Source: Arenimonas sp. SCN 70-307
Lineage (GTDB): Bacteria > Pseudomonadota > Gammaproteobacteria > Xanthomonadales > Xanthomonadaceae
Assembly (NCBI RefSeq): GCF_001724815.1
Contig: NZ_MEDO01000022.1
Span: 1 to 48,981 of the forward strand
Length of the DNA: 48,981 nt
Reading direction: 5' to 3'
The notes under the pieces were generated by a model. It did no database searches, was not told the origin of the DNA, and was given only the letters and a program-made list of their open reading frames with translations. Positions 1 through 48,981 of this stretch are shown piece after piece; positions within the stretch are counted from its first letter, which is position 1, and each line of letters begins with the position of its first letter. A program made the translations under genes and the position numbers.

Positions 1-25
1 TCTCGGTGAACTTCGACTTCTTCAT
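1..25 (-). CDS. IS3-family transposase orfA, N-terminal fragment cut by window edge
   Basis: Read on the minus strand, the first codons give M-K-K-S-K-F-T-E, the usual opening of IS3-family OrfA (HTH) transposase subunits. A strong ribosome binding site (AGGAGG) lies just upstream at about 30-36. Only eight residues are inside the window, so completeness cannot be judged. The family call rests on this short signature and on the abrupt change in sequence character around position 80-95. Confidence 0.6.
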
Positions 26-95
26 GCAAACCTCCTGGCGGGAAAAAGATGCCAGAAAGTTCTACTTATCGGGTGTCTACTGACCGGGGAAGCTT
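1..95 (-). mobile_element. End of an IS3-family element (edge approximate)
   Basis: This stretch contains the orfA start, its ribosome binding site and the short non-coding terminus expected upstream of an IS3 orfA. The outer boundary is placed at about 80-95 because a plus-strand reading frame of different character (98-394) begins there and runs into the element. I could not define the terminal inverted repeat because the other end is outside the window. Confidence 0.5.
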
Positions 96-97
96 AC

Positions 98-394
98 GAA
101 AACATTGCACGCTTTTATCCCACACATGATCACTGCGTCTGGTCGGACACTTTAGCCGTTGATATTAAGGGGATTAACGCCATCACGGCGGACCTTAATC
201 CCCGCGCATACCGTGCTGTCTATCTAATCAGGGTTGGTGTTCCTAATTGGCCAGAAGAATCGGACTTAATTCCGGAGGTGAAAAGAAAGCCAGGTGCATG
301 GGAGTGCGGTCTTGGCTTTGCGGTTGAAGCTGGGAGTTTCGGGAGGATATTGGTGACTTATTGTCATGCGATAAATCAACTAGTTGCTGTCTGA
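98..394 (+). pseudogene. 3' remnant of an unidentified gene next to the IS3 end
   Basis: An open frame without its own start codon runs from the IS border to a TGA at 392-394, about 98 codons. The peptide is protein-like (for example ...YENIARFYPTHDHCVW... near the start and ...ILVTYCHAINQLVAV at the end) but I do not recognise the family. Its base composition is less GC-rich than the rest of the window. The simplest reading is the C-terminal part of a gene interrupted by the IS insertion. A small intact gene with a start inside the IS border is less likely. Confidence 0.45.
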
Positions 395-670
395 CGATCC
401 TCTAAGCTGCCATCGCCTCGGGATTCAGAGTTGCTTCCGGATTGAACTCCTGCGCGCTGGCAAATTGGAGACTGCGTACAGCTCGGTTCCTAGGCAGTGG
501 CGCTCGTGGTCCCATACAGCGAATAGGTGGGTGGTTCCGGTGTTTTCGTTGGTGTTCAGGTAGAAACCGAATGAGTTGATGGTGCCGAGAAGTCCGCATC
601 ATGAAACCGAGAGGTTCTGACCACTCAAACCAATTGATCGTGATCTGGTCAACGACGGGTAGGCTGATCT
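395..670. other. No confident gene; degenerate accessory DNA
   Basis: Between the remnant and the next gene there is a minus-strand open frame of 66 codons (402-602) and a second overlapping minus frame ending near 410. Neither has a recognisable domain or ribosome binding site. I regard the stretch as decayed mobile DNA. No RNA gene or clear terminator was seen. Confidence 0.4.
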
Positions 671-1468
671 TCAGCGGATCGGCGGTATCAAGGTCTTGAC
701 CCGCACGCCTGCCAACTGGGGGAGGGGAACCCCTGGCTCAACTTCGAGAGCCCTCAACCGCGTCTGGACCTCCTCCAACCGGAACTGGCCGACTTGGCCA
801 GTCACATAAATCATGTTCCAGAAGATCCGCTTGCAGCATCCGAATAGCCCTTCCCATCGATAGCGAAGTGCGGGATTCCCGGACAGCACATACGGAAGAA
901 TGTCGAATGCACACAGGGCTGGGAGATAGTGTTGTGGCGCATGCTCCAGCTGCTCGCCCTTTCGTGCCAGGGCCAACAGCGCGATGAAGGCGTCCAGTGA
1001 ACGCAGGTTCCGCAGCCCAAGCGCGTTCTTGCGATCAAGTGGTGCGTGGTTGTAGCCGAACCGATCTGGCTTCCCGTCCAGGAACAGCACGTGCCGGACA
1101 CTATGGGATTGCTCAATGATCCGGTGGAGGCGGGGAACTGGTGGGCATTCGGCGGCCAGAAGCTCCCACAGGGGCAGATCGCGCCAGCAATCGAGTCGTA
1201 CTGCTCCCGCTGACTTCTGCGACACATGGGCTACGGTGACGTCGCTGGGCAACGCCTTGCCTTGCCGCCAACGGTTGTACTTGTTGGACGCCACTTTTTC
1301 GCCGTCCTCACCGTAGGGCTGGCGCCCATCGACACGCATCTCCAGCAACGTCGGCGATTGCGTTCCGAAGTGAGCCGCCAAGGCGCCATAGCAGGCGGAG
1401 CCGCGTGCGCGCTTGACCGCGTCGCGGTGGATCTTGGCGTCGAACGAATCGCGGTAAGTCGTAGGCAT
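671..1468 (-). CDS. Unknown protein of accessory DNA (265 aa)
   Basis: This is a complete 265-residue frame that I cannot assign to a family. The N-terminal third is basic and contains a segment around residues 55-75 (SNKYNRWRQGKALPSD) that looks like a helix-turn-helix or operator-recognition element. The rest is mixed alpha-type sequence with two cysteines (FGCCKRIFW). There is no signal peptide and no convincing membrane helix. It is divergent from the small gene at 1607-1927 across about 140 nt, so the two could share a promoter region. It lies in mobile DNA between two IS elements, so a role in an integrated element is possible but not shown. Confidence 0.55.
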   Translation of the reverse strand: MPTTYRDSFDAKIHRDAVKRARGSACYGALAAHFGTQSPTLLEMRVDGRQPYGEDGEKVASNKYNRWRQGKALPSDVTVAHVSQKSAGAVRLDCWRDLPLWELLAAECPPVPRLHRIIEQSHSVRHVLFLDGKPDRFGYNHAPLDRKNALGLRNLRSLDAFIALLALARKGEQLEHAPQHYLPALCAFDILPYVLSGNPALRYRWEGLFGCCKRIFWNMIYVTGQVGQFRLEEVQTRLRALEVEPGVPLPQLAGVRVKTLIPPIR

Positions 1469-1606
1469 GCGGCATCGTCGGCCACCTGCCCGCGCCTGTC
1501 ACGCCTAGTCCGGGGTACGGCTTTCCACGGAGTCATACCCTTTGAGCAGCAGCCGAGGCCCCGGCATGATCGAAGGCAACATGGGCCATCCGCGACAGTC
1601 CGGGAC

Positions 1607-1927
1607 ATGACTCACTCAACGACGACGCACACGCTCGCCGCTGCAGGATCGACTTCGATGCCTTCGCCGGGATTCGATGACTTCGAGGAGCGCCTCGTGC
1701 GCGCATTGGGCGCAACGGTCGGCGGCGGGCAACTCACTCGCGCCCTGGGGTATCCATCGCAGGATGCGTTCCGCAAGGCGCACCAGCGCGGACGTCTGCC
1801 AGTCGATACCTTCGAGCTGGATGGCCGGCGTGGACGCTTCGCAACCGCCACGGACATCGCGGCGTGGCTTTGGAAGCAGAAGCACACCGTGGTGAACGAT
1901 CTGTCGCTGCAGGGAGGTGCGTCTTGA
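1607..1927 (+). CDS. Small helix-turn-helix-like protein (106 aa)
   Basis: The start is taken at the ATG at 1607 rather than further upstream. From here the frame no longer lies opposite the coding part of the neighbouring minus-strand gene, and the sequence becomes protein-like. Residues 27-90 (RALGATVGGGQLTRALGY, then GRRGRFATATDIAAWLW) resemble the DNA-binding adaptor proteins often found in integrative elements: a recognition helix followed by a small wing. No enzymatic motif is present. It is divergent from the 671-1468 gene. Function is unknown; a DNA-binding accessory role is an inference from the fold-like pattern only. Confidence 0.5.
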   Translation: MTHSTTTHTLAAAGSTSMPSPGFDDFEERLVRALGATVGGGQLTRALGYPSQDAFRKAHQRGRLPVDTFELDGRRGRFATATDIAAWLWKQKHTVVNDLSLQGGAS

Positions 1928-1981
1928 CGACCTGACCTGCAGCGGCCTATTCGGCTGCATATCCAGGCGCAGAAATGAGAA

Positions 1982-2008
1982 CGCGCCGGGGGTCACGACC
2001 CCGGCGCG
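1982..2008. terminator. GC-rich hairpin downstream of the small HTH-like gene
   Basis: A perfect 10-bp stem (CGCGCCGGGG / CCCCGGCGCG) with a 7-nt loop lies about 55 nt after the stop of the upstream gene. It lacks a T-run, so it is a weak intrinsic terminator candidate. It also lies just outside the putative IS21 left end. Confidence 0.4.
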
Positions 2009-2156
2009 CTTCGGGCTATACGACAAACCCTTGATCGTCATCGTCCCTCGGCTACCCAGCTGCTGTCAAGCCTCCCCCGAGGCTCGCCTGCCTCATTCCA
2101 CGATCCGCCGGAGCGGCAGCCGCTCTTTGGGTGTCGGATCGTCGTGGGAGAGCGGC

Positions 2157-3698
2157 ATGAAACAAGACAAACTGGTGACGGCCTTGCGCCTGATCCTGAC
2201 CACGTCCGCAAGCAATCGCCAGATCGGCCGGGACGTGGACCTCGCGTACAACACGGTCCGGCGGTACCGGATGCTGCTCGAACAGCATGCGTTGACGCTG
2301 GAAGACGTTGAGGCGCTGGACGAATCCGCCCGGCAGTCCCTGTTCAATCGACGAGGGGCCACCCGGGGCGAGAAGCGCACCCCGGACTGGTCGCATATCC
2401 ACCGGGAGCTGCAGCGCAAAGGGGTGACCCGGACGCTGCTGTGGCTTGAGTATCGAGACGAGGAGCCGGATACCGCCTACGAGCTGAGCAGGTTCAACGA
2501 CCTGTACCGCGCGTGGGCGGGTACGCAGGCGTTGTCGATGCGTCAGCAGTACGATCCGGGAGAGCGTGGGTGGGCCGACTTCTCAGGCACTCCGATGTGG
2601 TGGGTGGATCCCGCCACGGGCGAACGAAACCGTGCCGAGATCTTCGTGGCAGCCACGGGGGTCGCCGGGCTGCTGTTCGCCACCGCCATTCCTTCCCAGC
2701 GCGTTGAGCACTGGGTTGAGGCGCACTGTCGATGGTTCGACTTCGTTGGCGGGGTGCCGCGCATCACGGTCCCCGACAATCTGAAGTCCGCAGTTCTTCG
2801 GGCGGGCTCCGAACCCGTTCTGAATCCATCCTATCTGGCCATGGCGGAGCACTACGGAACGGTCATCCTTCCTGCGCGCAGCCGGCGCCCGAAGGACAAA
2901 GCACTCGCCGAAGGCGGTGTTCTGGTGTTCCTGCGCTGGGTCATTGCTCGCTTGCGCAACCGGGTGTTCCACTCGCTTGACGAACTGAATTCGGGAATCG
3001 CCGAGTGCCTTGATCTGATCAACGACCGCATCATGCGTCGATACCGCCAGAGCCGGCGGGAGCGCTTCGAGCAGATCGATCGCCCTGCGTTGCTGCCCCT
3101 CCCGGTGCGCTACGAGTTCGGCGAATGGGTTGGCCCGATCCGCGTGCCGCCGGATTACCACGTGCCCATCCATGGCCACTACTACTCCGTTCCGTATCGT
3201 TTGGTGCAACAGCAGGTCCACGCCCGCTGCACTCCCAGCGTCATTGAAATTGTCAGCCAGAATGTCCGGGTCGCGTCGCACGTTCGGTCGGAGCTCGTGG
3301 GTGGGAAGACGACGGACCGGGCGCACATGCCAGAGCATCATCTGGCCTGGGTCGATCACACGCCCGAGCGGTATCTGGGCTGGGCCCAGGGCGTTGGCAG
3401 CAACGCAGTGGCAGTGGTGCAGTCGATGCTGGACGGTGCACGCCAGCCTGCTGCGGCGCTCAACGCATGCGGCAACCTTCAGAAGGTCGCACGCAAGCAC
3501 GGCGCGGAGCGGTTCGAGTTGGCCTGTGGTCGCGCCTTGGCGATCAAGTCGCCGACGGTGAAGAGCATTCGTTCGATCCTCCAGAACGGCCTGGAGCGCC
3601 ATGAGACGGCTTCCGCGATTGCGCCTTCGTTGCCGAGCCACGGCAACGTGCGGGGGCCCAATTACTACGCCGACCAGGAGATGTCCCATGCTGACTAA
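2157..3698 (+). CDS. istA: IS21-family transposase IstA
   Basis: DDE transposase of the IS21 family, 513 residues, a usual length. An N-terminal HTH (SNRQIGRDVDLAYNTVRRY, residues about 19-37) is followed by an RNase H-like catalytic core. The first Asp is probably in the GERGWADFSG segment and a second acidic residue in VPDNLKSAV. A C-terminal Mu-transposase-like beta-barrel (PVRYEFGEW... onward) completes the protein. The third acidic residue usually lies after the AEGGV segment; here this reads RPKDKALAEGGV. The ATG at 2157 is preferred over upstream starts because the family begins close to this HTH. The gene overlaps istB by 11 nt, which implies translational coupling. Confidence 0.9.
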   Translation: MKQDKLVTALRLILTTSASNRQIGRDVDLAYNTVRRYRMLLEQHALTLEDVEALDESARQSLFNRRGATRGEKRTPDWSHIHRELQRKGVTRTLLWLEYRDEEPDTAYELSRFNDLYRAWAGTQALSMRQQYDPGERGWADFSGTPMWWVDPATGERNRAEIFVAATGVAGLLFATAIPSQRVEHWVEAHCRWFDFVGGVPRITVPDNLKSAVLRAGSEPVLNPSYLAMAEHYGTVILPARSRRPKDKALAEGGVLVFLRWVIARLRNRVFHSLDELNSGIAECLDLINDRIMRRYRQSRRERFEQIDRPALLPLPVRYEFGEWVGPIRVPPDYHVPIHGHYYSVPYRLVQQQVHARCTPSVIEIVSQNVRVASHVRSELVGGKTTDRAHMPEHHLAWVDHTPERYLGWAQGVGSNAVAVVQSMLDGARQPAAALNACGNLQKVARKHGAERFELACGRALAIKSPTVKSIRSILQNGLERHETASAIAPSLPSHGNVRGPNYYADQEMSHAD

Positions 3699-4422
3699 TC
3701 CCACGCGCCAGGCGCTGACTACCTTGCGGATGCCTGGGATGGCCAAGGCCTACGAGGAGCAACTCGCCAGTCCGTCGTATCAGTCCATGTCCTTCGACGA
3801 CCGGTTTGGCTTGCTCGTGGACGCGGAGCTGGCGATGCGGGAGAACCGTCGTGTCACCCGTCTGCTGAAATCTGCAAAGCTCAAAGCCCCTGGCGCGGTG
3901 CCTGAGGACATCGACTTCTCTGCCCGGCGTGGCATCGACAAGCGCCAGGTCATGGACCTCCTGACCTGCCAGTGGATCGAGCGTGGCCAGCATGTGGTCA
4001 TCACCGGGCCCACCGGCACCGGCAAGACCTGGCTTGGCTGCGCGCTAGGACGCGAAGCTGCCCGAAAGGGATTGTCGGTCAGCTACCAGCGCATGCCACG
4101 GCTGATGGAGGACATGGAGGTCGCATACTCGGATGGGAGCTTGCCGGCGTTGCGTACGAAGCTGGGCAAGGCCAGGTTGCTCATCCTGGATGATTGGGGC
4201 GTCGCCCCGATCACCGCCCGGGGTCGACAGCACCTGCTGGAAGTGATCGACGATCGCATTCCCGGGGGAGCGGTGCTGATCACGTCCCAACTTCCGGTGA
4301 AGACCTGGCATGACTACCTGGGCGAGCCCACGGTGGCCGACGCCATCCTGGACCGCCTGCTGCACAACAAGCACACCATTGAGTTGAAAGGCGACTCGAT
4401 GCGCAAGCACGCGGCTCGTTGA
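3688..4422 (+). CDS. istB: IS21-family ATP-binding helper IstB
   Basis: AAA+ ATPase helper of IS21 transposition, 244 residues, full length. It has a Walker A motif (GPTGTGKTWLG, about residues 109-119) and Walker B (LLILDDWG, about 165-172), and the usual start LTNPTRQALTTLRMPGMAKAYEEQ. IstB activates IstA and helps choose the target. The ATG at 3688 overlaps the end of istA. Nothing suggests damage. It is followed by a hairpin terminator. Confidence 0.92.
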   Translation: MLTNPTRQALTTLRMPGMAKAYEEQLASPSYQSMSFDDRFGLLVDAELAMRENRRVTRLLKSAKLKAPGAVPEDIDFSARRGIDKRQVMDLLTCQWIERGQHVVITGPTGTGKTWLGCALGREAARKGLSVSYQRMPRLMEDMEVAYSDGSLPALRTKLGKARLLILDDWGVAPITARGRQHLLEVIDDRIPGGAVLITSQLPVKTWHDYLGEPTVADAILDRLLHNKHTIELKGDSMRKHAAR

Positions 4423-4429
4423 TCTGATC

Positions 4430-4457
4430 ATCGTTCCCGGCGAGGGCCGGGAACGAT
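4430..4457. terminator. Hairpin between istB and acr3
   Basis: A 12-bp perfect stem (ATCGTTCCCGGC / GCCGGGAACGAT) with a GAGG loop begins 7 nt after the istB stop. It sits between convergent genes and could end transcription from either side. There is no long T-run. Confidence 0.55.
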
Positions 4458-4537
4458 GGTTCTGACCGGGCAGCGGTGATGCCTCCTTAGAGGCGGATAC
4501 TGATCTCCTTCGACGGCACGGCTGCCGGCCGCCAGGT

Positions 4538-5593
4538 CTACGGCGCCGGGACCTCGCGCTCGTACCACGGGCGGGTGTTGTTGACGATCTTGACCACCGA
4601 CAGCATCACGGGCACTTCGATCAGCACGCCCACGACGGTGGCCAGCGCCGCGCCCGAGTGCACGCCGAACAGGGCCACCGCGGTAGCGACCGCCAGCTCG
4701 AAGAAATTGCTGGCGCCGATCAGCGCCGACGGTCCCGCAACGCAGTGGGCGACGCCCAGCCTGCGGTTGAGCAGGTAGGCCAGGCCGGAGTTGAAGTAGA
4801 CCTGGATCAGAATCGGCACCGCGAGAATCGCGATGATCAGAGGCTGCTCGACGATCTGCCTGCCCTGGAAGCCGAACAGCAGCACCAGCGTCGCCAGCAA
4901 TGCCACCAGCGAGACAGGCCCGAGTCGAGCGAGCACTCGCTCCAGCCGGGCCTCGCCGCCATGTGCAAGCAACCAGCGACGGAGGAAGACTGCGACCGCG
5001 ACTGGCACGAGGATGTAGAGGCCGACCGACAGCGCCAGCGTGTCCCAGGGCACGGTGATCGACGACAGTCCCAGCAGCAGGGCGACCAGCGGCGCGAACG
5101 CCACCACCATGATGGCGTCGTTGAGCGCGACCTGGCTGAGCGTGAAGTTCGCGTCCCCCCGGCACAGGTTGCTCCACACGAACACCATGGCGGTGCAGGG
5201 CGCGGCGGCCAGCAGTATCAGGCCTGCCATGTAGGAGTCGATCTGCTCGGCCGGAAGCCAGTCGGCGAAGACATGCCGCAGGAAGAACCAGCCCAGCAGG
5301 GCCATCGAGAACGGCTTGACCGCCCAGTTGACGAACAGGGTGACGCCGATGCCGCGCCAGTGCTTGCCCACTTCCCGCATGGCGCCGAAGTCGACCTTCA
5401 GCAGCATCGGGATGATCATCAGCCAGATCAGCGCGGCCACCGGCAGGTTGACCTTCGCGACTTCCATGCCGCCAAGGGCTGCGAACGCGCCCGGCATGAA
5501 GTGTCCCAGGCCGGTGCCGACCAGGATGCACAGCGCGACCCACAGGGTCAGATAGCGCTCGAACAGCCCCATGCGGGGCGTTGCCTCAGCCAT
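4538..5593 (-). CDS. acr3: Arsenite efflux permease, ACR3 family
   Basis: An inner-membrane As(III) exporter of the ACR3 (BART superfamily) type with about ten hydrophobic segments over 351 residues. The segment APCTAMVFVW contains Cys133, matching the conserved essential cysteine of ACR3 proteins. The later SNFFELAVATAVALFG segment holds the conserved glutamate. The start at 5593 (MAEATPR) is chosen over 5611 because an AGG-type ribosome binding site lies 9 nt upstream and the overlap with arsC is then only 8 nt. It is the last gene of arsR-arsC-acr3. The gene exports the arsenite produced by the ArsC next to it. Confidence 0.93.
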   Translation of the reverse strand: MAEATPRMGLFERYLTLWVALCILVGTGLGHFMPGAFAALGGMEVAKVNLPVAALIWLMIIPMLLKVDFGAMREVGKHWRGIGVTLFVNWAVKPFSMALLGWFFLRHVFADWLPAEQIDSYMAGLILLAAAPCTAMVFVWSNLCRGDANFTLSQVALNDAIMVVAFAPLVALLLGLSSITVPWDTLALSVGLYILVPVAVAVFLRRWLLAHGGEARLERVLARLGPVSLVALLATLVLLFGFQGRQIVEQPLIIAILAVPILIQVYFNSGLAYLLNRRLGVAHCVAGPSALIGASNFFELAVATAVALFGVHSGAALATVVGVLIEVPVMLSVVKIVNNTRPWYEREVPAP

Positions 5594-6104
5594 GGACGAC
5601 CGCCTCGTCATCAGGTTCGACGAAGCCGATGCGGTCGAGCGCCGCCTTCAAGGCTGCACGGTCATCCCAGACCTCGGCCCGCAGCGACAGCAGCGCCTGC
5701 AGGCGCGCCTTGACGATGCGGTGGGCCTGGCGGAACGCCTCCCGCCTGTCTTCATCATCGCCTTCCACGGCAGCCGGATCGGGAAGCCCCCAGTGCGTGC
5801 GCAGGAAGTCGCCGAACACGATGGGGCAGGTTTCGGCGGCGGCCGAGTCGCAGACGGTCACCACCAGGTCGATCGGCGGGGCATCCGATGTCGTGAACTC
5901 GTCCCAGGACTTGCTGCGCAGGCCCGCCGTGGCGATGCCCTCGGCCGCCAGTTGGGCAAGCGCCCAGGGATTGACCGCGCCGGTCGGCTGGCTGCCGGCG
6001 CTGAAGACCTCGAATCGGTGGCCGGCCCAGGCGCGGAGCGTGGCCTCGGCCAGCACGCTGCGGGCGGAGTTGCCGGTGCACAGGAAAAGGACGCGACGCT
6101 TCAT
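5586..6104 (-). CDS. arsC: Arsenate reductase, low-molecular-weight phosphatase type
   Basis: A 172-residue protein of the LMW tyrosine phosphatase fold. The P-loop CTGNSARS starts with nucleophile Cys9. Further redox cysteines lie in VVTVCDSAAAETCP (Cys85 and Cys93), and the general-acid region is HWGLPDPA. This pattern fits thioredoxin-coupled arsenate reductases that shuttle a disulfide through three cysteines. The second and third cysteines are 8 residues apart, against 7 in the Bacillus enzyme. The start at 6104 is supported by the sequence CGAGGAA upstream and by family length; a longer N-terminus to 6167 would add unrelated residues. It overlaps acr3 by 8 nt. Confidence 0.93.
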   Translation of the reverse strand: MKRRVLFLCTGNSARSVLAEATLRAWAGHRFEVFSAGSQPTGAVNPWALAQLAAEGIATAGLRSKSWDEFTTSDAPPIDLVVTVCDSAAAETCPIVFGDFLRTHWGLPDPAAVEGDDEDRREAFRQAHRIVKARLQALLSLRAEVWDDRAALKAALDRIGFVEPDDEAVVHG

Positions 6105-6141
6105 CGGGACGGTTCCTCGAGGTAACAGGTGGGGCGCGGGA

Positions 6142-6477
6142 TCAGCAGGCACAGGCGGCCGCTGCACCAGGGGGGCAGCTCTCGTCCGCGGAGCCCGCGC
6201 AGCAGTTGTGGGTCAGGTAGGCGACCAGTGCGTTCATGGCCTCGAAGTTGGCGCGGTAGCAGACGTTGCGCCCCCGGCTCTCACTGTCGATCAGGCCGGC
6301 AAGGACGAGTTCCTTCAGGTGGAAGGACAGGGTGGCGCCGGGGACGACCAGCGCCTCCGCGATTTCACCGGCCATGCGGCCCTCGGGGCCGGCCTCGACC
6401 AGCAGCCGGAAGATCGCCAGCCGCGTGGCGTGGCCCAGTGCCGTCAGAGCGGCAATTGCCTGATTCGTTTCCATCAT
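6142..6477 (-). CDS. arsR: Arsenic-responsive repressor ArsR
   Basis: A SmtB/ArsR winged-helix repressor of 111 residues. The HTH (GEIAEALVVPGATLSFHLKEL) is followed by a C-terminal cysteine cluster, NCC at Cys92-Cys93 and Cys101. This resembles the Acidithiobacillus ferrooxidans type of As(III) site rather than the CxC site of E. coli ArsR. A further CAC sits at the very C-terminus. Two in-frame ATGs (6477, 6474) exist and there is no ribosome binding site. The predicted transcription start falls on the second ATG, so the mRNA is probably leaderless. It is divergent from arsH with 14 bp between start codons, and would repress both genes. Confidence 0.92.
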   Translation of the reverse strand: MMETNQAIAALTALGHATRLAIFRLLVEAGPEGRMAGEIAEALVVPGATLSFHLKELVLAGLIDSESRGRNVCYRANFEAMNALVAYLTHNCCAGSADESCPPGAAAACAC

Positions 6478-6509
6478 TCTAGAATAGTCGAATGAATAAC
6501 GAACGGCAA
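6456..6509. promoter_or_regulatory. Overlapping divergent arsR/arsH promoters and operator
   Basis: Rightward (arsH): -35 TTGCCT at 6456-6461, 18-nt spacer, -10 TAGAAT at 6480-6485, then only 6 nt to the ATG at 6492. Leftward (arsR): -35 TTGCCG (6504-6509, complement), 17-nt spacer, -10 TATTCT (6481-6486, complement), with the start expected at about 6474. The palindrome ATTCTAGAAT (6476-6485) supplies both -10 elements. An inverted repeat CATTC-N10-GAATG (6475-6494) is a good ArsR operator candidate covering both. Each -35 lies inside the opposite gene. Both mRNAs are predicted to be leaderless. Confidence 0.7.
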
Positions 6510-7247
6510 TCACCCGTGCTCCTCGACCTCCCCCATCTGGCTGCCGACCTGCTTCCCGGCCCCCGCCATGACGCGCTGGGCGCTGACGCGGGCCAACCGG
6601 CGCCCCGCATCCTCCTGCTGTACGGCTCCCTGCGGCCGCAGTCCTACAGCCGCAAGCTGGCACTGGAAGCCGAGCGCATCCTGCGCCACCTCGGCGCCGA
6701 GACACGGGTATTCGATCCACACGACCTGCCGCTGCTGGACAGCGTCGGCCGTGACCACCCGAAAGTGCAGCAGCTGCGCGAATGGTCGCTGTGGTCGGAA
6801 GGTCAGGTCTGGGTGTCGCCCGAGCGGCACGGCACGATCACCGGCGTGTTCAAGAACCAGATCGACTGGCTGCCGCTCGAGGATGGCAGCGTGCGGCCGA
6901 CCCAGGGACGCACGCTTGCGGTAATGCAGGTATGCGGAGGCTCGCAGTCGTTCAACGTGGTCAACACCCTGCGGGTGCTAGGGCGTTGGATGCGGATGGT
7001 GACGATCCCGAACCAGTCGTCGGTCGCCAAGGCGTGGCAGGAGTTCGATGAAGCGGGGCGCATGCGCGCCTCGCCGTTCTATGACCGGGTCGTGGACGTG
7101 ATGGAGGAGCTGGTCAAGTTCACGCTGCTCGTGCGCGGGCGGAGTGACTATCTGGTCGATCGCTACAGCGAGCGGAAGGGTGCTGATGAAGCCCGGCAAG
7201 TGGCGAGAGAGTCGGGAGTGCTGGAAGATGTCCCAGCAGCTTCTTGA
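6492..7247 (+). CDS. arsH: ArsH, NADPH-dependent flavoprotein of arsenic resistance
   Basis: An FMN-binding flavodoxin-like oxidoreductase, 251 residues. ArsH proteins oxidise trivalent organoarsenicals or act as NADPH:FMN/quinone reductases. Visible family signatures are the phosphate-binding loop [16 protein letters not shown], the [21 protein letters not shown] segment and [21 protein letters not shown]. The N-terminal [15 protein letters not shown] matches the family opening. No ribosome binding site precedes the ATG at 6492, in agreement with a leaderless transcript. A GTG at 6516 is an alternative. Coregulated with arsR through the shared operator. Confidence 0.93.
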
Positions 7248-7315
7248 CTAGCGAGCCTGCTTGATCGGCTGCTGATGGTCAGTAAGGTCGGTAGAGCGAT
7301 CACCTCACACTGTTC

Positions 7316-7798
7316 TCAGTGATCAATCTCATTGGTACCCGCAAATGAGTCCAAGAACAACTGTTCGAGATACTTCGCCAGCCTGTTGCTGCACTCAAAA
7401 AAGGTGACATACAGCAACTCGCTGCTTGGCCACTTTTCTTTGATGTGGTCCGTCACTCGTGCCTCCGCAAGGCCCTTGCCCACATAGACGCAGAGCATTG
7501 TGTGGGCGTCATGGTCATCGCAATGGTCGTAGTCAACCCACAGGTGATACAGACCAGTTTTGCCGCGCAGACCCTTTAGATAGCTCTTGTACGTCAGGTC
7601 GCCAAGTTGAGTTGCATCATCTATGGAGATAAGCGTGCAGAATGAGCTGGAGTTAATGATCTCGTTCGCCGTGGGCGGATTGATGAGCTCTAATTGAGCC
7701 ACGCGGTCGAAAGCGGAGTAGTCAGGATTTTGACACGGGAAGTTTTGGTCTTCGCACTTTGGCACTGGAGATCTCTGGTAGCGATGGTTGACCTGCAT
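7316..7798 (-). CDS. GIY-YIG-like protein of accessory DNA (160 aa)
   Basis: The C-terminal half has the layout of a GIY-YIG nuclease-like fold: GLYHLWVDYD, then LCVYVGKGLAEARVTDHIKEKW, then a strand (ELLYVTFFECS) and a closing acidic helix (LAKYLEQLFLDSFAG). The first motif is GLYHLW rather than GIY, and the second is VYVGKG. The Arg (EAR) and the final Glu (YLEQ) expected in the active site are present. The start is taken at the ATG at 7798; a GTG at 7831 would add a hydrophobic leader. The sequence is distinctly less GC-rich than its neighbours, which suggests recent acquisition. Substrate and role are unknown; a defence or mobile-element function is possible. Confidence 0.55.
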   Translation of the reverse strand: MQVNHRYQRSPVPKCEDQNFPCQNPDYSAFDRVAQLELINPPTANEIINSSSFCTLISIDDATQLGDLTYKSYLKGLRGKTGLYHLWVDYDHCDDHDAHTMLCVYVGKGLAEARVTDHIKEKWPSSELLYVTFFECSNRLAKYLEQLFLDSFAGTNEIDH

Positions 7799-7831
7799 TC
7801 TCGCCCAGAGCAAGGCGATAAGTATGCCCAC

Positions 7832-8311
7832 TGAACGCGCAAGCGTTCTTGAAAATGTGTTCCCCGTTTGGCTGAAGCAAGCGAGACGAGCATCGACTGC
7901 CTGGCCACGTTGGATCGACAGCGGAGAGGGTGAGTTGCCCGAGGTCCTGCGGGCTGTACCAGTGGTTTAGTCAACCTGGACCGGCGCCGGCAACCGAGTC
8001 GAACGGAATGCGTCGTCTGTCCATACACGGGCGGGGGCTGTAGCTCAGCCCGGTTCCACGCTGTCACCAAGCGGCACCAGGGAGTGGTTGCCCGGACCTT
8101 AGCGGAGTGGGTACTGCGGTGGTCCCATCTCAGCTAAACTGACCCGAACCGGACTTGACACTCCGGCATTTGACAGATGGAGTTACACGCGTGACCCAAA
8201 GGGCTGATATGAAAGGGAAAAGCATGCTCTTTACACCTCGCCGGTTCGTACTCCCGTTCTGATCCGCGGCACCGTCGTACCTTTCCCCCCGAAGGCAGAA
8301 GCGGAACCTGC
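7832..8311. other. 480-bp non-coding stretch upstream of the rfb operon
   Basis: No supportable gene is visible. At 8034-8048 the bases GGGGCTGTAGCTCAG match the 5' acceptor/D-stem opening of a tRNA, but the rest of a cloverleaf is absent, so this is at most a fragment. Two TTGACA sequences (8155-8160 and 8170-8175) lie upstream of rfbB and could be -35 elements, without a clear -10 partner. The sequence changes from mosaic accessory DNA to host-like GC-rich DNA across this stretch. Confidence 0.4.
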
Positions 8312-9317
8312 ATGAATACCTGGCTGGTCACCGGCGGCGCCGGTTTCATCGGCGGCAATTTCGTGCTCGACGCGGTGGCGTCGGGCGTGAAGGTCGTCAA
8401 CCTCGATGCACTCACCTACGCGGGCAACCGCGACACCCTGGCGGCGCTCGAGGGCAATCCGCTGCACGTGTTCGTGCAGGGCGACATCGGCGACCGCGCC
8501 CTGGTTTCGCGGCTGCTGGCCGAACACCGCCCCGGCGCGGTGCTCAACTTCGCCGCCGAAAGCCACGTCGACCGCAGCATCGACGGCCCCGGCGCCTTCG
8601 TGCAGACCAACGTGGTGGGCACCTTCCAGCTGCTCGAAGCCGCGCGCGGTTACTGGAAGTCGCTCGACGCCGCCGGCCAGGCCGCGTTCCGCTTCCTGCA
8701 CGTCTCCACCGACGAGGTCTACGGCTCGCTGGGCGACGAGGGCAAGTTCCGCGAGGACACGCCCTTCGCGCCGAACTCGCCGTACTCGGCCTCCAAGGCG
8801 GCGTCGGACCACTTCGTGCGCGCCTGGCACCACACCTACGGGCTGCCGGTGCTGACCACGAACTGCTCGAACAACTACGGCCCGTTCCAGTTCCCGGAAA
8901 AGCTCCGGCGATGGCCGCAACGTGCGCGACTGGCTGTACGTGAAGGACCACGTGGCGGCCATCCGCCGCGTGCTCGAGGCCGGCCGCCCGGGCGAGACCT
9001 ACAACGTCGGCGGCGACGCCGAGCGCCAGAACATCGAGGTGGTGAAGGCCATCTGCGCCCTGCTCGACCAGCGCCGCCCGCGCGCCGACGGCCAGCCGCG
9101 GGAAAGCCAGATCACCTTCGTCAAGGACCGCCCGGGCCACGACCGCCGCTACGCCATCGACGCCGGCAAGCTGCAGTCCGAGCTGGGCTGGCGCCCGTCG
9201 GTGAGCTTCGAACAGGGCCTGGCGGCCACCGTGGACTGGTACCTTGCCAACGACGCCTGGGTGAACCGGGTGCTCGACGGCAGCTACCGTCTGGAACGCA
9301 TCGGCCAGGAGGCCTGA
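8312..9317 (+). pseudogene. rfbB: dTDP-glucose 4,6-dehydratase, frameshifted by internal deletion
   Basis: Residues 1-198 are a normal RmlB N-terminus: NAD loop [17 protein letters not shown], the YSASKAASD active-site Tyr/Lys, [15 protein letters not shown]. After codon 8903-8905 the frame is wrong. The correct continuation [15 protein letters not shown] starts one base later (8907) and runs to 9317. RmlB proteins carry about 17 residues between EKL and G(D/K)G; here one base remains, so about 50 nt are missing. The first gene of the rhamnose operon therefore cannot make full-length enzyme as written. An assembly error is an alternative to a true mutation. Confidence 0.88.
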
Positions 9318-9318
9318 C

Positions 9319-10203
9319 ATGCAGCGTAAAGGCATCATCCTGGCCGGCGGTTCCGGGACCCGGCTCTACCCGATCACGCAATCGGTCAGCAAGCAGCTGC
9401 TCCCGGTGTACGACAAGCCGATGATCTATTACCCGCTCAGCGTGCTGATGCTGGCGGGCATCCGCGAAGTGCTGGTCATCAACACCCCGCACGAGCAGGA
9501 CCTGTTCAAGCGCCTGCTGGGCGACGGCAGCCAGTGGGGCATGAAGATCGACTACGCCGTGCAGCCCAGCCCCGACGGGCTGGCGCAGGCCTTCCTGATC
9601 GCCGAAGACTGGCTGGCCGGCGCGCCGAGCTGCCTGGTGCTGGGCGACAACATCTTCCACGGCGACGGCCTGACCGAGCGCCTGCAGCGCGCCGGCGAGC
9701 GCGGGCAGGGCGCCACCGTGTTCGGCTACTGGGTGCGTGACCCGGAGCGCTACGGCGTGGCCGAGTTCGACGCCGCGGGCAAGGTGGTGGGGCTGGAAGA
9801 AAAGCCCGCGAAGCCCAAGTCGAACTATGCCGTCACCGGCCTGTACTTCTACGACGGCCGCGCACCGGCGTTCGCGCGAGGCTTGAAGCCTTCGGCGCGC
9901 GGCGAGCTGGAGATCACCGACCTCAACCGCTGCTACCTCGAGGAAGGCGCCCTCCACCTCGAACAGCTGGGCCGCGGCTACGCCTGGCTCGACACCGGCA
10001 CGCACGGCTCGCTGCTGGAAGCGGCGAACTTCATCGAGACCATCGAGGCGCGCCAGGGCCTGCGGGTGTGCTGCCCGGAGGAAATCGCCTGGCAGAACGG
10101 CTGGGTGAGCGACGATCAGCTGCGCGCGCTGGCCGGGCCGCTGGCCAAGAGCGGCTACGGCGAATACCTGCTGGGCCTGCTGGGCCGCGGAGTGGTGCGG
10201 TGA
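9319..10203 (+). CDS. rfbA: Glucose-1-phosphate thymidylyltransferase
   Basis: RmlA, 294 residues, full length; it makes dTDP-glucose from dTTP and glucose-1-phosphate, the first step to dTDP-L-rhamnose. The nucleotide-binding signature [11 protein letters not shown] (residues about 10-20) followed by [18 protein letters not shown] is intact, as are VLGDNIFHG and [19 protein letters not shown]. It starts 1 nt after the rfbB stop and overlaps rfbC by 4 nt, so the genes are translationally coupled. No defects are seen. Confidence 0.96.
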
Positions 10204-10757
10204 AGGTGATCGAGACCGACCTGCCGGGCTGCCTGCTGCTCGAGCCGCGGGTGTTCGGCGACGAGCGCGGCTTCTTCTACGAAGCCTTCAACCACGACAA
10301 GCTCGCCGCCGCCGGCCTGCAGCCGGCCTTCGTGCAGGGCAACGTCTCGCGCTCGGCGCGGGGCGTGCTGCGCGGCCTGCACTACCAGTGGCCCAAGCCG
10401 CAGGGCAAGTTCATCTCGGTGTCCGAGGGCGAGGTGTGGGACGTGGCGGTGGACATCCGCCGCGGCTCGCCCACCTTCGGCCGCTGGACGGCGGCGGTGC
10501 TGAGCGCGGAGAACAAGCGCCAGTTCTGGATCCCGGAAGGCTTCGCGCACGGCTTCGTGGTGCTGAGCGAGCACGCCACCTTCCATTACCTGTGCACGGC
10601 CACCTACGACCCGCAGGCCGACGCCGCCATCCGCTGGGACGACGCCGACCTGGCCATCGACTGGCCGGTCAGCGCCCCGGTGCTCTCGGCCAAGGACGCG
10701 GCCGCGCCCTTCCTGGCCGATCTCCCGGCCGACCGCCTGCCACCGTACGAGGCCTGA
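10200..10757 (+). CDS. rfbC: dTDP-4-dehydrorhamnose 3,5-epimerase
   Basis: RmlC, 185 residues, a cupin-fold epimerase acting on dTDP-4-keto-6-deoxyglucose. Conserved features are [31 protein letters not shown] (catalytic His in LHYQ), and [16 protein letters not shown]. The GTG start at 10200 overlaps the rfbA stop (GTGA), a typical coupled start, and fits the family N-terminus. The stop is 4 nt before rfbD. Confidence 0.95.
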
Positions 10758-10761
10758 GGCC

Positions 10762-11661
10762 GTGCGCATCCTGCTGACCGGCGCCAACGGCCAGCTCGGG
10801 CAGGCGCTGCGGGCCAGCCTGGCGCCGCTGGGCAGCGTGCTGCCGGCCACGCGCGACGGCCGGCTGCCGGATGGCGCCGGCGCCGAAGTGGCCGATCTCT
10901 CCCGGCCCGACACGCTGCCCGCGCTGGTGGCGCGTCTGGCGCCCGACCTCGTCGTCAATGCCGCCGCCTACACCGCGGTGGACCGCGCCGAGGACGAACC
11001 CGACCTGGCCTTCCGGGTGAACGCCGAGGCCCCGGGCGCACTTTCGCGCGCCTGCGCCGCCGCCGGCATCCGCCTGGTGCATTTCTCCACCGACTACGTC
11101 TTCGACGGTGGCGCCACCCGCCCGCTGCGCGAGGACGACCCGACCGGGCCGCTGGGCGTGTACGGCGCCAGCAAGCTCGCCGGCGAGCAGGCCGTTCGCG
11201 AGGGCGGGGCGGCGCACGCCATCTTCCGGCTGTGCTGGGTGTACGGCCCGGTGGGCCACAACTTCCTGCTGACCATGCTGCGGCTGGCGCGCGAGCGCGG
11301 CCACCTGCGCGTGGTGGACGACCAGCGCGGCACCCCCACCAGCGCCCTGCGCATCGCCGGCGCCGTGGCCGCCGCGCTGGGCCGGGACGGGGGGCGCAGC
11401 GGCACCTGGCACCTGGCGGCCGGCGGCCAGTGCAGTTGGCACGGCTTCGCCCGGGCCATCTTCGAGGGTGCCGTGGCGCGCGGGCTGCTGGCGGCCCCGC
11501 CGGTGCTCGAGGCCGTGCCCGGCAGCGCCTACCCGACGCGGGCCCGGCGCCCGGCCTGGTCGGTGCTCGACAACGCCGCCTTCACGCGCGACTTCGGCGT
11601 TCACATCGGTGACTGGCGCGAAGGGCTCGACGAGGTCCTCGACCTCCTTGCGCAGGCCTGA
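10762..11661 (+). CDS. rfbD: dTDP-4-dehydrorhamnose reductase
   Basis: RmlD, 299 residues, an NADPH-dependent short-chain reductase giving dTDP-L-rhamnose. The cofactor loop is TGANGQLGQAL at the N-terminus. VNAAAYTAVDRAEDEPDLA, FSTDYVFDG and the YGASKLAGEQAV Tyr/Lys motif are all present. It starts with GTG 4 nt after rfbC and ends the rfb operon. The next gene has its own ribosome binding site after about 46 nt. Confidence 0.95.
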   Translation: MRILLTGANGQLGQALRASLAPLGSVLPATRDGRLPDGAGAEVADLSRPDTLPALVARLAPDLVVNAAAYTAVDRAEDEPDLAFRVNAEAPGALSRACAAAGIRLVHFSTDYVFDGGATRPLREDDPTGPLGVYGASKLAGEQAVREGGAAHAIFRLCWVYGPVGHNFLLTMLRLARERGHLRVVDDQRGTPTSALRIAGAVAAALGRDGGRSGTWHLAAGGQCSWHGFARAIFEGAVARGLLAAPPVLEAVPGSAYPTRARRPAWSVLDNAAFTRDFGVHIGDWREGLDEVLDLLAQA

Positions 11662-11707
11662 CGCGGCCCCTTATCGTCAGAGTTTCCTGGGGAAGAGGAG
11701 TCACACG

Positions 11708-13708
11708 ATGAGATCCGCCATCCTGGCGCTGGGCCTGTTGGCCGGTGCCGGCGCCAATGCCGCCGAGCTGCCCTCGGTCGAGCACTTCATGCGCTACAAC
11801 ACCTATTCGAGCGCGCGCATTTCGCCCGACGGCAAGTTCCTGGCCATCGGCGTCGACCGCAATGGCCAGGACGTGCTCACCGTCATCCGCCTGGCCGACA
11901 TGCAGCTGATGAAGGTCAACGTGCTGCCGGAAGAGAAGTCGGTGTCGGGCTATCGCTGGATCAGCAACGACCGCCTGATCTTCACTTCCGTGCAGAAGTT
12001 CGGCAGCTTCGCGCAGCCGCGCGGCACCGGCGAGTGGTACGCGGTGAACGCCGACGGCAGCAAGCCCGAGGCCGTCATCTTCTACGGCAGCCGCGGCACC
12101 ACGGGCCGCGCCAAGTCGCTGGGCAACGAGAGCTACAGCCTGCTCGATCCGCTGGTGGACGATCCGCGCAACGTGCTGATGACCGCCGTGTACCCGCGCT
12201 CGAAGGATGGCGCCGGCACCGAGCTCGTGCTGGTGGACACCTTCACGGGTGCCCGCAAGTCGCTGGCGCGCGCCCCGCGCGAGAACTGCTCCATCCAGGT
12301 GGACGAGAAGAAGAAGCCGCGTTACGCCGTCTGCTACGACGACAAGAACGAGCAGGGCCAGTTCGACACCCGCACCGAGCTGCACGTGCTGGGCGACGAC
12401 GGCAAGTGGACCCTGGTGAGCAACGCCGACATCGACGGCGGCAAGCAGCTGCGCGTGCAGTGGGCGGCCGAGGACGGCACCATCTACGCCGAGCTCGACG
12501 ACGGCAAGGCCCCGGCGGCGTTCGGTACCGTCGATCGCGCGACGGGCGAGTTCACCGAGCTGTTCAAGGACCCCGTGTCCGAAGTGGCCGGTTTCGTGGT
12601 TTCCCCGGTGGGCGACAAGGCGCTGGGCGTCATCACCGCGGCCGGCATCCCGAAGGTCACGCTGATCGACGAAGAGCACCCGGACGCGCAGCTCTATGCG
12701 TCCCTGGCCGCGGCCTTCCCGGGCCAGATGGTGAACTTCAGCACCGCCACCCGCGATGGCAACCAGATCATCGTCTCGGTGTTCAGCGACCGTAACCCGG
12801 GCGAGCTCTTCCTCTACGACCGCAGCAGCGGCAAGGCGCGCTTCCTGATGAAGGGCCGCGACTGGGTGAAGAACGAAGATTCGGCCACCGTGCGCGCCTT
12901 CGACTTCGTCAACCGCGACGGCATGCGCATCTACGGCTACCTGACGATCCCCAAGGGCAGCGACGGCAAGAACCTGCCGATGATCGTCAACCCGCACGGC
13001 GGCCCGATGGGCCCGCGCGACAACTGGGGCTACAACCCCGAGACCCAGCTGTTCGCCAGCCGTGGCTACGCCACGCTGCAGGTGAACTTCCGCGGCTCGG
13101 GCGGCTTCGGCAAGGCCTTCGAGGACATGGCCTACGGCCAGTGGAACACCGGCATCATGCACGACATCATCGATGCCACCCGCTGGGCCATCAAGGAAGG
13201 CATCGCCGACCCGGGCCGCATCTGCATCTATGGCGGCAGCTTCGGCGGCTACTCGGCCATGATGGCGCCGGTGGTGGATCCGGAGCTGTACAAGTGCGCC
13301 TTCGGCTACGTGGGCATGTACGACGCCCAGATCCAGATGAAGCTCAGCGACACCAGCAAGAGCAGCAGCGGCATGCGCTACCTGCAGCGCGCCTTCGGAC
13401 CGACCCGCGCCGAGCAGGACGCGATGTCGCCGATCACGCACGCCAGCAAGATCGACCTGCCGGTGTACCTGGCGGCCGGCGCCCGCGACGCGCGCTGCCC
13501 GCCGGAGCACACCGAGGCCCTGTTCGCCGCGCTCAAGGCGGCCGGCAACACGCCCGAGGGCATGATCGTGCAGTCGGGAGAGGCGCACGGCTTCTACGAC
13601 GTGGGCAACCGCGTGAAGCTCTACACGGAGATGCTGGCCTTCTTCAACCGCCACATCGGCGGCAAGGTGGAGGTCGGCACCGCCGAGCGCACCGCCTCGG
13701 TCGACTGA
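11708..13708 (+). CDS. Secreted S9-family prolyl oligopeptidase-like peptidase
   Basis: A 666-residue exported serine peptidase. The ATG at 11708 follows a GAGGAG-type ribosome binding site and opens a Sec signal peptide (MRSAILALGLLAGAGANA). A beta-propeller-like N-terminal region, with a WD40-like ARISPDGKFLAIG repeat, is followed by an alpha/beta-hydrolase domain. The catalytic triad is predicted as Ser511 (GGSFGGYS), Asp594 (GARDAR) and His627 (GEAHGF). Such enzymes (acylaminoacyl-peptidase/DPP-like) degrade peptides in the periplasm or outside. Multiple S9 peptidases are common in Xanthomonadales. It is followed by a strong terminator. Confidence 0.93.
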   Translation: MRSAILALGLLAGAGANAAELPSVEHFMRYNTYSSARISPDGKFLAIGVDRNGQDVLTVIRLADMQLMKVNVLPEEKSVSGYRWISNDRLIFTSVQKFGSFAQPRGTGEWYAVNADGSKPEAVIFYGSRGTTGRAKSLGNESYSLLDPLVDDPRNVLMTAVYPRSKDGAGTELVLVDTFTGARKSLARAPRENCSIQVDEKKKPRYAVCYDDKNEQGQFDTRTELHVLGDDGKWTLVSNADIDGGKQLRVQWAAEDGTIYAELDDGKAPAAFGTVDRATGEFTELFKDPVSEVAGFVVSPVGDKALGVITAAGIPKVTLIDEEHPDAQLYASLAAAFPGQMVNFSTATRDGNQIIVSVFSDRNPGELFLYDRSSGKARFLMKGRDWVKNEDSATVRAFDFVNRDGMRIYGYLTIPKGSDGKNLPMIVNPHGGPMGPRDNWGYNPETQLFASRGYATLQVNFRGSGGFGKAFEDMAYGQWNTGIMHDIIDATRWAIKEGIADPGRICIYGGSFGGYSAMMAPVVDPELYKCAFGYVGMYDAQIQMKLSDTSKSSSGMRYLQRAFGPTRAEQDAMSPITHASKIDLPVYLAAGARDARCPPEHTEALFAALKAAGNTPEGMIVQSGEAHGFYDVGNRVKLYTEMLAFFNRHIGGKVEVGTAERTASVD

Positions 13709-13730
13709 GGCCCGCCACCCGGCAAGACGA

Positions 13731-13760
13731 AACGGCGCCCCGCGGGGCGCCGTTTTTTCT
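13731..13760 (+). terminator. Intrinsic terminator after the first S9 peptidase
   Basis: A 10-bp perfect stem (AACGGCGCCC / GGGCGCCGTT, 4-nt loop CGCG, 13731-13754) is followed by a T-run (TTTTCT). This is a textbook rho-independent terminator and separates the two peptidase genes. Confidence 0.9.
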
Positions 13761-13836
13761 TGGGTCCGCGCCGGAGCCTTTGCTTCCGGCCGCCCCCCTG
13801 CCTACCATGGGGATTCGCCAACGAAGGTTAGTCCCG

Positions 13837-15909
<2,073 letters not shown>

Positions 15910-15910
15910 C

Positions 15911-16666
15911 GTGGCCGAAGTCGTCGATATAGACAAGCTCCGACGCAGCTGCGCGCAGTGTTCGCTGCACGTGCTGTGCCTGCCCGCAGGCATCGGTGCC
16001 GGCGACCTCGAGCAACTCGATGACATCGTCAAGGCGCGCCGGCCGCTGGCGCGCGGCGACACGCTCTTCCGCGCCGGCCAGGCCCTGGGCTCGCTGTACG
16101 TGGCGCGCGAAGGCGCGTTCAAGACCGTGGCCATCGATGCCGAGGGCGAGCAGCAGGTGGTGGGCTTCCACCTTCCCGGCGAGCTGATGGGCCTGGACGC
16201 GATGGGCAGCGGCAAGCACGCCTGCGAGGCCGAGGCGCTGAGCCCGGCCTCGGTGTGCGAGATCCCGCTCAACCAGCTCGAGTCGATCTGCCGGCAGATC
16301 CCGGGCCTGCAGCACCAGCTGCTGCGCATCATCGGCCAGGGCATCAACCGCGACCAGAGCCACCTGGAGATGCTGGGCCGCAAGCAGGCGCACGAGCGCG
16401 TGGCGCTGTTCCTGCATGGCCTGTCGGAGCGCTACAAGCTGCTGGGCCAGCCCGGCGACGTGTTCACCCTGCCGATGAGCCGCGAGGATATCGCCAGCTA
16501 CCTGGGCCTGGTGATCGAAACCGTCAGTCGCACGCTCGGCAAGCTGCAGGACGAAGGCATCATCGCCGTGCGCGGCCGCCAGCTGAAGATCACCGATCGC
16601 GAGCGGCTCGACGAGCTGGTGCATGCGCCGGTGCCGGCGGCGGGGAAGGGACGGGCGCAGCGTTAA
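15911..16666 (+). CDS. fnr: FNR/Anr-type oxygen-sensing transcription regulator
   Basis: A Crp/Fnr-family protein, 251 residues. Cys14, Cys17, Cys23 (SCAQCSLHVLC) and Cys105 (KHACEAE) match the four ligands of the [4Fe-4S] cluster in FNR, so it should sense O2. The cNMP-like beta-roll (residues about 35-125) is followed by a dimerisation helix. The HTH (SREDIASYLGLVIETVSR) carries the E-x-x-S-R recognition motif known to read TTGAT/ATCAA half sites. The GTG start has AAGGAG upstream, overlapping the preceding stop. It is the obvious candidate regulator for the ten Anr-type boxes downstream, although a Dnr paralogue may exist outside the window. Confidence 0.94.
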   Translation: MAEVVDIDKLRRSCAQCSLHVLCLPAGIGAGDLEQLDDIVKARRPLARGDTLFRAGQALGSLYVAREGAFKTVAIDAEGEQQVVGFHLPGELMGLDAMGSGKHACEAEALSPASVCEIPLNQLESICRQIPGLQHQLLRIIGQGINRDQSHLEMLGRKQAHERVALFLHGLSERYKLLGQPGDVFTLPMSREDIASYLGLVIETVSRTLGKLQDEGIIAVRGRQLKITDRERLDELVHAPVPAAGKGRAQR

Positions 16667-16669
16667 ATG

Positions 16670-16698
16670 ATCGGCCCTTCGGGGCCGATTTCTTTTTT
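16670..16698 (+). terminator. Intrinsic terminator after the FNR-type gene
   Basis: An 8-bp stem (ATCGGCCC / GGGCCGAT) with a TTCG tetraloop is followed by TTCTTTTTT, starting 3 nt after the stop codon. The T-run ends directly at the ribosome binding site of the following protease gene. Confidence 0.9.
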
Positions 16699-16711
16699 GG
16701 AGATGCCGGTC

Positions 16712-17545
16712 GTGCGCCATGCCTTGCTGATGTCGTTGTTGCTGTTCGTGGCGGATGCCAGTGCCGTCGTCATTCGTGACGACGTGCCGGACCTGAAGTA
16801 TCGAATGGCCGCCTCGGATTTCCCGGCCCTCGCGGACCTGCCGGGCGAAGGCCACGGCGTGCTCATCGCTCCCGACTGGGTGGTGACCGTGGCGCATGCC
16901 GTCAGCTGGCAGGGCCACCTGGACGTGGTGGTCGTCGGCGGCACGCCGCGCGCCGTGCGCCGGGTCGTCATCCACCCCGGCTACAAGGTGCCGCCGGAGG
17001 CGATGGTGCAGGCCGCGCTGGCATCGGGCGACTGGGAAGCTTTCTTCGAATTCCTGGCCGCTTCCGACGACCTGGCGCTCATTCAGCTCGCCGAACCGGT
17101 CGGCGACGTCGTCCCCGTGGCGATACACCGCGACCCGGGCGTGGGGCAGCTGGTGCGAATCATGGGCCGCGGCGCCACCGGCAACGGCGTTACCGGCTAT
17201 CCGCTGCAGAGCAGGAACCGCACCGATCTTCGGCAGGGCCATAACGAGATCGTCGAGGCCGGCGGCCGATGGCTCACCTACCGTTTCGATGCGCCGCCCG
17301 CAGCGCTCGAGCTCGAGGCCGCGACCGGAAGCGGAGACAGCGGCGGGCCGATACTCGTGATGGAAGGCGACCAATGGCGACTTGCCGGGCTGGCGGCGTG
17401 GAAGCGCGGCCAGGTCGTAGGCACGGAGATTCGCCAGGGACGCTACGGCGAAATCAGCTACGGCGTCCGACTGGCCCACTATTCCGACTGGATGGGGCAG
17501 ATCCTCGCGGAGGCTGGGGATTCCAGCGAGACCGCCAGCCAATAA
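16712..17545 (+). CDS. Trypsin-like serine protease, exported
   Basis: A chymotrypsin-fold protease of 277 residues. The predicted triad is His62 (VTVAHAV), Asp120 (ASDDLALIQL) and Ser210 (GSGDSGGPI). The N-terminus (RHALLMSLLLFVADASA) is a signal peptide, so the enzyme acts in the periplasm or outside. The start is uncertain. An ATG at 16703 directly abuts the GGAG (no spacer), whereas the GTG at 16712 sits 9 nt after it, so GTG is preferred. Transcription must start within or after the upstream terminator, or come from read-through. The stop TAA overlaps the presumed start of the next gene. Confidence 0.87.
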   Translation: MRHALLMSLLLFVADASAVVIRDDVPDLKYRMAASDFPALADLPGEGHGVLIAPDWVVTVAHAVSWQGHLDVVVVGGTPRAVRRVVIHPGYKVPPEAMVQAALASGDWEAFFEFLAASDDLALIQLAEPVGDVVPVAIHRDPGVGQLVRIMGRGATGNGVTGYPLQSRNRTDLRQGHNEIVEAGGRWLTYRFDAPPAALELEAATGSGDSGGPILVMEGDQWRLAGLAAWKRGQVVGTEIRQGRYGEISYGVRLAHYSDWMGQILAEAGDSSETASQ

Positions 17546-18825
17546 GGATCGGAATACAGACCTGGGGCAGCCACGGCGACATCCGCCCCTTCGTGGCGCT
17601 GGCCGATGGGCTGCAGGCGGCCGGCCATGAGGTGACGCTGGTGGTCACCTGCGTCGACAGCAATCGCTATGTGGCGCTGCAGGCGCAGTCCCGATTCCGG
17701 CTCAAGGTCGTGGCAAGCCCTGTTGTCGCGGATGCGCAGGTGTTGGAGTCGGCCGGAAAGGCGATCGTCCGGGAGCGCAACGCCATAAGGCAGACGCAGC
17801 TGGCCATCGAGGCCTTCCTGCTGCCCGCAGAAGCCGAGATGCACCGGGCGTCCGAAGAACTCGTGGCCGAAAACGACCTGGTGATCGGGCATTACTTCCT
17901 TTACACGCTGGGTGCTGCGGCCGAGAAGCGAGGCCGCCCCTGCGTCAGCGTTGCGCTCGCCCATGGCGCGGTGCCGTCGGCGCACCAGCCGCCTTCCGGA
18001 CTGCCTGATCTGGGACGGATTGGAAACCGGATGGCTTGGTGGCTCGCCAGGCGTGTCCTCAACAGCGCCTTCAAGAAGTATCCGGATCGGCTGCGTGCCG
18101 CGAACGGCATCGCGCCCGCGCGGGACATGGTCGACAGCGTCTGGGCCTCGGACTACCTGACCTTGCTCGCCATCAGCCCGGCAATCTGCGAGAAGCGCCC
18201 CGACTGGCCGGCGCACTTCCATGTCTGCGGGCCACTGGACACCCCGGCGTCGGTCGCCGAGGGCGAGTTGTCCGGGCCGCTTGAGTCGTTCCTGTCCGCT
18301 GGCGATGCACCGGTTTTCATGACGGTCGGAAGCATGCTGCCGGGCAGCGGAGAAGCCGAGGCCATCGCGCTGCTGGCCAACGCGGCGCGGGCTGCGAAGC
18401 TGAGGGCGATCATCCAGGCCCCGGGCTGGGAGCAACTGGGATTCCGGTGCAGCGAGCAACTGCATTTCGTGGACGCCGTGCCGCATGCGGCGGTGTTTCC
18501 CCGCTGCCGCGCCGTGGTCCACCACGGCGGCGCAGGCACCTCGCAGGCCGCGCTTCGCGCGGGCGTGCCCTCGGTGGTGATCCCGCACACCGCGGAGCAG
18601 GAGCACTGGGGCAGCGAGCTGCGCCGGATCGGCGTGGCCTGCAAGCCGATCCCGCGTCGGCGGGCGACGCCGGCCCGCCTCGCCTCGGCGCTCCGCGAGG
18701 CGACCGGCTCCACGACCCTGGCCGCCAACGCCAGGGCCAAGGGCGCAAGTCTCTCGAACGAGAACGGTGTCGTCGAGGCCGTGAGGCTGATCGTCGATCG
18801 GTACGACCGGGCGACCAAAGGCTGA
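17542..18825 (+). CDS. GT1-family glycosyltransferase with an ATA where the ATG is expected
   Basis: A GT-B fold glycosyltransferase of 427 residues resembling UDP-sugar:sterol/lipid or macrolide transferases. The N-terminal glycine loop is RIGIQTWGSHGDIRPFVALA. The C-terminal donor site has FMTVGSM, then VHHGGAGTSQAALRAGVPSVV and PHTAEQEHWG. The family usually starts M-R-I-x-x. Here the codon before R-I-G is ATA (17542-17544), in the sequence CAATAAGG that also holds the TAA stop of the protease gene. No ATG, GTG or TTG lies close upstream in frame, and the next downstream ones would remove the glycine loop. Expression may be impaired. The family call is firm. Confidence 0.82.
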   Translation: MRIGIQTWGSHGDIRPFVALADGLQAAGHEVTLVVTCVDSNRYVALQAQSRFRLKVVASPVVADAQVLESAGKAIVRERNAIRQTQLAIEAFLLPAEAEMHRASEELVAENDLVIGHYFLYTLGAAAEKRGRPCVSVALAHGAVPSAHQPPSGLPDLGRIGNRMAWWLARRVLNSAFKKYPDRLRAANGIAPARDMVDSVWASDYLTLLAISPAICEKRPDWPAHFHVCGPLDTPASVAEGELSGPLESFLSAGDAPVFMTVGSMLPGSGEAEAIALLANAARAAKLRAIIQAPGWEQLGFRCSEQLHFVDAVPHAAVFPRCRAVVHHGGAGTSQAALRAGVPSVVIPHTAEQEHWGSELRRIGVACKPIPRRRATPARLASALREATGSTTLAANARAKGASLSNENGVVEAVRLIVDRYDRATKG

Positions 18826-18830
18826 CTCGC

Positions 18831-19562
18831 ATGCTTATTGCCGGTGTTGACCTTGCATGGATGGGGACTCGAAATCCAACCGCGATAGCGGTGGGCAGCG
18901 TTGATTCTCGTATCGTCGAATTGGCATCAGTATTCGAAGGCTTGCATGGAACCCAGTCGGTCATCGATGCCCTGAATGGCGTGGAGAATCTGCACGGAGT
19001 TGCGATAGATGGCCCATTGATCATCAGGAATCCGACAGGCCAGAGAGAATGCGAGCGTGCAGTTGGCGTTAGGTACGGCGGGCGCAAAGCGTCCTGTCAT
19101 ACCTCAAATCTGGAGCGCTTCCCGGCCGCCGCCGGGGTGAGGCTTTCAGAGCACTTGTTGGATTCTGGGTTCAGGCATCTGGCACCGCCGGATCAGCGAT
19201 GGCAGCTGGAGTGCTACCCGCATCCCGCGCTAATCGAGATCTTCGGGCTCTCGGAGCGACTCCTATACAAGAAAGGAACCGTTGTTCAAAGGCGACGCGG
19301 TCAGGTCGAGTTGGCGAACATGATTCGCTCTCTGAAGGATTCAAGCGTCCTGAGCCTACGCGTGCCCGATTCGCTTTTGAGCTATATGAGCGAGAGTCGT
19401 ATTAACTCGTTGGGCGGCATGGCGTTGAAGCACAACGAAGATGTCCTTGACTCGATAGTGTGTATGTACATCGGCGCTCTTTATCAGTCCGGATATAACC
19501 AGGCTGTTTTTGGGACGGCGTTAGACGGTTATATCTTTGTGCCCACCAAGAGGTGCACCTAG
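18831..19562 (+). CDS. DUF429-family protein (RNase H-like fold)
   Basis: 243 residues. The opening IAGVDLAW, the later AIDGPL and the terminal VLDSIVCMYIGALY follow the DUF429 pattern of predicted RNase H-like nucleases with acidic residues in the first strand and at the end. No substrate is known to me for this family. Codon use is less GC-biased than in the surrounding genes (for example ATA and TTG codons), which suggests it was acquired separately from its neighbours. It is convergent with the TauE/SafE-like gene and has no obvious operon partner. Confidence 0.75.
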   Translation: MLIAGVDLAWMGTRNPTAIAVGSVDSRIVELASVFEGLHGTQSVIDALNGVENLHGVAIDGPLIIRNPTGQRECERAVGVRYGGRKASCHTSNLERFPAAAGVRLSEHLLDSGFRHLAPPDQRWQLECYPHPALIEIFGLSERLLYKKGTVVQRRRGQVELANMIRSLKDSSVLSLRVPDSLLSYMSESRINSLGGMALKHNEDVLDSIVCMYIGALYQSGYNQAVFGTALDGYIFVPTKRCT

Positions 19563-19607
19563 AGTCCTTGCGCAGGGAGCGCTGGCGCCATTCAAGTGCG
19601 GGACCCC

Positions 19608-20321
19608 TCAGACTGACCGACAGCCCATCGCCTCCAGCACCGCATGGATGGCCGGCTGCCCGGCCAGCCAGGGGCCGGCCATCGTGACGAGGCCGGCCAG
19701 GGCCACGAAGGAAGCAGCACCCGCGCGCCAGGCGCGGTGGGCGAGCAGGCCGCCGAGGCGCGCGCCGCTCCAGGTGACGGGCACCATCGTCGCCATCGTG
19801 CCGAGGCCGAAGCTGGCCATTACCAGCGCGCCGTGCAGGGCGCTGGCTTCGAGCCAGGCGGCCACGAGCACGGTGCTCGACAGTCCGCAGGGCAGCCAGC
19901 CCCAGAGCAGGCCCATGGCCCAGGGGCGTAGCGGGCCGGCCGCGGGCAGCCGCGATTGCAGCGGGCGCAGCGCGCGCCACAGCCAGCCGCCGCCGCGGCT
20001 GAGGAAGCCCAGGGCGTGTGGCCACATCAGCCGCGCCGCCACCATCAGCAGCACCGCGCCCATGGCCACGCGCAAGCCGGTGGCCAGGGCCTCGGAGCGC
20101 GCGAGCAGCAGCAGGCCGCCGCCGAAGGCGCCGACGAGGGCGCCGGCCACGGTGTAGCCCAGCACGCGGCCGCCGTTGATCGCGAAGGCATTGCCCAGGC
20201 CCGGCTTGCCGGCGCTGGCCGAGAGGCCGGTGGCGATGCCGCCGCACATGGCCACGCAGTGCACGCCGCCCAGCAGGCCGGTGAGCAGCGCCGCGCCGAG
20301 CGTGATCAGGTCGATGGGCAT
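19608..20321 (-). CDS. TauE/SafE-like membrane protein of the cbb3 cluster
   Basis: An integral membrane protein of 237 residues with about six helices. The segment GGVHCVAMCGG (Cys22, Cys26) is the signature of the 'sulfite exporter TauE/SafE-like' proteins, related to DsbD/cytochrome c biogenesis transmembrane domains, that sit after ccoS in many cbb3 operons. A redox or metal-handling role in cbb3 maturation fits the context, but the actual substrate is not established. Its ATG overlaps the ccoS stop by 1 nt (TGATG), so it belongs to the operon. Confidence 0.85.
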   Translation of the reverse strand: MPIDLITLGAALLTGLLGGVHCVAMCGGIATGLSASAGKPGLGNAFAINGGRVLGYTVAGALVGAFGGGLLLLARSEALATGLRVAMGAVLLMVAARLMWPHALGFLSRGGGWLWRALRPLQSRLPAAGPLRPWAMGLLWGWLPCGLSSTVLVAAWLEASALHGALVMASFGLGTMATMVPVTWSGARLGGLLAHRAWRAGAASFVALAGLVTMAGPWLAGQPAIHAVLEAMGCRSV

Positions 20322-20503
20322 CAGGGGCTTTCGCGGTCCTGCGGGGACGGCGGCGGCGCGGGCTTGTCGTCCTCGCGCAGCATGTCCAGCGCCGGCGTGT
20401 CGAGGTCGTCGAACTGGCCGCCGCGCACCGCGGCCAGGAAGGCCCAGATGGCCGCGCCCAGCAGCAGCAGCGAAATCGGAATGAGGGCCAGCAGGATGTT
20501 CAT
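20321..20503 (-). CDS. ccoS: cbb3 oxidase assembly protein CcoS
   Basis: A 60-residue single-helix protein. The N-terminus MNILLALIPISLLLLG forms the membrane segment, followed by the typical AVRGGQFDDLDTPA motif. CcoS is needed for cofactor insertion into the cbb3 oxidase. The ATG overlaps the ccoI stop by 4 nt, and the stop overlaps the next gene by 1 nt. Confidence 0.94.
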   Translation of the reverse strand: MNILLALIPISLLLLGAAIWAFLAAVRGGQFDDLDTPALDMLREDDKPAPPPSPQDRESP

Positions 20504-22863
20504 CGGTTGCCCTTGTCGATGCGCCCCAGGCGCAGCGCGTTCAACGTGACCACCAGCGAGGAGGCCGCCATGCCCAGCGCCGCGAGGCCCGGCGTCACCC
20601 AACCCAGGGCCGCGAAGGGCAGGGCGAGCACATTGTAGGCCAGGGCCCAGCCCAGGTTCTGGTTGATGATGCGGCGCGTGCGCCGGGCCAGCGCCACCGA
20701 TTCGGGCAGGCGCACCAGGCGCGGGCCGGCCAGCACCAGGTCGGCCGAGCGCTGGGCCAGGGGCGCGCCGGCGGCCATCGCGGCCGAGACGTCGGCGCCG
20801 GCCAGCAGCGGCGCGTCGTTGATGCCGTCGCCCACGGCCAGCACGCGGTGGCCGGCGGCCTGCAGCGCGTGCACGGCGGCCAGCTTGCCCTCGGGCGTCT
20901 GGCGCGCGGAGAAATCGTCGATGCCCAGCGTGGCCGCCACGCTGCGCACGGTGGCCTCGCCGTCGCCGCTGAGCAGCACCGGCCGCAGGCCCTGCGCACG
21001 CAGCGCGGCGACGGCTTCGGCGGCATCGGCGCGCAGCGGGTCGGCCACTTCGAAGCGGGCCAGCGCGCGGGTGCCGTCGCCCAGCCAGATCGCGCCATCG
21101 TCGGCGCGGCCGGTGGCAAAGCCCGCCTGGCCCAGGCGATATTCCACGCCATCGACCACGCCCGACACGCCGCGGCCCGGCGCCGCCTGCACGGCCCCGG
21201 CCGCCAGCGCGCGGCCATCGCCGAAGGCCGCGGCCAGCGGATGGCCGGCGTTGGCCTCCAGCGCCGCGGCCACGCTGCGCCAGCGTTCGATGTCGCCTTC
21301 GAGGGCCTCGGCGCGCAGCAGGCGCGGTTGGCCCAGCGTGAGCGTGCCGGTCTTGTCCAGCACCACGGTGTCGGCGCGGGCCAGCGATTCGAGCGCGTCG
21401 GCGCCCAGCGCCAGCACGCCCATGCGCGCCAGCGTGCCGTGCGCCGTGGCCAGCGCGGCCGGCACCGCCAGCGACAGCGCGCAGGGGCAGCTGACAACCA
21501 GCACCGCCAGCGCGATCTCGAAGGCGCGCGCCGGCTCGACCTGCCACCAGGCCCAGAACACCAGTCCGGCGATGATGAAAAGCGCGATGACGAAGCGCAT
21601 CGCCACGCCATCGGCGAAGCGTGCGATGCGCGGGCGGTTGGCCTGCGCCTGCTCCACCGCGCGGGTGAGCTGCGACAACCGGGTGTCGGCACCGGTGCGG
21701 GTCACGCGCAGGCGCGCGGCCGACTCGCGGCAGGTGCTGCCGGCGAACACGGTGTCGCCCGCGACCTTGGCCACGGGCGTGGATTCACCGGTGAGCAGCG
21801 ACTCGTCCACCGCCGCGCCGGCATCGAGCAGCTCGCCGTCGGCGGGCACGGTCTCGCCCGCAGGCACCTGCACGATGTCGCCGGCGGCCAGCGCGGCCAC
21901 GGGCACCTGCTCGCGCGCGCCGCCGGCTTCGCGCCAGGCCAGTGCCGGCTGCGCCCGCGCCAGGGTGTCCAGCCTTGCGCTGGCCTGCCGCCGCGCCATG
22001 CGCTCGAGGAAGCGCGCGGCCAGCAGGAACAGCACGAACATCACCGCCGCGTCGTACCAGACGTGGGTGCCTTCGCGGATCGTCTCGACCAGGCTGGCGA
22101 AGTAGGCCAGCAGCACCGAGGTGGCCACCAGCGTGTCCATGCCCGGCCGGCGGTGGCGCAGCTCGGTGGCCATGCCGGCCAGGAAGGGCCAGCCGGAATA
22201 GAACACCACCGGCGTGCTCACCAGGAAGGCGATCCAGCGGAAGAAGTCGCGCGTGGCCGCAGGCATCTCGCCGGCCGTGTCGAGGTAGAGGGCTTCGGCG
22301 AACATCATCGCCTGCGTCGCGCCCAGCGCCGCGACGCCCAGGCGGGCGATCATCCGGTTGCGTTCGCGTCGGCGCTCGCGCTCGGCCTGTTCGCCCTGGG
22401 CCAGGTGCGGTCGGTAGCCCAGTGCGGCCAGGCGCGCCAGCACGGCCGACAGTGGCGTGCGTGCCGGATCCCAGCCGATGCGCACGCGGCCGGTGACGGC
22501 ATTGGCGCCGATGTCCTGCACGCCGGGTTCGCGCCGCAGCGCGCGGTCGATCAGCCAGGCGCAGGCGGCGCAGTGCATGCCTTCGCAGACCACGGTGATC
22601 TCGCGGCCGGTGGGCGTGGCCACGGCGTGGCCGGCCTGCACGTCGGCGCGGTCCCAGGCGCCGTAGTCGGCCGGTTCGGGGTCCACGCGCGCGCCGGCAC
22701 CGTTGCGCAGGCGGTAGTAATCGGCCAGGCCGGCGTCGCGGATCCAGTTGGCGGCCGCACCGCAGCCGCTGCAGCACACCGCGCGTTCGGCTTCGCCGAT
22801 GCGGATGCGCAGGGGTTCGGCGGGCAGGGGCTCGCCGCAGTGGAAGCAGGCGGCTTCGCTCAC
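20500..22863 (-). CDS. ccoI: Copper-transporting P1B-type ATPase CcoI
   Basis: A 787-residue heavy-metal P-type ATPase supplying Cu to cbb3 oxidase. An N-terminal Cys-rich segment (CFHCG, then CCSGCG) is followed by a heavy-metal-associated domain with GMHCAAC at about 95-101. The transmembrane metal site is SCPCAL, the phosphorylation site DKTGTLT, and the ATP-binding/hinge motif GDGINDAPLL. The layout matches CcoI/FixI rather than the CopA detoxifying type. Starts and stops overlap ccoH and ccoS by 4 nt. Confidence 0.95.
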   Translation of the reverse strand: MSEAACFHCGEPLPAEPLRIRIGEAERAVCCSGCGAAANWIRDAGLADYYRLRNGAGARVDPEPADYGAWDRADVQAGHAVATPTGREITVVCEGMHCAACAWLIDRALRREPGVQDIGANAVTGRVRIGWDPARTPLSAVLARLAALGYRPHLAQGEQAERERRRERNRMIARLGVAALGATQAMMFAEALYLDTAGEMPAATRDFFRWIAFLVSTPVVFYSGWPFLAGMATELRHRRPGMDTLVATSVLLAYFASLVETIREGTHVWYDAAVMFVLFLLAARFLERMARRQASARLDTLARAQPALAWREAGGAREQVPVAALAAGDIVQVPAGETVPADGELLDAGAAVDESLLTGESTPVAKVAGDTVFAGSTCRESAARLRVTRTGADTRLSQLTRAVEQAQANRPRIARFADGVAMRFVIALFIIAGLVFWAWWQVEPARAFEIALAVLVVSCPCALSLAVPAALATAHGTLARMGVLALGADALESLARADTVVLDKTGTLTLGQPRLLRAEALEGDIERWRSVAAALEANAGHPLAAAFGDGRALAAGAVQAAPGRGVSGVVDGVEYRLGQAGFATGRADDGAIWLGDGTRALARFEVADPLRADAAEAVAALRAQGLRPVLLSGDGEATVRSVAATLGIDDFSARQTPEGKLAAVHALQAAGHRVLAVGDGINDAPLLAGADVSAAMAAGAPLAQRSADLVLAGPRLVRLPESVALARRTRRIINQNLGWALAYNVLALPFAALGWVTPGLAALGMAASSLVVTLNALRLGRIDKGNR

Positions 22864-23357
22864 GGCGCCGCGACCGAGGGCACCAGCTCCACGGTGGTGT
22901 CGCCCGGGTGGTAGCGGCCCACCACGCGCCAGCTGCCGTCGGCGGCCACCAACCGCAGCTGCCAGCCGTGCCGTGCGGCCACCGGCTCGTTGGCGCGCCA
23001 GCCCTGCGGGTGCGGCGCCAGTTCGATCTGGCGGTCGCGCGTGGATTCAATCGGGTGGATCAGCTGCAGCCGCGGCGCCACCGGGCCGGTGGACTGGCCC
23101 AGGCGCACGAGCGCACCCCCGCCATCGATCTCGACGCGGGCGGAAAGACCGCGGGTGGCCGCGGCCTGGTCGGCCTCGATGGAGACCACCTGAACCTGCG
23201 CCGTGCGCCGCACCGGGTCGGGGTCGGCGTCCACGCCGCTTTCGCTGCTGATCGCCACGATCGTCCAGATGCCGGCGACCACGGTCGCGGCCGGGATGCC
23301 CAGCACCAGCCAGAGCGCGTAGTTGCGGGAAGGTCCCGGATTGCCTGGCTCGCCCAT
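22860..23357 (-). CDS. ccoH: cbb3 oxidase assembly protein CcoH/FixH
   Basis: 165 residues. One N-terminal transmembrane helix (YALWLVLGIPAATVVAGIW) is followed by a periplasmic FixH-type beta-rich domain (VVGRYHPGDTTVELVPSV at the end). CcoH interacts with CcoN/CcoP and is needed for complex stability. The initial loop MGEPGNPGPSRN is longer than usual. It overlaps ccoG by 1 nt and ccoI by 4 nt. Confidence 0.9.
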   Translation of the reverse strand: MGEPGNPGPSRNYALWLVLGIPAATVVAGIWTIVAISSESGVDADPDPVRRTAQVQVVSIEADQAAATRGLSARVEIDGGGALVRLGQSTGPVAPRLQLIHPIESTRDRQIELAPHPQGWRANEPVAARHGWQLRLVAADGSWRVVGRYHPGDTTVELVPSVAAP

Positions 23358-24910
23358 CAGAACGGCCCGAAGAATCGGGTTTCTTCGGTCTCGCTGACGC
23401 CCTCGGCGTCGGACTCGACCACGATGTCCACGTCCACCCGGCCCTTGGCCAGGCCCGCCGGGGCGCGCAGGGTCACCGGCACCGTCAGCACTTCCTCGGC
23501 CGCGGCCGCGTGCACGGCGCCGGCTTCGACCAGGGTGATGCCGGCCGGGCCCTCGACCCGGATGCGGAAGCTGCGCGGCACCTGGTCCTTGTTGACGATG
23601 CGCACGGTGTAGCCGTTTTCGATGCTGCCGTCGGCGGCGGTGCGGTAGAGCGCGTTGCGATCCCGGAGCACGTCCACGATCAGCGTGCTGCGCTGGGCCA
23701 CGCCCACCGCCCAACCCACGGCCAGCGCCACCAGCAGCAGCGCGTAGATGACCACGCGCGGCCGCAGCAGGCGGTTGCGCTTGCCCTCGACCGCGTTCTG
23801 GGTGGTGTAGCGGATCAGGCCGCGCGGGTAGCCGATCTTGTCCATCACCATGTCGCAGGCGTCCACGCAGGCGCCGCAGGCGATGCATTCGTACTGCAGG
23901 CCGTTGCGGATGTCGATGCCGGTGGGGCAGACCTGCACGCAGATGGTGCAGTCGATGCAATCGCCCAGGTCGTCGGGGGAATCCACCGTCGGGGCCGGCG
24001 GCAGCCCTTCCTGGGCGTCCACCACCAGGCCGGTGGTGGCGCGGGCGCCGAGCTGCAGGTCGGCGGCGCTGCGGTGCTGGGCGGCGTGCACCACGGCGCT
24101 GGTGGCCACGTCCAGCGGCAGCAGGCCGCGAGCGCGCTCGAGCACGCTGGCCAGCCGGCCCTTCTTGCGCGGGCCACGCGGCTCGCCACGCATCGGGTCG
24201 TAGGCGATGATCAGGGTGTTGCGGTCGAACATCGCGCCCTGGAAGCGCGCGTAGGGGCACATGTACTTGCACACCTGCTCGCGCAGTACGCCGGCGTTGC
24301 CCCAGGTGGCCAGCGAGTAGAACAGCACCCAGAAGGTCTCCCAGCCACCCCATTCGAAGGGCGAGAGCCGCGCCGCGAGGTCGCGGATGGGCGTGAAGTA
24401 GCCGACGAAGGTGAAGCCGGTCCACAGCGCGAACACCAGCCACAGCGCGTGCTTGGCGCCCTTGCGCAGCACCTTTTCACGGGTCCAGGGGCCGGCGTCG
24501 AGCTTCATGCGCTTGTTGCGGTCGCCCTCGGTCCAGCGCTCCATCCAGATGAAGACCTCCGTCCACACCGTCTGCGGGCAGGCGTAGCCGCACCACAGGC
24601 GGCCGGCGAGGGCGGTGAAGAAGAACAGCGCCAGCCCCGCCATGATCATCAGCAGGGCCAGGTAGAGGAAGTCCTGGGGCCAGAACACCAGGCCGAAGAC
24701 GTAGAACTTGCGCGCCGGCAGGTCCCAGAGCACGGCCTGGCGGTCGTCCCACTGCAGCCAGGCGAAGCCGTAGTACATGCCCAGCAGCCAGATCACCGCG
24801 GCCTTGCGCAGGCGCTGGGTGAAGCCGTCCTGCTCGCGCGGGTAGACCTTCTTCTCCGAGACGTAGAGCGAAACGTCCTCGACCAGCTCGCTGGGGATCT
24901 CCTTGGCCAC
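23357..24910 (-). CDS. ccoG: cbb3 oxidase accessory iron-sulfur protein CcoG
   Basis: A 517-residue membrane protein with two [4Fe-4S] ferredoxin motifs, CIDCTICVQVCPTG (about 318-331) and CIACGACVDACD (about 342-353), plus NapH/RdxA-type cysteines (WCGYACPQTVW, VCKYMCPY). Family members reduce Cu(II) during CcoN maturation. Between RKKGRLAS (about 250) and the first ferredoxin motif there is an insertion of about 60 residues that most CcoG proteins known to me lack. The C-terminal domain is periplasmic. The start is 4 nt from the stop of the small membrane gene. Confidence 0.94.
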   Translation of the reverse strand: MAKEIPSELVEDVSLYVSEKKVYPREQDGFTQRLRKAAVIWLLGMYYGFAWLQWDDRQAVLWDLPARKFYVFGLVFWPQDFLYLALLMIMAGLALFFFTALAGRLWCGYACPQTVWTEVFIWMERWTEGDRNKRMKLDAGPWTREKVLRKGAKHALWLVFALWTGFTFVGYFTPIRDLAARLSPFEWGGWETFWVLFYSLATWGNAGVLREQVCKYMCPYARFQGAMFDRNTLIIAYDPMRGEPRGPRKKGRLASVLERARGLLPLDVATSAVVHAAQHRSAADLQLGARATTGLVVDAQEGLPPAPTVDSPDDLGDCIDCTICVQVCPTGIDIRNGLQYECIACGACVDACDMVMDKIGYPRGLIRYTTQNAVEGKRNRLLRPRVVIYALLLVALAVGWAVGVAQRSTLIVDVLRDRNALYRTAADGSIENGYTVRIVNKDQVPRSFRIRVEGPAGITLVEAGAVHAAAAEEVLTVPVTLRAPAGLAKGRVDVDIVVESDAEGVSETEETRFFGPF

Positions 24911-24913
24911 GGA

Positions 24914-25207
24914 TCAGTCCTTCGGCAGGGGCTGGTTGAAGCGGCTGGCCGGGCGCAGCAGGATCCAGGTGAACAGGCTGGCGCTGGCGGTGCAGGCCCA
25001 GAACATGAAGAAGCCGATCGTGTAGCCCAGGCCGCGGCTGATCTCGATGTCGGGGAAGGTCACGTCGCGCAGCGCCAGCGGGTCGACGATGGCGAAGAAC
25101 ACCGTCGTGGCCACGCCGGCGGCGAAGAAGCTCGGCCAGAGGATCGCCCCGAGCCGCTGCGCGAGCGGCCGGGGCGGGTGGTCGAAGCGCTCGGCGGGGG
25201 CGCTCAA
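24914..25207 (-). CDS. Small two-helix membrane protein between ccoP and ccoG
   Basis: A 97-residue protein, with a TTG start (25207) that overlaps the ccoP stop as TTGA. Two hydrophobic segments are visible: LGAILWPSFFAAGVATTVFF and GYTIGFFMFWACTASASLF. I do not recognise a named family. Its position inside the ccoNOQP-ccoG operon with tight coupling argues for a role in cbb3 assembly or stability. An ATG start does not exist nearby, so TTG is chosen. Confidence 0.7.
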   Translation of the reverse strand: MSAPAERFDHPPRPLAQRLGAILWPSFFAAGVATTVFFAIVDPLALRDVTFPDIEISRGLGYTIGFFMFWACTASASLFTWILLRPASRFNQPLPKD

Positions 25208-26127
25208 GGCGCCTCCGTCGAAGCCCCGTTGCTGCCGTGCGAGAGCGACCACACGTAGGCGCCGGCCAGGCGGCTGCGGGTCTCGCCGAAGATCGGGCCG
25301 TGGGCGGGCATCATGCCGGCTCGGCCGTTGCGGATGCCTTCGGCGATGGTGTCGAAGTCGCTGCCGTAGAGCCAGATGTCGTCGGTCAGGTTGGGCGCGC
25401 CCAGGATCGGGTTGCCCTTGCCGTCGGCGCCGTGGCAGGCCGCGCAGACGCCGGCGAAGCGGGCCTGGCCGGCGGCAGCGAGGGCCGGGTCGGCCTTGAT
25501 GCCCGACAGGCTCTGCACGTAGGCGGTCACTTCGGTGATGCCCACTTCGCCGCCGATGGCCGCGCCCAGCGCCGGCATCGCCGCCTGGCGGCCCTGCACG
25601 ATCGAGGCCAGCACCTGCTCGGGGCTGTCGCCCCACAGCCAGTCGCCGTCGACGAGGTTGGGGAAGCCCTTGGCGCCGCGGGCGTCGGAGCCGTGGCACT
25701 GCGCGCAGTAGTTCTGGTATAGGCGGCCGCCGAAGGCCACGGCCTCGGGGTGTTTGGCGATCTCGTCGATGGGCATGCCGTCGAAGCGGCCGAAGGCTTC
25801 GGCGAGGCGGGCGTCGGCCTCGGCCTTCTCCGCGTCGTGCTCCTTGGCCGAGGTCCAGCCCGAGGTGCCGGCGAAGCTGCCGAAGCCCGGGTACCAGACC
25901 AGGTAGCCGATGGTGAACACGATGGTCAGCCAGAACAGGTTGATCCACCAGCGCGGCAGCGGCTTGTTGTACTCGGTGAGGTCGCCGTCCCAGACGTGGC
26001 CGGTGGTCTCGGCGGAGTTCTTGCCTTCGTTGCCGCGACGCTTGGCGGTCCACCACAGCAGCCAGGCGCAGCCGCCGATGTTGAGCACGACCAGGAAGAT
26101 GACGAAAAGGGACCAGCCGGTAGTCAT
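25204..26127 (-). CDS. ccoP: cbb3 oxidase subunit III, dihaem cytochrome c
   Basis: 307 residues. The N-terminus has two membrane helices in the FixP_N arrangement (VWDGDLTEYNKPLPRWW between them). Two cytochrome c domains carry CAQCH (141-145) and CAACH (228-232). CcoP passes electrons from cytochrome c to CcoO/CcoN. The start overlaps the ccoQ stop by 4 nt. Confidence 0.96.
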   Translation of the reverse strand: MTTGWSLFVIFLVVLNIGGCAWLLWWTAKRRGNEGKNSAETTGHVWDGDLTEYNKPLPRWWINLFWLTIVFTIGYLVWYPGFGSFAGTSGWTSAKEHDAEKAEADARLAEAFGRFDGMPIDEIAKHPEAVAFGGRLYQNYCAQCHGSDARGAKGFPNLVDGDWLWGDSPEQVLASIVQGRQAAMPALGAAIGGEVGITEVTAYVQSLSGIKADPALAAAGQARFAGVCAACHGADGKGNPILGAPNLTDDIWLYGSDFDTIAEGIRNGRAGMMPAHGPIFGETRSRLAGAYVWSLSHGSNGASTEAP

Positions 26128-26264
26128 GGGGTGTTCTCGCTTTCGTCTTCGAGGGGGAGGCGGGCGGCGGCGTCGAATTCGGCCTTGCGCTTGCGGCTGA
26201 AGGCCCAGGCGACGCCACCGAGGAAGGTGAGCAGCAGGATGGCGGTGGTGATTCCGGCGACCAT
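26124..26264 (-). CDS. ccoQ: cbb3 oxidase small subunit CcoQ
   Basis: A 46-residue peptide. One helix (VAGITTAILLLTFLGGVAWAF) is followed by SRKRKAEFDAAARLPLEDE, the normal CcoQ layout (helix, basic patch, acidic tail). It lies exactly between ccoO and ccoP, with the stop overlapping the ccoP start. CcoQ stabilises the complex. Confidence 0.93.
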   Translation of the reverse strand: MVAGITTAILLLTFLGGVAWAFSRKRKAEFDAAARLPLEDESENTP

Positions 26265-26268
26265 GGCT

Positions 26269-26874
26269 TCAGCCCTTCGGTGCGTGCTTGCCGAGGCCCT
26301 GGAGATAGGCGATCAGCGCGTCCATTTCCGACTTTCCGGCCACCGCCGCGGCGGCGCCTTCGATCTCCTCGTCGGTGTACGGGTCGCCCAGGCGCTGCAG
26401 GGCGCGCATGTTGCGGGCCACCGCGCCCGGGTCGACAGGCGTCTCCGCGAGCCAGGGGTAACCGGGCATGTTCGACACCGGCACCACGTCGCGCGGGTTG
26501 ATCAGGTGCACGCGGTGCCACTCGTCGGAGTAGCGGCCGCCGACGCGGGCCAGGTCCGGGCCGGTGCGCTTGGAGCCCCACTGGAACGGGCGGTCGTAAA
26601 CCGACTCACCGGCCAGCGAGTAGTGGCCGTAGCGCTCGGTCTCGTGGCGCAGGGTGCGGACCATCTGCGAGTGGCAGTTGTAGCAGCCTTCGCGGACGTA
26701 GATGTCGCGGCCGGCCAGCTCGAGCGCGGGGTAGGGCTTCACGCCCGGCAGCGGCTTGACGGCCTCGGCCTGGTACATCAGCGGGACGATCTCGGCGAGG
26801 CCGCCGAAGCTGATGACGATGGCGATCAGGATCGCCATCCAGCCCACGTTGGTTTCGATCTTCTCGTGGCTCAT
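26269..26874 (-). CDS. ccoO: cbb3 oxidase subunit II, monohaem cytochrome c
   Basis: 201 residues. The N-terminal anchor ([22 protein letters not shown]) is followed by a cytochrome c domain with CYNCH (64-68). The conserved [24 protein letters not shown] region supplies the axial Met. Full length. It follows ccoN by 9 nt. Confidence 0.96.
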
Positions 26875-26883
26875 GACGGGTCC

Positions 26884-28326
26884 TCAGGCGTGGGCTTCGG
26901 TGGCCGGCGGCAGCACCGGGTTCTCGGCCCGGCCCCGGGCCAGGCGCAGCGTCTGCCAGGTGTTGACGCACATGATCCCCATGCCGGCGATCACCAGCAG
27001 GCCCGCGAGCAGCCGCACCAGGTAGTAGGGGTAGTTGAACTCGACGATTTCGGCGAAGGCGTAGGTCAGCGTGCCGTCGGGGTTGGCGGCGCGCGCCATC
27101 AGGCCCTGGTAGATGCCGGCGATCCACATGGCGACCGTGTAGAGCACCACGCCGATGGTGTGGATCCAGAAGTGCCAGTCGATCATGCGGGTGCTGGCCA
27201 TTTCCTTCAGGCCGACGCAGCGCGGTATGAGCATGTAGATCGAGCCGATCGAGATCATCGCCACCCAGCCCAGGGCGCCGGAATGCACGTGGCCGATGGT
27301 CCAGTCGGTGTAGTGGCTGAGCGCGTTGACCGTCTTGATCGACATCATCGGCCCCTCGAAGGTGCTCATCATGTAGAACGAGATGGCGACGATGAGGAAC
27401 TTGAGGATCGGGTCGGTGCGCAACTTATGCCAGGCGCCCGAGAGGGTCATGATGCCGTTGATCGCGCCGCCCCAGCTCGGCGCCAGCAGCACCAGCGAGA
27501 ACACCATGCCCAGGCTCTGGGCCCAGTCGGGGATGGCGGTGTAGTGCAGGTGGTGCGGGCCGGCCCACATGTAGATGGCGATCAGGGCCCAGAAGTGCAC
27601 GATCGACAGGCGGTAGCTGTAGATCGGCCGGTTGGCTTGGCGCGGCACGAAGTAATACATCATGCCCAGGAAGCCGGCGGTCAGGAAGAAACCGACCGCG
27701 TTGTGGCCGTACCACCACTGCACCATCGCGTCGACGGCGCCGGAGTAGACCGGGTAGCTGTGCCACAGGCCCGCCGGCATCGCCAGCGAGTTGACCACGT
27801 GCAGCAGGGCCACCGCGATGATGTAGGCGCCGTAGAACCAGTTGGCCACGAAGATGTGCTTGACGCGGCGCTTGGCGATCGTGCCGAAGAAGAGCCAGCC
27901 GTAGGCCACCCAGACGACGGTGATCAGCACGTCGATGGGCCAGGCCAGTTCGGCGTATTCCTTGGACTGGGTGTAACCCAGCGGCAGGGTGATGGCCGCG
28001 GCCACGATCACCAGCTGCCAGCCCCAGAACACGAAGGCGGCCAGTTTGTCGCTGATCAGCCGCACGTGGCAGGTGCGCTGCACCACGTACAGGCTGGTGG
28101 CGAACAGGGCGCAGCCGCCGAAGGCGAAGATCACCGCGTTGGTGTGCAGCGGGCGCAGGCGGCCGAAGCTGAACCAGGGCAGGTCGAAGTTCAGGGCCGG
28201 CCAGTAGAGCTGGGCGGCGATGATCACGCCCACCAGCATGCCCACCACGCCCCAGACCACGGTCATGATGGCGAACTGCATCACGACCTTGTCGTTGTAG
28301 GTTTCCGCCTTGTTGTCGAGCGTCAT
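26884..28326 (-). CDS. ccoN: cbb3 oxidase catalytic subunit I
   Basis: 480 residues, 12 helices, the haem-copper oxidase core of the high-affinity cbb3 type. Seen are the low-spin haem ligand region [12 protein letters not shown], the CuB histidines WYGHN and AGPHHLHY, and the haem ligand pair GHVHSG. The start at 28326 ([12 protein letters not shown]) follows GGGGAAT. An upstream extension to 28362 is rejected because it runs over the predicted promoter -10. The operon is driven from an Anr-type class II promoter 53 nt upstream. It allows respiration at low oxygen. Confidence 0.97.
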
Positions 28327-28351
28327 CGGTATTCCCCGTAGTCGTGGCGCG

Positions 28352-28393
28352 ATTATGGCCAAGCCGCCCGCGGGCCGGCTTGACCCGCGTCAA
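28352..28393 (-). promoter_or_regulatory. Anr/FNR-box promoter of the cco operon
   Basis: The perfect palindrome TTGACCCGCGTCAA (28380-28393) is followed, 22 nt downstream on the minus strand, by a good -10 element CATAAT (28352-28357). This is class II FNR geometry, with the box centred near -41.5. The leader to ccoN is then short (about 20 nt). Confidence 0.88.
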
Positions 28394-28437
28394 TTCCCCT
28401 TGCGCGCCGGCGTGCTTGCCGGCGGAGCCGCTTTCCG

Positions 28438-29007
28438 TCAGGCCCCGGGCGCGGCCAGCGCCGCCTTCACGGCGGCCAGGAAGGCCGGGTCGGGCTTGGC
28501 GCCCAGCGTCTCGGTGCGTGCGAGCACGCGGCCCTCGCGATCGAGCAGCACCAGGGCCGAGGTGTGGTTGAACTCGCCGTCGGCCAGCGGCCGGTAGCGG
28601 ATGCCCAGCACGGCGGCCAGGCGGCGGACGCCCGGGGCCTCGGTGCGGGCCAGGGTCCAGCGGTCGGCGGGCAGGCGGCGCTTGTCGAACACCGACTTGA
28701 GCGCGGCCGGATCATCGCGGTCCGGGTCGAGGCTGACCAGCAGCACGTGCAGGCGCGCGCGCTCTTCGGGGGCGAGCGCGTGTTCGACGCCCTTGGCGCT
28801 GTCGACGATCAGCGGGCAGACGTAGCGGCAGGAGGTGTAGAACATCGCCACCAGGCGCACCTCGCCGCGGCCCTCGGCGAGGGCGAAATCGCGGCCGGCC
28901 TGGTCGGTGTAGGTGTCGGCCAGGCGGTAGATCGACTCGCCCGGCAGCTCCGAAGCGGCGGCGGGCAGGGCGAGCAGCAGGGCCAGCAGCAGGTGCCAGG
29001 CTTTCAT
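28438..29007 (-). CDS. SCO1/SenC-type copper/redox protein
   Basis: 189 residues with a signal peptide (KAWHLLLALLLALPAAASE). The thioredoxin fold carries CRYVC (Cys60, Cys64) and the distal His148 (FNHTS), the three Cu-binding residues of SCO proteins. It overlaps the nirV-like gene by 4 nt and follows nirK, so it may deliver copper to NirK rather than (or besides) an oxidase. The loading target is inferred from linkage only. Confidence 0.9.
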   Translation of the reverse strand: MKAWHLLLALLLALPAAASELPGESIYRLADTYTDQAGRDFALAEGRGEVRLVAMFYTSCRYVCPLIVDSAKGVEHALAPEERARLHVLLVSLDPDRDDPAALKSVFDKRRLPADRWTLARTEAPGVRRLAAVLGIRYRPLADGEFNHTSALVLLDREGRVLARTETLGAKPDPAFLAAVKAALAAPGA

Positions 29008-29786
29008 CGGGGGGCTCCGGCCGGGTCGCGCGCGCAGCGCAGCCCGAGGTTGGCGGTGGTGTCGTTGCCCTCGAGCGCCGAGAGCATGGCCACGCGCATC
29101 ATCACCGCGTAGTTCTCGCGGTCGTCCATCGACAGGGCGCCGGCGCCGCAGAAGCGCAGCCTGTCGGGGTCGCCCTGCTCGCGGTTGTCGGCCGAGACCA
29201 GCATGGCGGCGTAATCGTCCACCCATTCCCAGACCAGGCCGTGCAGGTCCCTGACGCCGTTGACGTCGGCCGGGCCCTGGCCCACCGCCGGCAGCGGCTG
29301 GTTGGAGGGGCGCGAGTACCAGGCCAGGATGCGCTCGCGCCAGGCGGGGTCCTGGCGGGCGTCGGCGCGGGTTTCGTCGGCCGCGGCGGCGAACTCCCAC
29401 TCCGACCAAGTCGGCAGGCGGCCGCCCTGGGCTTCGCAGTAGGCCTGGGCCGCGAACCAGCTGACGTGGGTCACCGGCTGGTCGGCGCCGGCCTGGCCCA
29501 GGTCGAGCGGGCCGGCCCAGTGCTGCAGGTAGCGCTGCTCGGCGAACAGCGGCGCGACCTGGTCGCGCCGCCATTCCGGGTGCTCGCGCACGAAGGCCAG
29601 GAACTGGCCGTTGCTGACCGGCGTGCGCTGCAGCTCGAACGGCGCCACCTTCACCACGCCGCCGGTGTCCTCGTACTTGAGCACCGAGCGGAATTCGCCG
29701 CCCGGCAGCCGGGCCCAGCCGGCGTCCCCGGCGGCGAGGCCGGCGACGGGCAGCAGGGCCAGCAGCAGGGCGGCCGCGGCGCGCAT
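29004..29786 (-). CDS. nirV: NirV-type formylglycine-generating-enzyme-related protein
   Basis: 260 residues, exported (signal AAAALLLALLPVAGLAA). SUMF1/FGE-sulfatase fold: PFELQRTPVSNGQFLAFV, PVTHVSWFAAQAYCEAQGGRLPTWSEWE, GLVWEWVDDY and NLGLRCARD. The NirV family sits directly downstream of nirK in several denitrifiers; its reaction is unknown. The paired active-site cysteines of true formylglycine-generating enzymes are not evident, so aldehyde formation is unlikely. It starts 1 nt after the nirK stop. Confidence 0.85.
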   Translation of the reverse strand: MRAAAALLLALLPVAGLAAGDAGWARLPGGEFRSVLKYEDTGGVVKVAPFELQRTPVSNGQFLAFVREHPEWRRDQVAPLFAEQRYLQHWAGPLDLGQAGADQPVTHVSWFAAQAYCEAQGGRLPTWSEWEFAAAADETRADARQDPAWRERILAWYSRPSNQPLPAVGQGPADVNGVRDLHGLVWEWVDDYAAMLVSADNREQGDPDRLRFCGAGALSMDDRENYAVMMRVAMLSALEGNDTTANLGLRCARDPAGAPR

Positions 29787-29787
29787 C

Positions 29788-31320
29788 TCAGTGCGCCGCG
29801 CCTTCGCCGCGCTCGGTGGTGGCCCGCACCTTGGCCACTTCCTCCTTGCTCACGCGGCCACCCGGGTTGCCCCAGCTGTTGAGCGTGTAGGTGAGGATGT
29901 TGGCCACCTCGTCGTCGGTGAGCTGGCTCATCGGCGGCATCACCGAGTTGTAGTCCTGGCCGTTGACCTTGATCGGGCCGGCCAGGCCGTTGAGCACGAT
30001 GGCGGCCAGCTCGGCGTGCGAGCGGGTCATCCAGTCGGACTCGGCCAGCGGCGGGAACACGCCCGGCATGCCGGCGCCCTCGATGCCGTGGCAGGTCGAG
30101 CAGGTGCCGGCAAACAGCGCCTTGCCGGCGGCGACCTGGTCTTCCAGCGTCAGCGTGCCCGAGGCGGCGGCCGCGGCGGCGGTGGCCACCGGCTGCATGC
30201 TGGCGGCCTTGTCGCCCAGGTAGACATGGTCGACTTCCTTGCCCGAGTAGATCGACTTGTCCTCCTCGCCGTCGACCTGGAGGATGCCGAGGGCGCCCTT
30301 GTTGAAGGCGCGGAAGATCGAGTGGTCGACCAGCACGTAGCTGCCCGGCACCTCGAGGTGGAAGTCGGCGATCATGGCGCCGCCGGCCGGGATCAGCGTG
30401 GTCTGCACGTTCTCCTGGTAGCGGGTGCCGCCTTCGTACCAGACCTTGTCGAAGATCTCGCCGATCACGTGGAAGCTCGACACCAGGTTCGGGCCGCCGT
30501 TGCCCACGTACAGGCGCACGTTCTCGCCGACGCTGGCCTTGAGCGCGCCGTCGCCGGTGAGCGCGGTCTCCGAGCCGTTGAACAGCACGTAGGTGGCGTT
30601 CTCGTCGATCGCCCGCTGCATGTCGAAGGGCGCATAGCCCTTCTCGCGGTACTTGGTGGTGGTGTAGAAGTCGCCCTGCATCACGTAGAACTCCTTGTCC
30701 ACCGGCGGCATGCCCTCGGGCGGCTCGACCAGGATCAGGCCGTACATGCCGTTGGCCACGTGCATGCCCACCGGCGCGGTGGCGCAGTGGTAGACGTAGA
30801 GGCCGGCGTTGAGCGCCTTGAAGGTGAACTGCGAGCCGTGGCCCGGCGCCGTGAACGTCGAGCTGGCGCCGCCACCGGGGCCGGTGACGCCGTGCAGGTC
30901 GATGTTGTGCGGCATCTTCGAGTCGGGGTGGTTGTGCAGGTGGAACTCCACCGTGTCGCCCTGGCGCACGCGGATGAAGCTGCCGGGCACGGTGCCGCCG
31001 AAGGTCCAGAAGGTATAGGTGACGCCCTCGGCGATCTCCATGTCCACTTCGCGCACTTCCAGCGTGACCTTCACCTTGGCCGGGTAGTCGCGGTTGGTCG
31101 GCGGCGGCACGTGCGGCGGCGCGGTCAGCACGGCCTCGATCATCTCGCCCTGGGGCGGGCCGAAGTCGCCCTTGCGCGAGCCGCCGGTGTCGGCGGCGCC
31201 TGCGGCACGCTTGGCCGCCACCGCTTCGTGGGCGTCGAGGTTGGCATTGGGGTTGTCGCGGCAGCCGGCGAGGGCCAGGGCGGCGGCGATGGAAACGGCG
31301 AGCAACAACGGGCGCTTCAT
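29788..31320 (-). CDS. nirK: Copper nitrite reductase, class II, with C-terminal cytochrome c
   Basis: 510 residues; reduces nitrite to NO. A lipobox (LAGC, Cys20) suggests a membrane-anchored lipoprotein like Neisseria AniA. Type 1 Cu ligands are His138, Cys179, His187 and Met192. Type 2 Cu ligands are His143, His178 and His333, with catalytic Asp141 and His284. The short [13 protein letters not shown] spacing marks class II. After an Ala-rich linker (about 378-388) a cytochrome c domain follows with CSTCH (407-411) and VMPPMS supplying the axial Met. The start at 31320 gives the lipoprotein signal; the extension to 31371 lacks a signal character. First gene of nirK-nirV-sco, preceded by an Anr-type box. 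Confidence 0.96.
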
Positions 31321-31363
31321 GATCAGGTCTCCGGGCTGGAAGTTGCGATGCAACCTTGGTGAC

Positions 31364-31405
31364 AGCTTCATGCGACGGCGCGCATTCGTCCCTGATGCAC
31401 GTCAA
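31364..31405 (-). promoter_or_regulatory. Anr/Dnr-box promoter of nirK
   Basis: CTGATGCACGTCAA (31392-31405) has one mismatch to the TTGAY-N4-RTCAA pattern. A -10-like hexamer GAAGCT (31364-31369, minus strand) lies at the same 22-nt distance as in the cco promoter. The box is 71 nt upstream of the nirK ATG. Confidence 0.72.
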
Positions 31406-31476
31406 GCGGGGTCGTGCCCGTGTAGTCTGCCTCCCTCCCCGGGCAATGTGAAGCCCGCGAGAAATTCGCAGCCGCC

Positions 31477-31518
31477 TTGACGTGGCTCAGGGCGCCGTGC
31501 GCGGCCCCCGCGCAGGCT
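31477..31518 (+). promoter_or_regulatory. Degenerate Anr-type box upstream of the outer-membrane barrel gene
   Basis: TTGACGTGGCTCAG (31477-31490) keeps the left half site and a weak right half. CAGGCT (31513-31518) lies 22 nt downstream, matching the spacing seen elsewhere in the window. It is the least certain member of the set. Confidence 0.45.
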
Positions 31519-31556
31519 GCGCGCGACCCGATCCGGGCCTTGCTTGGAATCCCACC

Positions 31557-32750
31557 ATGAAACCCAGGAACTGCCTTGCACTGGCACTGGCACTGGCCCT
31601 GGCGCTGCAGCCGGCCGTCGCGGCGGCCGAGGGCTGGAGCGCGAGCCTGCGCTACCGCCACGAAGCCGTTTCGGACGATGCCTTCACGCGCGACGCCTCC
31701 GCCGACACCCTTCGCCTGCGCCTGGGCTACGCCCACGATTTCGCGCACGGCTGGAGCGCCGGCGCCGAACTGGAGGCCGTGGCCGCAGCCGATTCACATT
31801 TCAACTCCACCGCCAACGGCCGCGTGGCTTTCCCGGTGGTCGCCGACCCCGGCTCGTTCGAGCTCAACCAGGCCTGGCTGCGCTGGCGCGGCGAGCACGG
31901 CGGGGCCACGTTCGGCCGCCAGCGGATCGTGCTCGACAACCAGCGCTTCGTCGGCAACGTCGGCTGGCGCCAGAACGAACAGACCTACGACGCGCTGTCG
32001 GCCGACGCCACCCTGCGCGACGGGCTCGTGCTGCGTTACGCCTGGCTCGACCGCGTGCACCGGGTGTTTTCCGACGAGGCAATCGACCCGCTGGCGCGCG
32101 AGCGCGACGTCAACGCCCATCTGGCCAACCTGGCCTGGACCGGCGCGGCCGGTTCCCTGGTCGGCTACGGCTATTGGCTCGACGACCAGGACCTCGCCAC
32201 CGGCTCGACCCGCACCCTGGGCCTGCGCTACACGGGCCAGCGTGCGCTTGGTAAGGCCAGCGCGGGCTGGACGCTGGAATACGCCAAGCAGCGCGACTAC
32301 GCCGGCAACCCACTGCGGGTGGACGCCGACTACGTGCTGTTCGAACCTTCGCTCACCGCCGGTGGGCTGACCTGGAAGCTGGGCTTCGAGCGCCTGGGCG
32401 GCGGCGGTAGCGCGGCCTTCCAGACGCCGCTGGCGACCCTGCATGCCTTCAACGGCTGGGCCGACAAGTTCCTGGTGACCCCGGCCAATGGCCTGGACGA
32501 CCGCTACGCCTCGGCCGCGGGCAAGTTCGGCAGCGGCCGGCTCGACGGCAAGCTGGGGTGGACGCTGGCCTTCCACGACTACCAAGCCGACCTCGGCAGC
32601 GCCGACTACGGCCGGGAGTGGAACGCCTCGCTGTCCTTCCCGCTGCCAGCGGGCTTCTCGGGCCTGTTGAAACTGGCCGACTACCGCAGCGACGGATTCG
32701 CCCGCGACACCCGCAAGCTCTGGCTGCAGGTCGAGCGCAGCTGGCCCTGA
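31557..32750 (+). CDS. Outer-membrane beta-barrel protein (alginate-export/porin-like)
   Basis: 397 residues. Signal peptide MKPRNCLALALALALALQPAVAAA, then alternating amphipathic strands through to a C-terminal aromatic-proline end (VERSWP). Recognisable family-like stretches are FELNQAWLRWRG, FGRQRIVLDNQRFVGNVGWRQNEQ and LRYTGQ. These fit 'alginate export'-type barrels that are often annotated generically. The substrate cannot be inferred. It is divergent from nirK and convergent with nirS; a role in nitrite, nitrate or copper passage is speculative. Confidence 0.8.
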   Translation: MKPRNCLALALALALALQPAVAAAEGWSASLRYRHEAVSDDAFTRDASADTLRLRLGYAHDFAHGWSAGAELEAVAAADSHFNSTANGRVAFPVVADPGSFELNQAWLRWRGEHGGATFGRQRIVLDNQRFVGNVGWRQNEQTYDALSADATLRDGLVLRYAWLDRVHRVFSDEAIDPLARERDVNAHLANLAWTGAAGSLVGYGYWLDDQDLATGSTRTLGLRYTGQRALGKASAGWTLEYAKQRDYAGNPLRVDADYVLFEPSLTAGGLTWKLGFERLGGGGSAAFQTPLATLHAFNGWADKFLVTPANGLDDRYASAAGKFGSGRLDGKLGWTLAFHDYQADLGSADYGREWNASLSFPLPAGFSGLLKLADYRSDGFARDTRKLWLQVERSWP

Positions 32751-32770
32751 GCTTGGGGGGTAATTATGTG

Positions 32771-32816
32771 GGAGGGCCTTCAGGCCCGATTTTCCGGTCG
32801 GGCCCGAAGGCCCTCC
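32771..32816. repeat. REP-like imperfect palindrome between barrel gene and nirS
   Basis: The outer stem GGAGGGCCTTC / GAAGGCCCTCC (32771-32781 and 32806-32816, 11 bp) encloses an inner stem GGCCCGA / TCGGGCC (32783-32789 and 32798-32804). The size and GC content resemble intergenic REP elements of Xanthomonadales and Pseudomonas. Copy number cannot be judged here, as there is only one in this window. Confidence 0.6.
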
Positions 32817-32819
32817 AAC

Positions 32820-32849
32820 AAAAGGGCCCCGCGGATGCGGGGCCCTTTT
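32820..32849. terminator. Bidirectional terminator between the barrel gene and nirS
   Basis: A 13-bp stem (AAAAGGGCCCCGC / GCGGGGCCCTTTT) with loop GGAT has A- and T-runs on both sides, so it can stop transcription from both converging genes. Confidence 0.88.
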
Positions 32850-32869
32850 CGTTGCGCCGGTCGCGGCCG

Positions 32870-34996
<2,127 letters not shown>

Positions 34997-35031
34997 TTAC
35001 GCGTCATCGGCGGTGGCCCGCCGTCGGGTGA

Positions 35032-35073
35032 AGCTTGTTCCCGGCCCCGAGGGGCGCCCCTGACCTGCATCAA
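35032..35073 (-). promoter_or_regulatory. Anr/Dnr-box promoter of nirS
   Basis: CTGACCTGCATCAA (35060-35073), read on the minus strand as TTGAT-N4-GTCAG, is followed after 22 nt by CAAGCT (35032-35037, minus strand). It is 84 nt upstream of the nirS ATG. It lies 36 bp from the oppositely directed box of the TonB receptor gene. Confidence 0.72.
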
Positions 35074-35109
35074 GCGAAGCGAGGATTGCGTGCATCCGCG
35101 GCGCTGCGA

Positions 35110-35152
35110 TTGACCAGCGTCAAATCGCCCGCGCCACGGGCTCAAGTACGGT
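35110..35152 (+). promoter_or_regulatory. Anr/FNR-box promoter of the TonB receptor gene
   Basis: The perfect palindrome TTGACCAGCGTCAA (35110-35123) is followed by TACGGT (35147-35152) after 23 nt, one nucleotide more than at the other promoters. The box is 54 nt upstream of the ATG. Confidence 0.75.
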
Positions 35153-35177
35153 GCGCGCATCAATCCAGGAACCGGAC

Positions 35178-37373
35178 ATGACACTCATTCCCATTTACCT
35201 CGCGCTCGCCGCCGTGGGGGCTTCGGCCGGAACCGAAGGCGACACGCTGCGAACGCTCGATGCCGTGGTGGTCGTCGGCAGCCGCAGCGCGGAACCGCTC
35301 AGGCAGGTGGTCGGCGCGGTGAGTCGCGTCGACCGCGAAGCCATGGACCGGCGCGGCGTGCAGGGCATCGAAGACCTGGCGCGCCTGCTGCCGGGCGTGG
35401 ACGTGGGCACCGACGCCAATCGCTTCGGCGCGCAGGGCTTCAACCTGCGCGGCCTGGATGGCAACCGCGTGGGCATCAAGCTCGACGGCGTGCCCCTGCC
35501 CGATGGCTTCGGCGTGGGCCAGTTCGCGCTGGCCGGGCGCGACCTGGTCGAACTGGGCATCGTCGATCGCGTCGAAGTGCTGCGCGGCCCGGCCTCGACG
35601 CTGCACGGCAGCAAGGCCCTGGCCGGCGTGGTGGCCTACTGGACGCCGGACCCGGCCGAGGCCGACTGGCAGGGCGACGAACGCCTGCAGGGCCAGGCCC
35701 GCGCCGGCCTGGGCAGCCGCGACGACGCGCGCTGGCTGTCGGGGCGCCTGCTGGCGCGCGGCGGCGACGGCCGCCTGTCGGGGCTGGTGTCGTTGGGCCG
35801 CCGCGAAGGCAATGAAATGAAGAATGGCGCGCAGGACCCCGCCCACTTCGCCAACCCGGCCGATTACCGCAACGACAGCGCCCTGCTGCGCCTGTCGCTC
35901 GACGCCGGCAGTGCCGGCCAGTGGAGCGCCATCGTCGAGCGGGGCGAAGGCCGTCGCGAGACCGACGTGCAGTCGCAGTTGTTCGGCCCGGGCCGCTTCG
36001 CCACCACCTATGCGCTGTTCGGCGACGATCGCTACGAGCGCACCCGCGCCAGCCTCGGCGCCGAGTGGGCCAGCGTGGGCGCACTGGGCCCGGTGCGGCT
36101 GCTGGCCTGGCGCCAGGAAAGCGCCACCGACCAGTACAGCGAGCAGTTCCGCCTGCCCGACCGCGCCACGCCCTTCCAGTCGCTGCGCACGCGTCGCTTC
36201 CTGTTCGAGCAGGACAGCACGGGCCTGGAGCTCAATGGCCAGTGGCGCGGCGAATTCCTGGGCGCCGGGCACTGGCAGGTGTTCGGCGTGGACTTCGCCA
36301 GGCACGAGTACCGCGGCTTCCGCGACGGCCTGGAGACCAACCTCGCCACCGGCGCCACCAGCAACGTGATCCTGGGCGAGGTGCTGCCGCTGCGCGACTT
36401 CCCCAACACCCGCGCCGACGAGCTGGGTCTGTTCTGGCAGGACGAAATCCGCTTCGGCGGGTCCTGGGCGCTGGTGCCCGGCCTGCGCTGGGAGAGCTAC
36501 CGCCTGCGGGCGCGACCCGATGCGCTGTGGACCGCCGACAACCCCGGCGTGGCGCCGGTGTCGCTCGACAGCGAGCAGTTCACGCCCAAGCTGGGCCTGC
36601 GCTGGACCAGCGGCCGGCTGGGCCTGTACGCGCAGTACGCGCGCGGCTTCCGGGCGCCGCCCTTCGGCGACGTCAACATCGGCCTGAACCTGCCCACGTT
36701 CAACTACGTCGCGCTGCCCAACCCGGACCTCAAGCCCGAGCGCAGCGCCGGCCTGGAGCTGGGCATGCGCTGGAACGGCGAGCACGTCAAGGGCACGCTG
36801 GCGGTGTACGACAACCGCTACCGCGACCTGATCGAGTCGCGCGCCAACCGCGGGCTCAATTCGAGCGGCCAGCTGGTGTTCCAGTCCATCAACCGGGATC
36901 GTGCGCGCATCCGCGGCGTCGAGCTCGAGGGGCGCTGGTGGCTGGCTTCGCTGTCGGAGCGGGCCGAGGGCTGGTACCTCGACGGCGTGGCCTCCTGGGC
37001 GCGCGGCGAGGACACCTCGCGCGACCTGCCGCTGAACTCGGTGCCGCCGGCGCGCGCCAGCCTGGCGGCGGGCTTCGAGTCGGCCGACGGGCGCTGGGGC
37101 AGCGAGCTGCGCCTGACCGGCGTGCGCGCCGTCACCCGCGCCGACCAGTCGGCGGGCGCGCTGTTCCTGCCGCCGGGCTATTCGCAGTGGGACCTGCACG
37201 CCTGGGCCAGCCTGCGCGAGAACCTGCGCCTGAACCTCTCGGTGTTCAACCTCGGCGACCGCACCGCCTGGGACTGGTCGGCGCTGCGCGGCGTGCCTGC
37301 CAACGCCAGCAATATCGCCTTCTATTCGCGCCCGGCGCGCGGCGCGAGCCTGGGCGTCACGCTGGATTTCTGA
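35178..37373 (+). CDS. TonB-dependent receptor, haem/haemoprotein type
   Basis: 731 residues. A short signal peptide is followed by a TonB-box region (LDAVVVVGSR), a plug domain (VQGIEDLARLLPGVDVG, then VLRGPASTLHGSKALAG) and a 22-strand barrel. The barrel ends with the usual terminal Phe (GVTLDF). YARGFRAPPF (FRAP box) and ALPNPDLKPERS (NPxL box) are the two motifs typical of haem and haemoglobin receptors. An FRAP/NPxL histidine ligand is not obvious, so haem as ligand is likely but not proven. Low-oxygen induction through its Anr box would couple haem supply to cytochrome synthesis. Confidence 0.87.
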   Translation: MTLIPIYLALAAVGASAGTEGDTLRTLDAVVVVGSRSAEPLRQVVGAVSRVDREAMDRRGVQGIEDLARLLPGVDVGTDANRFGAQGFNLRGLDGNRVGIKLDGVPLPDGFGVGQFALAGRDLVELGIVDRVEVLRGPASTLHGSKALAGVVAYWTPDPAEADWQGDERLQGQARAGLGSRDDARWLSGRLLARGGDGRLSGLVSLGRREGNEMKNGAQDPAHFANPADYRNDSALLRLSLDAGSAGQWSAIVERGEGRRETDVQSQLFGPGRFATTYALFGDDRYERTRASLGAEWASVGALGPVRLLAWRQESATDQYSEQFRLPDRATPFQSLRTRRFLFEQDSTGLELNGQWRGEFLGAGHWQVFGVDFARHEYRGFRDGLETNLATGATSNVILGEVLPLRDFPNTRADELGLFWQDEIRFGGSWALVPGLRWESYRLRARPDALWTADNPGVAPVSLDSEQFTPKLGLRWTSGRLGLYAQYARGFRAPPFGDVNIGLNLPTFNYVALPNPDLKPERSAGLELGMRWNGEHVKGTLAVYDNRYRDLIESRANRGLNSSGQLVFQSINRDRARIRGVELEGRWWLASLSERAEGWYLDGVASWARGEDTSRDLPLNSVPPARASLAAGFESADGRWGSELRLTGVRAVTRADQSAGALFLPPGYSQWDLHAWASLRENLRLNLSVFNLGDRTAWDWSALRGVPANASNIAFYSRPARGASLGVTLDF

Positions 37374-37389
37374 GCCGCGCCGCGCCCGG

Positions 37390-37431
37390 TTGACTCAGGT
37401 CAGTGCGACCGGGGTCCCGCGCGGCTCCAAT
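37390..37431 (+). promoter_or_regulatory. Anr/FNR-box promoter of the chorismate mutase-ubiT gene
   Basis: TTGACTCAGGTCAG (37390-37403) is followed after 22 nt by TCCAAT (37426-37431), a fair -10 element. It is 65 nt upstream of the ATG, which itself follows GGGAGGAGG. Confidence 0.78.
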
Positions 37432-37468
37432 GGCCCCGGCGCCGATCCTGGCGCCGGGAGGAGGCACG

Positions 37469-38305
37469 ATGACCCAGCTTCCGCGGGCCGTGGCGCTGCT
37501 GCGCAAAGGCATTGATGGCCTGGATGACGCGATGCTCCTGCTGCTGGCCGGCCGGCGCCGGTTGGTGGGCGGGCTGTCGGCGGTCAAGCGCCGCCATGGC
37601 TTGCCGGCGGGCGATGCGGCCCGCGAGCAGGCGGTCCTCGCCCGCGGTGACCGGCTCGCCAGGCACCTGGGCCTGCCCCCGGCGCTGGTGCGCGGGCAGC
37701 TGGCGCTCCTTATCGAGGACGGCCGGCGCGTACAGGGGCTTGCCGCCACCGCAGCGGCGGGCGGCGATGGCACTGCTTCCGCCAACACACATCCGGGAGT
37801 GACGATGGGCCATTCGAACGCGGGCCGCTTGCTGCGCTGGTTCCCGCCGCCGCATCGCTGGGCGCCGCTGGTCGCGCGCGTGCCCGCCGCATGGCAGCGC
37901 GCCCTGCTCGAGCGCGTGGTCGCGCAACTGCTCTCAGGGCCGCTGCAGGACGGCGAGCTCGGATTCCTGTGCGGCCGTCGCATCGGCATCGAGGTTCGCG
38001 ACCTCGGCTTGCGCTGGGTGCTTGGCGTCGAGGAGGGACGACTGCGCGCGCTCGACGGCGAAGCCGAAGCGAGCGTCCGCGGCACGGCAACGGACCTGCT
38101 GCTGCTTGCGAGCCGGCTCGAGGACGCGGACACGCTGTTCTTCCAGCGCCGGCTCGAGCTCACGGGCGACACGGAGCTCGGGCTGACCGCGCGCAACCTG
38201 CTCGACCGGCTGCCCTGGGAGTCGATTCCGCTGGCCGCGCGCATCGCGCTCAATCGCGCCTCCCGCGCCGCGCGAGCCGCGCGGGAAGCGCATTGCACGG
38301 GCTGA
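37469..38305 (+). CDS. ubiT: Chorismate mutase (AroQ)-UbiT fusion protein
   Basis: 278 residues. Residues 1-90 are an AroQ chorismate mutase that aligns with the E. coli P-protein domain without gaps, offset by one. The catalytic residues Arg12, Arg29, Lys40, Asp49, Arg52, Glu53 and Gln89 are kept; Ser84 of E. coli is replaced by Gly85. Residues about 125-270 are an SCP2-type lipid-binding domain ([18 protein letters not shown], then [27 protein letters not shown]), which matches UbiT. UbiT works with UbiU and UbiV in oxygen-independent ubiquinone synthesis. The linker (about 92-115) is Ala/Gly-rich. The ATG follows a strong ribosome binding site. The gene is separated from ubiUV by fabAB but shares their box type. 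Confidence 0.88.
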
Positions 38306-38355
38306 AGATGCAACATACGCCGGGGAATCGACACGCCAGCGTACGGCGAAATCGC

Positions 38356-38397
38356 TTGATGCGCGTCACTCCATGACGCACATTGCGCGGCGAGACT
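38356..38397 (+). promoter_or_regulatory. Anr/FNR-box promoter of fabA-fabB
   Basis: TTGATGCGCGTCAC (38356-38369) has one mismatch to the consensus palindrome. GAGACT (38392-38397) follows after 22 nt. It is 54 nt upstream of the fabA ATG, the same as at the TonB receptor gene. Confidence 0.75.
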
Positions 38398-38423
38398 TCG
38401 CTTTTCCCAAGAGTTCCGCATCA

Positions 38424-38939
38424 ATGAACATCTCCCAGTCCTTCGACCGCGCGCAGCTGCTCGAGTGCGCCAGCGGCGCCATGTTCGGCCCCGGCGGCGC
38501 GCGCCTGCCCTCCGACCCGATGCTGATGTTCGACCGCATCACGCAGATCAGCGAGAACGGCGGCAAGCACGGCAAGGGTTTCATCCGCGCCGAGCTCGAC
38601 ATCCGTCCGGACCTCTGGTTCTTCGGCTGCCATTTCACCGACGATCCGGTCATGCCGGGTTGCCTCGGGCTGGATGCGATGTGGCAGCTGGCCGGCTTCT
38701 TCCTGCCGTGGCTGGGCGAGCCGGGCCGCGGCCGCGCGCTCGGCGTGGGCCAGGTGAAGTTCACCGGCCAGGTGCTGCCCAGCGCCACCCTGGTCACCTA
38801 TGAAATCGACATCCGCCGCGTGGTGCGCGGTCGGCTGAAGATGGTGATCGCCGACGGTCGCACGCTCGTGGACGGCCGCGAGATCTACACCGCCGAAGAG
38901 CTGCGCGTCGGCCTGTTCTCCTCCACCGAAGGCATGTAA
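38424..38939 (+). CDS. fabA: 3-hydroxydecanoyl-ACP dehydratase/isomerase FabA
   Basis: 171 residues, a hot-dog fold dehydratase that also isomerises trans-2- to cis-3-decenoyl-ACP, the branch step to unsaturated fatty acids without oxygen. Active-site His70 ([12 protein letters not shown]) and Asp84 (GCLGLD) sit at the same positions as in E. coli. The start at 38424 gives the family length; an upstream ATG at 38373 would run through the leader. fabB follows 2 nt after the stop. Confidence 0.96.
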
Positions 38940-38941
38940 GC

Positions 38942-40150
38942 ATGCGGCGCGTCGTCATCACGGGCATGGGCATCGTCTCGTGCCTGGGCAACCAGCTGGA
39001 CACCGTTTCCACCGCGCTGCGCGAAGGCCGCAGCGGCATCCGCTTCGACGCCGCGGCGGCCGAAGCCGGCCTGCGCAGCCAGGTCTCCGGCGCGCCGGAG
39101 ATCGACCTGGCTGCACGCATCGACCGCAAGGCCCTGCGTTTCATGGGCGACGGCGCGGCCTTCGCGCACGTGGCCATGCAGGACGCCATCGTCGACGCGG
39201 GGCTCGGTGACGCGCAGATGCGCTCCGAGCGCACCGGCCTGTTCGCCGGCTCCGGCGGCGGCTCGACCCAGTGGCAGGTGGAAGCCGCCGACCTGCTGCG
39301 CCAGCGCGGCGTGCGCAAGGTGGGGCCGTACATGGTGCCGCGCACCATGGGTTCGACGGTCTCGGCCAACCTCGCCACGGCCTTCGGCATCCGCGGCGCC
39401 AGCTATTCCATCGCCGCCGCCTGCGCCACCTCGGCGCACTGCATCGGCGCGGCCGCCGACCTGATCCGGGCCGGCCGCCAGGACGTGATGTTCGCCGGCG
39501 GCGGCGAGGAGCTGCACTGGTCGCTGAGCCTGCAGTTCGACGCGATGGGCGCACTGTCCACCAAACACAACGAGACGCCTGCCACTGCGTCGCGGCCCTA
39601 CGACGCCGACCGCGACGGCTTCGTCATCGCCGGCGGCGGCGGCATGCTGGTGCTCGAGGACTACGAGCACGCCAGGGCGCGCGGCGCCCGCATCCACGCC
39701 GAGCTGCTGGGCTACGGCATCAGTTCCGATGGCGCCGACATGGTCGCGCCCTCGGGCGAGGGCGCGGTGCGCTGCATGAAGATGGCGATGGCCGGCCTCG
39801 ACCGTCCCATCGACTACCTCAACACCCACGGCACCTCGACGCCGCTGGGCGATATCGTCGAGCTGCGGGCGGTACGCGAGGCCTTCGGCGACACGATGCC
39901 GCCGATTTCCTCGACCAAGGCGCTCTCGGGCCACTCGCTCGGCGCCGCCAGCGTGCACGAGGCGATCTACTGCCTGCTGATGATGCGCGATCGCTTCATG
40001 GCCGGCTCGGCCCACGTCGCCAGCCTCGATCCGCAGGCCGAGGGCTTCCCGATCCTCCGCGAAAGCCGCGACGCCACGCTGCGCACGGTGATGTCCAACA
40101 GCTTCGGCTTCGGCGGCACCAACGCCTGCCTCGTCTTTGGCGCGGCGTGA
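38942..40150 (+). CDS. fabB: 3-oxoacyl-ACP synthase I FabB
   Basis: 402 residues, a condensing enzyme that elongates the cis-3-decenoyl-ACP made by FabA. The catalytic Cys161 ([10 protein letters not shown]), His296 (NTHGTST), Lys326 (STKALSG) and His331 (GHSLGA) are all present, and the thiolase fold ends with GFGGTNACL. It is cotranscribed with fabA and ends at a long perfect palindrome. Confidence 0.96.
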
Positions 40151-40159
40151 GGAAAGGCG

Positions 40160-40201
40160 GGGGTCGGAGGTAATTTCCTGAAGGAAATTACCTCCGACCC
40201 C
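40160..40201. repeat. 20-bp perfect palindrome, REP-like, between fabB and ubiV
   Basis: GGGGTCGGAGGTAATTTCCT is followed by a two-base loop (GA) and its exact complement (40160-40179 and 40182-40201). It sits between convergent genes. It lacks a T-run and resembles the short palindromic repeats scattered through Xanthomonadales genomes that are linked to REP-associated transposases (RAYT). It may also end transcription of both genes. Confidence 0.65.
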
Positions 40202-40208
40202 ATTCATC

Positions 40209-41093
40209 CTACAGGGGGGATTCGGGCAGCCCGGGCTTGCCGGGCAGTTCGTGCCAGTAGCCGTTGACCGCGCCGAGGCGGGGCGGCGGGAGTGCGGAGC
40301 GGCGGGCGAGGTCGAAATGTTCGACGACCTCCCGCATGCCTTCGTGCTGCGGGTAGAGGCGCAGCAGGCCCACGCCGAGCTGGCGCAGGCTCGTGATCTC
40401 GGGGCCGAGGTCGGTGATTTCCTCGCCCTGTACCTGGATTCCGTTGATGCGCAGGAAGGGCGTGCCCTCGCGGGTGGCCAGCGGCAGGCCGTCCGGGTGC
40501 TCGATGCAGCGGAAGCCGCAGGCGTCCTTGGGCACGTCGAAGGCGCGGGCGGTGAAACAGCGCGCCGAGTACGACAGCGGCAGCCGGCCCCAGGCGATCA
40601 CCTCGACCTCGGGTGGCGACAGACCCTGCGCGACGTGCGCCGCCAGCAGTTCCCCGATTTGCCGCAGTCCCTGCTCGACGCCCGGAACCCAGCGCCGAAG
40701 GCCGTCTTCCATCAGCATCGCCAGCGCACGGTGGTTGTACAGGTTCAGGCTGGGCCCGGCCACGAAGGCGGCGCCGGCCTCGCGGCACAGCTGCACCGCG
40801 GTGAGGTCGTTGGCCTCGATCCGGAAACCGCCGTGCGCGAGCGTGCGCTGCACCGCGTTGAGCTCGGACTCCGCTTCCACCAGCGCCAGGCTCGACAGCA
40901 CCACCTCCTTGCCGGCCGCGGCCAGTTCCTCGGCCAGCGCGATCCAGTCGCGGGTGCCGAGTTCGCGGCGCTTGCTGCACACCGTTTCGCCCAGGTAGAC
41001 CACGTCCACCGGCCAGCCGGCGGCCTCGCGGTAGAAGGCGAGCGTGCGCTCGCGCGGCCAGAAATACTGCAGGGGTCCGAGGCTGAGTTTCAT
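40209..41093 (-). CDS. ubiV: UbiV, O2-independent ubiquinone hydroxylation protein
   Basis: 294 residues, U32 peptidase-like family. Cys39, Cys179, Cys192 and Cys196 correspond to the [4Fe-4S] ligands Cys39, Cys180, Cys193 and Cys197 of E. coli UbiV. UbiV forms a complex with UbiU that hydroxylates ubiquinone precursors without oxygen, using prephenate as the oxygen donor in the described E. coli system. It starts 4 nt after the ubiU stop, so the two form one operon. Confidence 0.95.
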   Translation of the reverse strand: MKLSLGPLQYFWPRERTLAFYREAAGWPVDVVYLGETVCSKRRELGTRDWIALAEELAAAGKEVVLSSLALVEAESELNAVQRTLAHGGFRIEANDLTAVQLCREAGAAFVAGPSLNLYNHRALAMLMEDGLRRWVPGVEQGLRQIGELLAAHVAQGLSPPEVEVIAWGRLPLSYSARCFTARAFDVPKDACGFRCIEHPDGLPLATREGTPFLRINGIQVQGEEITDLGPEITSLRQLGVGLLRLYPQHEGMREVVEHFDLARRSALPPPRLGAVNGYWHELPGKPGLPESPL

Positions 41094-41097
41094 GCGG

Positions 41098-42096
41098 TCA
41101 GTGCCAGGCGCGGTGGTAGGGGCCGAGCGTGGTCTGGTGGCCCTCGGCGTGGGCCGACAGCGCCTGCTGCCATTCGGCGCGGGCCTGCCAGGTGGCCGGG
41201 TCGGCATGGTGGCGGTCGATGGCCTCGCGCCAGGTGCGGGTGACCGCCGTGACGTAGGCGACGCCGCGCTGGCGGCCCTCGATCTTCAGCGCCGCCACCC
41301 CGGCCTTCGCCAGCTGCGGCAGCAGTTCGAGTGTGTTGAGGCTGGTGGGTTCCTCGAGGGCGTGGAAGGTTTCGCCACCGACGGCGAAGCGGCCCTTGCA
41401 CACGGTCGGGTAGGCGGCCGGCTCGCCCGGCGCGTAACGGTCCATCAGCAGGCCGTTCAGGCGCACGCCGCGCTGGCCATCGGCGTGTTCCTCCCAGCGC
41501 ACGAAACGCGCCGGCGAACACACGCCGTGGCGGTTGGGCGAGGCGCCGGTGACATAGCTCGACAGCTGGCAGCGGCCTTCGACCATGATGCAAAGGCTGC
41601 CGAAGGCGAAGACCTCCAGCGGCACCGGCGAGCGCTCGCACAGCCGTTCGACCTGCTGCAGCGACAGCACCCGCGGCAGCACCGCGCGGCTGATGCCGAA
41701 ACGTTCGTGCATGTAGCGCAGCGCCGGCGCGCTGGTGGCCGAGCCCTGCACCGAAAGGTGGCGGGCCAGGTTCGGGTGCTCGCGCAGGGCGTGCTCGAGC
41801 ACCGACATCTCGGCGGCGATGATGGCGTCGCAGCCCAGTTCGGCGGCGTGGTCCACCGCGGCCTGCCAGGCGCGCAGGCGCGAGGTTTCCGGGTAGGTGT
41901 TGAGCGCCAGGTAGACCTTGCGGCCGCGCTTGTGGGCGTAGGCGATGCCGGCGCGCAGCTCGGCCTCGTCGAAATTCAGGCCGGGGAAGGCGCGGGCATT
42001 GGTCTGGTCGCGGAATCCGGCGTAGACGGCGTCGGCGCCGGCGTCGATCGCCGCGCGCAGGGCCGGCAGGTTGCCGGCGGGGCAGACCAGTTGCAT
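41098..42096 (-). CDS. ubiU: UbiU, O2-independent ubiquinone hydroxylation protein
   Basis: 332 residues, U32 family. Cys169, Cys176, Cys193 and Cys233 align with the cluster ligands of E. coli UbiU (169, 176, 193, 232). The N-terminus (MQLVCPAGNLPALRAAIDAGADAVYAG) and the GSLCIMVEGRC motif are typical. ATG at 42096 is preferred over the adjacent GTG at 42099. First gene of ubiUV; divergent from the His-rich periplasmic protein with a shared Anr-type box in between. Confidence 0.96.
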   Translation of the reverse strand: MQLVCPAGNLPALRAAIDAGADAVYAGFRDQTNARAFPGLNFDEAELRAGIAYAHKRGRKVYLALNTYPETSRLRAWQAAVDHAAELGCDAIIAAEMSVLEHALREHPNLARHLSVQGSATSAPALRYMHERFGISRAVLPRVLSLQQVERLCERSPVPLEVFAFGSLCIMVEGRCQLSSYVTGASPNRHGVCSPARFVRWEEHADGQRGVRLNGLLMDRYAPGEPAAYPTVCKGRFAVGGETFHALEEPTSLNTLELLPQLAKAGVAALKIEGRQRGVAYVTAVTRTWREAIDRHHADPATWQARAEWQQALSAHAEGHQTTLGPYHRAWH

Positions 42097-42124
42097 CACG
42101 CTCTCCTTGCGGGAAGTGCGTCAC

Positions 42125-42194
42125 ATGCTCGGCGCAAGGCCGTGGTCCGTCATTGACCTGGGTCAGTTCGCCGGCCGGTCGGGGCGGCGAGGAT
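42125..42194. promoter_or_regulatory. Shared Anr/FNR box, two divergent promoters (ubiUV and His-rich gene)
   Basis: One box TTGACCTGGGTCAG (42153-42166) has a -10-like hexamer 22 nt away on each side: GAGCAT (42125-42130, minus strand, towards ubiU) and GAGGAT (42189-42194, plus strand). The symmetry suggests that a single bound dimer could activate both directions. Distance to the two starts is 56 and 65 nt. Confidence 0.72.
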
Positions 42195-42231
42195 GGGGCA
42201 TCGGCCGCTGGCCGCCCTCCCCGGAACCGCC

Positions 42232-42762
42232 ATGAAGCACACCGACATCGCCATCCTCGCCTTCGCCCTGGCCCTCGTACCCAGCGTTCTGGCCCTGGCC
42301 GGCGACCACGGCCACGCCAATGGCCAGGACTCCGCCGCGCAGGACCACGGCGTGGCCCACGATGCGCACGCCAGCGGCGATTCGCATGGCGCCCACGCTG
42401 ACGCCGCCGGATTCCCGGCCCGGCGCTGGGCGCCCGACGCGCCGCTGAGCCAGGGCATGCAACGCGTGCGCGCGGCGACCACGGCGCTGGCGCATGGCGG
42501 CCACGGCCACCTCGACGAGGCGCAGGTGCGCAACATCGCCGACGAACTGCAGTCGGCGGTGGAAGCGATGTTCGCCCAGTGCAGGCTCGAGCCCGAACCC
42601 GACGCGGCCCTGCATCCGCTGCTGGCGCGCGTGCTGGGCGCGGCCACCACCCTGCGCGAGCACGGCTTCGATGCCGGTGCCCTGGCGACGCTCGAGCAGG
42701 TCCTGGCCGACTATCCGCGGCTGTTCGACGACCCGGCCTGGAGCGACTCCCACAGCGACTGA
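42232..42762 (+). CDS. His-rich periplasmic protein (DnrO-like)
   Basis: 176 residues with a signal peptide ([23 protein letters not shown]). A His/Asp-rich segment ([20 protein letters not shown] and onward, residues about 24-58) is followed by a helical domain ([19 protein letters not shown] ... [19 protein letters not shown]). From memory, similar proteins near denitrification genes are annotated DnrO, without a known function. The His-rich part could bind Cu or another metal, which would fit NirK and cbb3. It is convergent with ubiD and overlaps its 3' end by 52 bp. Confidence 0.78.
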
Positions 42763-44198
42763 ACCCGGCGTTCGACCGTCGGGTCGGGCACGATCGGCTC
42801 GCTCCACGGCCGGCTGGTTTCCGCCGGCCACTTCCGGGTCGCGTCCAGGCCCAGCTTCGAGCCCAGGTTCGGCACCGGGCTGGAGAAATCGAGGTAATCG
42901 ATCGGCGTGTTTTCCACCAGCAGGCTGTCGCGCGCCGGGTCCACGCGGGTCGACAGCGCCCACAGCACCTGCGACCAGTCGCGCACGTCGATGTCATCGT
43001 CGGTGACGATGACGAACTTCGTGTAGGTGAACTGGCGAAGGTAGGACCACACGCCCATCATCATGCGCCGGGCGTGGCCGGGGTACTGCTTGCGGATCGA
43101 GACCACGGCGATGCGGTAGGAGCAGGCCTCGGGCGGCAGGAAGAAGTCCACCACCTCGGGGAAGACCTTGCGCAGGATCGGCACGAATACCTCGTTGAGC
43201 GCCGAGCTCAGCACCGAGGGTTCGTCGCCGGGCGCACGGCCCATGTAGCTGCCGTGGTAGATCGCGTCGCGGCGCAGGCGCAGGCGCTCGACCGTTAACA
43301 CCGGGAACTCGCCCTGGGCGTTGTAGTACCCGGTGTGGTCGCCGAACGGGCCCTCGAGCGCGGTGTCGCCGGGGTGGATGAAGCCTTCGAGCAGTATCTC
43401 TGCGCCGGCGGGCGCGTCGAGGCCGGTCAGTTCGCTGCGCCACACCCGCGTGCGCGAACCGCGCAGCAGGCCCGCGAACTCGTATTCCGACAGGGTGTCG
43501 GGCACCGGCGCCACCGCGGCCAGCATCGTCGCAGGGTCGGCGCCGATCGCCACCAGCACCGGGAAGGGTTTGCCCGGAAACGCGGCGCGGAAGTCGGCGA
43601 AATCCAGGGCGCCGCCGCGGTGCGGCAGCCAGCGCATGATCACGCGGTTCGGACCGATCAGCTGCTGGCGGTAGATCGCCACGTTCTGGCGCGGCTGGCG
43701 GATGCCGCGGGTGACCACCAGGCCGAAGGTGATGAGCCGGCCGGCGTCGCCGGGCCAGCAGCGCTGGATCGGCAGCGCGCCCAGGTCGATCTCGTCCCCC
43801 TCGAGCACGATGTCGTTGAAGCCGGCGTCGCGGGTGGCTTTCGGCGCCACGTGCGCCAGCTGCGCCAGCTCGGGCCAGGTGGAAAGCGCCTGGCGCAAAT
43901 TCGACGGCCAGCGTGGCTCCTTGATCGCCGCCAGCAGTTCGCCCAGTTCGCGCAGCGAGGCCAGAGGCCGGCCGCCGATGGCGCGCTCGATGCGCTCGCG
44001 GTGGCCGAACAGGTTGCCCAGCAGGGCGTGCTTGGAGCCGACCGGGTTGCGCATCAGCAGCGCCGGGCCGCCGCGCTCGAGGGCCAGCCGGCACAGGGCC
44101 GTGCTCTCGAGCTCGGGGTCCACCGGCGCGTCCACCGTGCGCAGCTGGCCGCGCGCGGCCAGGGCGTCGAGGAAGCCGCGCAGGTCGTGGTGGCTCAT
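42711..44198 (-). CDS. ubiD: 3-polyprenyl-4-hydroxybenzoate decarboxylase UbiD
   Basis: 495 residues, close to the 497 of E. coli. A prenylated-FMN-dependent decarboxylase removing the carboxyl group from octaprenyl-4-hydroxybenzoate in ubiquinone synthesis. Seen: the [26 protein letters not shown] segment, [11 protein letters not shown] (catalytic Glu), and [20 protein letters not shown]. The start overlaps the cysteine-synthase-like stop by 4 nt. Last gene of the nnrS operon, which would couple it to the low-oxygen response. Needs UbiX, not in the window. Confidence 0.95.
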
Positions 44199-45253
44199 GC
44201 GGCGGCCAGCGCCTGCCCAAGCCGCCGCTGGGCGCCGTCGAGGTCGATTTCGCGCTGCGCCAGCCAGTCGCGGTCGAACAGGCTGTCGGCATAACGTTCG
44301 CCGCGGTCGCACAGCAGGCTGACGATGGCGCCGGATTCGCCGCGTTCGCGCATGGCCGCGGCCAGGCGCAGGCAGGCGATGAAGTTGGTGCCCGAGCTGC
44401 CGCCGTAGCGACGGCCCAGCGCCTGCTCGAGCCACCAGCAGGCGGCGACGGAGTCTGCATCGTCCACTTCCTCCACCGTTTCCACGACGTCGTAGAGGAA
44501 GCCGGGCTCCACGCGGGGCCTGCCGATGCCTTCGATGAGCGTCTTTTGCGTGGCGCGGGCCGCTGGATCACGCGTGCGCCAGCCGACGGCGAAGGCGCCG
44601 CCGGTCGGTTCGGCCACGCACACCCGGGTGTCGAGCCGGCGATAGCGAAGGTAGCGGCCCAGCGTGGCCGAGGTTCCGCCGGTGCCGGCGCCGCAGACCA
44701 CCCAGGCCGGCTCGGGATGGTCCTCGCGCGCCATCTGCTCGAGGATGGACTCGGCGATGTTGTTGTTGCCGCGCCAGTCGGTGGCGCGTTCGGCCAGGCC
44801 GAACTGGTCGAGGTAGCACAGGTCGTTGGCGGCGGCGTGTTCGCGCGCCACCTGGCTCGCGTCGACGCCTGCCGGCACCAGCACGCTCTCGGCGCCGAGC
44901 GAGCGGATCAGGCGCACCTTGGCCGGCGCGGTGCAGTCCGGCATCACCGCCACGAAGCGGATATCGAGCAGGCGCGCGAACCAGGCCTCGGAGATGGCGG
45001 TGCTGCCCGACGAGGCGTCGATCGCGCCCTGGCCTTCGCGCAGCCGGCCATTGCACAGCGCGTAGAGGTAGAGCGAACGCGCGAGACGGTGCTTGAGGCT
45101 GCCGGTGGGGTGGGCGGCCTCGTCCTTGAGGTAGAAGCGGATGCCGGGGAAGGCCGGAAGGTCGAGCCGCAGCAGGTGGGTGTCGGCCGAACGCGCGGCT
45201 TCCTGGGCCACGCTGGCCAGGGCCTGCTTGAGCCAGGCGCGGCCGGCGCTCAC
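44195..45253 (-). CDS. PLP-dependent cysteine-synthase/CBS-family enzyme
   Basis: 352 residues, fold type II PLP enzyme. Lys54 ([11 protein letters not shown]) is the Schiff-base lysine. The phosphate-binding loop is [21 protein letters not shown] replaces the usual SSGNT substrate-binding motif. The region [13 protein letters not shown] is typical. Cysteine synthase itself is not implied: the loop change and the pairing with a decarboxylase suggest another beta-replacement reaction (for example one using O-acetyl- or O-phosphoserine). Both starts are GTGA/ATGA-coupled to neighbours. Confidence 0.85.
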
Positions 45254-47175
45254 GCGGCCGCCTTGCCGACCAGCTGCATGGCCTGGCGCTCGAGGTAGTC
45301 GAAGTACAGCTCGAGGTAGCTGATGCCGTTGCCGGTGTCGAGCAGGAAGGGGTTCATCAGCGTGTGGCGCAGGATCACCAGGCGGTCGTCGTCGACGCCG
45401 CCGGCGTCGAGGGTGGCCGGGTCCAGGCCCAGCGAGTCGAGCACGCGCGTGGTTTCCTCCGGTCCCAACACCTCCGGCCGCAGCGTGGTCATGGAGCCGA
45501 AGAACTCGCGCGACTGCAGCGGCAGGCGCGGGTCGAAGCTCAGGCCGCGGTGCAGTTCGCGCACGAAGCGGTTCATGGCGGCCACGTCGCGGTTGCCGGC
45601 CGGGTTGAGCGCCAGGCAGATCAGGTTCGAGTCGGGCTCGAAGGGCACCGTGCACACCAGCCGGCCCTCGAGCCGCGCGGCGAAACGCGTGGCGGCGGTG
45701 CGGAAGGCTTCCGTCGCCAGGATCGACTCGCGCGGCAGGGCGCCGAAGTGTTCGTGGTCGAGGGGCAGCACCTGGTGGGTCACGTACACCGCCGCGGCGG
45801 CCGCGCCGGGCTTGGAGCCTTCGGGGATGAAGCGGCCGAGCTGGCGGAAGCGCTGGAAATAGTCGCCTTCGTCGCCGGGGCTGAAGACATAGTCGGCGTC
45901 CTCGGCCAGCAGCTGCATGGCGCGCTGGTCGCGGCACAGGAAGGCGCCGGCGCCGTAGGGGATGTAGCCGAGCTTGTGCGGGTCGACCGTGATCGAGTCC
46001 GCCCGGCCCAGCGCCGCGACCGCGGCATGCACTTCCGGCGCCGGGAAGTCGCGGAACTCCTCGCGCAGGGCGGCCAGCGGCCGCAGACGGCCGTCGGGCT
46101 CGCGGAACAGGGTGGTGAGGTAGCCGCCCCAGGCGGCGTCCACGTGCACGCAGAAGCCAAGGCCACGGGCCGCCCAGCGCTCGCGCGCGTCGACCAGCGA
46201 ATCGAGCGGGTCGATGGTGCCGAATTCGGTGCTGCCCATCACGCCCACCACCATCAGCACCGGCTGGCGTTCACGCTGGCAGCGCGCGAGCAGGTCTTCG
46301 AGCGCGTCGGGGTTGGTGCGCATGCCGCGTTCGGGCACCAGCTCGAGCTGGGCGCGGCCCAGCCCGGTCAGCTTCATGCCCTTCGACCACGAGTAGTGCG
46401 CGGTGACCGGTGCCAGCACGCGCGGGGTCGAGAGCTCCGGGTGCCGGGCCAGGAAACCGGCCAGGCCCAGGGTTTCGAGCCGCTCGGCGCCCAGCCGCTG
46501 GCGCCACAGGCGCCGTTCCTTCGGCGCGCAGGCGGCGAGGAAACCGTTCCAGGCCGCCAGCAGGTCCACCGCCGCCGACGGCGCCAGGTTGAAGGCCGTC
46601 CAGTCGCTTTCCGGCAGCGCCACCAGCGGCGGCGCGATCGCCCGCAGCGCCACCGGGAAAGCCTTGGTGGCCAGGGCCAGGCGCAGGGCCTGGAAGTTGG
46701 CCAGGGTGCCGCCGGAGGTGAGGTGGCCGAAGGCGCAGTCTTCGCGCGCCGGGTCGTCGACGTAGCCGAACAGGCGCGCCAGCTGCAGGCCGACCTTGAG
46801 CTCCAGGTCGATCGTCACCGGAGCGGCGTCGATGCTGACGTTGTTGGGGTTGTAGGGCAGGGTGAGGAACTGCGCGGCCAGGCCCGGCAGCAGCAGGTCG
46901 GAGACCATGTGGCCGATGTAGCGCGGGCTGTGGAAGGGCACCGAACGCTTGAGCGCGGCCGAGAGCGCGTGCAGCTCGCGACGCATCCGCGCCTCGAACT
47001 CGCGGAAGGCCGGTTCGCCGGCGGCGCCGGTGGGAATGGCCGGCGGGTCCTCGGGATGGAAGTTGCGGCGCCAGTAGACGTGGTCGCGCAGGAACTCGAC
47101 CACCAGCTTCTCGAGCAGGGCGTCGTTCTCGCCGTAGGGGCCGAGGAAGCAGGGCTGGATCGCCGGGGAAGTCAC
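45250..47175 (-). CDS. PLP-dependent group II decarboxylase, large
   Basis: 641 residues, fold type I. The Schiff-base Lys401 lies in VDPHKLGY. Other motifs are HLTSGGTLANFQALRLAL, VHVDAAWGG and GVMGSTEFGTIDPL. This is the glutamate/aromatic-amino-acid decarboxylase family, but the length exceeds the usual 470-520 and the substrate cannot be predicted. GTG start coupled to the upstream gene (GTGA) and to the cysteine-synthase-like gene downstream. Together they could make an amine from a non-standard amino acid. Confidence 0.85.
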   Translation of the reverse strand: MTSPAIQPCFLGPYGENDALLEKLVVEFLRDHVYWRRNFHPEDPPAIPTGAAGEPAFREFEARMRRELHALSAALKRSVPFHSPRYIGHMVSDLLLPGLAAQFLTLPYNPNNVSIDAAPVTIDLELKVGLQLARLFGYVDDPAREDCAFGHLTSGGTLANFQALRLALATKAFPVALRAIAPPLVALPESDWTAFNLAPSAAVDLLAAWNGFLAACAPKERRLWRQRLGAERLETLGLAGFLARHPELSTPRVLAPVTAHYSWSKGMKLTGLGRAQLELVPERGMRTNPDALEDLLARCQRERQPVLMVVGVMGSTEFGTIDPLDSLVDARERWAARGLGFCVHVDAAWGGYLTTLFREPDGRLRPLAALREEFRDFPAPEVHAAVAALGRADSITVDPHKLGYIPYGAGAFLCRDQRAMQLLAEDADYVFSPGDEGDYFQRFRQLGRFIPEGSKPGAAAAAVYVTHQVLPLDHEHFGALPRESILATEAFRTAATRFAARLEGRLVCTVPFEPDSNLICLALNPAGNRDVAAMNRFVRELHRGLSFDPRLPLQSREFFGSMTTLRPEVLGPEETTRVLDSLGLDPATLDAGGVDDDRLVILRHTLMNPFLLDTGNGISYLELYFDYLERQAMQLVGKAAA

Positions 47176-47573
47176 GCGGCCAGCCCCTGCAGGATGCCCA
47201 GCGGGTGGTGCGTGCGGGCCACGAAGTACATGAAGCCGAAGGTGCCCAGCGCCGCCGCGTAGAACAGGGCGCGCGCCCTGCGGGTGCGGGCGCGCTTGAG
47301 CGCCAGGCTGCCCAACACCACGTAGACCACCAGCAGCGCGAGCTTGACGCTGAGCCAGGGCACCACGAAGGGGTTGAGCTTGAGCGCGGTGAGCAGCATC
47401 AGCGCCGCGGTCAGCAGCACGGTGTCGATGGTGTAGCTGGTGTAGCGCAGCAGGGCGTGGTTGGCCCACTTCACGCCGGCAAGCACCAGGGCGCCGCGCA
47501 CGGCGAACAGGCCGCCGCTGGCCAGCACCGAGGCAATGTGCACGAGCTTGATCTGGAAGTAGAACTCGATCAT
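47172..47573 (-). CDS. SirB-family small membrane protein
   Basis: 133 residues, four hydrophobic helices, with LVHIASVLASGGLFAVRGAL near the N-terminus as in SirB proteins. The histidine in LVHI and the late HHPLG motif could bind haem or copper, but the family's function is not known. It sits directly after nnrS in the same operon and overlaps the decarboxylase by 4 nt. Confidence 0.8.
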   Translation of the reverse strand: MIEFYFQIKLVHIASVLASGGLFAVRGALVLAGVKWANHALLRYTSYTIDTVLLTAALMLLTALKLNPFVVPWLSVKLALLVVYVVLGSLALKRARTRRARALFYAAALGTFGFMYFVARTHHPLGILQGLAA

Positions 47574-47583
47574 CGAGGGGTCC

Positions 47584-48789
47584 TCAGCCGGGGCGCCCGT
47601 CGGCGCGCGGCGTGGCGTAGATCCAGAGCGAACGAATCACCCAGGGCAGGAATACGAGCACCCAGCCGAGGGCGCCGGCCAGGAACCAGGGCGCCGGGTT
47701 GGCCGTGAACTCCGAGGCCAAGCGCAGCACCGCCACGGCCTGCATGCCGATGAAGGCGATGGCCGGGATGCGGCCGAGCAGCAGCGGGCGGCCGGAGTGG
47801 CCCTGGGTGACGCGGGTGACCATGGCCACCAGCAGGCTGCCGAAAAAGCCCACCGAGACCGCGTGCACCGGCCCGCGGCCGAGCGTGAATTCGCCGGTGC
47901 CCAGGAACCACAGGCTCTGGGCGGCGTAGAGGGCCAGCGCGATCGGCAGCCAGGCGTAACCGACGAACAGAACCCGCAGCAGCGCCGGCGCCTTGCCGCG
48001 CGGCCACCAGCGCCAGGCCATCAGGCCGTGCAGGGCCAGCAGCGGCAGGTCCACCAGCCACAGCCACTGGTAAAGATGCGCCAGCTCGAGCGCGAGGTGG
48101 CCGAGCCACAGCGGCCAGCAGGCGGCCAGCAGCCACATCGGTCGCCAGGGCTTGTAGCCCGGCACGACGTTGCCGGCGAAGAAGGGGAACATGCGGTGCG
48201 CCACCGTCGCGTAGATGGGCACCAGCAGGCCGAAGGTGCCGATCTTGAGCATGGCGAAGGCCAGCCGCGGCTCGCCCGGAACGTGCAGGTAGACCGCGAA
48301 GGCGAGCAGTCCGGCCAGGCCCATCAGCAGGCCGGCGAAGCAGGACAGGGCGTGCCAGTTGCCGCTGCGGTCGCGCGCCAGCCAGCCGGCCAGCACGGCC
48401 ATGGCGGCGATCCAGCCGGCGAGCGTGTTCACCACGCCGACGTGCAGCAGCAGGGCCGAGCCGGTGGTGAGGGAGAAGAGCGTGAGCAGCTGTCCGGCCA
48501 CCAGGCCCAGGCCCACCGGCAGGTAATGCCAGCGGCTCGCTTCCACCTGGCCCATCCAGCGCGGGAAGACGGTGAGCAGGAAGCCGAAGATGAAGGTCGG
48601 CAGCACCTGGTACTGCATCACGAAGGCGTGCATCCAGCCGGCGGGCACGGGCGTGGCGGGCGCCCAGCCGGCCAGCCAGCCGCTCCACCAGGCCATGGCG
48701 GCGAGCACGTTGGCGGCGCCGATGAAGAACAGCAGCCGGTGCGGCGCGGCGGCGAGCGGCAGGCTGGCGGGGAGGGTGGCGACGGCCAT
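47584..48789 (-). CDS. nnrS: NnrS-family membrane protein, nitrosative stress/denitrification
   Basis: 401 residues, 12 helices. Conserved NnrS features are FLLTVFPRWM, AHRMFPFFAGN, HAVSVGFFGSLLVAMVTRVTQGHSGRPL. NnrS is a haem- and Cu-containing membrane protein induced by NO and protective against nitrosative stress. The start at 48789 fits the family; the frame upstream to 48864 covers the promoter. First gene of a five-gene operon. Confidence 0.95.
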   Translation of the reverse strand: MAVATLPASLPLAAAPHRLLFFIGAANVLAAMAWWSGWLAGWAPATPVPAGWMHAFVMQYQVLPTFIFGFLLTVFPRWMGQVEASRWHYLPVGLGLVAGQLLTLFSLTTGSALLLHVGVVNTLAGWIAAMAVLAGWLARDRSGNWHALSCFAGLLMGLAGLLAFAVYLHVPGEPRLAFAMLKIGTFGLLVPIYATVAHRMFPFFAGNVVPGYKPWRPMWLLAACWPLWLGHLALELAHLYQWLWLVDLPLLALHGLMAWRWWPRGKAPALLRVLFVGYAWLPIALALYAAQSLWFLGTGEFTLGRGPVHAVSVGFFGSLLVAMVTRVTQGHSGRPLLLGRIPAIAFIGMQAVAVLRLASEFTANPAPWFLAGALGWVLVFLPWVIRSLWIYATPRADGRPG

Positions 48790-48816
48790 GTCGGTGGCTC
48801 CGGATTTCGTGCCACC

Positions 48817-48858
48817 ACTTTCGCGCCCGGCCGCCCGCGGCGCCTTGACGCAAGTCAT
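48817..48858 (-). promoter_or_regulatory. Anr/Dnr-box promoter of the nnrS operon
   Basis: TTGACGCAAGTCAT (48845-48858) is followed after 22 nt on the minus strand by GAAAGT (48817-48822). It is 55 nt upstream of nnrS. An ISL3-like transposase gene ends only 33 nt beyond the box, so the box marks the edge of the conserved region. Confidence 0.75.
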
Positions 48859-48891
48859 TCGCAACGCCGTCAGCCCCTCAAAAATGGTTCT

Positions 48892-48981
48892 TCACCCAAG
48901 TCCGGGGAAGGCCGCCCGGATCTTCAGGAAGAAGTAGGCGTCATCGCGGTAGCCGTAGGCCACCCGCTTTATGACCTTGAT
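48892..48981 (-). CDS. ISL3-family-like transposase, C-terminal fragment at window edge
   Basis: The last 29 codons of a minus-strand gene read ...KVIKRVAYGYRDDAYFFLKI..., a pattern seen at the end of ISL3-type (IS204/IS1001) transposases, and end at a TGA (48892-48894). The rest lies outside the window, so the family call is tentative. The element's terminus must lie between here and the Anr box at 48858. Confidence 0.55.
   Translation of the reverse strand: MKVIKRVAYGYRDDAYFFLKIRAAFPGLG

Follow-up and report, generated by a model that had tools for sequence, protein, structure and literature searches.

The window, meaning the whole stretch of 48,981 nucleotides that was analysed, carries on its forward strand a gene in which an AroQ-type chorismate mutase (CM) domain is followed in the same reading frame by a UbiT domain of the SCP2 type. 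The features of the gene are as follows.

37456..37464, + strand: Shine-Dalgarno sequence of the fusion gene (GGGAGGAGG), strong by its sequence and ahead of the ATG
37469..38305, + strand: CM-UbiT fusion gene, an open reading frame of 278 amino acids plus stop
37499..37735, + strand: AroQ-type chorismate mutase domain, residues 11-89 (CM_2 3.4e-12, catalytic residues, fold)
37736..37828, + strand: variable linker (pLDDT <50 at residues 94-115, divergence)
37795..37799, + strand: internal Shine-Dalgarno-like GGGAG, from the sequence
37805..38305, + strand: possible stand-alone UbiT of 166 amino acids from an internal ATG (survey of internal Met codons and Shine-Dalgarno sequences across loci)
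37874..38221, + strand: UbiT (SCP2) domain, residues 136-251 (NF047962, 127.7 bits)

Both domains lie above curated cut-offs within the one open reading frame, which bears out the fusion that the first-pass annotation had claimed. Pfam CM_2 covers residues 11-89 (46.8 bits, cut-off 27), Pfam SCP2 (PF02036) residues 159-246 (52.4 bits, cut-off 21.3) and the NCBIfam UbiT family NF047962 residues 136-251 (127.7 bits, cut-off 46.9), while the NCBIfam CM equivalogs (PRK09239 and others) left the window's fusion below cut-off, at best 42.6 bits against 120. Alignment with E. coli CM likewise bore out the claimed seven of eight catalytic positions: in E. coli numbering R11, R28, K39, D48, R51, E52 and Q88 are retained, and Gly replaces S84.

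The first-pass annotation had proposed a survey of other genomes and had allowed that the fusion might exist only through misassembly. A search of 299 genomes of the order at E 1e-12 gave matches in 80, which by coverage comprised 42 full fusions, matched over nearly their whole length, 37 with UbiT only (from residue 71 or later) and one with CM only (G047). Named loci were sampled as the best 80 of the 290 found, and CM and UbiT share one frame in 79 of these 80; part of the sample consists of near-duplicates (L081 and L082 belong to one genome), so that counts over the 80 are not independent. The near-full-length matches in the order together with the single frame at the named loci show that the fusion is not a product of chance or assembly: it is real, with AroQ CM and UbiT in frame, and misassembly or a frameshift as its origin is ruled out. 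Locus titles in the same sample (best 80 of 290) name Arenimonas, Lysobacter, Thermomonas, Stenotrophomonas, Pseudoxanthomonas, Luteimonas and Xanthomonas, further Rhodanobacter, Dyella, Frateuria and Dokdonella, and metagenome-assembled genomes of broader or doubtful name, one of them Erythrobacter. Dyella jiangningensis (CP007444.1) has two copies of the locus, L081 and L082. At L129 (Arenimonas daejeonensis) and L017 (genome G003) the CM and UbiT parts do not share a frame; the catalytic-residue alignment and the 20-locus scan for FNR boxes described below exclude L017, and the 80-sequence survey excludes L129. A fusion outside the order was also sought and rejected: 89 of 369 genomes of the class match, 85 of the 89 over the UbiT part only, and the three in which both parts are covered all belong to the window's family.

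Downstream of the fusion, the window encodes two fatty acid genes and, on the opposite strand, both partners of UbiT.

38424..38939, + strand: fabA (TIGR01749 over cut-off)
38942..40150, + strand: fabB (NF005935 over cut-off)
40209..41093, - strand: ubiV (NF047965, 346.9 bits, cut-off 275)
41098..42096, - strand: ubiU (NF047963, 529.5 bits, cut-off 440)
42711..44252, - strand: UbiD-family decarboxylase gene, start approximate (TIGR00148, 470.5 bits, cut-off 244.85)

UbiV and UbiU thus both exceed their curated cut-offs in the window, where just 118 bases separate the fusion stop from fabA. The order fusion-fabA-fabB, then ubiV-ubiU-ubiD-type gene on the opposite strand, recurs in relatives, often with additional genes interspersed; in A. 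caeni (L071:4837-7331), for example, nadA (PF02445) and a frame that by eye is nadB-like lie between the fusion and fabA. A TyrA-like gene stands directly 5' of ubiU on the same strand in G006, G005 and G009, so that a second CM adjoins ubiUV; in G006 (L164:269-1318, + strand) it encodes a reversed TyrA-like protein, PDH_N then CM_2, an order checked with Pfam in L164 only.

The co-occurrence with ubiUV, another check that the first-pass annotation had proposed, was followed in 61 relatives. UbiT is over cut-off in 24 of them, and all 24 contain UbiU (at least 48% identical); G041, the one further genome whose UbiT match reaches E 1e-30, has a different U32 protein instead (34%). CM_2 lies directly upstream of UbiT in 21 of the 24, in one frame in 20 and split by a frame change in G003, and is not found there in G044, G053 and G060. 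In the order, G282, G316, G065 and G101 have UbiT with no CM match, and UbiU and UbiV lie within 20 kb; these four rule out that CM is always retained with UbiUV, and the fusion can therefore be helpful at most, not required. The reverse case is G047 (L024:1516-3063, - strand), where a stand-alone CM relic ahead of fabA has its catalytic Lys39 changed to Arg and neither UbiT over cut-off nor UbiU was found.

Relatives that have lost PheA give the strongest hint to function. Prephenate dehydratase is present in the window's genome, where PheA is a second CM source, and in 55 of the 61 relatives. A genome search did not find it in G013, G021 and G029 (99, 100 and 99% complete), the absence of PheA being read from draft assemblies, and in these three the fusion is the only CM_2. 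The second class of CM (CM_1) was ruled out as a source, with no match in any of the seven genomes searched, these three included. Chorismate synthase is present in all three, and they have no U32 proteins other than UbiU and UbiV (UbiV of G013 was seen at locus L038, not in the U32 listing). CmoA was without a match in G013 and G021, and its match in G029, at 23.6 bits, fell below the cut-off of 193.3; weak PDH_N matches (22.5-26.5 bits), considered as prephenate dehydrogenase, were assigned to the 3-hydroxyisobutyrate dehydrogenase family. Among the prephenate users sought in these genomes, only UbiU-UbiV was found. Two PheA-less genomes without UbiT over cut-off, G024 (85%) and G028 (99%), yielded no CM, and G017 (81%), also without the dehydratase, was set aside because its CM is only a fragment at a contig end. 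CM and prephenate dehydratase are one gene, so each genome needs one loss. Among the genomes examined, then, those that have lost PheA retain a CM only if they also have UbiT.

This pattern bears on two other readings of the CM domain. It could be a general back-up CM for phenylalanine and tyrosine synthesis whose join to UbiT is incidental, in keeping with its intact catalytic residues and with the dehydratase found in most of the genomes; we consider this unlikely, given that CM is retained in the three genomes without dehydratase, that none was found in the two PheA-less genomes without UbiT, and that CM and UbiT stay in frame with each other at 79 of the best 80 of 290 loci. Alternatively, CM might act in branch-point control, draining or sensing chorismate and so balancing precursor supply against oxygen donor, with no delivery to UbiUV. 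Chorismate does feed both 4-hydroxybenzoate (PMC10470549) and prephenate (PMC6599085), according to the available parts of these papers, but the PheA-less genomes need a prephenate user, of which UbiUV is the sole one found among those sought, and we regard such control as improbable.

Whether the domain could be an inactive module is addressed by its conservation. Across 80 sequences (the window and 79 others, from the best 80 of 290 loci), R11, R28, K39, R51 and E52 are invariant, Q88 is kept in 79 and D48 in 75, with N in the other five, and position S84 is A in 72, G in 7 and S in 1; the catalytic residues are thus conserved in homologues, where the first-pass annotation had considered that they might not be. 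In 32 aligned fusions the invariant CM columns are R12, D16, D19, R29, K40, R52, E53 and R59, and five of these eight are catalytic. Between the window and A. caeni, dN and dS are 0.14 and 0.76 for CM, 0.16 and 0.58 for UbiT, and 1.16 and 1.65 for the linker; against eight other loci dN ranges over 0.24-0.59 (CM), 0.21-0.33 (UbiT) and 0.94-2.59 (linker). CM dN exceeds UbiT dN in eight of the nine comparisons, in which dS is near saturation, and the CM domain, judged from these substitution rates, is under purifying selection that is weaker than on UbiT. The AlphaFold2 model of the fusion (mean pLDDT 85.6, pTM 0.63) places the CM part in the all-helical AroQ fold, 1.1 Å from E. coli CM (1ecm_A) over 85 columns with a Foldseek E of 0.016, and the top Foldseek match of the SCP2 domain model is UbiJ (6h6p). 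The conserved residues and the modelled fold are read most simply as those of an active mutase.

AroQ domains form dimers, intertwined in the E. coli enzyme, and the domain here might accordingly do no more than pair two UbiT domains. Replacement of Ser84 in 79 of the 80 sequences (from the best 80 of 290) and the looser constraint on CM than on UbiT would suit such a role. Dimerisation alone, however, needs none of the five catalytic residues that are invariant in 80 of 80, and it is the G047 relic, standing alone in a genome that gave neither UbiU nor a UbiT above cut-off, that has lost Lys39; an inactive dimerisation module is accordingly a doubtful reading, with little probability.

Regulatory sites were sought with the box model TTGAY-N4-RTCAA, allowing at most one mismatch. 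In FNR class II promoters the -10 element lies about 22-23 bp after the box. The sites in the window that concern the fusion and its neighbours are the following.

37390..37403, + strand: FNR/DNR-type box TTGAC-TCAG-GTCAG, one mismatch (pattern scan)
37426..37431, + strand: -10-like TCCAAT at a distance of 22 bp from the box, a spacing like that of class II FNR promoters (30 upstream sites aligned)
38356..38369, + strand: FNR/DNR-type box ahead of fabA (pattern scan)
42153..42166, no strand assigned: FNR/DNR-type box ahead of ubiU (pattern scan), with a -10-like GAGCAT 22 bp towards ubiU by eye

The window has 10 FNR/DNR-type boxes against 1.0 expected, the fabA and ubiU sites among them. Two boxes, at 28380 and 35110, are perfect, the latter between a divergent TonB receptor gene and a gene for a cytochrome-c-like protein (32870-34975), which may resemble a cd1-type nitrite reductase. 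Over 20 fusion loci 16 FNR-type boxes were found against 0.395 expected from shuffles, and at five of the 20 loci the scanned stretch contains no box.

Sorted by position, boxes occur upstream only in 18, in the linker only in 43, in both places in 11 and in neither in 8 of the best 80 of 290 loci. An upstream box (29 of the 80) is one within 250 nt of the CM domain, and some are far off or have no convincing -10, as at L079 and L083. Fifty distinct linker boxes are followed, at 23 bp, by a -10-like CATGAT whose A and final T never vary. Of the 54 loci among these 80 that have a linker box, 52 have an internal ATG at a distance of 43 or 46 nt from the centre of the box; the linker region of 74 of the best 80 of 290 loci contains one or more in-frame internal Met codons. 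By the class II spacing rule, a transcript from the linker promoter would begin a few nucleotides before the UbiT ATG. A Shine-Dalgarno-like sequence precedes the internal ATG in 0 of 49 loci with a linker box and an ATG so placed, versus 13 of the 20 distinct loci that have an internal ATG but no linker box (Fisher 2e-9), a comparison in which the Shine-Dalgarno words were picked after viewing the sequences, related sequences are not independent, and scoring over any internal ATG favours the group without a linker box. The window is of this second kind: it has no linker box, an upstream box at 37390, and the internal GGGAG before the ATG at 37805.

The linker box is read as the peptide motif DxxQG. 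That this is a protein motif only is unlikely, because the A and T of the -10 are invariant and because its Gln is encoded by CAA in 32 of 48 cases against 114 of 503 elsewhere in the same open reading frames. Two loci without a CM match, in G282 (L155) and G213 (L152), still have DPDQG or DLDQG ahead of UbiT, as if CM had been lost and the nested promoter kept; in G213, where CM is gone, UbiT looks decayed, and UbiU and UbiV were not found within 20 kb of the locus.

The fusion gene therefore seems, from these signals, also to yield UbiT alone, through an internal ribosome binding site in the window and a nested FNR-type promoter in most relatives. This linker promoter is the main complication. 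Since the sole FNR-type box found lies inside the linker in 43 of the best 80 of 290 loci, anaerobic induction at these loci would shift the balance towards UbiT that lacks CM, and in most loci seen it would raise UbiT more than CM-UbiT; a smaller amount of the catalytic domain than of the carrier may suffice. In a further reading little of the long form would be produced: the CM frame would simply run through a ubiT promoter, with UbiT made separately. The nested site resembling a promoter, present in 54 of the best 80 of 290 loci, would fit this, but the reading is most improbable, as linkers vary in length yet keep frame in 79 of the 80 and as the window's box and strong Shine-Dalgarno sequence stand before the whole fusion.

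We think it likely that the fusion gene encodes a bifunctional protein of O2-independent ubiquinone synthesis with a dedicated, PheA-independent source of prephenate, and that it also gives UbiT alone. The AroQ domain, with its intact and invariant catalytic residues, would convert chorismate to prephenate. UbiT proteins are carriers of lipid-linked ubiquinone precursors, and the UbiT domain would, as a member of that family, hold these. UbiU-UbiV, encoded nearby, would hydroxylate the ring, with prephenate, on the evidence of the literature, as the likely oxygen donor. The fusion would give the anaerobic Ubi complex a dedicated supply of prephenate, so that the pathway could run even without phenylalanine synthesis, while the same gene would also provide UbiT alone by the internal ribosome binding site (window) or the nested FNR-type promoter (most relatives). 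A more specific version has, in our judgement, an even chance of being right: two proteins, CM-UbiT and UbiT, come from one gene, the short form from an FNR-controlled, nearly leaderless linker promoter or, at loci that lack this promoter and have their FNR site upstream, by way of an internal ribosome binding site, and the long form makes prephenate within the complex and passes it on to UbiU-UbiV, which use it as the oxygen donor.

The link of CM to the UbiUV pathway is well supported by the invariant residues, the co-occurrence with UbiU, the retention of CM only as the fusion in PheA-less genomes and the FNR-type sites; we infer the enzyme activity, both protein forms and the delivery of prephenate 'at the site of hydroxylation' (channelling). 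The biochemical logic that the first-pass annotation had seen in the fusion thus stands as far as this link goes, and is qualified by the four relatives that keep UbiT, UbiU and UbiV without CM and by the 43 linker-only loci. Its premise that prephenate is the oxygen donor of UbiUV is stated in the available part of a 2024 review, which adds that direct evidence for catalysis by U32 enzymes is still to be shown (PMC11574389). The accessible portions of that review and of two papers also have UbiT probably binding ubiquinone intermediates, with prephenate as donor (PMC10470549, PMC6747719, PMC11574389).

Several known systems share parts of this arrangement. E. coli UbiT (YhbT) has an SCP2 domain and adjacent ubiUV, as here, and one FNR-activated and one FNR-independent promoter, according to the available text (PMC10470549). 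It has no CM domain; the FNR-type box here lies upstream of CM or within the linker. The AroQ domain of E. coli PheA and TyrA has the same fold and shares seven of eight catalytic positions with the window's CM, but in those proteins the partner of CM is an enzyme that consumes prephenate, and in the present fusion the partner is a lipid-binding accessory factor. UbiJ, the best structural match to the window's UbiT domain, is the SCP2 accessory factor of the O2-dependent pathway; unlike the present protein it has no CM and belongs to the aerobic complex (PMC10470549, available part). The U32 RNA hydroxylases TrhP and RlhA resemble UbiU and UbiV in family and in their requirement for prephenate and differ in acting on RNA (PMC6599085, available part); the U32 search of the window's genome gave only UbiU and UbiV. 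The fusion found described in this pathway is UbiT-UbiU of Zymomonas mobilis, likewise a gene fusion, which joins two Ubi proteins, while a prephenate-making enzyme is part of the present fusion only (PMC6747719, available part). In the open-access literature found, with subscription papers and preprints outside its coverage, the CM-UbiT fusion is not described.

Retention of the fusion in genomes in which, of the prephenate users sought, UbiUV alone turned up offers independent evolutionary evidence for prephenate in the pathway. With the prephenate maker physically joined to the substrate carrier, a single protein would be at hand for testing the chemistry and channelling, and the nested promoter would be a striking example of a regulatory site embedded in a reading frame that is itself conserved.
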